The notes under the pieces are model-generated. The model was given only the letters and a program-made list of their open reading frames with translations, was not told the DNA's origin and searched no databases. 64,000 nt of DNA. Origin: Corallium rubrum (lineage: Eukaryota > Cnidaria > Anthozoa > Scleralcyonacea > Coralliidae). The translations under genes were made by a program, and so were the position numbers. The DNA lies in the NCBI GenBank assembly GCA_964035015.1, contig OZ036008.1, forward strand, positions 6,477,504-6,541,503, given 5' to 3'. Positions 1 through 64,000 of the stretch are shown here, one piece after another (positions within the stretch are counted from its first letter, which is position 1; each line of letters opens with the position of its first letter).

Positions 1-961
1 GGCTGAAACCTAACCACAACCTTCCAGACCACAGCACAACACCCCTACTGGTTTTTTTGTTATATGCTCTTTAATTTAACATCCCGCATGTGGGACAGAG
101 AAGTCCCTTAGGCTTCAGGATAATCTTGAATTCTAGACACTTTGACAATTCTAGATAATCCTGAGAGGACATGTTGCGGTTCACTGTATGTACTGTGCAT
201 TGTAGGTCTAAATTACGTATAGTTTCAGTCTCCTATACGTACGCGGTCTTACGATCAGATCAGTTGGATCATGCGGACAGCGGGAAGGAGTTAGGAAGAT
301 CTTGTCTGAACCCGCGGTTCATTACATCAAACAAAAATCTGCTTATCACTACATAATGATAATGATAATTCCAAAACACTGTTAGCATGCATACAGAGAC
401 TTTAATAATAATATCCATATAGGTCTTAACAGCTTATACTAATTCAATCGAAGAATACTAGATTTGAAAAGCGTAGACAAAAGCGTCTAGAATCCGTCAC
501 TGGTTGTACATCTTTATGTAAATGCCTATTTAGAGGATGCCGTAATTGAAAACAGCGGAAACACTTGCGTTTATAGACGAGAGATATCGCTGACAGAAAA
601 ACAAACAAATTATAGTAAGAAATTATGGGTGGCTCAGCTGTAAGCTTCGTTGGGACACGTAGGATACGCGTTCACTCATATTGTAGCTACTTTCGGTAAC
701 TTACCGTCACAGGAACGCGTATTGTATTTGGTATCTCATATCTATAAAAGCTTCAGTATTATCCAACAACATGGCAAAACGACAATATGTATTATGAAAA
801 ATTGAAAACCAGTGTTACGCACAGTTTAGGTATTAAACATTATTCAATGTAAAGTTTTTGGAATTCGTGTGACAAGTTTGGCTTTTTGTTCACCTAGTGT
901 TGGTCCAACAGTAGCCTGCGCCCAAACTCCCTAATAACGCCAGCTACGCAGGCTAGTCCAA

Positions 962-1110
962 CAGTGTTGAACTGAGGTAAACTGCTGAAATTTTTTGAAC
1001 GAAATACTGACATTTCGAGCGGAGTCTTAATTCATATTTTACTCTGGTAAAGGGCTCAGCTCGAAACGTCAGTATTTCGTTAAAAAACCTCAGCAGTTCA
1101 CCACCTTTTC
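962..1110 (+). repeat. Palindromic Penelope-type relic with decayed hammerhead motif
   Basis: The two halves (about 970-1015 and 1058-1110) are inverted copies of each other. The plus strand from 1043 reads like a hammerhead ribozyme whose first core block is mutated (CTGGTAA instead of CTGATGA). It is followed by a short stem II, the intact GAAA core and a stem III formed by AACG and CGTT around a small loop. Hammerheads of this kind are known in the terminal repeats of Penelope-like retroelements; assignment here is by motif only. Confidence 0.5.
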
Positions 1111-2343
1111 TGCGCTTTGCTCTATCCAAAACACCTCGCAAAACACTGCCTATATTACTATATATATATACAGCGTTCTACTTTTTGACTGAGAACTGAA
1201 TTACACTGACAATTCTAGGCTTTTCCATCGCTATGCAAATGTTTTTGAGACCCTTCTAGACCCATTTATTTAAAATAGCATCTCCATGGGTTTCAGAAAT
1301 GTCGTTGACACTGGTTTAGAATGTTAACAGTGTTGGGAAATAATCCGAATAAACTGCTGAAGAAGTGAAATACTTCCCAACATTTTTAACAGCTTCATGG
1401 AATTTCCGATAAAGAGATCTTTCGTCACTCGGTTGGAAAGCTGGTTCATACATCTATAGAATTAGCCATCATTGTGTATAATAATTATGTTAATCTCGGT
1501 GGAATGAAACAATCTGGAAGGCATTCGCATAGCTTTAACTAAACTGGTATACAGAATTGATGTACCTGAGTTTTGGCTGCGTTGAGCAAGAACAGAGGAA
1601 ATTTATGTAGTCGTAGGCTAAATGTACCCGAAATCTAGTCGCAGTCACTGGATGAAGGGAACGCCGGTAACACTATACTGTCGATAGCTCTGCTAATTTC
1701 TTTCGTCGTTTAACATAATTCAGATACCAAGACTGTTTTGTTGTGCTTTTCAACGTATTGTCCTACTTTCTTACCTCTCTTGTTTATTAGCGGCCATCCC
1801 CAAATTTCCTTCTTGACTGTTGGCTGGTTTTGCGCTGTTCCCTCAGGCTTCAGTCAAGTTCAGACTTGTCGTTCGGTGATCCTGCCAAGCGCGGACCACA
1901 ACATTCGTCAGACAGGCACTGTAGTTATTATAGCGCGCAGGCGTTAAACGGCTTTCGTATGAAGCTGTGTGCTTCTAATTAACGCGTGATTTGTGAAGTT
2001 AGACACAGCGCGATGTTTCGCACACGATAGAAACCATTGCGCGCCATCTGCTCAAATGTTGTCATAGCGTCCATTTGGTAAATACAGTAACATCAATAAA
2101 CATTGTTTTAAAACAGTAGACGAATCGACGGAATCGTCGACGGATGTCGTTGGTCGGATTTAGTGATGACAGCAGCCATGAACGGCTAGGGTACAGCTCT
2201 CAAGACTCAGCGACCAATCACGCCATGGTTTGCATGTGTGATTCAGATACAATTAAACAAAGCGTCTTTTTATATTAATCGAATAAAGCAATAGACCTTA
2301 TTCTAAAATTAAGAATTAAGATTATTTTATATACATGTAAACT

Positions 2344-2582
2344 ATTTTTATTTTATTTTATTCTATTCTATTCTATTCTATTCTATTCTATTCTATTCTA
2401 TTCTATTCTATTCCTATTCTATTCTATTCTATTCTATTCTATTCTATTCTGTTCTGTTCTGTTCTGTTCTGTTCTGTTCTGTTCTGTTCTGTTCTGTTCT
2501 GTTCTGTTCTGTTCTGTTCTGTTCTGTTCTGTTCTGTTCTGTTCTGTTCTATTCTATTCTATTCTATTCTATTCTATTCTAG
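2344..2582 (+). repeat. (TTCTA)n / (TTCTG)n microsatellite
   Basis: About 240 bp of pentanucleotide repeat. The outer parts are TTCTA units and a central block of roughly 110 bp has been homogenised to TTCTG, showing spread of one point variant by slippage. Confidence 0.95.
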
Positions 2583-3308
2583 TCTAGTGTAGTCGACAGC
2601 GTGAAGGCCAATTACTGCGGGCCCTTATCATATAAACTTCGTTTTCATGTTGGAAATTCAGAAGAATTTTTACTTTAAAACGAGGTCATAATATAAGGGA
2701 TAACTCAGCCTGGTCCCGTTGTTCTAAAGCACGCGCGTATTTGATGAGACTGGTACCTAGCTTGACGTCACTGGATAATTAATATGCACATAAAAGGTCT
2801 GTAAGTATCTCATAATCTGTTCGATTCGGTAAATCTAAAGTAATCCAATCAGAACAAAGAAAACATTCAATCTTCCCGCGCTTTTCCGCTGACAAAAAGC
2901 GGGAAGACTGTGGGCGCGAGTTGCGCAATACCACGCTGCGCCGGCCAGAAAGAACGCAGGCTCTAGGAACGAGATTTGTTTCCATCTATCAAGCTGACGT
3001 GACGTCATTTTACTCTTCAATTTTTCTCTTCTTTTAGGCTTAGGAATAGTGCTTTCTGGGGTCAAGGGTGATAGTTATGGGTTGGTTTGTTGTTTTGGAT
3101 TAGTTGTTTGGTTAGGGTAATAGTTAGCACTCGGGATTTATTACTGATATTCTTTTGATAAAATGACGTCATGTCAGTTTGGCAGTTAGAAACAAGTGCC
3201 GACCGGAGTCGCCGGACCGTTTCTTTCTGGCAGTGATGACTGGCTGTCATCTACGTGCCCATAAATTGTGTAAATAAAAACGTTTACTCGCTTCACTCGT
3301 TTGGGAAA

Positions 3309-5783
3309 ATGTTTTCTCTTACTACTGGTGGCGTTTCTATAAGCTATGCTTTCTTCGTTTTTCGTTCAAGTGTGGTAACCGTGGAGGAATACACTCCACT
3401 ATACATGCATCAACTTGGATTCAATGCTTTGTACATTGGCTTGATACCTATCCTCGGTCTACTCACACAAACGGTCGGAGTGCCTTTGTTTTCATTTCTG
3501 GCTGACAAGTTTCGAGCGAGAAAACTGTTCTTGTTTCTCTGTATATTGATATTAATTCCCAATTCGTTGCTTTTCCTTGCTCCACCGGCTCCTAAACAAT
3601 CCTGTGATGGTACTTTCAATGGAAATTCAAGCAATACTACAAATAGAAGTGACGCAATAACAAAATCAAGTTTCCAGAACACCAGTGGGATCAACCAAAA
3701 TTTCAGTATCAATGAATCAAGAAGAGTCAACCACACTGAATTTCATAATCAAACCACTTTATTAAGCCATGTTAGTAATACCACAGGTCAACTTAAGTTT
3801 TTTCTCATCGTGTTGTTTCTACGAGGGATATTTGAGCTGCTTAAGAGACTGGTCATAACAATGGTAACTGTGGCCGCAATGTCCCATACCAAGGATGATA
3901 AAACAAAATTTGGCTTTTACGCATGTTGGGGTGAGATTGGAGGTGGTCTCACGCTGTTTCTTGTTGGTATTCTAGTTTCTCAAATTAGGCATACGGTTTG
4001 CGGTGATCTGGTTCCAAATTTCATTGTAGCTTTTATTGTAGCTGCTGGTCTGCAGTGTTCTACAATGGTGGCATTGCCATGGTTAAAATACGAATATCAT
4101 GAGCGACGAGTTGTGAATTATTCTGAAGTTAAGAACACATTATTTAATGTTCATTATATTCTATTGCTGATTATTTGTGCTCATGCTGGACTGTGTGCAT
4201 CATTTCAAGTACGATGGGAGTTTTGGTACATTCAAAAACTTGGTGGAAGCCCAATAGTAATGGCAGTTGGTGGTTTATTGAGGCGACCAATTGTTGCTGT
4301 ATGGTTCTTGTTGTCTCGCAGTGTGATTAGTCGTCTTGGTGAATTACACGTCATAGCCATGTCACTTTTCATCTTTGCTGCTTCTTTTATTGCGTTGGCA
4401 TTCATTGGAAATCCGTGGCTTGTTATTGTCTTTGATGTTTTTCAGTCAGCGGCATATGTCTTGATATTTTCATCATTTGTGATCCATTTTTCAAAAGCCA
4501 GTTCGAAAGCTGCTGCTGCATCTATTCAAGGTGGGTTTGACAGCATTTCTTTTACAGGTATTTTCCCAGCTATAACAAGGGTTGGTCAGTGGCTCCATAG
4601 TACAGCAGTTTCCTCCACTTTTCTCTTTTGTACACCCTCCCTTTTGGAACCACACTCTCACGTGTCTCTCTCCACCACATGACTGCATTGTCATCCTTGG
4701 CTCTCCTCTTCCTCTTCCTCTCACACCTTTCACCTCATATATTTTAACAAACGTACTTCCAGGGAGGTGCGTCTGGGATTGATGCACCTTGGGGGGCTGG
4801 CAGGTCCCCGAACCCATTTCGCATAGTGTTTGGCTACAAATGCATTTTGATGTAAATGCTTCTTTGATATTAATTTCATAACTTTCCAAATGCAGGTAAG
4901 TGCTGAAGAAAATGCTTTTTATAATTAGTATTAAAACAATGTTAAATATTTAGAGTGATTTTATTAAATACATGTATTATAATACAGATCACATCAATAA
5001 GAATCGCACAATAAACACCTCGGACCGAATTGGAGGTGAGCTTGGAAAAAGTGCTCCTCTTCGGAACCAATGGGAAAGCTGCTTTTACCCTGGGTATAGG
5101 ATAATAACATGCTTTTGTTTACCCAGTCACTTGGTGGTCATTTTTCTATACCTAACATACCCCAGCTATCTCAACTGGTTCCACTTTTAAACAATGTCAC
5201 TGACTCAATCCCCATTCTTTCTTTCAACTCTAGATCCTATCCCTCAAATATACACCACACATCCATTGTATTTAAAACATTTTAATTACCAAGCAACAGG
5301 ATGCCTAGCCAGACAAAAATTTAACCATGTTTTTGAGCAGTTTTTCTTGGTACAGTATTTAAAAACAAAAAACTCCAGCAGGAGTCTCCATATTCCCCCG
5401 TATACTGTATTCATTATCCCCCTTTTACACATTGCACATACACACCCAATTGAGATGCATATTGGTCAAGTTGGTCTTTAACCAGTGGTTGTTTGGTGGT
5501 CATATACAAAACTTCTTTATATAATACATGTATTAATGTTTATTCTTTTGAAACAGGACTGGTTAGTTTAACATTTCATGGTATTGGAAAAGAAATTGGC
5601 ACAGCAATTACGGGGTGGCTATTTACTTCGAGAGGAACAACAGCAACTTTGTGTGGTTATTCTGTTGTGACAATGGTGTTTCTTGTGATATGGGTTGCAT
5701 ATATTCGTATGGCCAAGCATCTTGATAATTACATGAAGTTTAATTCTGAAAGTGTAGCTGAAAATGATGAGGATGAGGTTTAG
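3309..5783 (+). CDS. MFSD6-like major facilitator transporter (2 exons)
   Basis: Multi-pass membrane transporter of the MFSD6 branch of the major facilitator superfamily; substrate unknown. Exons are 3309-4530 and 5557-5783 (482 aa). The upstream frame opens only with GTG at 3255, so the first ATG at 3309 is chosen. I count about 12 hydrophobic helices. Helices 1-2 carry the family pattern of a tyrosine- and leucine-rich helix, then a loop reading FLADKFRARK. A long loop after the third helix is crowded with N-glycosylation sequons (NSS, NTT, NRS, NTS, NFS, NHT, NQT), consistent with a luminal or extracellular loop. Two donors are possible: 4530 (CAAG/GTGGGT) and 4557 (ACAG/GTATTT), both in the same phase. 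The first is preferred because it gives the family-like join SIQG-LVSLTFHGIG. The acidic C-terminus ends NDEDEV. The gene converges on BOLA2. It could instead be another MFS_1-like subfamily member. Confidence 0.85.
4558..5556 (+). other. Intron of the MFSD6-like gene
   Basis: No gene is seen inside. Several short open frames (for example near 4582, 4972 and 5194) have no start context or similarity and are noise. The intron runs from the donor at 4531 (or the alternative at 4558) to the acceptor AAACAG just before 5557. Confidence 0.7.
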
Positions 5784-5999
5784 TGGAGTTTCTTGGAACC
5801 AGAATATTCCTTTATGCCTTTATGCTACATTTATTTTCAAAGCTTGACTTGTTCAATATACAGTAATGTTATGGTTGTTACAGCATACAGTGTATACAGT
5901 AATTGAAATGTTATATCTATCTTTGGTAGTTAATGGTATTTAATTATATTTATTTGAGATAAACATATACAGGTACAGTATATACAGTATAATATTACT

Positions 6000-6005
6000 A
6001 ATAAA
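6000..6005 (+). promoter_or_regulatory. Candidate poly(A) signal for the MFSD6-like gene
   Basis: AATAAA lies 217 bp beyond the stop codon and just before an (ATT)n array. It is the first hexamer seen downstream of the gene. Confidence 0.45.
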
Positions 6006-6009
6006 AGAC

Positions 6010-6010
<1 letters not shown>

Positions 6011-6094
<84 letters not shown>
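6011..6094 (+). repeat. (ATT)n microsatellite
   Basis: About 84 bp of TTA/ATT repeat with one interruption, between the convergent MFSD6-like and BOLA2 genes. Confidence 0.95.
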
Positions 6095-6422
6095 GCAGTA
6101 ATATATGTGTTGCAATCTGCTGTTCTATTTTTGGCAGTATTTTGTTATTTTGACAGAACTGGCCAAAAATTCTGGTTTTCTTTACAGACTTTACACACTG
6201 TTTACCATTTGCTTTCTTGGATACAAGACAGAGTTTCTCAATTATTTTTGTGTGTTTTGGATGGCTTTTTTGTTGGTTTTGCCCTAAACAAAGCCAAACT
6301 AAGAACAACATCTGAAGTACGTGCAATATTTGGCATTTCACTCAATATTTGCATCTTCTAGGGACTAATGGTGAAGGAAAATTTTGAGTACATGTTATTG
6401 TACATGTATTAGAATTGAATAT

Positions 6423-6428
6423 TTTATT
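6423..6428 (-). promoter_or_regulatory. Candidate poly(A) signal for BOLA2
   Basis: TTTATT on the plus strand is AATAAA on the minus strand, 80 bp downstream of the BOLA2 stop codon. Confidence 0.5.
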
Positions 6429-6507
6429 TCTAAGTTTTACATTCATTTAAATTCATGACTACCAAACTATATGTAGATTGTACAGCGTGTTTTTCATATT
6501 TTGAAGT

Positions 6508-8034
6508 TCATTGTTTTTGCTGTTGTTTTTCCCATTGTTCTGGGGTGTAAGTCTTCATTGTAAAAGCATGAATAGATTTCAGTTCTTCTTCGAGACATGT
6601 GTTTACTAGTCTGTGTCTTCGCAGCAGTGGTTTCCCAGTAAACTTGTCGGAGACTATTATCACAGAGAAACTGGTGTCACATTTCTCAGCTGTGATGTCC
6701 ACTACATCCTAAGATGAAACAGAACATTGAGGAGTGGAAAGAAGATGATGGCAGACAGACACAGGAAAGAATGCCATGGGATAAAGTGAGGGGTGACTAT
6801 GAGAGTGCGAGGAGGAGAAAAGGGAAAAAAACAAGTGAGAAGAAAGGGGAGAAAAAAGAAAGTGATAAGAGCAGTGGTGTAGGCAGGGTCTTGGCTTTGG
6901 GGGGCAAGAACCTCAAGGGCCGATTTCTAGGGTCTCTGAAACACTATTTCCTGCATTTTGAGGCAAGTATTTAAGAGTAATCTGAAAGCTACAAATGACA
7001 TAATTTTGTTGTCAAACCAGGACAATGATACACATCAGAATATTTTTAGATTTATTTATAAACAAGCTGTAAATGTAAAAACAAAGTTGGAGGCATTTTA
7101 TATAGACCCTTAGTATTGTAAATTTATACCATATGCATGCCTGATAAACATTTATATGTGTAACACATTATTTCATGATTGAGTCAGTTTTCTTTGGGGC
7201 TGTATATAGCATACAGCCCTTGAATACTAATTAGAAAAGAAATGAAGAGGAAAACTGGGAAAATCTTTGTCCAAAAAAAAACAACATAACTTTGTTGGAA
7301 AACCTCCTCAATCATGAAATAAGTCAGATAAAACCCTCGAATGTTGGGATGTATGCGATATACAGCCCTCGGACGCTTTGTGTCCTCGGGGCTGTATATA
7401 GCATACATCCCTCGTTCTCGGGCTTTATCTCTTACTAGTCTACTCACTTGGCCTTAAAACAACTAGCCTGTGTAGTTGGCGGTATTAGGGAGTGTGGGTG
7501 CGGGTGGTAGGTGGGCAACAAAACAACTACCCCTGGTCTTGGAGACCATTGGGGGGGAGGGTCATCACCCCCATTGGCCACGCCATTAGAGCAGAGAGGA
7601 AAGAAAGGGAGAAAAAAAGAAAGGTTAGAGAGTGGGAAGAGGGAAGATAAGAAAGAAGTTTAGGAGGTGAGGAATGGTGGGAGAAAGGAGAGTGAAAAAA
7701 AAAAGAATGGGGTTGTTGAAAGGGAAAAGAGAAAGAGGGAGGAAAAAAGGGGACAAAAAAAGGAAAATAGTAATGGTAGTCTGTTATCCACTGAAGGCAA
7801 ATGAAGATTAGGAATGAAGGAGAAAGAATTTACAGTACTAGAAAGAAGCCTGGCGATGGAGAAAAGAAAGAAGGATAGGAAAGATTTGGAGGTTGGGAAT
7901 GAACAGAATTATGACAGCCAGCCATGATAAAAAGCTAGGTGGGAAAATCTGTAAATCTATTCACTTACTAAATGCGTTGGATTAAATTCTTCCTTTAGTT
8001 TCTGTTCCACAACTGCCTTCACTTTGTCTGACAT
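6508..8034 (-). CDS. BOLA2: BolA-like protein 2
   Basis: Small cytosolic BolA protein. In other eukaryotes BOLA2 forms a [2Fe-2S]-bridged complex with the monothiol glutaredoxin GLRX3 for iron-sulfur cluster trafficking. Exon 1 is 8034-7969 (22 codons, ATG to a TTA/GTAAGT donor) and exon 2 is 6708-6508 (acceptor TCTTAG, stop TGA); the intron is in phase 0. The 88-aa product matches the family length (human 86). Exon 2 carries the signature FTGKPLLRRHRLVN, containing the conserved ligand histidine, then ELKSIHAF. A cysteine before DTSFSV sits where human BOLA2 has its putative second ligand. The start codon is only 60 bp from the edge of a 7.6-kb foldback element that separates it from PPIL2. 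No frameshift or missing residue was noticed. Confidence 0.95.
6709..7968 (-). other. BOLA2 intron
   Basis: Contains a purine-rich stretch (about 7580-7900) and a foldback repeat around 7166-7440. The open frame at 6714-6974 on the opposite strand is lysine/glutamate-rich low-complexity translation of the purine tract and is not regarded as a gene. Confidence 0.7.
7166..7440. repeat. Foldback repeat with repeated GGGCTGTATATAGCATAC motif
   Basis: An inverted pair (around 7167-7182 and 7307-7322) encloses a spacer. The motif GGGCTGTATATAGCATAC occurs near 7197 and 7388 and in altered form near 7350. It looks like a small non-autonomous element; its class is unknown. Confidence 0.5.
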
Positions 8035-8218
8035 CTTGTAAATTGAAGTATCAGGTCAGCGGAGTACTTCAAAAAAAAGGATAGGTACTTCATGTTAGGG
8101 TCCATATAGTGGTTATATATATATTTAATACTATACGCTTATGACATATAGTGGTACTTACATTATGACATATAGTGGTACTGACATTATAGTTGTTACA
8201 TACTTATACTTTATTCTT

Positions 8219-10128
8219 TAAATGCTTTACATGCTTTATATGCTTTATATGCTTTATATGCTTTACCTGCTTTACCTGCTTTATATGCTTTACCTGCTTT
8301 ACATGCTTAATATGCTTTATATGCTTTACATGCTTTACCTGCTTTATATGCTTTATATGCTTTATATGCTTTATATGCTTTACCTGCTTTACCTGCTTTA
8401 CCTGCTTTATATGCTTTATATGCTTTACCTGCTTTACCTGCTTCATATGCTTTACCTGCTTTATATGCTTTATATGCTTTACCTGCTTTATATGCTTTAC
8501 CTGCTTTATACGCTTTATATGCTTTATATGCTTTCCATGCTTTCCATGCTTTATATGCTTTATATGCTTTATATGCTTTACCTGCTTTATATGCTTTATA
8601 TGCTTTATATGCTTTACCTGCTTCATATGCTTTATATGCTTTAACTGCTTTATATGCTTTATATGCTTTATATGCTTTATATGCTTTATATGCTTTATAT
8701 GCTTTATATGCTTTATATGCTTTACCTGCTTTACCTGCTTTACCTGCTTTACCTGCTTTACCTGCTTCATATGCTTTACCTGCTTTACCTGCTTTATATG
8801 CTTTATATGCTTTATATGCTTTATATGCTTTATATGCTTTACCTGCTTTACCTGCTTTACCTGCTTTACCTGCTTCATATGCTTTACCTGCTTTACCTGC
8901 TTTACATGCTTTATATGCTTTATATGCTTTATATGCTTTACCTGCTTTACCTGCTTTACCTGCTTTACCTGCTTTACCTGCTTCATATGCTTTACCTGCT
9001 TTACCTGCTTTATATGCTTTATATGCTTTATATGCTTTACCTGCTTTACCTGCTTTACCTGCTTTACCTGCTTTACCTGCTTCATATGCTTTACCTGCTT
9101 TACCTGCTTTATATGCTTTACCTGCTTTACCTGCTTTATATGCTTTATATGCTTTATATGCTTTACCTGCTTTACCTACTTTACCTGCTTTATATGCTTT
9201 ACCTGCTTTACCTGCTTCATATGCTTTATATGCTTTATATGCTTTATATGCTTTACCTGCTGTATGTGCTTTATATGCTTTACCTGCTTTATTTGCTTTA
9301 TATGCTTTACCTGCTTTACCTGCTTCATATGCTTTATATGCTTTACCTGCTTTATATGCTTTATATGCTTTATATGCTTTATATGCTTTATATGCTTTAT
9401 ATGCTTTACCTCCTTTATATGCTTTACCTGCTTTAGCTGCTTTATATGCTTTACCTGCTTTATATGCTTTATATGCTTTCCATGCTTTCCATGCTTTATA
9501 TGCTTTATATGCTTTACCTGCTTTATATGCTTTCCATGCTTTATATGCTTTATATGCTTTCCATGCTTTATATGCTTTATATGCTTTACCTGCTTTATAT
9601 GCTTTACCTGCTTTATATGGTTTCCATGCTTTCCATGCTTTATATGCTTTCCATGCTTTATATGCTTTATATGCTTTCCATGCTTTATATGCTTTATATG
9701 CTTTATATGCTTTCCATGCTTTATATGCTTTCCATGCTTTATATGCTTTATATGCTTTCCATGCTTTATATGCTTTATATGCTTTCCATGCTTTATATGC
9801 TTTATATGCTTTATATGCTTTCCATGCTTTATATGCTTTATATGCTTTATATGCTTTATATGCTTTCCATGCTTTATATGCTTTATATGCTTTATATGCT
9901 TTCCATGCTTTATATGCTTTATATGCTTTATATGCTTTATATGCTTTATATGCTTTATATGCTTTATATGCTTTACCTGCTTTATATGCTTTACCTGCTT
10001 TACCTGCTTTATATGCTTTACCTGCTTTATATGCTTTCCATGCTTTCCATGCTTTCCATACTTTATATGCTTTATATGCTTTATATGCTTTCCATGCTTT
10101 ATATGCTTTATACGCTTTATATGCTTTA

Positions 10129-10138
<10 letters not shown>
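8219..10138 (+). repeat. 9-bp minisatellite, left arm
   Basis: About 213 tandem units of TGCTTTATA and TGCTTTACC with minor types TGCTTCATA and TGCTTTCCA. The TGCTTTCCA type is concentrated at 9477-10110. Between about 8717 and 9120 a higher-order pattern of runs recurs (several ATA units, several ACC units, one CATA unit, two ACC units). Because the unit is nine bases, all frames lacking a stop stay open, producing very long but meaningless ORFs on both strands. Confidence 0.97.

Positions 10139-10199
<61 letters not shown>
10136..10199 (+). repeat. (TA)n microsatellite
   Basis: About 64 bp of TA repeat at the inner end of the left minisatellite arm. Confidence 0.95.
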
Positions 10200-10204
<5 letters not shown>

Positions 10205-11238
10205 TTGTCAAGCAATAACATAAGGCCAAGCAATGACATTACCGGCATGACATTTTGTACTCCACACGGTCTAAGTATAAAAGAAACTTCGGTGAAGACA
10301 ACACTAACAAATTAATATATTTTTTTGTCTAGTTAAATGTTGAGTATTGTAGCTAGCAGTTAATGGCTCATTTAAATGCTTATGAAAATGAACCCAGCAC
10401 TCAAACTCAGTTTCAGACCGGGAATAAAACGTTGTGTAGTTTGCGCATTGATTTTTGCAATTAATATTGTATAAAAAACAACTTAAAGTCTAAGATAAGT
10501 CGATGTAAATGTTTGGGTTTAATTATTGTGTTACTTCACATTTCGAGTTAAATTTAATAAATTGTTGAATTTGATCTTCAAACACATGGTGAAACTATTT
10601 TTGATGGTACATATACTCTACTTTCAACTTGGCCCGTTTTTTTGTTTGTCTATATAGCCAATTAAGTACAATGAATGCCCTGAATATACTATATCTGACT
10701 GCCTAGTACATTAAGGAAATTAAGTTTCAATTCTTATAATGACAACTGACAAGTTAAGAAAATTGCCACATGCGTGAATATTCATAATAATCGCACATGT
10801 GTCGATTATCATGAAACGCATTAGAGTTTACCGCTCTATTTTTGTGGGGAAATAGGACTTTTATATAATAAACAGAGCATGCAATACATGAATGTTTGGA
10901 AATATGAAATTATTTCTCGTGTTGAACAGGATATCTTACTCGTCCGCTTTGCTCACTCATGACATATCCTGTCAACACTCGAAATAAGTATCATATTTTC
11001 ACACACCATACATTATTCTGTATACAACCTTCACCCTAAAGCCCGTGGTTCTCGGTATAGACCCTTTTAATAAGTATAGAATACGTAATTTTCACCCTTT
11101 GACGTCAATTTCTTTTCAAATTTTATTTTGAATTATTTTCAATTTCGTTTATTGTTCTAGCTTCTGTATATTTTCAGTATAATGCAAAAGGTTGAAAATG
11201 ACGTCACTAGCGGAAAATGACGTACTCTGCACTTATTA

Positions 11239-11300
<62 letters not shown>

Positions 11301-11302
<2 letters not shown>

Positions 11303-11539
11303 GTGTGGGTTTTTGGTCTACGAAACGCAAAGAGTGCTCGATAACATATAGTAGCAAATATAGATTTTCGTTTACCTCAAAAGTCTGCAACAGGCTGTTT
11401 CATCTAAAAAAGAATTCTGAAGATTCTTTTTTAGATGAAACAGCCTGTTGCAGACTTTTGAGGTAAGCGAAAATCTATATTTGCTCTAACTATATGTTAT
11501 CGAGCACTCTTTGCGTTTCGTAGACCAAAAACCCACACG

Positions 11540-11540
<1 letters not shown>
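11301..11540. repeat. 240-bp hairpin between two (TA)n arrays
   Basis: Arms of about 110 bp are almost perfect inverted copies: the left starts ACGTGTGGGTTTTTGGTC and the right ends with its complement. The loop is a few bases around GAATTCTGAAGATTC. It sits within a TA microsatellite, as expected for a TA-targeting foldback element or a palindrome born by replication slippage. Confidence 0.85.
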
Positions 11541-11609
<69 letters not shown>

Positions 11610-12425
11610 TCGCAGGAGGCGAAGTAGATTGAAGCTGAGTAGATTGAAGCTCATCTATTCTTCAGAATCAGGAGCGGGTTTAGGATTTTGAAAAAATCAG
11701 TCAAAGTTGTGGTCCACAGTTGTAGGGGGTCCAGGGCATGCTCCCCCGGAAAAGTTTTGTAATTGACGTCTCTAAAATGGCATTTCCCACTATCTGACAG
11801 CAGAGTTGAGCAAAATTTTGAAACTTTTAAAACATATTTTTAATGGCACATTTTATCATTTTTACAAAAGATTTTGTCCAAATTGGCGTTTTCTAAACTT
11901 TTAATATTGAGAAAATTATGCAGCATTAAAATTATAAAATACGTAATGCTTAATCACAATTCACGACAACTTCAGTACTCTATTCTCATTTCACGGACAA
12001 AGATTTCACAAAGATTTTTTATCAGATATAAACGTATCATGAACATATACTACTGATTTCCTTCGTAATTCATAATTCTCAAACTCATTAGCAATTCATA
12101 ACATAAAAACAAAGGAAATCAGTACCGAGACTGGAGGTTGGATATCCCAGGAAGCAACATAATTACATAAATTAAGCCAACTTTCACCTTGATTTTCTCT
12201 TTAAACACTGATTCGTCTGAGAAGCAACATATCAAACACTCGAAAGAGTGTTTCATCCGATAACCAAACCCAAGAAGTGGGTTGAAAAAACGAGGCCTTA
12301 GGATATCGGATGAAATACTCCCTCGTGTATATCTATCACATATTGAACTATCATATAAAGCACAAGCATGATAAAGCCTGATATATAAAGCATACAAAGC
12401 ATATAAAGCATATATAAAGCATATG

Positions 12426-12720
12426 AAGTACTGTATAATAAAGTTTTTAAGGAGTGTTTTATCAGATATAAAGACACGAGGCGAAGCCGAGTGTTTTTAT
12501 ATCTGATAAAACACGAACTGCGAGTTTATTATACGGCTTCAAAAACGAACCACTTGGTAAGTTGATTGGCGGAGTTAGTTTGAAAAATAACCTTGTCTAA
12601 GCCGAGAAAATCAAAGCTAAAGTTTATGTAAATCAGGAGAAATCTTTATCACATATAAAGATACGATACGGTCATGATTTTCTTTTGTGTTTTCCTCATT
12701 AATTATTAATGAGTTTTTGA
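12426..12720 (+). repeat. Dispersed repeat, uninterrupted copy
   Basis: Begins with a hairpin containing GACACGAGGCGAAGCCGAG and runs to TTATTAATGAG. The same sequence occurs at about 21788-22425, where it is interrupted by a 327-bp insertion. This copy therefore shows the empty site (CTTGTCTAAGCCGAG). Confidence 0.85.
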
Positions 12721-15555
12721 AGCACATATAAAGCATATAAAGCATATAAAGCATATAAAGCAGGTAAAGCAGGTAAAGCAGGTAAAGCAGGTAAAGCATA
12801 TAAAGCATATAAAGCATATAAAGCAGGTAAAGCATATAAAGCATATAAAGCATATAAAGCAGGTAAAGCATATAAAGCATATAAAGCATATAAAGCATAT
12901 AAAGCATATAAAGCATATAAAGCATATAAAGCAGGTAAAGCAGGTAAAGCAGGTAAAGCAGGTAAAGCAGGTAAAGCAGGTAAAGCAGGTAAAGCAGGTA
13001 AAGCAGGTAAAGCAAATAAAGCATATAAAGCAGGTAAAGCAGGCAAAGCATATAAAGCAGGTAAAGCATATAAAGCAGGTAAAGCAGGTAAAGCATATAA
13101 AGCATATAAAGCATATAAAGCAGGTAAAGCAGGTAAAGCATATAAAGCAAATAAAGCAGGTAAAGCAGGTAAAGCAGGTAAAGCAAATAAAGCAGTTAAA
13201 GCAGGTAAAGCATATAAAGCATATAAAGCATATAAAGCATATAAAGCAGGTAAAGCATATAAAGCATATAAAGCATATAAAGCAGGTAAAGCAGGTAAAG
13301 CATATAAAGCAGGTAAAGCAGGTAAAGCAGGTAAAGCATATAAAGCATATAAAGCATATAAAGCAGGTAAAGCATATAAAGCATATAAAACAGGTAAAGC
13401 AGGTAAAGCAGGTAAAGCATATAAAGCATATAAAGCATATAAAGCATATAAAGCAGGTAAAGCATATAAAGCATATAAAGCATATAAAGCATATAAAGCA
13501 TATAAAGCAGGTAAAGCATATAAAGCATATAAAGCAGGTAAAGCAGGTAAAGCATATAAAGCATATAAAGCATATAAAGCAGGTAAAGCAGGTAAAGCAG
13601 GTAAAGCATATAAAGCATATAAAGCATATAAAGCATATAAAGCAGGTAAAGCAGGTAAAGCATATAAAGCAGTTAAAGCAGTTAAAGCAGGTAAAGCATA
13701 TAAAGCATATAAAGCAGGTAAAGCAGGTAAAGCATATAAAGCATATAAAGCAGGCAAAGCATATAAAGCAGGTAAAGCATATAAAGCATATAAAGCATAT
13801 AAAGCATATAAAGCATATAAAGCAGGTAAAGCATATAAAGCATATAAAACATATAAAGCAGGTAAAGCAGGTAAAGCAGGTAAAGCATATAAAGCATATA
13901 AAACATATAAAGCAGGTAAAGCAGGTAAAGCAGGTAAAGCAGGTAAAGCATATAAAGCATATAAAGCATATAAAGCATATAAAGCAGGTAAAGCATATAA
14001 AGCATATAAAACATATAAAGCAGGTAAAGCAGGTAAAGCAGGTAAAGCATATAAAGCATATAAAGCATATAAAGCAGGTAAAGCAGGTAAAGCATATAAA
14101 GCATATAAAGCATATAAAGCAGGTAAAGCATATAAAGCATATAAAGCATATAAAGCATATAAAGCAGGTAAAGCACATATAAAGCATATAAAGCATATAA
14201 AGCATATAAAGCAGGTAAAGCAGGTAAAGCATATAAAGCAGGTAAAGCAGGTAAAGCAGGTAAAGAAGGTAAAGCAGGTAAAGCAGGTAAAGCATATAAA
14301 GCATATAAAGCATATAAAGCAGGTAAAGCATATAAAGCATATAAAGCATATAAAGCATATAAAGCATATAAAGCATATAAAGCATATAAATCATATAAAG
14401 CATATAAAGCATATAAAGCATATAAAGCAGGTAAAGCAGGTAAAGCATATAAAGCATATAAAGCAGGTAAAGCATATAAAGCAGGTAAAGCATATAAAGC
14501 ATATAAAGCATATAAAGCATATAAAGCAGGCAAAGCACATATAAAGCATATAAAGCATATAAAGCAGGTAAAGCAGGTAAAGCAGGTAAAGCAGGTAAAG
14601 CATATAAAGCATATAAAGCATATAAAGCAGGTAAAGCATATAAAGCATATAAAACATATAAAGCAGGTAAAGCAGGTAAAGCAGGTAAAGCAGGTAAAGC
14701 AGGTAAAGCATATAAAGCATATAAAGCATATAAAGCAGGTAAAGCAGGTAAAGCATATAAAGCATATAAAGCATATAAAGCAGGTAAAGCATATAAAGCA
14801 TATAAAGCATATAAAGCATATAAAGCAGGTAAAGCATATAAAGCATATAAAGCATATGAAGCATATGAAGCAGGTAAAGCAGGTAAAGCAGGTAAAGCAT
14901 ATAAAGCATATAAAGCAGGTAAAGCAGGTAAAGCAGGTAAAGCATATAAAGCATATAAAGCAGGTAAAGCAGGTAAAGCATATGAAGCAGGTAAAGCAGG
15001 TAAAGCAGGTAAAGCATAAAAAGCAGGTAAAGCATATAAAGCATATAAAGCATATAAAGCATATAAAGCAGGTAAAGCAGGTAAAGCAGGTAAAGCATAT
15101 AAAGCATATAAAGCATATAAAGCAGGTAAAGCAGGTAAAGCATATGAAGCAGGTAAAGCAGGTAAAGCATAAAAAGCAGGTAAAGCATATAAAGCTTATA
15201 AAGCATGGAAAGCATGGAAAGCATATAAAGCATATAAAGCATATAAAGCAGGTAAAGCATATAAAGCATATAAAGCAGGTAAAGCATATAAAGCATATGA
15301 AGCAGGTAAAGCAGGTAAAGCATGTAAAGCAGGTAAAGCAGGTAAAGCAGGTAAAGCATATAAAGCATATAAAGCATATAAAGCATATAAAGCAGGTAAA
15401 GCAGGTAAAGCATATAAAGCATATAAAGCATATAAAGCATATTAAGCAGGTAAAGCAGGTAAAGCATATAAAGCAGGTAAAGCAGGTAAAGCAGGTAAAG
15501 CATATAAAGCATATAAAGCATATAAAGCATATAAAGCATGTAAAGCATGTAAAGC
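12721..15555 (-). repeat. 9-bp minisatellite, right arm (inverted)
   Basis: About 315 tandem units, the reverse complement of the left-arm units (TATAAAGCA, GGTAAAGCA). The outermost few hundred bases share marker variants with the left arm in the same order from the outside (CTTAATATG, CTTCATATG, two TGCTTTCCA units near 15205), proving common origin of the arms. The TGCTTTCCA block of the inner left arm is missing here. The long open frames are artefacts. Confidence 0.97.
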
Positions 15556-15810
15556 ATTTAAAGAATAAAGTATAAGTATGTAACAACTATAATATCAGTA
15601 CCACTATATGTCATAATGTAAGTACCACTATATGTCATAAGCGTATAGTATTAAATATATATATAACCACTATATGGACCCTAACATGAAGTACCTACCA
15701 AAAAAAGAGAATACAGAATCATAATATCCAGTTCACTGGATGAGAAAATCTTCGGAGCTTTGAAGCCGTTTTACAAGCAGAAATATCTTGCTTAGTTTTA
15801 TGAAACCAGT

Positions 15811-31901
<16,091 letters not shown>

Positions 31902-32149
31902 CTGGTGAGTTCATGTATATATCCTAATGAAATCTCAACAGTGCCAATCAAATACGATAAACGATAATTAGTACATATGGTTAAACTGCTCAAAGTTCTG
32001 GTTAAAGGCCTTTGAGTAAATAACTGCTTAAGGTGTACCTATTTAGATCTGAGTGTGAAGTCACAGGTGAAGTCTCATTAGGGGAGACGTCGTGTAAGGT
32101 TAAACATTGTGCACCTTATGCTGTGAACATGTGCGGAATTTCAATTGTA

Positions 32150-32155
32150 AATAAA
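32150..32155 (+). promoter_or_regulatory. Candidate poly(A) signal for PPIL2
   Basis: AATAAA lies about 250 bp after the PPIL2 stop codon. Confidence 0.5.
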
Positions 32156-32295
32156 CACGCTGCTAATAGTTTCTAAATATTATTTTAATTTTTAAACACA
32201 ACGGATAGACAAGCTTGAAGTATTGGCTCGTGTCAATACGCCAAAATAAAGGAGAACTGCTAGATAAAGATATATATGTAACTCATCACCAGGAC

Positions 32296-32600
32296 AAAAT
32301 GGCAGACTTAAAATGACAGAACCAAATTGGTGGATTTAAAATGGCGGATATAAAATGGCGACTTCAGATGACAGAACTAAAATGGCGGACTTTGAAAATG
32401 GCGGACTCAAAATGGCGGACTTAAAATGGCGGACTCAAAATGACGGATTTAAAATGGCGGACTTAAAATGGCGGACTCAAAATGGCGGATTTAAAATGGC
32501 GGACTCAAAATGGCGGACTCAAAATGACGGGCTTAAAATGGCGTAGGCAAAACAGCAGAATCAAGATGACGGAATCAACATGGCGGACTCGAAATGGAGA
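32296..32600 (+). repeat. AAAATGGCGGACT minisatellite
   Basis: About 17 units of 14-15 bp, consensus AAAATGGCGGACTT/C, with decay at both ends. It lies between PPIL2 and the foldback element at 32776-33842. The open frames with repeated LKWRTQNGGFKMAD are artefacts. Confidence 0.9.
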
Positions 32601-32775
32601 AAAGCTGGCAAAGAAAATGAGCATTGACTTTTTAGTGCGTACTGAACGCACTGGAAGAGCGAATGTAACTGTCTGTACGTATCCTTGCCAAACTCGCGTT
32701 GCTGAAGGCATCATTCATATTGTAAATAGTAAATTAGTACATATATTATATAGATGAAATCCTTATTCAACGATA

Positions 32776-33842
32776 TATGTAGATGAAATCCTTTATAGTC
32801 AACCGGATGTTCTCTTGCGTACGACTTTGCAATATTGATACGCAACATTGCAATTTTTATTGATGGATTCAACCAGCAACCTGCAAACGCTTTATCACGA
32901 TTCCTCGACGGATTGCTTAAAATACTGGTTTTGAACATCAAACAACACATAAATGTGATGTTATACCTGAAGCTAATGGCTCTAACTTTATGTAGAATTT
33001 CGCATTATTCAAAGTTCGGATACCCGAGGAAGCCATTTCAAGAAATTTGTTACCGCTCGCTCAATTTCCCCCGATTTTTCTCAAATTTGCACCAAATGTA
33101 GTCAAGTATGTGATGGACACTATCGTATTATACAGTAAATAAGAAATAAAATATTGTTGCAGATGTACCCATCAGTTTAAAATCACAGTACCTTCGCGCC
33201 GCTGTTTAAGGCGGTCTTTGGTTTTACCAAAAAGCTCTCAATTTATCATATTTGCACTTCTCAATGTTTGTTCTAAAAAAAGTGTGTTTGCATTTTTTAA
33301 TTAATACAGTGGTTTAGCAGCTAGGATATTTTATTTCTCGACCTATGTTGTGGCACAAGCAATTGACAAATAAAAGCTTGTACAACTCAGGTAATTTTTA
33401 CATAAATAAAACGCGCGAACACACTTTTTTAGAACAAACATTCAGAAGTGTAAATATGATAAATTGAGAGCTTTTTGGTAAAAAAGACCGCCTTAAACCG
33501 CGGCGCGAAGGTACTGTGATTTTAAACTGATGAGTATATCTGCAACAATATTTTATTTCTTATTTACTGTATAATATGATAGTGTCCGTCACATAGTTAA
33601 CTACATTTGGCGCAAATTTGAGACAAATCGGGGAAAAAATTGAGCGAGCGGTAACAAATTTCTTGGAATGGCTTCTTAGGGTATCCTGTAACCTTAATTA
33701 AAACGATTTTTAGGGCAACCCGTCGAGGAGTCGTCATGATAAAGCGTTTGCAGGTTGCTGATCGAATCCATCAATTAAAATCGCAATGTTGCGTATCAAT
33801 ATTGCAAAGTCGCACAGGCAACAGAACATCCGCTTTGACATT
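32776..33842. mobile_element. 1-kb foldback element next to the helical-protein gene
   Basis: Arms of about 500 bp are inverted copies. Outer ends are GTCAACCGGATGTTCT and the complement AGAACATCCGCTTTGAC, and both contain GCAACCTGCAAACGCTTTATC or its complement. The loop is roughly 33300-33410. No coding sequence. It ends only 9 bp from the stop codon of the minus-strand gene. Confidence 0.8.
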
Positions 33843-33850
33843 AAATGTAT

Positions 33851-35198
33851 TCAAACATTTGCCAGATCATTTTTAGTTCCTCTCATTCGTACTAATGCAG
33901 TTTTTAAATTAATATTATCAGTTTCTTCACTTAAAGCATTCTCCACGTCGTTTATAAGTGTTTCTAAGTTTTCTCGAATTTCTGGGATTTTTGAAGATCC
34001 AAGGCGTATAGTCTGCCTCGCGAAGTCTAACTGAGACTGTGCTTTTTCCACTTCTTTGATCATCTGTAGGCCATCTTTGTTCTTTATGTAGTCCAAATGA
34101 TCGATTAGGTCGTTTAGTGTCATTAGAAGGCTGTCTTCATTCTCAATCTAAAAGATAGAAAAAGTTAAATCATTTCTGTTTTATTTATTTCATTTATAAC
34201 GTGGGGATCCACCGATAAATTCACTCAGCGGTTAATAGTATGGAAAAAGGACCCCGATATCCGCCATCTTGATTCGGTCATTGTTTTCACTCACATTGAT
34301 ATATAGGAAATTGCCATCAAGTTGTACATCAAGTTGTACAAGTATATAGTGCCGGGATATAACTATAGTTCTTAAGAACGCGGTTACTAGTTCTTAAGAA
34401 TGTATTCCATTCCAAAGAACACTGTTTAATACCAGTTCTTAAGAATGTTATTCGATTCTAAAGAACATTGTTACTAGTTCTTAAGAACGCAATTTTAATA
34501 ATTAATTCTTTGAACGTTTTCATGACGATAAAGTAATATGAATTTAATTTATATTTAATATTTAATTTATAAATGGCGTGAGCCAACAGTTTGTTATTAT
34601 TGCTCTGATGAAGGCCTGAGTCAACAGACCGAAAGCTTAGCAAAGAAATATTTTACGTGGTGTTTCCACAAAACTTATTTATATTGCAATTTTAATACTT
34701 CTTAAGGACACTGTTACTGCTGTTATTTCGTTCTTAGAAACTGAGTTTAGAGCTATAGAGCATCCTTTATACTTCTAGAGAAATAGTTTCTTCTCAAGCG
34801 AAGAGTCTTTTAAACCTGCTTTCGATATTATTGTAAGTCAGACATAGTTCAACGCTACTCTGGTTGAAAGAGTTTGGAAGATAGCTTAAACGTTTACAAC
34901 TCAAAGTTTCGACCTTCCGATCTATAGTGTTTAGTCAAGGGTGATACATCAGTCCATCGCAAACATGTGACAAAAGTCTGTCGCAAACATCGATCGGTGT
35001 TGTATGTTTGTTTATAACCTTCCGTACCTGCTCAGAATGGTTGATATCCTTGCCACGAAGATCTTCGACGGCTGGTTGCAGAATGTTGGCTGCTTCTTCC
35101 AAGAAGTTTAGAACATCTTGGTAAAATTCCTTTTGTTCTTCTCTACTTTTTAACCATTCTATGGCGTTAGCGATATTGATCAGTAAACGATTGGACAT
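33851..35198 (-). CDS. Unrecognised two-exon helical protein
   Basis: I do not recognise this protein. Exon 1 is 35198-35028 (57 codons, ATG, donor CAG/GTACGG) and exon 2 is 34147-33851 (acceptor CTTTTAG, stop TGA), phase 0, 155 aa. There is no signal peptide or membrane segment. It is rich in Glu, Asp, Leu and Asn, and heptad-like spacing suggests an all-helical or coiled-coil fold: residues about 1-50 (NRLLINIANAIEWLKSREEQ) and about 60-140 (LNDLIDHLDYIKNKDG, IPEIRENLETLINDVENAL). The stop is 9 bp from a foldback element, so the C-terminus could be truncated or recently defined by the insertion. The good splice sites and protein-like composition argue for a real gene. A lineage-specific cytosolic protein is as far as the sequence allows. 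Confidence 0.6.
34350..34500 (+). repeat. Palindromic TTCTTAAGAA tandem repeat
   Basis: Three or four units of about 46 bp, each with AGTTCTTAAGAAC or AGTTCTTAAGAATG followed by ATTC..AAAGAAC. Lies in the intron of the helical-protein gene. Confidence 0.7.
34605..34636 (+). ncRNA. Hammerhead-ribozyme-like motif (Penelope-type)
   Basis: Both catalytic core blocks are intact: CTGATGA at 34605 and GAAA near 34631, joined by a stem II of GGCCTG with CAGACC (one C-A mismatch) and a six-base loop. Stem III is weak in the following bases, so cleavage is uncertain. Lies in the intron of the helical-protein gene, on the opposite strand. Confidence 0.45.
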
Positions 35199-35740
35199 GA
35201 TCTTAGCTCAAAGATATTAAGCTAGCTTCGTGGCATTATACTATAATTCATTTGCACAACAAACGCTGCCAAATGTGAGACTACCATCTCCTGCTGATAC
35301 CAAACAAACGTTTCATCATTCGGGGTAATTACTGCGGACGTACACCTCCAGTGAGCGTATATCGTCTTTTTGTTTCGCCCTACACGCCAGAAAACTCAAC
35401 TGCATAGTGGTCAAGGTTACAAGGTATTACGCTCGTATCAGCTTTGTTCCAGGACTTCTAGAGCTGTGTTATCAACCGTGGTAATAAAGGTGTCTGCTTC
35501 AGTATTAAGATGGCTTCGTGTAGTAACCTTTTGCCAAGTTATTGCAAGTCTGAAATGGTGTTAACGCAGTATCGTTGCGAGACAAGTTGCACGAACCATC
35601 GCATTGTCAAACGTGCTGCGCAAAGGCCAAGGCCATTGCGAAATAAGTCGCCATATTTATAAAACAGTGTATGTTTCCGGGGTATGCTGTATGTACAGAG
35701 TACAGAACGCGATTTTCAAGTCTTTTTCCGCTACGTCGCT

Positions 35741-35855
35741 AAAGTAAAGTAAAGTAAAGTAAAGTAAAGTAAAGTAAAGTAAAGTAAAGTAAAGTAAAGT
35801 AAAGTAAAGTAAAGTAAAGTAAAGTAAAGTAAAGTAAAGTAAAGTAAAGTAAAGT
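35741..35855 (+). repeat. (AAAGT)n microsatellite
   Basis: Twenty-three perfect AAAGT units. Confidence 0.97.
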
Positions 35856-36689
35856 TATTATTCGTGGGTTATTTAAATAACCTGGAAAAAAATTCTGAAA
35901 CTAAATAAGCTGGACATATTGTGGCTTGAAATCCTTCATTCTACCGATAAATTTCAAACGAATTTATGACATTTTATGTAGTTGGTCTATTTCTAGTTTT
36001 TTATATTTATGTATTTTAATTCCTACGGGGGAGCGCCTCGCATGGGTCCCCGAGTCCCGTTCGCGCTCTTCCCGTTCGCGCTCTTCCCGTTTGGATATCT
36101 TCATATATATTGTAAAGTATCCAATAAAGTTGTTTAAAAAAACCAAAAAAAAACAAACCCCAAAACAAACAAACAAATGAATTATTGTTTTCGAGTGTTT
36201 GGAACACGGTAAACGAGTTGTTGATATGGCATCTCAATCGAGCGATTTCCATTGAAAAATGCAATTAAAATAAACCTCGTTATGAGATTTTATTCATGAG
36301 TGTGTGTAAAATTTATTCATACAGCAACTTGTTTAGTTTGCGCAGACACAGGCTAGTTTTCATCTAATATATCGGGTTTTACTGGAGTATCCAACTTCAA
36401 TCAGGTGATTGAATGAACACTATACTCGGGCCTTGGACTACATTCGGCCTTTGGCCTCTTGATGAAACACGATAAACGAGTTGTTGATGTACTCGATAGT
36501 ACATCTAATTCTAGCTCTTATCAAATACTACCAAAATCAGTAGAGTGTCTTTTCCGGAAGAAAAAAGGTTGTCTGGAAGGCGGCCAAACGTTTATATTTT
36601 GTGACGTCACGGCTCAGGAATGCAGCGTGGCGTGTGAACGAATTCTACGAAATCTGTTGAAAAAGATGTTTTTTGAATGGTGTGTATCA

Positions 36690-37180
36690 ACAGTCGGACA
36701 AGTACTCTAAAAAATCGTCTGTTGAATAGATAGGGTCAGGTGGATAGTAAACAACAGCAACTTGATACTTGGAATTGGGCGTTTTTATTTCGCACTCGAA
36801 TTCATTCTCAGAAGAGGTTGGTTTGACAAGCCAGTCATTCCTACAGATGAGCAACACCACCTCCTATTCGCAATCCGAGTCAATCTTTTCTAATAAGCGT
36901 GTAACCATTAGGGCATATCAAATTTGTAGAAATTCTATCGTTAAGCCAAGTTTCCGAAACAAAACATACATCTATTTTATTTGAATGTAAATCGGCGTAA
37001 AGAGCTGATGCAGCGTCAGGTTTCACCAACGATCGAGCGTTGAGTTTGTTATAATATGTTGGAGAAGTATTCTGGCTTGTGCGACAAGAATTCAACCGAT
37101 CAATAACAGGAATAGATCTTTGTCATAACATTTTTAAACGTACCAGATTTCCACTTCTTAAACCACGGGTTCGTAGAAAT
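36690..37180 (-). pseudogene. Non-LTR retrotransposon endonuclease fragment
   Basis: On the minus strand the frame reads KLNARSLVKPDAASALYADL, then DVCFVSETWLND and CPNGYTLIRKD, the N-terminal part of an AP-type endonuclease domain of a non-LTR element. It then shifts frame, continuing as LRIGGGVAHL, a stop, RNDWLVKPTSSENEFECE and VAVVYYPPDPIYSTDDF. Stops and frame shifts make it dead. No reverse transcriptase is attached. Confidence 0.8.
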
Positions 37181-37477
37181 CCACAGTGCTTTAAATTGGT
37201 TAGCCGCCTTCAAGACAACCTTTTCTCTTCCGGAAAAGACACTCTACTGATTTTGGTAGTATTCTTGGCAGTTTTACTTTGCTGTATTCAAAACACTGCT
37301 TGCGCAGCACTTTCTCCCCTTCCCTCCCCCGCAACGTAGGCAAGTTTGTGCGCGCCCAAAGATTGGCGTCAACCGGAAGTGAAATGAATGATTAAATGAC
37401 ATACTCGTCTTTGTTCTGTTTATTTCACCGTTGTAAGCAAGGCTGTAAGGTTTCTCTTTTAATACGACGCCGTGAAA

Positions 37478-38758
37478 ATGTCGTTTGATTTTTTTGGTAA
37501 GCAGATCGTTGTTTTTGCCAGTGATCTGGCCAGCGCTATTGACCAAAATCCCTACAAACCCAAAGAGGAAACTGCATTGGGAGTATGGAAAAGATTCGAT
37601 CGGGTTTCCTTTGCTTTCTCGCTCGCTTTGGCCTACAGTGGCGAGGTATTCGAATTGACAAAAAAATATGTAAAAGACAAACCCTTGAGAAATCCACTGC
37701 CAAGCGAAGTTGACAGCGATCACGGCAAACAAGCTTTTACTCTTGTTCTCAAGGAGATCTTTACGAATCACGAGTGGCGTGGTCTACGACAAAAACTCAT
37801 GCAATTCGTTGACACGAAGGGATTTCGTGAAGCGAAAGAGAAAGTTCTCTTGAGCTCGCTGGGCGAAAGCCAAAGAGTAAATGAAGCGATTGGAGCGTTG
37901 TGTAACGAGGAGAACAAAACTGTTGAAGAAAAAGTTGAAGAAGTTGTTAAAACGATTACCAAAGAAACCGGAAAGACTGTTGACAAGGAAACTCAAGACG
38001 CTTTAGTTGGAAAATTATCGAGAGATCGTGGAACGGTTTTGGAGGCAAAAACGGTCAAGGATTACGCCATAGCATCGGGGAAGGACGTACGACGGGAGCC
38101 TGCGAGGTCCTACCGAAAACTGATGACGTATGAGGATATGAGTTGGGTGCTATGTGGTAGGGTGGATGCCCGGGATGAGCATACTATAGTGGAGGTCAAG
38201 AACCGTACAAAACGCTTTATGTGCCCAGATTACGATGTTCTACAGCTTCAGGCCTACATGTTCTTATGCAACAAGTCAAAAGGAATACTTTTGGAAAGGC
38301 TTCATGGAAAAAATCGAGAAACACCATTCGAGTTTAATAAGTCGTACTGGAATGAAGCCATTGTCCCTGCTTTATATGAATTTGTACGAGATGTCGAGGA
38401 CAAGGTGATTATGAGTCGTAGCATTCTGGATGGAGTGACACCATCTTCGTCACCAAGGAAACGTGGCCATGATTCTGTAGTGGCATCACCAGTTGCATCA
38501 CCAATAGCATCACCAGTTGCAAAGATGGCTAGATCTCCTTTAAATAAGGGACACCAAGGTGTTGTTGAAGGAGCATCTTGGGATAACGAGGGATCTTCAG
38601 ATATTGAGATAAATTGTTCTGGACAGTCAAATGACTCCTTCGTCCTTTATTTGTCACCTGATGATACCGAGAGTGATGAGGAGCTGGCAAATTTACCATT
38701 AGACGATATCTTAAATAGCACGCTAACACCAACTAAGGGTGGCATTGTGCAGAATTAA
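37478..38758 (+). CDS. PD-(D/E)XK nuclease, lambda-exonuclease/YqaJ-like, intronless
   Basis: Predicted metal-dependent DNA nuclease of 426 aa in a single open exon. The first ATG is 37478; the frame upstream opens only with GTG. Family motifs in order: residues 13-27 FASDLASAIDQNPYK, the entry motif typical of phage and viral exonucleases; RGTVLEAKTV with the conserved glutamate near E189; GRVDARDEHTIVEVKNR supplying D230, E239 and K241 as the D...ExK core; then QLQAYM (Q256, Q258, Y260), the helix that closes RecB-type sites. The tail from about 310 is Ser/Pro-rich with a basic PRKRGH cluster that may be a nuclear signal and repeated VASP units. There is no intron, although neighbouring genes have many. 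It may derive from a large DNA virus or a transposon, or be a retained host gene; the sequence alone does not decide. A fragmentary LINE lies upstream. Confidence 0.75.
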   Translation: MSFDFFGKQIVVFASDLASAIDQNPYKPKEETALGVWKRFDRVSFAFSLALAYSGEVFELTKKYVKDKPLRNPLPSEVDSDHGKQAFTLVLKEIFTNHEWRGLRQKLMQFVDTKGFREAKEKVLLSSLGESQRVNEAIGALCNEENKTVEEKVEEVVKTITKETGKTVDKETQDALVGKLSRDRGTVLEAKTVKDYAIASGKDVRREPARSYRKLMTYEDMSWVLCGRVDARDEHTIVEVKNRTKRFMCPDYDVLQLQAYMFLCNKSKGILLERLHGKNRETPFEFNKSYWNEAIVPALYEFVRDVEDKVIMSRSILDGVTPSSSPRKRGHDSVVASPVASPIASPVAKMARSPLNKGHQGVVEGASWDNEGSSDIEINCSGQSNDSFVLYLSPDDTESDEELANLPLDDILNSTLTPTKGGIVQN

Positions 38759-40376
38759 TCACTGCATTACAGGCAATTTTCAAGTTATTTCAAGTCAAAG
38801 CCTAATGTAGTTTGGATTATAATAGACATCCCTCAAATTTTCTACAATGCTCACTAAACATTGACTCCATGTTGAGCTTGCAATCAGATAACGTATTAAG
38901 TGATCTCTCAATTGGCTCTTGCTCCATGCACTGGACAGAGTAAATTGACCACATTCTGTTAGAATCAATTCAACCAATCCTAAAATTCTCTTTTTTTGTA
39001 CACTCGGTACAGAAAACAAAATTTGAAGATCAGTTAAACAACCTTGCTACATTTTACAAGAAATATGAATTAATAGAAAACAGGCAATTGAATTAAGAAA
39101 ATTCAGTGAAGAGTTGCTTAATTGAAGAGTACAGTACTGTGTCAATGCAGTGTAGTACTTGAATTTAGATACCTATTTATTGGAGCAAGTTTTATATGTA
39201 TTGTAGTACAAATGTAATGACTTTTTTATTTTTATTGTAGACATATAATTATACCACAAAAAATATATAATGTAAGAACACAACAAATTGATTGGGGCAC
39301 AGGGAACATACTGTATACACATAGATACTTTTAATTTAAATTGAATAATTATCTAAAACAGATTTGATTCTATTTAAATACAATTGTCATTTTAATATTT
39401 AAAGAAAATTAAGGTGATGAAATATTCGTCCTTTTATAAATAAATTATTACAGAAAAAAAATTATTCAATGGTAATTGTGGCTTGAGGGTTCCCCTTTCA
39501 ACAAGTAGAATAGTCAAGACAGTGAAATAAATTTTTGGCCTAAGGTGACCAGATGGTCAACAATTACATGTTTTCCACCAATAATAGTAGTGGTGTAGGT
39601 CTGAGCTTTATTCCAGGTTTTTCGTTTTGCGCAGCAATAGTAAATCTTTGCTCCTTTTAAGAAGCAACACTGTCTAGCATTGCCACGTAAGATCGAAGTA
39701 TAGTAAGGTTTGAGTGCTGCCGAAAAGGAAATTTCACAGTTACCGTACCCAAGTAATTCAGCGATTCCTGTGCCACCAAGCAAGATTAATTTGATGACAT
39801 AACCCAAACAAAAACCCTAACCCTAATCAGTAACTGTTTTGTAAACTACCCGCTGAAAATATTGAACATAGTTTCTAACGTTTCGAGCAAAGCCAAGGTC
39901 CTTTGTCAGAGAGAGACCTGATGAGGTGTCTACATTCAATATTTTCAGCACTAAAACCTTGCTATATCTCGATTTGTATTTCAACACTGCCTACGCAGCA
40001 CAATACTGTTATTTCACTTGCCAGAGTAAGATACTGAAGGGTGATTAAAGTTGTGAAAGCATAAGTGATTAAGCCTAAATTATAAGTAGTGACATGTACT
40101 GTACATTGTTACTTATACATGGATGTAAAAAAGTAAGTGTGTAGAATAATGTTTTGAATATGGCAAAGCAAAAAGGTGGTAAACTACCAAGGTTTTTACT
40201 TTTACACGATCAATGAATACTGTCTGATATTTTAAGTGGTGTCCCTCTGACATCTATGTAAATTTTAATATCCATCACGTTTTAATCTGATGAAAGGATT
40301 TGCGCAACACATTTCGTTTTCAACAACCTTGGCATTTCATCACCTTTTCATTTTTCTGACCCATTGTACACAATTT
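38759..40376. other. Interval between the nuclease and GDPD1
   Basis: AT-rich. An AATAAA lies at 39440-39445. A 97-codon open frame on the minus strand (39514-39807; no ATG, TTG only) reads GYVIKLILLGGTGIAELLGY and is cysteine-containing, but it lacks a supported start or splice partner and is left as unresolved. A Penelope-type hammerhead relic is at 39850-39950. A two-unit CCCTAA string near 39813 is too short to be telomeric. Confidence 0.55.
39850..39950 (-). repeat. Palindromic Penelope-type relic with hammerhead motif
   Basis: Inverted ends CGCTGAAAATATTGAA and TTCAATATTTTCAGC. On the minus strand (39909 to 39877) CTGACAAAGGACC leads to GCTCGAAACGTT: a hammerhead with one changed block of the core (CTGACAA for CTGATGA) and an intact GAAA. 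Confidence 0.5.
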
Positions 40377-43300
40377 TTAGTTTTCTTTGCCTTTTGAATT
40401 TTTCTCCAAGTATTCAGTCAGTTTGCTAGGGTAATCTGTCATCACTCCAGCTACACCAAGATGTTCAAAGGCTCTGGTGAAGTCCTCATCATCATTCAAC
40501 ACCCATAGGTAAGTCTAAAATGTGTCAAGAAAGATTGTTAACATACAAGCCTATGGTAGTGCAAATAATACGGCTATGTGTGACAGACTGATGGTCAGTG
40601 ATGGGACCCGGATACTGTTCTTAGGCCTAATTACCAGCTGTGTTTAAGGTCAATTCACACTAATTGTCACTTCTGGTACCTAACTGGTTACTAAAATCAC
40701 TACCAGACAGTTTCATTTGTTGGTGCAGACAGTGACTCAAAAGTAAATCACTGGTACAGTACTAGTACTAACCTGAATGCCTCTTCTTTCCAAGTGCTGT
40801 ATTAATCTGGGACTCATAAGAAACCTAAAATATATATTTTAAAAAAATAATCTAATTATTTTATTGCAATTATTGATGGTAAAAACTTGTGTTAATTCCC
40901 TTTGCAGCAATTACAGTTATGTTTGTAGCAATTAAACATCGTCACTAAGGTTTATCACTGACCAATCAATTGCCTTTATAATTATTCGTTGCTTTGTTGT
41001 AAGATCTCGTCTGAAAATATAAAAAAAATAATACATACATACATGTACTGTAAGTCTAAGTTATTTGTGGTTGCACCATGTGTATTAAATTATATTTATT
41101 TGCTAACTAAAGCTCAATTATTTAATAGGAAGCATTAGCATAATCACAAATATTACTTAGTACAGTTACAGACTGTATGTCCCTGCATATAAGAAACCGA
41201 CATATAAGAAACTACAGCCTGCAAGTAGAAAGAATATTTCCTCCTTTATAAGAAAAACTACAGTTATACAAAAATTACAAGAAAATAAATAAGAAACTGA
41301 ACAGCCTGATTTCAAAAAGTCGGTTTCTTATATGCGGGGACTTACTGTAGTACACTGTGTTTAATTTGTTTGAAATAAAAAGACTCACTTAAGGAGAGTT
41401 GATGGTAGGAGAATCTCTAAAAATCCTTCCTTGAGTGGGACAAATGGCAATATACCGCAATAAAACATTGCGACAAGTGATACACATCGCCATATTCCAA
41501 ATACTGTTGGAATATCAGGATCCTATACATAATAGCAATAAAATGATCAGTAAAAAAATGTCATCACTTATAAACAAATTTCAAATCATAACTGAACCAT
41601 TCCTGAGCTTTTTATAATTTTTACTTTTTACAAGGCCAGACAATACTGATTAAATAGTACATGTACTGTACAGGGCACAAATCAATTGGATCAATGTTTA
41701 GTACCTTCTTATAAAGTTTGGCATTGATTTTATCTTGGAAATTACCCCAGACTGTTCTGTCCTTTCTGTTGTAATTGACTATAAGCTCATGGACCTGCAA
41801 TGAATGTTTGTAAACAATTTAAGAGTCATTGATGTTGGGTCAGGTGAAAGTACATACATGTATTAAGCTGACATGCTTGAACCTGTCCTGGACTAGTCCT
41901 GAACTCTGTGAGTGAGGGCTACAGTAGTTACATATTAAGTACTTTAATTTGAATTCTCCCTAGTATCTCACTCAAGTGTTTACATCAGGTTATATAAAGG
42001 CTAAGTGAAAAGATGGTATTAAGCTGTTGACGATAGTTTTTATAACAAAATACTGATATTTCAAGCAGTCAGCCCTTCATCACTTGTACTATGCAGCACT
42101 CTACTTTTATATAAACACAGGGTACTGTGCTAGACTTGCTCAAAGTCCTTTTCAAACATTTTTGACCTTTTGGTTCCTCATTGAAAAGGACTTTTCCCAC
42201 CTGCAGCGTGCCAAAATTCACTGGTGAATTTTTCAACTGGTGATGTAATTTGGAAAGTAATTATATTCAGGCTAAATTGCTATGCAAGTGCTATCTTTGG
42301 AAGTTGGAGTTAAACAGACTCTTGAAAACGTTTTAGTAGGGGTAGAACCACTTTCCATTGCTTGTACGACAACCTGAAACACGTCGAAACAGGGTGATGC
42401 ACATTTCAGCGTTTTCCCGCCAGAATATTTAATTAGATTCAAAAACCTGCAAGCGAAACAAGTCCGCCTCTTTCCTCCTGCTTTTCCACCTTTCTGCTCA
42501 CCCACAAAAACTAGCGCTAAGAGGCGGACTTGTCTAGGTACTGTACATGAAACAAGAATACAGTAAGAGATATGCCCTGATGTTACAACAGTGTTTGCAT
42601 AGTCTGAAAAAAAGTAAACACAGCAAATGTCCCATTGCAACATGTGTAAGATGCAACCTATTTTATATATACTGTAATCAGCAACAACTCAGTGTGATAT
42701 TCTTACCTTATCGATGAGTTCATCATTATTATCTTTTATATCAACATTTATTGCATGGTCTGGGAATGCTTTAAACACAGACTCTAGCAGTGGTATTTTT
42801 TCATCACTATTTTTTGCCACTGCATGTTTGCCTGTTAAAAAAAATAGAATTTGTTGTTGTTTTCTAGAAATGAATTCAATCACCAATATCAGATCACCCA
42901 TCCACTGATCTCAGGTGATGATGATGGATAGAGGAATTGGCCTTCAGATATGAAGGTTACCTGTAGCTACAAATATCTTGAGTTAGCTAGCAGTCATGGT
43001 CAAGCCACCCCACCAGGGTGAAAATGGTGAAAATCCATTTTGGAAGCAGGTATGATGATTGTGCTGAATGGTGACCATTGACAGTCGAACAACTCACTGC
43101 CTATTAGCTTAGCAGGCTGGCAAACTACATCCGAATAGTCCTACAGATGGTAAGGAAATACTACTCCAGACCAGTTAGAGGGGTGCTGTCCCTGGTGAAA
43201 AACCTTACAGGATCCTTGAGGTTCCTTAAAGAACCTTGAAGATCCTGTGAGGGTCCTGTTAGGACAGGATCCTAGCAAGATCCTTAAGGAACTTTTAGTA

Positions 43301-45436
43301 ATCCTTGCAGGATCCTGTATGGACAGAATCCTTGTTAAGGATCCTCAAGGATTATGAACGATCCTTGAGGATCTTTCCAAGGATCCTGGCACAGGATCTT
43401 TAAGGATCCTTGTAGGATCCTTGCAAGGATTTTCACCAGGGGTGCCTGTGACAGGTCCAGCAAGTCAGCACACTAACTCCAGTGCTACTGTATTTACATA
43501 TCGGAAATCAAGACATGAATTATAATACAGTACGGTATACAAAATATATTAATTTGGTATCTTTTAGTTTAGGTTATAAGCTAACCTGGCTGGAATGTCA
43601 CATCTAGTATTGGCAACAAACTAGGAATATCCTATAAAATGAAACAAAAGGGGAGATTTGGGCAAAAATAAATTTCACATCAGCCCTGGACTGGTGGTTA
43701 TATAATAACTGGTATGTGTCTATTGTATACAATATACTATTTTTTTTTAATTTTCTTCAATTTTTTTCATATTACACTGCAGGAATATACATACATTTAG
43801 TTTACCATACCTCATAATTGGTTTCACATATCTTTTGTTGAACCCCACAAATCCGACTGAGATCATTATCATGAGTAACTACAACCTAATAATTTAAGAA
43901 ATAAGTGTTGGCTGTTGCATACAAGTGCTACATGTACAGTACATAATTTGTATGCAGTACAGTGTAACTTGAATTAACCCATATTCCTGCATGAGCTGTA
44001 GTCAAAAGCAACTTCTATTATTTTAGTGTACTCTGTCTAACACCAGATGATTTTACTCATCAAAAAATCCCAGAATCTTTCTAGACAGCTTAATTATATT
44101 AAAGCAAGGAATCATAGGTTAAGAAGTCATTAACCCATTCCTGGCCTGAGCCAGCCAGAAACGGCCTAAACATATTATTCTACTCTGTCTATTAAAATGC
44201 CAGACGATTTTACTCTGTCTAACACCAGATGATTTTACTCTGTCTAACACGTACAAGACAATTTTACTCATCACAGGAAGAACCCTTTGCTAGCTTTTAT
44301 ATTAATAGACAGCAATAGGTTACAAACCCTTAACCCTAAGTTTAATATCACCTAACCATGTCTTTAGTTAGTATTTTACTCAGGCCAATGCCAGAGGATA
44401 TTACTTGTCAATGGAGTGGCTACAGCCAAAAATGGCCCCTTTGTTATTTTACTCTGACTGTCTAATGCCAGTACTTATTTCCTGATAATCTAATTATTTA
44501 CCCTACTTATGTTGTCTAACACCAGATGATTTTACGCATCATTTAGAGAACCCTCTGATAATAAGCCAAGAATACATTCAAAACAAATGTTCTCCACCAA
44601 CATGCTAAAAAGAGCATATTTTACATAGTTATTTGTACATACATACATGTACATGTTGAAATCAGAGTAAGACCAATGTGACTTGTGGGACAATCAGAAT
44701 AGATGGCACTCTATGTACTTAATAAAATAAGTTTTCAATTACTTTAACCTTTTGATCTTTTGATCTCACTTGATGAGCAATTGTCTAGCATTAGACAGAG
44801 TAAAATACCAAAGGGATCAGTTTTGGCCCATTAGGGTTCTGCCCATGGTGGGTGGGTCCAGGTGGGTCCATCTGGCTGCCATGGTACTCTTAACAACATT
44901 AACATCTACTGTACATAGACCAGCTGGATCGATCTTTGCATGCAGATGATACCTAATTTTCCTTCATTCCTCAACTATAGACATCTGTCTGCCCTGAATT
45001 TATCTTGAGGATTGGGGGTACTGTAGGCACTTGTATGTGTTCCTCCAAGATTTTTTGAAAACCCAACCACCCCTAATATAGTCATGTAGAATCTATAAAG
45101 TACTGTAATGCATATAGCCACTCCTGTCTGCAGCTTGGCCAATGACTGTCTAATGCCAAATGATTTTACTCCTAGGCAGCAATGGGTTAAGTACCAGATT
45201 AGGATCTCTTCAATACCTTGATTTGCTAGTGTTAATTGGGTACTGTATACTGTACCTTTCCATCTGCTGTTAAATGAACATCTAGTTCCAGCATTTCTGT
45301 TCCTAATTGTACAGCACTAAAAAACAATTTTATTATTAACACTCAGTCTCAACTGACAAATTGTTTATAAACAATGAAGACTGAAGCTTAGGGCTCATTA
45401 TCAGAAGTTTATGGTACATGTGGTGTACAGTACCTG

Positions 45437-45490
<54 letters not shown>

Positions 45491-47281
45491 AGTTAGTTTA
45501 TATATATATTAATTGGATGCTTACTGGTGGTATGCTGTCATTGTGTTTTCCAAATTTTCACCTGCACCTAAAAATCAAAACAATATTTAGGAAATAGAAA
45601 TTAAATGGCCCACCTGTGTTTATATTGCCTGATGCAAACATGGGAGTGAGTTGGGAGAATTTGAAAGTTTATATAAACCTGAACTACATCTGAGGGTCAT
45701 TTTAATATAAGTACATTCAAATTCTCCCAAATTATCTCACATGAATCTACCCATTTCTTTCTAAATTAAATGTGTTGTGTCATCACAATGGTGGATAGCC
45801 TGATAATTATAAACATGGCCAGATATAAACATGACAACTGACATAATCACAGCTTGTGTAAAGCACAACCTATTTAAATCTAGTATAGTATTGTATTGTG
45901 TTGATTGTTAAAATGATGAGACAAGTAAATTATTAGTGTTAAACTTCCTTGGCATATTCTGGTAATTTACATCCTAACATCTTTACTCCATACCTTACCC
46001 TCTCCCTATCCTCCATCCACCCTCTCCCTACCATCCCTATTCTCCCTACCACCCCAACCCTCTTCCTACCACCCTGACCCTGTCCCTACCAGCCCAACCC
46101 TCTCCCTTCTGCCTTTCTAGAAAGGAGTGTCTGCAAGCAGGTGATTAAACTCACTGTTGACTATACGTAACTAATTAATTAATTAATTTGTTATTTTTAT
46201 ATATCATATAGTCTGCAGGCGGGCATTCCTTTCTACTTTTAGGGAAGAACGTTGGCTTGCAGGCTATATACCATCAACTTAGTGTTGATCTATTAATTTA
46301 ACTTACTATATTTGTATTGTATATTACTCTTATCTGTAAACATAAATCTAACAATGTACAGGGTTCGAAATAGCAGCTGGCTGCCAGCGATAGCCAGCAG
46401 TTCTAGGACCTTGCCAGCGATTTCTAATTTCAAAATATAGCTAAACTTTGGGTGAAATCGGTGAAATTGCTTTTGCCAAGATCAGAATTATGGTAATTTG
46501 TTTTGATTTCTTTGTATATGATCGAAAATAAACCAGTATTTGGTTTACAATACATTATTTGGGCCTATGTCCAGAAAGTAACTTTGCTGCTTGGGAAACA
46601 GCCGGCAAAAATTTTGACCTACAAAAAACAGCCGACAAAATTAGGCATATTTTCTGAACGTTATTTCGAACCCTGATGTATGTAGTTTAATTTAAGTAGA
46701 TTTGTTATTATCTCTGTCCCTTTAAATTGTAAGCTTTAGCAATACCAAATGTACTATATACATGTAGGTCATGCTAATAAAGCTATTATTTACCTTACCT
46801 TACCCTACCACCCCAACCCTCTCCCTACCACCCCAGCTTTGTCAGAAACCCTGATTTATTGATTGAATCATTGATTGTACCAAATGTTTATCACCACACC
46901 AAAAGGGAAAAGTATTACTCTTCTTCTAAGTGGGTGTTCCCCCCCAACCCCCCATCCAATTCTCCATCCGGAAACGCTGATTCACTGACTCACAATAGGG
47001 GAAAACCATGATTCTTCTGATAACAACCCCAACAACGTACTGTAAATTGTGTTTTATAAGTGAAGATACAAAACTACACTAACTAATAAACCAGTTTTGC
47101 TATTAGCGTCATCAGGATTAGTTTTGATATTATTAAATCAAAAAACTTCACTTCAAATACCTCCACGGTGACTGATGTGTTTACATTTGAATTTCCTTTC
47201 TTTCTTACGATGTAGGATATTAGGAAACCTCAGAAAGAACAGCGACAAGGAGAAAAATCCGCCTAGAACAGGAATGAACAT
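40377..47281 (-). CDS. GDPD1: Glycerophosphodiester phosphodiesterase domain protein 1
   Basis: Membrane-anchored GDPD-family enzyme; mammalian GDPD1 acts as a lysophospholipase D on lysophospholipids and N-acyl-lysophospholipids. Eleven phase-consistent exons: 47281-47161, 45567-45525, 45316-45256, 43885-43811, 43631-43586, 42831-42707, 41794-41705, 41522-41389, 41010-40963, 40824-40773, 40514-40377. Product 310 aa (human 314). The N-terminus is a hydrophobic anchor (residues 1-19) followed by a basic stretch (HRKKERKFK). Catalytic-site motifs: HISHRGG (H38, R39), GENLENT, then LELDVHLTADG and VVVTHDND. The C-terminal exon reads WVLNDDEDFTRAF and GVMTDYPSKLTEYL, matching orthologues. Intron 3 (43886-45255) is filled with a dispersed repeat, and intron 1 has LINE and hAT-like debris. 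Confidence 0.95.
42044..42083 (-). ncRNA. Hammerhead-like relic
   Basis: Minus strand: GTGATGAAGGGCTGACTGC followed by TTGAAATATCAGTATTTTG. One core base is changed (GTGATGA for CTGATGA). Lies in GDPD1 intron 6 with a repeat-like surround. Confidence 0.35.
42458..42533. mobile_element. Small MITE with ACAAGTCCGCCTCTT ends
   Basis: About 16-bp inverted termini (42458-42473 and 42518-42533) around 45 bp. The overlapping 123-codon minus-strand frame is a by-product of this repeat. Confidence 0.55.
43190..43441. mobile_element. TIR element with internal AGGATCCTTG repeats
   Basis: Ends CCCTGGTGAAAAACC and the complement of CCCTGGTGAAAATCC. The interior is almost wholly AGGATCCTTG-type palindromic decamers with variants. 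Lies in GDPD1 intron 5. Confidence 0.7.
44020..45200. repeat. Dispersed CTCTGTCTAACACCAGATGA repeat cluster
   Basis: At least seven copies of a unit reading TTTTACTCTGTCTAACACC then AGATGATTTTACTC, most in the same orientation (near 44028, 44180, 44210, 44370, 44450, 44510, 45150) and one inverted (near 44780). Related copies lie near 22560, 51540, 54180, 54285 and 62995. The core is partly palindromic. Confidence 0.75.
45437..45487 (+). repeat. (TA)n microsatellite
   Basis: About 50 bp of TA repeat in GDPD1 intron 2, about 40 bp from exon 2. Confidence 0.95.
46359..46675. mobile_element. hAT-like MITE inside a LINE 3' tail
   Basis: Ends CAGGGTTCGAAATA and its complement, the same terminal type as the element at 18068-18603. 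ATGTA is repeated at both borders (46354-46358, 46676-46680), shorter than the 8 bp usual for hAT. The flanks look like one LINE-type 3' UTR ending near 46780 with GCTAATAAAGC and a short repeated tail. Confidence 0.6.
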
Positions 47282-47442
47282 TTTTCACGATCAAAAACAA
47301 ACAACTTTTGTTGCTGGTTGTGCAACTGATCAGAGGCAACTGATCAAAGAACAAAAGGACGAGCCTACGATACTACAGCGGTCTAATATTAAGACAAGTG
47401 AGTACTTTATTTAAAACAGTTGTAGTGGATTGTAGGTTTATG

Positions 47443-47978
<536 letters not shown>

Positions 47979-48544
47979 GCCAGGATATCTCAAAAACTAT
48001 TACACCGATTTTCATGAAAGTTTGCAGAAGGGTTGGCCATAGACCAACGACGAATCCATTACATTTTGATTGAATTTAATCAAAATCTGGATGAGAAATT
48101 AATAAAAATCTGACCGCAAGATTCTCTGTGTAGAAGAAATGCTTGATTGCACTCATTATCTTTATTTCATGCAAATATTTTTGCATAATTTTGGTAGGAG
48201 TGCAATCAAGCATTTTATTCATACATGCATGTGTTGGTCTCGTGAGCTAGCCTGCTTAGCGGGATGCTCGTTCTCTTCTCTAATAACCCGCTGGCGGAGG
48301 TATATGCAGTCTCTGACTGCTCTCTAGTTATGATTATGAATTTGCAACTCTTAAAGTGCTTATATATATTTTTTCAAAATCTTATTTTTCATAATTTTGT
48401 ACTTACTTAACTCTAGGAGGAAGTCATAGCTATAATAAGCCTTAAGGGTTTTTTCTATAGTTTCCTCACCACTGGTCTACTACATGTTATTTTCAACTAC
48501 TTTTGTAAATCTTTTTTTGTGGTAAATTCAATAAAATCCAATAG

Positions 48545-49008
48545 AATAAACGTATTTAAATAGAGCAGAAAAAATCAGTTAATAAGTTATTTTGCCATTT
48601 TTGATTTAGTCAGATAGTTCCTGACAGATTGGCTTCTGAACATGCTAATTCTCAAAAGTTTCCGTCGTTCATTTTAACACCTTGGGGGCCTGGGACTCAG
48701 GAACGAATCAATCCAAAACAACTACGTTTCGGTTTACTGATTCACAAAAGCACATATATTTGACTGAAAAATCGAAATGTCGAGCTCACACCCGTTTTCC
48801 AGTACGCACGAGAGTTCCAACTAAGAAGACGGTCGGCTTAGGTTCCTGAGTCCCAGGCCCCCATGCTCAAAAATGCACGACGGAAATTTTTGGCCAAAAG
48901 CCGAAATTGGCATGTTTAAAAGCTTATATCTCAGAAACTATTAAAGTAAATCAAAAACGGCAAAATAACTTATTAACTAACTTTTTTGCTCTATTCAAAT
49001 ACGTTAAA
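48545..49008. mobile_element. Foldback element interrupted by a second TIR element
   Basis: Outer arms (about 48548-48670 and 48879-49004) are inverted copies starting ATAAACGTATTTAAATAGAG. The loop holds a separate TIR element (48684-48862). Confidence 0.7.
48684..48862. mobile_element. TIR element with GGGGGCCTGGGACTCAGGAA ends
   Basis: Twenty-one-base terminal inverted repeats, 179 bp in total, in the loop of the larger foldback. No target duplication could be read. Confidence 0.75.
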
Positions 49009-49544
49009 ACCCCACAAGTGATACAAGCAGAGTTGGAAAAAAGCTGCGGGTATGCGGGTACCACCCAGAGGAAGGTTTACCTTGGTGAGGAAGGTTTAAA
49101 GTGAAAACACGTGAAACACATTCGGTAATCTGAGAAAGTTACAACTTAACAAACAAGGTGTCGAGAAGAAAAGCGATTTGCAGCAAAACATTGGCTAACC
49201 AACAATTATGCAGCACTAGCAGTGGCAGCAGGTACATATGTGAGACATGTACGCTGATGTCTGCTGTGATGTCTGTATTTTCGCAGCAGTCGAGGGTAGT
49301 TAGTAGGCTGTCAGTCAGCGGCGGTCAGTTATTAGTAGCTATTGTAGTATGCCAAAGTTTACCTATATAGGAAAACCTAGAAAACCAAGGTACTGTAAAA
49401 GTCACGCAGTATTTATGAACGTTGCAAAACACAAAATTCTCGCTATATATTTTGAGGAGGGTTATCTAAACTTAAAAACCCATCCGGAGGAAGGTTGAAT
49501 ACTTTTTCCAACTCTGGATATAAGCACTTTAAGGCTCTCCATCC

Positions 49545-49630
49545 CCAGTAACTCATTCAACAGTTAGAGCGTCTAACCAGCAGCCATTTATAGACTGTTG
49601 AAGGTTTGATCCCTGTCTGAAGCTCAAAAC
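49545..49630 (+). repeat. tRNA-derived SINE head
   Basis: Contains CAGTAACTCATTCAACAGTT (A-box region) and AAGGTTTGATCCCTG (B box) at tRNA-like spacing, with decayed stems. The next element starts 25 bp downstream. Confidence 0.45.
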
Positions 49631-49654
49631 ATTTTCTGAGTATTTGAAGCTTTA

Positions 49655-50189
49655 AAGGGTATTGGCAATAAAAAAATAAGTTTATCTCATTTGAAAGAAC
49701 TCGTCAAATGGTATAAGAAGACCTTTTACAATTTTTCCGTATCTGTTTTGGTTTTGGAAATATTTTGACGAAAGACAGCGTGCTGTCCGCCATCTTGGAA
49801 TTATTTTCGATATGCAAAATTATGCATGCGACGACATAACCAGGGTAAAGTGAAATTTTTATCTCGCCAACCTTATGACATTACGAGCTAGAAACTCGAT
49901 TTTTCGTTGCGCTATTTCCATTTTAAATTGACCCACAACATTTAAAAAGCTTTCCGTGGAAATTTGGTCACCCACAGAGCAGTTTCCTCAGGATTACCCT
50001 GCTTGTGACGTCACCAATTTCCTAGTTAATTAGACCCAATATTACAACAAGATGGCGGACAGCACGCTGTCTTTGGTCGAAATATTTCCAAAACCAAAAC
50101 AAATACGGAAAAATTGTAAAAGGTCTTCTTATACCATTTGACGAGTTCTTTCAAATGAGATAAACTTATTTTTTATTGCCAATACCCTT
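49655..50189. mobile_element. Long-TIR mariner-like element, copy 1
   Basis: Starts AAGGGTATTGGCAATAAAA and ends with the complement, flanked by TA (49653-49654, 50190-50191). Arms exceed 140 bp and contain GACAGCACGCTGTC and a CAAGATGGCGGAC motif. Related to 63338-63864. Confidence 0.85.
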
Positions 50190-50415
50190 TAATGAAAAAT
50201 GGGGATCACCTAACTCGTGACAAACGTCTACCAAAAGCTTGTTACATTGTAGCTCGCACATGTACTATATATGTACGCGATGTACTACTAGTCTACTACT
50301 ACTCTTAATAGCGTGATTAGTGTTTGGATATGGTCTTAATCTCCAGGGCCGTACCCAGAAACTTTTGTAGGGGGGGGGGGGGGGATGTACATAAACTGTG
50401 ACATGCGTCATATGA

Positions 50416-50667
50416 ACGCAACCAATACATGGATCGCGAATCTCGACTGCGCATCAGAATGACGCGTTTTGAGTCGGGATAAAACTTATTTCAATTTATA
50501 ACATTAGGCTGAGGAATTCAGTACAATGAATTCAGAAATGTAAATGAAAATGCAAATGAAAACTGCAGCTTTAGCCTGATGTTATAAAGTTAATTAAGTT
50601 TTATCCCGACTCAGAACGCGTCATTCTGATGCGCAGTCGAGATTCGCGATCCATGTATGCAAGGTAA
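50416..50667. mobile_element. Foldback element
   Basis: Arms of about 95 bp: left contains GATCGCGAATCTCGACTGCG, right its complement. The loop includes repeated AAATGAAAATGC. Confidence 0.75.
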
Positions 50668-50861
50668 GCAATGGACGCGACAATGTAATTATAATTGCGT
50701 ATTATAGTCGGTGAGAGCTCCGTCTCAGGTAATAAAGGCTTTATGCTTTTCAAGCAATATTGCAGTATGGATTAGTAAATTTAAGCGTATCGGTCACTTT
50801 CTCGTTAAAAAGTATAAAACTGAGTGATGTAATATAACACAAAAATCCGAATACATTGACA

Positions 50862-51050
50862 TCATAGACCACTTTCATAATGGCCGACGCTTTGAATATT
50901 CTTTTATGGGCATCAAAATGAGCCTTCTTAGCCTCGTTATCAAGCAAAGATTCTTTTGAATTGCGGACACCCAAACGAGGCCAGAAAGGCTTATTAAAAT
51001 GCACATAAAAGAATATTCAGATTAGTCGCTATTATGAAAGTGGTGTATTA
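50862..51050. repeat. Short inverted repeat pair
   Basis: ACCACTTTCATAAT (50868) and its complement (51032), with the inner pair GAATATTCTTTTATG and its complement (near 50895 and 51003). Confidence 0.6.
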
Positions 51051-51224
51051 TGTGAAATTTTCTGAGTCTGGGTGCGCTGGCCGGTGCCTACTGAAACCTC
51101 TTGTTTACCAACTGAAACAAAAAAGACATATTCTGGGGTGGGGTGGGGTGTGTGAGTGGGGTTGGGTTTGGTGTCACACCCTCCTACACACCCCTAGCTC
51201 CGGCCCTGTTAATCACTGCTAGGG

Positions 51225-52030
51225 CCCCTCCTCTCTGTCACGTGAAAGCTCGAAGAAGTTCAAGATAGACAAGATACAATTACGTACATTTTTATCTCCC
51301 CAGACAAAGACTCGTTAAAGATGTCTTTATAAAGTGAGCCATGATTTGCCGTGGAAGACGTTTCTTATCATCAACTGCGCAAGACTGGACACGCTGATGT
51401 ATTGTATGACAGATGGGACACAGCGGGGACTCGAGTGGACATCACGCAGCTTGTGGAGGAGACGCTCGAATGTAAAGGTAACTACTGTGGTTAACCCTTT
51501 CGCGCCTTTATCGTTTCTTTTGGAACGATGCAGTCTTTAGTATTTTACTCTGGCTAACGCCAGACGATTTTAATATCTATAATAGCCTGCGAGCAGACGT
51601 TTTGGGAGTTTAGAACGTTCTCCGAAAGCGCCCCCTCCAAGACAGTCTGTAACAGGCTAGCTAGCTCTATAAGGTCTGGGAAGACTTGTCTTAGCAAAGA
51701 TACTGCTTGAACAAGCATGCATAGAGTAAGGAAAATTACTGAATGAAAGCTCTCCTCTCCTATTCTTCTCTCCGACTCCATCCTTCTCCAGTCTGCTGTG
51801 CTCGGTCCACTAGTGACACGCCAGGAAAAGTATTACGAAGTACACGTTTCGTACATTTTTACCACGCTAGTACTCGTTAGAGATATCGTAAAGAATTAGT
51901 CCAAAGCTGTCATGGAGTAAATATTTTATCATCAACTTCGCAAAACTAGACAGGCCCATATATTATTACATGATAGACAGAATGGCTGGCAGGGGAGTTG
52001 ATAGGCGTGTGCAGAGATCGACAGGCGTCG
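51225..52030 (+). repeat. Ancient tandem duplication of about 560-bp spacing
   Basis: Segments near 51270-51440 and 51830-52000 share block order: TACATTTTTA, ACTCGTTA, TTTATCATCAACT and AGACAGAATGGC or variants. Strongly diverged; function unknown. Confidence 0.45.
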
Positions 52031-53704
52031 ACGTAAAAGTTGTCTGGTTAGCAGACTAGTTAGCATATGATTAGCACCAGTGACAAGAGACTCCCGGACT
52101 TTAGTTGAGATGTATTATCCTTAGGAGCAATCGCAGTTGGCTTGAGCAGTGAGTAAGTAAGTACACAAAGATGACCACAGAAACGTAGAGTTATATTAAC
52201 TCATTTAAAGTAGCTGATATCCTTTCCAACTTTTTCCCATCTATATTGCTCCTTATATTTTTCTGCTTAACGCCACACCATTTTTTTCTTGGTAAGACCT
52301 AAACCCCGATTTACACTCCAGCTGCGTTTTTCTATCGGCGTGTTGTACGTACGGAGAAGTTGAAACTGTTTTAGTGTCTACCTCTTACCCAACACCTTTC
52401 TTAACAGAGACAGAGCGTTTGGTAAAGCCTATATTTATTAATGTGTATGTAATAGGGTATACGTATTGCGCAAATAAAAGTTAATTAGATTTAAACTTTT
52501 CCATACGTAAGAAAAAAGTAGCGATGCAGCGGCAGCAGCGCGTGGTACCTGCGGAGACCAGTTTTGAATCTGGACAATTATATTCTTTTATCTCTATGGC
52601 TTTGCCTTGTAGTGCAGTCTTCTTGGACATAAAGAGGTTTGATAATTGATAGTTGTAGTTTATGCGTAAAGCGTGCTATATGCGCGCATCCAGCGGTTCC
52701 AACTCGTGATTGTCTTTAAATGGTTCGGTCACGGGACTCTGTATACAAGTCAATTTGCTTTGGCCTTTGCTACGTGAATTTTGAGGCTTGAATTTTGAAC
52801 ACAATATTCAAACCGGCAGATTTGGACTGGTTTTAGATTATGAGTTCACCTGTGAGAACTCAATCAGACTGCAGGTTTGGGTTGGAATTGGACTGGATTT
52901 CAAGTCTGTCACCTAATGCAGGTGGACTGAGAGAGAAGACTTGGATTCACTTGGACACTTGGAGTGTGACTGCAATCAGACTGACTTTGGACTGGACTGG
53001 AATGGACATGACAGATGGACTGCTTTATATGGTGAGGTATAGTCTAATAGTCGTCCGCTGTATGGGGATGATCAGCAATGTTGATACAGGTCATCCTGAC
53101 CAGTAAAACTAAAAATAAGTTACCGTGAAAAATCCATGAGCCAAGCTAAGTCCAGTCTACGTGTGAATGCAACTGGTATAAGTCCTATACCGTCCAGCTT
53201 CAGCCCAAATCCAGTCTGAGTCCGCTAGCTGTAGACTACTTTTAATGCAGTCCTCCAGTTTCACACCTCGGATGGCGATCTATATCTCAGATTGATGTAG
53301 GTTCGTTTTGAAAAACCGACTCGTTTAGATCGATCTCAGATTCATTTATATCATCTCAGCCTAGTTTAGATCGTGCTCAGCATCGCAATCGTTTAGATCT
53401 ATCTCAGTTTGTATTCGAGCGTCTACATGCACTCACTGTACTCTGTTAGTCTGTTCATTGTACTCCGTTCTCAGATCGATCTATCTATCGAACCAACCAT
53501 GCACAGTTATTCTATTAACCGTAACTCAACTCACTATAGCGCGAACGGTTCCTCAATCGTGCGCGGCTGGCCTGCATGTTGACGAAGCGCGGAACGCTCT
53601 TGAGTCTTGGCACTGTAAAGCGCACTGGCGCAGATTTAATCGAGTCAGCGCCGAACCAAAATAAATCATAAGTGAACTTAATATATTATTGATGATAAAT
53701 GTTG

Positions 53705-53705
<1 letters not shown>

Positions 53706-53740
<35 letters not shown>
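53706..53740 (+). repeat. (TA)n microsatellite
   Basis: About 35 bp of TA repeat. Confidence 0.9.
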
Positions 53741-54175
53741 GCTTCGTTCAGAATTAGTCACGTTTATTGCCCTATACTACTAATACTACTATAGGGTTGC
53801 ACTAATTTGAAATAATTAGTTCGGTTTGCTGGCATCAACCTGTATAATGAGCAATCTTTATAGACAAAAAAGCGCACATACGGATGTAAACAATATAGAT
53901 ATTAGATGGCAAAAAAAGACTGAAAACTAACATTCTTTAGATTCCCATAATAGATTCGAATCACATTTAGATGAGCCTCGAGACGAACTACATCAGTATA
54001 CAACACTAATCATAGTTTAAATACTCTTTTCCGTCTTTTATATATTCGACTTAATAACTAACTCTAGACTATCCTATTTAGTTATATTGTATTTGTGGCT
54101 AATGCCATCAGACGGTTTTAATCATTTTAACGAGAGTGTTATAATTTGAGATGTACTTATTCGTTTGCGCAATTA

Positions 54176-54345
54176 ACGTTAGCCAGAATAAAATACTAAA
54201 GACCAATTCGGACAAGAAAGAGTTAGAGATAGTTTATAACTCATTCCTGTCCGGGGGCTTCCCCAGAGGTGAATAAAATCGTCTGGCGTTAGCCAGAATA
54301 AAATACTAAAGACCAGTTCGGACAAGAAAGAGTTAAAATACAATT
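54176..54345 (+). repeat. Direct repeat of a 57-bp module
   Basis: AGCCAGAATAAAATACTAAA followed by GACC(A/G)(A/G)TTCGGACAAGAAAGAGTTA occurs at about 54182 and 54291. Part of the dispersed family clustered at 44020-45200. Confidence 0.75.
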
Positions 54346-54394
54346 TTGAGGCTTATAGTTCACATGAGGTCGAATCACTGTTATAGAGAACGTT

Positions 54395-54480
54395 TTATGG
54401 CTGCTCCAACCGGCCGCGGGAATCAAACCCAAGGTCTCCGGTTTACCGTAGTATCTTTTTCCAGAGCGAACTAACCTTGA
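54395..54480 (-). repeat. tRNA-derived SINE head
   Basis: On the minus strand TAGTTCGCTCTGG and GGGTTTGATTCCCGC act as A and B boxes. Stems are incomplete. Confidence 0.5.
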
Positions 54481-55519
54481 CTCAAACTATTGTAAAAGAG
54501 GCATATCTTGCTGTAGTGTTGTTAAAACTTCCTGGGAAACAACTAACGAGGCGATGAACAGGCGTAGCTCATTCATGGCGTTTTTGTAGAGACGTGGTAG
54601 AGATTAGGAGAGAGTTAATCGTCTTGAAGGGAGTGCGATAAGGTGTATATATTGGCGCTCTAAACCAATTATAGTCGTTGCTGCACCTTCCAGACTCACT
54701 ACACCTTCCAGATTCACTACACAGCGAACGCTACAATTTGGAAGGCACTTTATCGCGATTTGTAGAAACTTTATTAATAAATTAAATTATATAGTCAAGT
54801 ACGTATCGTTTATTATTGAATTATTTTGGTTTGGTGCTGGAACGATGGTTAAAACACATTTTTACCCGAGCTTCATGAGGTAAATCTATTTTGCTAAATA
54901 GAATTTGTTTAGTTGTATTTGTGGTTAAAATTACCAGCATGTTAAATCATGCCATTAAAAGTAATTGTCACCCTAATATTTTCGATTCATACCCCAACTT
55001 AATAATTGTCTTAAAAGTTGTATAAAAGAATTTTAAAAGACATAAAAACACAAGAGCATAGAAATCAGCTCGGAAGATCAAAATTGACTAGAAGATTCCG
55101 AGCCGGTGAAATATGAGGTTTAAGTCAATAGGCTATAGTTTCAGGGTGTTGCGCGCGCATCATTTTCCAAAAAAACTGGCAAGCTCCCCTCAAAGTAAAC
55201 ATACTATTTAAAATAAACAAAGTATGGATACAATTTCTGGATGTTTAACACTGTTATTCTGCTGTTGTTGGCTCGCTAGCAAGTCTGGTTTCCACTGCTT
55301 ATTTTGTGGGGAGCCCGCCAAGAGCCCGCCAATTCCTTTGCAAAATGATGCGCGCGCAATACCCTGAAACTCGCCTATTTCCACTATAGCTTTCGACACG
55401 CAAGCAATTGCCATCACGCCGGAAACGTGAACTGACGTAGCAAAGATGTGACCGAATTCTCTTTTCACAAAAGAGTTCTGTGAATTCATAACATGTTCCA
55501 TAAGAATTGCGAAAAATTT

Positions 55520-55997
55520 CTCAGTTCTCAAGCGCGACTCGAACCCACAATCTTCTGATCGCCGGTTAGACGGACGCTGTAACTACTGAGCTACTGGGGC
55601 TCAGATCGGATTGCGATGTGTGATGTACTGCTATGTGCAAGTATGATGATATATGTTAAAGTCGTTAATGCATGTTGTTAAGAGAAGAGAAGAGATGGAT
55701 ATGCTAGCTCGCGGATATGAGAATTGAATGTAAGCTATAAGTGTTCTTCAAAATGTTTTACTCAGAAAGTTTCTAAGTTCACAAGTGGGAACCCACAACC
55801 TTCTAATCGCCGGTGAGACGCTATATAACTATTGAGGATTTGAGGCATATTGAGCTATACTGAGACTCTGATTTGAACATAGGTTGCGATGTGTGACGTA
55901 CTGCTATGTGCAAGTATGAAGATATATGTTAAAGTCGTTAATGTATGTTGTTAAGAGAAGAGATCCTTAATATGCTAACTCGGATATGAGAATTGAG
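55520..55997 (-). repeat. Two tandem copies of a tRNA-derived SINE
   Basis: Copy 1 (about 55520-55735) and copy 2 (about 55760-55997) share the minus-strand head with GTAGCTCAGTAGTTACAGCG and GTGGGTTCGAGTC, and the body TGATGTACTGCTATGTGCAA / GTTAAAGTCGTTAATG. Copy 2 is more eroded and has a small internal insertion in its head. The 107-codon open frame at 55208-55531 overlaps the repeat and is not considered a gene. Confidence 0.6.
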
Positions 55998-56600
55998 CAG
56001 TGCTGTAATAGTTACATAATTTTTGTAACAAGTTACAGTTACAGTTACATCATCAGAAAAGTAACTAGTTACCGATACAAGTTACAATGAAAAATTTTGT
56101 AACTAGTTACAATTACAAAGTTACACCTATTCTTTCGTTCTGCTTTTACATTAAAATCGAGAAGCATGTGAATTAGACAAAACTATTGTTTAATTTTCAA
56201 CATTACGATCAGTCACTCAGCAGCGATGTGGTATGAAAATTAATCCTGCGCAGCTGAACAGCCTTTCACACGCTGCACTTGCAGGCACCGGTGTGTTCAG
56301 TTCAATGAAAAGCTGAATACGACGTTGACGACGACTCGGCAAGGTTGGGAGTATTATGGATATATATCGCAAAAAGTAACGGCGCTCTCGACGGCAAATG
56401 TAACTAGTTATCGTTACTTTTTATTCCTACTTTTTGTAACTAGTTACAGTTACAGTTACAGTTACAGTTACAGTTACAGTTACAGTTACAGTTACAGTTA
56501 CAGTTACCTTCTGAAAAAAATAACTATAGTTACCGGTAAAGTTACTCAAAAAAGTAACGATTACATGTAACTAGTTACTTGTAACGAAGTTACAGCACTG
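55998..56600. mobile_element. hAT MITE with exact 8-bp target duplication
   Basis: Ends CAGTGCTGTAA and TTACAGCACTG. GAATTGAG is present on both sides (55990-55997, 56601-56608). The interior is rich in GTAACTAGTTAC palindromes and a (AGTTAC)n array (56450-56505). No transposase. Inserted in a palindromic repeat whose halves resume after the element. Confidence 0.9.
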
Positions 56601-57077
56601 GAATTGAGTGTAAATGTTTCAGTCGAGCTATCATAACTCGAATGAAAAGAAAATGGCTCGAAAAACATTTACACTCCATTCTCATATCCGACCTAGCATA
56701 TCCATCTCTTAACATGCTGCATATAAAGCTTGCTTCAGTTAAATATAGTGTATGTCTTGCTATAAGGCTCATATCCTGTGTATATAGATTACCCTTTAAT
56801 GATATCTGCAGAAGTCAGTAATGATATATCCAGCAATCATTTTGACATTCGTCAATTTACAACTGACTTGACCTGACCAGACGCTTTTTGTAAAGTTTTA
56901 TTGCGAAACAAAAACTGTTAAGTGTTAACAGCTCGATTTTAGATTGGCACTAGTGTTTAAATAATTTATTGTGTGCTTCGATGAGACATCGTATGAGTCG
57001 GATTACTCGTATAGTCGTCCTCCTCTTTAGGACAGTAAATGACTAAATCCTTAACTGGGGTCTGTCGCCTTGATTTT

Positions 57078-57403
57078 GCCCCTCAAGCCTAGACTTGCTC
57101 CAAGTTTGCCTCTTGTTGTTTCGAGACGGGTTTGTAAGGTATACGTGTGAAAAGTGGCGACGCGGGCGAGCAAAATGGCGAATATAAAAGGCGGCCGGTC
57201 ACGGGAAGAAAAGCGGGCGAGAAACAGATTCGCTCGCCCGCTTTTTCTTCCCGTGGCCGACCGCCTTTTATATTCGCCATTTTGCTCGCCCGCGTCGCCA
57301 CTTTTCACACGTACACCTTTAAATCAAAACATAAGACACCTCGAAACAAACCCATCTCGAAACAACAAGAGGCAGACTTGGAGCAAGTCTACCTCAAGCC
57401 CCT
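57078..57403. mobile_element. 326-bp foldback (hairpin)
   Basis: Arms mirror each other around about 57231. The inner 95 bp are nearly perfect (AAAGTGGCGACGCGGGCGAG and complement). A 4-base mismatch region and about 15 bp of extra sequence separate the outer arms. GC-rich centre with a loop of about 10 bases. Confidence 0.85.
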
Positions 57404-58254
57404 CTGTATTCCTACTCGTCTGATTATTTCTTCATGGTTTGTCTATCAGTCTGTCTATCTATCTCTTTTGCGGTCTCTCAATACTTCTTTTCCCCCCTAC
57501 TTATTTTGGTTGAGTTTGGTTACTTGATATTGTAATTAAGTTATATATCCAGTAATGTTAAAAAAAACCGTTTTCTTTTTACAAACGCGGTTTAGTAATT
57601 AATGCGGATTGTGATTTTATGTGACGCAAGCTTTATACAAACTGTTAACAGCGTTTTAGATTGGCAACTTATTGTGTGCTTATATAAGATGTTTTACGAG
57701 TTGGATTAGTGTTACGATTACGATGCATGTAAAAATATTTTCCATCGCGAGATGCAATTTGTTAGCAAAGTATTTAGGTCGCCTGGCTTGCAACTCTGTG
57801 TCAAGTGATTTATTTGCAAAATTCCAATGTAATTAAAGTTTCAACCATGGTATTAATTGATATCAATTTATATTTCCATCATGTTTATTTTTATATACAG
57901 AGATTAAGATTTCTCTGAAGAGCAAAGACGGCTTGAGTACATAAAAAATACGACACGAACGAAGATTTTACCATCGTACATACATAAAAATATATCCAGC
58001 TTTGAGCGGTAAAAAGGTTGAGCCATTTGGTGAGAACCAGAACGAATAGTCTGTGAGAGAGACAAGTTGCTACTTTGGTCACTGGGTAGCCGTCACTCTG
58101 TCACACGACTTTTGTAGACTGTCTGGTAGTAATACACTTTTACTAGATACGCCAATTTGAAGTTCCCTTTCTCTTTGGAAAAGTTGCGTTCCCATTTGAA
58201 ATTTTTTTAGCTTAATATGTAACTGCTGCGCTTTTCATTTCATCTGCGCTCCTT

Positions 58255-58362
58255 TTGCGCAAAGCGCGCATCCTTTTGCGCAAAGCGCGCATCCTTTTGG
58301 GCAAAACGCGCATTATTTTGTGCAAAATACGCATTATTTTTGCGCGTTTTGCGCGCTTTTTT
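58255..58362 (+). repeat. TTTTGCGCAAAGCGCGCATCC tandem repeat
   Basis: Five units of 20-24 bp, decaying from left to right; each contains the palindromic parts TGCGCA and GCGCGC. Confidence 0.8.
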
Positions 58363-58479
58363 TTTTATGAACGCGGATTAAAAGTAATCTGGGCGCGCCT
58401 GCTTAGAAAGCCATCCTAGGATTTAATACGGTTCGTGAGGGGAACAGGATTTAATGAGTACCTGCTTCGTAAAATAAGC

Positions 58480-58708
58480 CGGATTATTATTATTATTATT
58501 ATTATTATTATTTGCTGTATATTTGTTTTATGTTGTTATATATAGTTATTAGTTATATATTGTTAGTGTTGATTCAAGTAGCCGATTGTAAATTACCTTA
58601 AATAAGCGAGATTTACAATTGTATATTATCTAAAAAGACATTTAATAAAGTTCCATTATTATTATTATTATTATTATGATTATGACTATGATTATGATTA
58701 TGATTATA

Positions 58709-58761
<53 letters not shown>

Positions 58762-59124
58762 CATTATTCATTGGACGATGAATTTTTTATGAGGAAATTT
58801 TGTTAATAGAATTTCCTTTTTAATCTTTTAGATGTGTTTTTATAGTATAATTATTTGTAAATTATAGTGCTATTTACTATTTATATTATTTTGCAGATGT
58901 ATGTGAGTTTTTAGTGAATAAAGAATTGTATTTAAATTATTATTATTATTATTATTATTCATTGGACGATGAATTTTTTATGAGGAAATTTTGTTAATAG
59001 AATTTCCTTCTTAATCTTTTAGATGTGTTTTTAGTATAATTATTTGTAAATTATAGTGCTATTTACTATTTATATTATTTTGCAGATGTCTGTGAGTTTT
59101 TAGTGAATAAAGAATTGTATTCAA

Positions 59125-59166
<42 letters not shown>

Positions 59167-59170
59167 TGAT
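58480..59170 (+). mobile_element. Three LINE 3' ends with (ATT)n tails in tandem
   Basis: Tail 1 (about 58510-58660) ends TTTAATAAAGTTCC then (ATT)n to 58770. Tails 2 and 3 (58766-58935 and 58957-59125) are almost identical to each other, from TTCATTGGACGATGAATTTT to AATAAAGAATTGTA, each followed by (ATT)n. No coding sequence is attached. Confidence 0.8.
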
Positions 59171-59915
59171 GATATGTAATGACGATGATGACGATAGTAA
59201 TGATGATGATTATGGTAGTATGATCTTTATATATATGATCTGGAAAAGAATCGGTTTGAACCGGAAACTATCGGAATTTCACGGTGTCTGTCGGGCATTT
59301 CCGTAGCCTCCGGGGAAAATTCTTTGGTTCAATAATATTTAATGTTGTATATAAACTTGTCATGAGGTCTTGGTTCGACTTCACTGGTTGGTTTGTGAGG
59401 ACAAGTGGTTATTTCCTGTGTTATTTTATTGTTGATTAACGAAATAAATGATCACGAAGAAATAAGAGGTATTAGACTAGTAACTGGTGAAACGTATTCC
59501 ACAAGAAAATCGAACCGAATTGGATCAAAATCCGAAGGTATTAGCGAGAATGTCTGGTGTTTAAACACGTTTAAGCAGTGGTTTATTTGCTTTAGAAATT
59601 CTCGCTGCATGGTGTCGCTGCCGCGAGCGGAAACGTCTTTGTGAAGGAGTAAATGTCCTTATCTAAATAGTTCTACCAACCTAAAATTAGCAGATGTAAT
59701 TTTACGAGCTTTGTGTAGCAGTCGGAAGCAAAGATTGAGCGGAAAGGACATTGCTCATTTTTGGCTGCTTGCTCTCTTGCAGGAAGACTCTGTTTACCTC
59801 CATAATTGATCCTTCTGGCAAACGGAACTACGGAGTAGAATTGAATGAAAGACGATGATAATTTTCAAGGTCAAGGCTATGACGAGCATGTTGTGAACAG
59901 ACGAGCATCAAGATA

Positions 59916-60161
59916 ATGGCTTTACAAACCGATAAATCGTCTCGCAAGGTTTTCCTAGAGAAGAGTAAACTCGCTTCACGGGCTTGCGAACGTGGCGCCT
60001 TTGAAGAGGCTGCTCTCTTGTACACGGAGGCCATTGCTTTGGATCCAAACAACCACATTCTTTACGCCAATCGTTCGGCCGTCTACATCAAAACAAAACA
60101 ATTTGGTTTGGCGCTAGAGGATGGCAAGAAAGCTACCGAATTACAGCCGGACTGGCAGAAG
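59916..60161 (+). CDS. TTC28: TTC28-like TPR protein, first coding exon (partial)
   Basis: N-terminal 82 codons of a tetratricopeptide-repeat protein, ATG at 59916, donor CAGAAG/GTAAGA at 60161, phase 0. The pattern FLEKSKLASRACERGAFEEA, ALLYTEAIALDPNNHILYAN, RSAVYIKTKQFGLALEDGKK, ELQPDWQK is two TPR motifs and fits the first TPRs of TTC28, a large scaffold of the cell-division midzone and centrosome. Other co-chaperone-like TPR proteins also start this way, so the symbol is tentative. The remaining exons lie beyond 64000; no second exon was found in the following 3.8 kb. Confidence 0.75.
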
Positions 60162-63100
60162 GTAAGAATATTAAATATTCCTAAATGTAAACATTTGTCT
60201 TTCCTGAATTCAGTCTTTAGTCGTTGTGCAGAGGTCGTTGTGTAATTATAGGTATCGTTTTGCATGAGTATTCGTCAACGATTTAAATATCCGTAAGTTT
60301 AATAAAGCGCCCGTCGGACTGTTAAATAAAATTATACTTTATGCCAAGTTTTAAAAGCTATTTTGTTAAACTGCTGCTATCGTTCCATAAAATTTATATT
60401 ATACAGCACGGTAGCCGCGCTGGAAGACTAATAAAACAGCACGGTCTGTCATGTCCAAGCGCTTTTCTTCCGAATTTTCTGATATCGTCTTATAAAACCA
60501 CTACAGATTTCGCGAAAGACAAGCACATAAGCTTCTTTCTACTTTGAAGAATCTGTTTATCTAAAAAACATCGCAAAGTAAGCCTTTTTGACGCGCTTAT
60601 TTTGAGAGAAGCCATATGCGGTATGGCTGCGATATGGCTGCTTGGAAACGTTCCACACTGCGAGCAGAGCCTTACAGCCTTTTCGTCAAACATATCTTCT
60701 TTGGCTAACACAGGCAAGTTTTATCTTCGATCGGCATAGGTTTAAAACTTATGCAGTCTTTGTTCCTGGGTTTTATAGCGTCACAAGCGGAACGTGCCTT
60801 GTGTTTTTTAACCAGAACAAATCGATGTTTTGCGAAGATATTTGAAACCCTCTTGCCACGTATTGCGTTGCGGCAAGAGAATTAGAACACAATTTCTAAA
60901 AGTTCTAAAACCAGTTAGAACTTTCAGATTACGAAGTCAGTCATTTAAATGGCTTCTCGATTCCTTTCGTTGTGTTCATGTATAAAATATAATTTTGAAT
61001 AGTGACTGGGTGGTTAACCACTTTAAGTCATTTTGAAATATGTGTGGGACAACGGATGTTGTTCTTTTGCTTGAAGTGGAGAATATAGGGACGCCAAGTG
61101 TCCTCGACAAAACAATTAATAAAGCTAAGAATTTAAGTTTTGTTCAAAAGAGGAAAGCTCTGAGGGAAAAGCTACCGGATATTCGGCGTCCATTTCTTTA
61201 ATGGAGCTCTGGAATGTCGACATTTCTAAACGTTTAATATTTCAGTTTGATCATTTATTCATTTCCTCTTCAATATACAAGACTTTCCAGTCGCGAATAA
61301 TAAACGTGAAGACGGCATTTGCCAAGGTGATAATAGATGGAGTTATTGATACGTGCGATTCTTTTGGATATAGACAGAAAAATGCTAGAGGCATCCCGAA
61401 ATCTTTATCTAGTAATTGTAGGCAATTCGTTAGATAATTGTATTAAATTATATAACAAATGTACATCTTTTGGTGTTTTCAATTCTCTACTAAGAATTAT
61501 CAGATATTTTTCTTACACGATCGAAACACGATCGAAGCACGATCAGAACACGAAAGATTTGTTGTCTATTGGCTAGGCTTGTGTTATGATATGACTACAA
61601 GGTTTGTAGTGTGTTTGTTGAGAACATCAAGCGTCCTTCCTGGGCGGTGTGAATAATGCTTTTTCTTTTGTTTTCCGTGGTCGAACTTTGCAAATATGCA
61701 ACCCCGAAGCGAATTACTAAATCTTAATCTGAATACCTTTCATCTTCCTCCTGTCACTTTTGCTTAGGTTTGGGAATGATAGGTTTGCCTGATATGCCAA
61801 TTGCAAAGCCCATAGTAATTGTTGTACTAAATTAATAATCCCTGCTCTTTTGTTTTTGAATATCTAATCCAGATTAATCATTTTCCCCAACCAAGGTAGT
61901 CCTATATTCACTTTAGGTATTCTGAGTTTTTTTATGTCCTGTTATTTGATCGCGTATTACCGAGGTGTTGGCCTGATCCTTTGATTATTAAGTCATGTTG
62001 TCTTTATAACATCATTGACATGATTCTGTAAATTGTTAATCAAAGCTTTTTAATTTCTATGTTCTAACTCTACATTATCTATTAAACACAGTTAGAAAAG
62101 ATTCTAGTTGAAAAATAGAGTATGAAATAATCATTTGCTGTGCTGTTCAGTCATTGCTTCCAAGAATCTTATCAGATCAGTCTCATCTTCTATTAATTAT
62201 TCTGAGTGAAAATTCATGTGTTCTACAAGGACAAGTGTATAAAATTAGTTGCCCTGTGACACATTATCGAGACATGTTAAGTATTGAGGCCTGCCATTAT
62301 TGGAATACTTGTTCATTAGTATGTTTGAAAAAACTCTCAGTACACTATACAGGCACCAGGCTGACTTCAGCAATGTCAGTAACTCATGAAGATACCTTGT
62401 GCACAATACCCTGCCCTTATAGTAATCCCTGAACAGGCAAAAGTTAGTAAATTTCCCTTCTGGATAGCACCATATGACAAACCCATCTGCATTTGTGTCC
62501 ATCTTGGTATAATTCATATACGTCTATAGAGTCAATTTCAGTCCTGGTGTCATATTCTTATGTGGATTATGTCAGAGTCTGTGTTTCCTTATCTAGGGGA
62601 TAATTGCCCTAATTAATAACAAATCTTTTAGTTTATCAGATGTTTGTAAAGTATTCCTGTTTCCTAACTCTTCCTACCAAAAAAAAAGTACAAGTACATG
62701 TGTTTTTTTTTTGTGTTTTGGCTGATGAAAATTGGGCTGATTTTTTTTCAGTTTCTGGACCTGAAAATGTGTTTTCTCTGTGTGAATATTCACTTGGTTG
62801 GGAGGTTCAAGGCCCTGTATTAAAAACTTATCTAACAATCATGTCTGTTAGTTTATCATAGTCAGACATAATTAGGAAGAAACCCTCGGGTTTGATCACC
62901 TCCTTAACCCTTTCTCAATGACAATTTAGGATCACACTAAATTTTAGATAAATCTGGATTTGTCATTATTTTGATGGTTTGGATAGCTCTTTTGGCATAA
63001 ATATACCCTGTCTATAAATGCCAGATGATTTTATTTCTCAAAAGGAGACCCTTAAACCAGCCTAGTTAGGAGCTATCATTTCCTTCAAATTATGAAGCTT

Positions 63101-63169
63101 AACCACTACTAAAACCACCATCTGAATAGACAACCTTTTTAAACGAAACCTCACCCCCATACCACCCCC

Positions 63170-63337
63170 CGGAAACCCTAAACCTAATCACACACCCTGG
63201 AAACCCTAAACCTAACCACAACCCTCCGGAAAAATGTCCCACCTCTCATACCCCGACCACTACACCCCTATAGAATTTTTACCTTTATGTGTTCAAGTTT
63301 AACATCCCGCTTGTGGGATGGTTTTATTAGATGGTTA
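63170..63337 (+). repeat. Dispersed repeat shared with position 1-110
   Basis: Both copies contain CCTAACCACAACC, then ACACCCCTA and, about 50 bp later, TTTAACATCCCGC(T/A)TGTGGGA. The two copies lie near opposite ends of the window in the same orientation. Confidence 0.7.
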
Positions 63338-63864
63338 GGGGGATATGGCAATAAAAATTATTTTTGTCTAATTTGTAAGAACATCAAGAATAGTTATGAA
63401 GTGCGTTTACAAATTTTCATTAGATTTTTTATTTTTTAAGAAATTCGGCATTATTTGCGTACGAATATGCTCGCCATCGGCCATTTTGGATATGCATGTC
63501 TATCGTCAGATATGCATGACGTCAAAAGCAGGGTAAAATTTGTCTAAACATTTCTTAATTTCCTAGGTATTTTAATGCAAAATCTTAAGTATTTTGATCT
63601 GACATATTTCAAATTGAAACTCTAACAATGTAAAAGAATTTTAGCTGACATTTGGCTACTGATTGCAATTTTTACAATGTTTACCCTGCTTGTGACGTCA
63701 CTTAATTAGATCTAATTGTGAAACAAGATGGCGGACGGCTTGTGTTTTTCTTCGCAAATATCTGAAAAAGTAAGCCAGGTAATGAAAATCTGTAAACGTA
63801 CCTTCTAACTTTTCTACATATTCTTACAAATTGGACAAAAATAATTTTTATTGCCATATCCCTT
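63338..63864. mobile_element. Long-TIR mariner-like element, copy 2
   Basis: Left end GGGGGATATGGCAATAAAA, right end its near complement, flanked by TA (63336-63337, 63865-63866). Contains CGCCATCGGCCATTTTG and CAAGATGGCGGAC and GCTTGTGACGTCAC, shared with 49655-50189. Confidence 0.8.
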
Positions 63865-64000
63865 TAAGCTTCATAATTTGAAACCGATGATACCTCTAGT
63901 TAGATATGGGTTGAAATGGTGTATTTTTTTTATAATTTTGTAAGTTGTTGGCTAATTAAATTTACCCAAAAATTACTGATTATTTATTACTGATTTGATT

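Follow-up and report, generated by a model that had tools for sequence, protein, structure and literature searches.

A recent giant foldback transposon copy between BOLA2 and PPIL2 in Corallium rubrum, with probable motif-directed targeting

Between BOLA2 and PPIL2, in a 64,000-nucleotide stretch of the Corallium rubrum genome (hereafter the window), lies a 7,620-bp element with a long inverted-repeat structure, which we regard as likely to be a recent copy from a family of giant foldback DNA transposons, probably non-autonomous, whose targeting is mostly directed by a motif. The family is multicopy: 22 distinct insertions were examined, and in every one of the 18 for which both flanks were read the 8-bp target duplication is perfect.

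The element and the gene pair it separates

The earlier note on this DNA had described a foldback element of 7.6 kb separating the two genes, and such an element is indeed there: its arms pair (141 of the outermost 142 positions are identical between left and right), and the 8-bp duplication AAAAAAAG is a perfect match that directly abuts both remnants of the intergenic gap. The ends proposed at 8094 and 15695 have nonetheless to be moved to 8080 and 15699, and the TA taken for the flanking duplication sits within the terminal repeat, the flanks themselves carrying AAAAAAAG (table 1). A TA duplication was rejected at the level of the family as well, since GGT directly precedes AGGTACTTC (the AGG taken as the end) in 40 of the 42 ends examined, with GAT instead at the left end in the window and AGT at one end of C28:2989468, and since the 8-bp duplication lies outside this sequence in all 18 insertions read on both flanks.

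Table 1. Features of the window (positions within the 64,000-nucleotide stretch)
Feature	Position	Strand	Remark
BOLA2 exon 2	6511..6708	-	stop codon next, 6508-6510
BOLA2 exon 1	7969..8034	-	ATG to GTAAGT donor
BOLA2-side remnant, 45 bp	8035..8079	-	includes one duplication copy
Target motif GGTCAGCGG	8054..8062	+	17 bp from motif end to element
Target duplication, left copy, 8 bp	8072..8079	+	AAAAAAAG
Foldback element, 7,620 bp	8080..15699	.	ends GATAGGTACTTC...GAAGTACCTACC
Outer terminal repeat, left	8080..8211	+	
Left-arm tandem array	8212..10140	+	9-bp unit, 214 units
Family interior	10141..12724	+	longest frame outside repeats 125 aa
Near-perfect palindrome, 240 bp	11301..11540	.	within interior, flanked by TA microsatellites
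Right-arm tandem array	12725..15567	-	9-bp unit, 315 units, reverse complement of left
Outer terminal repeat, right	15568..15699	-	
Target duplication, right copy, 8 bp	15700..15707	+	AAAAAAAG
PPIL2-side remnant, 111 bp	15700..15810	+	includes other duplication copy (103 bp without)
PPIL2, from its ATG across collinear, in part weak, exon matches	15811..30889	+	reaching residue 484 of human PPIL2

The family interior is present, whole or partial, in all 10 of the other copies that were fetched whole, and a Pfam scan of its six frames in the window returned no match. The palindrome that it contains is probably an older nested miniature element.

BOLA2, whose ATG lies at 8034 on the minus strand, consists of two exons with an in-frame junction, the second of which matches Pfam BolA (E=2.9e-19), and its coding part is intact. 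On the plus strand, PPIL2 starts with the ATG at 15811; in a comparison whose query was the human PPIL2 sequence, the last exon match is weak and a clear match is missing for residues about 13-42, 217-238, and 485-520, and the coding part is apparently intact. Next to BOLA2 the remnant measures 45 bp and next to PPIL2 111 bp, instead of the 59 and 115 bp claimed earlier. When the element and one duplication copy are removed in silico, the rejoined empty site leaves 148 bp from ATG to ATG, which, together with the perfect duplication, supports the previous proposal that the element separated a tight head-to-head pair. This gap may have acted as one shared BOLA2/PPIL2 promoter, both genes may be essential, and the element might supply promoter or insulator sequence, as the earlier note suggests; a literature search on the two genes as a bidirectional pair found no paper.

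Closest to the window copy are C30:7709380 and C122, with about 3 substitutions apiece over about 2,130 aligned bases, a divergence of about 0.14% that counts substitutions only and leaves gaps out, and on this basis the insertion is young. Array sizes favor C30:7709380 as the nearest copy, which was not retained as the single closest one because C122 is equally close by substitutions. That the gap was already wide, the element having entered a long intergenic region that a deletion trimmed later, is very improbable, given both the youth of the insertion and the perfect 8-bp duplication directly adjoining each remnant. The window insertion may still be polymorphic, with empty alleles possibly remaining in the population, and its low divergence suggests a within-species comparison of alleles with and without the element over an old between-species one. 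The window copy also represents a clean test of stretching a 148-bp inter-start gap to 7.8 kb.

A motif at constant spacing on one side of the element

The core C[A/T]GCG, within a consensus of about AGGTCAGCGGT, is found on one side of the element in 18 of 22 insertions (14 of the 18 read on both flanks and 4 of the 4 read on one), counts that include part of the data on which the motif was defined. From the C of the motif to the element, the distance is 22 bp (23 bp in the window), and from the motif end it is 16 bp in the other 17 motif-bearing insertions. The core occurs elsewhere in 41 flanks at about 0.8 per kb, and in 13 motif-bearing insertions no such motif is seen on the far side of the element. 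Among five insertions fetched after the motif had been defined, four carry it at the same offset, three of them in new contexts, since C12:1027285 shares its repeat site with the earlier C30:9493707 (the same site was hit in two repeat copies, with different duplicated letters). The motif is absent from 4 of the 18 fully read insertions, namely C28:2738390, C28:2989468, C28:10712979, and C20:10280110; for the last two, it had been predicted on a then-unseen flank and was absent once that flank was fetched. In the window, GGTCAGCGG precedes the BOLA2 start codon by 19 bp, so that the 148-bp gap offered a target, and the fixed distance between motif and element in most readable relatives may explain the landing between BOLA2 and PPIL2.

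With regard to what recognizes this motif, we consider it an evenly balanced proposition that the transposase or a partner protein reads roughly 10 bp of asymmetric sequence and sets the insertion at a constant 16 bp on one side, in a Tn7-like manner, and that this rule placed the window copy. A more tentative reading, although one to be taken seriously, is that the motif instead marks sites bound by a host protein, such as a transcription or replication factor, alongside which the element inserts in open chromatin. P elements prefer promoters and origins, according to PMC7776569, SYCAGCG is observed 16 times in the window when 8.0 are expected, and the window site falls within the short gap between two gene starts. 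However, the base-exact offset in 17 of the 18 motif-bearing insertions is tighter than expected from open chromatin alone, and several motif-bearing targets are located within or next to retroelement coding sequence or other repeats (C51:5197504, C39, C20:16364962, C30:9493707, C12:1027285, and C22:8853892). It seems improbable, lastly, that the element chiefly targets the gaps separating divergent genes, the motif being only a common promoter element there: the window gap would fit this pattern, as would the C30:7709380 copy, which sits between two divergent start-exon-like frames, but the right-hand gene at that locus has a weak likeness to Plavaka transposase (E=1.1e-5, slightly short of the Pfam cut-off), so that this divergent pair may itself be mobile DNA and was not counted as a second split host promoter, and other insertions hit retroelement coding regions, repeats, and a palindrome.

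Proposed insertion and likeness to known transposons

Under the motif-directed targeting that we favor, a transposase supplied in trans would bind the near-identical ends, move the element by cut-and-paste, and join the ends to the target DNA with an 8-bp stagger, while a one-sided motif resembling AGGTCAGCGGT would mostly direct target choice and would presumably be bound in the process; the insertion point would then lie 16 bp beyond GTCAGCGG, that is, an 8-bp spacer plus the 8-bp duplicated site. Since neither a transposase, in the copies read, nor an autonomous copy, the longer ones having been read in part, was found, the cut-and-paste step is proposed from the duplications and the ends only. 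After insertion, each gene would retain a short leader of its own (45 bp for BOLA2 and 111 bp for PPIL2), and both would face the same outward-reading terminal repeat, BOLA2 and PPIL2 being possibly expressed either from these remnants or from the TATA-rich repeat.

In Tn7, a protein on a recognized site directs insertion at a fixed one-sided distance. Tn7 is bacterial, makes a 5-bp duplication, and has a known dedicated target protein, and the likeness is one of behavior only. The target preferences of eukaryotic cut-and-paste transposons are mostly centered on the duplication. For P and hAT, a 14-bp motif containing the duplication is described (PMC3706591). If true, base-exact spacing from a motif on one side would make target choice predictable and would point toward an insertion system directed by sequence.

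Long terminal inverted repeats holding tandem repeats, as well as a variable middle domain with no evident transposase or coding capacity in the copies read, are found here as in foldback elements (FB of Drosophila, Tetris, sea urchin elements; for Tetris, PMC4079207). Tetris arms reach 1,735 bp according to the same source, against about 2-7 kb among the copies here, and the family differs from foldback elements by its 8-bp duplication in 18/18 insertions and its one-sided target motif at a fixed offset. Sequence-directed insertion is shared with the Dada superfamily, in which Dada-U6 and Dada-U1 have a short sequence whose spacing from the target duplication is likewise constant; however, Dada makes 6-7 bp duplications inside snRNA/tRNA genes, against 8 bp here, and Dada-U6 and -U1 are described as devoid of the terminal inverted repeats that the present element has (PMC3706591). 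An Rfam scan of 17 of the 18 motif-bearing loci gave no match at the insertion in any of the 17, placing none inside a small RNA gene, and its two tRNA-like matches lie about 750-850 bp away.

The duplication of 8 bp in 18/18 led us to reject Tc1/mariner or any other superfamily duplicating a 2-bp TA. Mutator elements make target duplications of 9-11 bp. The 8 bp read in 18/18 falls outside that range, a length test that is not decisive since Tetris, with 8-10 bp, was assigned to Mutator by its authors (PMC4079207). An 8-bp duplication agrees with the P, hAT, and KDZ superfamilies (for the latter, the Zisupton value in PMC12730594). P elements, which likewise combine this length with a preference for promoters, are described in PMC7776569 as not site-specific in their insertion, unlike the motif offset here, and Galileo, a foldback-like member of the P superfamily, has tandem repeats within its terminal repeats, as here (PMC4079207). 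An autonomous relative would be expected to encode a THAP-domain transposase if the family belongs to P, a hAT transposase if to hAT, and a KDZ transposase if to KDZ; no THAP transposase was found in the copies read. The end sequences of P and Galileo differ from those of the present family.

Other copies of the family

Across the genome, family ends pair in opposite orientation, about 7-22 kb apart. The 40 bp adjoining the element are similar between C51:5197504 and C39; a single homologous retroelement site was not accepted for the two, as protease-like frames begin at unequal distances and identity is therefore not established. C1 holds a nested frame matching reverse transcriptase, and nested frames of C51:1933387 match reverse transcriptase, SAP/GDSL, and BEL/Pao-type retroelement families, two nested frames in these copies having no Pfam match. 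The frames in C22:8853892 belong to a distinct element, 9,679 bp long and carrying a protein kinase, that is nested in this copy.

Borders of the element and the gene pair around it

The foldback element of the window, which lies on contig C30 of the genome (474 Mb, 312 contigs), has arms whose outer 142 bp agree at 141 positions. Further in, each arm carries an array of a 9-bp unit, with 214 units in the left arm and 315, in reverse complement, in the right, and between the arrays lies a 2.6-kb interior holding a 240-bp palindrome with TA microsatellites on both sides; the structure is of the foldback-element type as outlined in PMC4079207. The longest interior frame outside repeats is 125 aa, and six interior frames scanned against Pfam gave no match. 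A genome search for such ends, in which 40 of 91 candidates were scored, so that copy number is a lower bound, yielded 22 distinct insertions. This count takes C51:5197504 and C8:42864674 together: their flanks are 99.6% identical over 758 bp and divergent beyond, and 99.5% identical over the 785 bp read on the other side, and they therefore represent one insertion, duplicated or carried along with a host repeat. The host retroelement copies there (stretches L020/L047-L048 and L017/L019, respectively) are about 99.5% identical.

The earlier note had set the ends of the element at TA; instead, GGT immediately precedes AGGTACTTC at 40 of the 42 ends examined (the exceptions being the window's left end, with GAT, and one end of C28:2989468, with AGT), and the element end is therefore GGTAGGTACTTC. 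Beyond it stands a perfect 8-bp duplication, AAAAAAAG in the window copy, in 18/18 insertions with both flanks read (13 compared by script, five from printed strings).

Once the element and one duplication are taken out, 148 bp separate the two start codons, 45 bp on the BOLA2 side and 103 bp on the PPIL2 side. BOLA2 has two exons joined in frame (GTAAGT donor, TTAG acceptor), the second matching Pfam BolA; PPIL2 exon matches, some of them weak, are collinear up to residue 484 of a human PPIL2 query, of which residues ~13-42, 217-238, and 485-520 have no match. BOLA2 and PPIL2 were thus formerly a tight head-to-head pair, and the 148-bp gap may have been a single shared promoter. The same outward-reading repeat now faces both genes, and judging from its sequence, its TATATATATATTTAA stretch could act as a promoter. 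The copies of element-interior pieces found inside PPIL2 are probably a smaller repeat shared with that interior. The two intronic frames in PPIL2 appear similar to a Tigger/pogo transposase in its C-terminal portion; a 76-residue piece of them had no Pfam match.

Coordinates of the features discussed (bare positions refer to the window; L handles are stretches read around family copies, C handles contigs)
Feature	Location	Size	Details
Foldback element	8080-15699	7,620 bp	between BOLA2 (minus) and PPIL2 (plus)
TATATATATATTTAA stretch of outward-reading repeat	from 8114		
Dyad ATCCAGT-TC-ACTGGAT	15726-15741	7-bp arms	PPIL2-side remnant; possible regulatory site
Two frames separated by a stop	17377-17739		PPIL2 intron
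Copies of element-interior pieces	21789-21960; 22290-22411		inside PPIL2; direct, 95-98%, from 12428-12721
Right-hand frame at C30:7709380	L065:1356-3221	622 aa	weak Plavaka transposase match, E=1.1e-5, just under cut-off
tRNA-Ser-like sequences	L001:2473-2545; L028:683-755		
Element nested in C22:8853892 copy	C22:8856445-8866123 (L063:2446 to L062:1123)	9,679 bp	ends CTCAGGTGCATTAATGCC
BEL/Pao-type frame nested in C51:1933387 copy	L035:2713-8352	1880 aa	open frame

A motif at a fixed distance from the insertions

In 32 flanks, 46,189 bases in all and read in the direction of the element, there are 12 occurrences of SYCAGCG: ten at a common offset (two of these being one duplicated insertion), one a base farther, in the window, and one elsewhere. 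Among 41 flanks, 17 ends have the core C[A/T]GCG at 22 bp from the element and one has it at 23 bp; elsewhere in these flanks it is found at about 0.8 per kb. Counted by insertion, the motif is present in 14/18 with both flanks read and in 4/4 with one flank read, hence in 18/22. The binomial value for 14/18 is 1e-36, in-sample; a cleaner figure, 3e-11, comes from five insertions retrieved once the motif had been defined, of which four carry it, one of them sharing its site and its repeat with an earlier insertion. Across 14 insertions chosen for having the motif, C.GCG does not vary, with AGGTCAGCGGT as the approximate consensus; one A was taken out of the window row for this alignment. The opposite flanks of 13 insertions hold no comparable motif, with 1 of 44 positions, adjoining the element, above the 99% level of random columns. 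C22:8853892, inserted within a palindrome, has the motif on both sides (offsets 22 and 21), and in the window the motif, GGTCAGCGG, remains next to BOLA2, whose ATG is 19 bp away. Against this pattern, the motif is absent from both flanks of C28:2738390, C28:2989468, C28:10712979, and C20:10280110; for the last two, it had been predicted on a then-unseen flank, and both predictions failed. GGTCAG is found near the site in the first two, at other offsets.

The insertion sites could also be thought to follow gene starts, as at BOLA2-PPIL2. C30:7709380 is likewise flanked by two divergent start-exon-like frames, but the right one has a weak match to a Plavaka transposase; exons of nitrilase-like and GBP-like genes stand close to two further insertions. 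Several motif-bearing targets nonetheless are no evident host-gene promoters: the target is a retroelement gag-protease region at C51:5197504 and, judged by frame, at C39; a retroelement integrase frame is found ~300 bp away from C20:16364962 (query with four stray letters); C30:9493707 and C12:1027285 struck two copies of one repeat; and C22:8853892 struck a palindrome. The motif accounts for the insertion sites better than gene starts do.

Nine insertions have the motif on a single side and an interior whose orientation is known. In six of them (window, C30:7709380, C30:9493707, C1, C51:1933387, C8:42864674) the motif stands at one same element end and in three (C22:5610119, C12:6542594, C122) at the opposite one; each end is thus able to face the motif. 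Most likely, a transposase supplied from elsewhere would cut with an 8-bp stagger, the motif being read by the transposase itself or by a bound partner.

Known relatives and family divergence

The literature on fixed-distance targeting includes titles on a casposon integrase and on CRISPR-associated transposases, and that on target-specific DNA transposons includes titles on Dada and Pokey. Dada has target sequences at a fixed distance but, unlike this family, is reported with 6-7 bp duplications and in small RNA genes (PMC3706591). Rfam gave nothing at the insertion in the 17/17 loci scanned, from the 18 motif-bearing insertions, and a tRNA scan of 28 loci gave two tRNA-like sequences, none at an insertion; both flanks concerned have a common repeat at 91%, possibly a tRNA-derived SINE. 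P elements likewise make 8-bp duplications, although their insertion is described as lacking site specificity (PMC7776569), and Zisupton too is described with 8-bp duplications (PMC12730594). With no transposase found in the copies read, the family is placed in no superfamily.

All ten further copies retrieved in full contain the interior of the window's element, whole or partial, at 94-99% identity in most cases; it is also present in C22:8853892. Copies diverge by substitution at a mean of 1.3% and 0.8% in two interior blocks, with 11 sequences in each, and of 1.0% in the 127-bp end (30 ends). By interior-block substitutions, gaps left out, the closest to the window copy are C30:7709380, 1.2 Mb off on the same contig (0 and ~3 in the first and second blocks), and C122 (~1 and ~2); the array sizes of C30:7709380, once reversed, are similar to the window copy's. 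Some copies contain nested elements: the one in C22:8853892 holds protein kinase pieces (PF00069, E=3.8e-18) and a 701-aa frame with no Pfam match near cut-off, and the BEL/Pao-type frame in C51:1933387, queried as three pieces, matches Peptidase_A17, DUF5641, and integrase zinc-binding domains.
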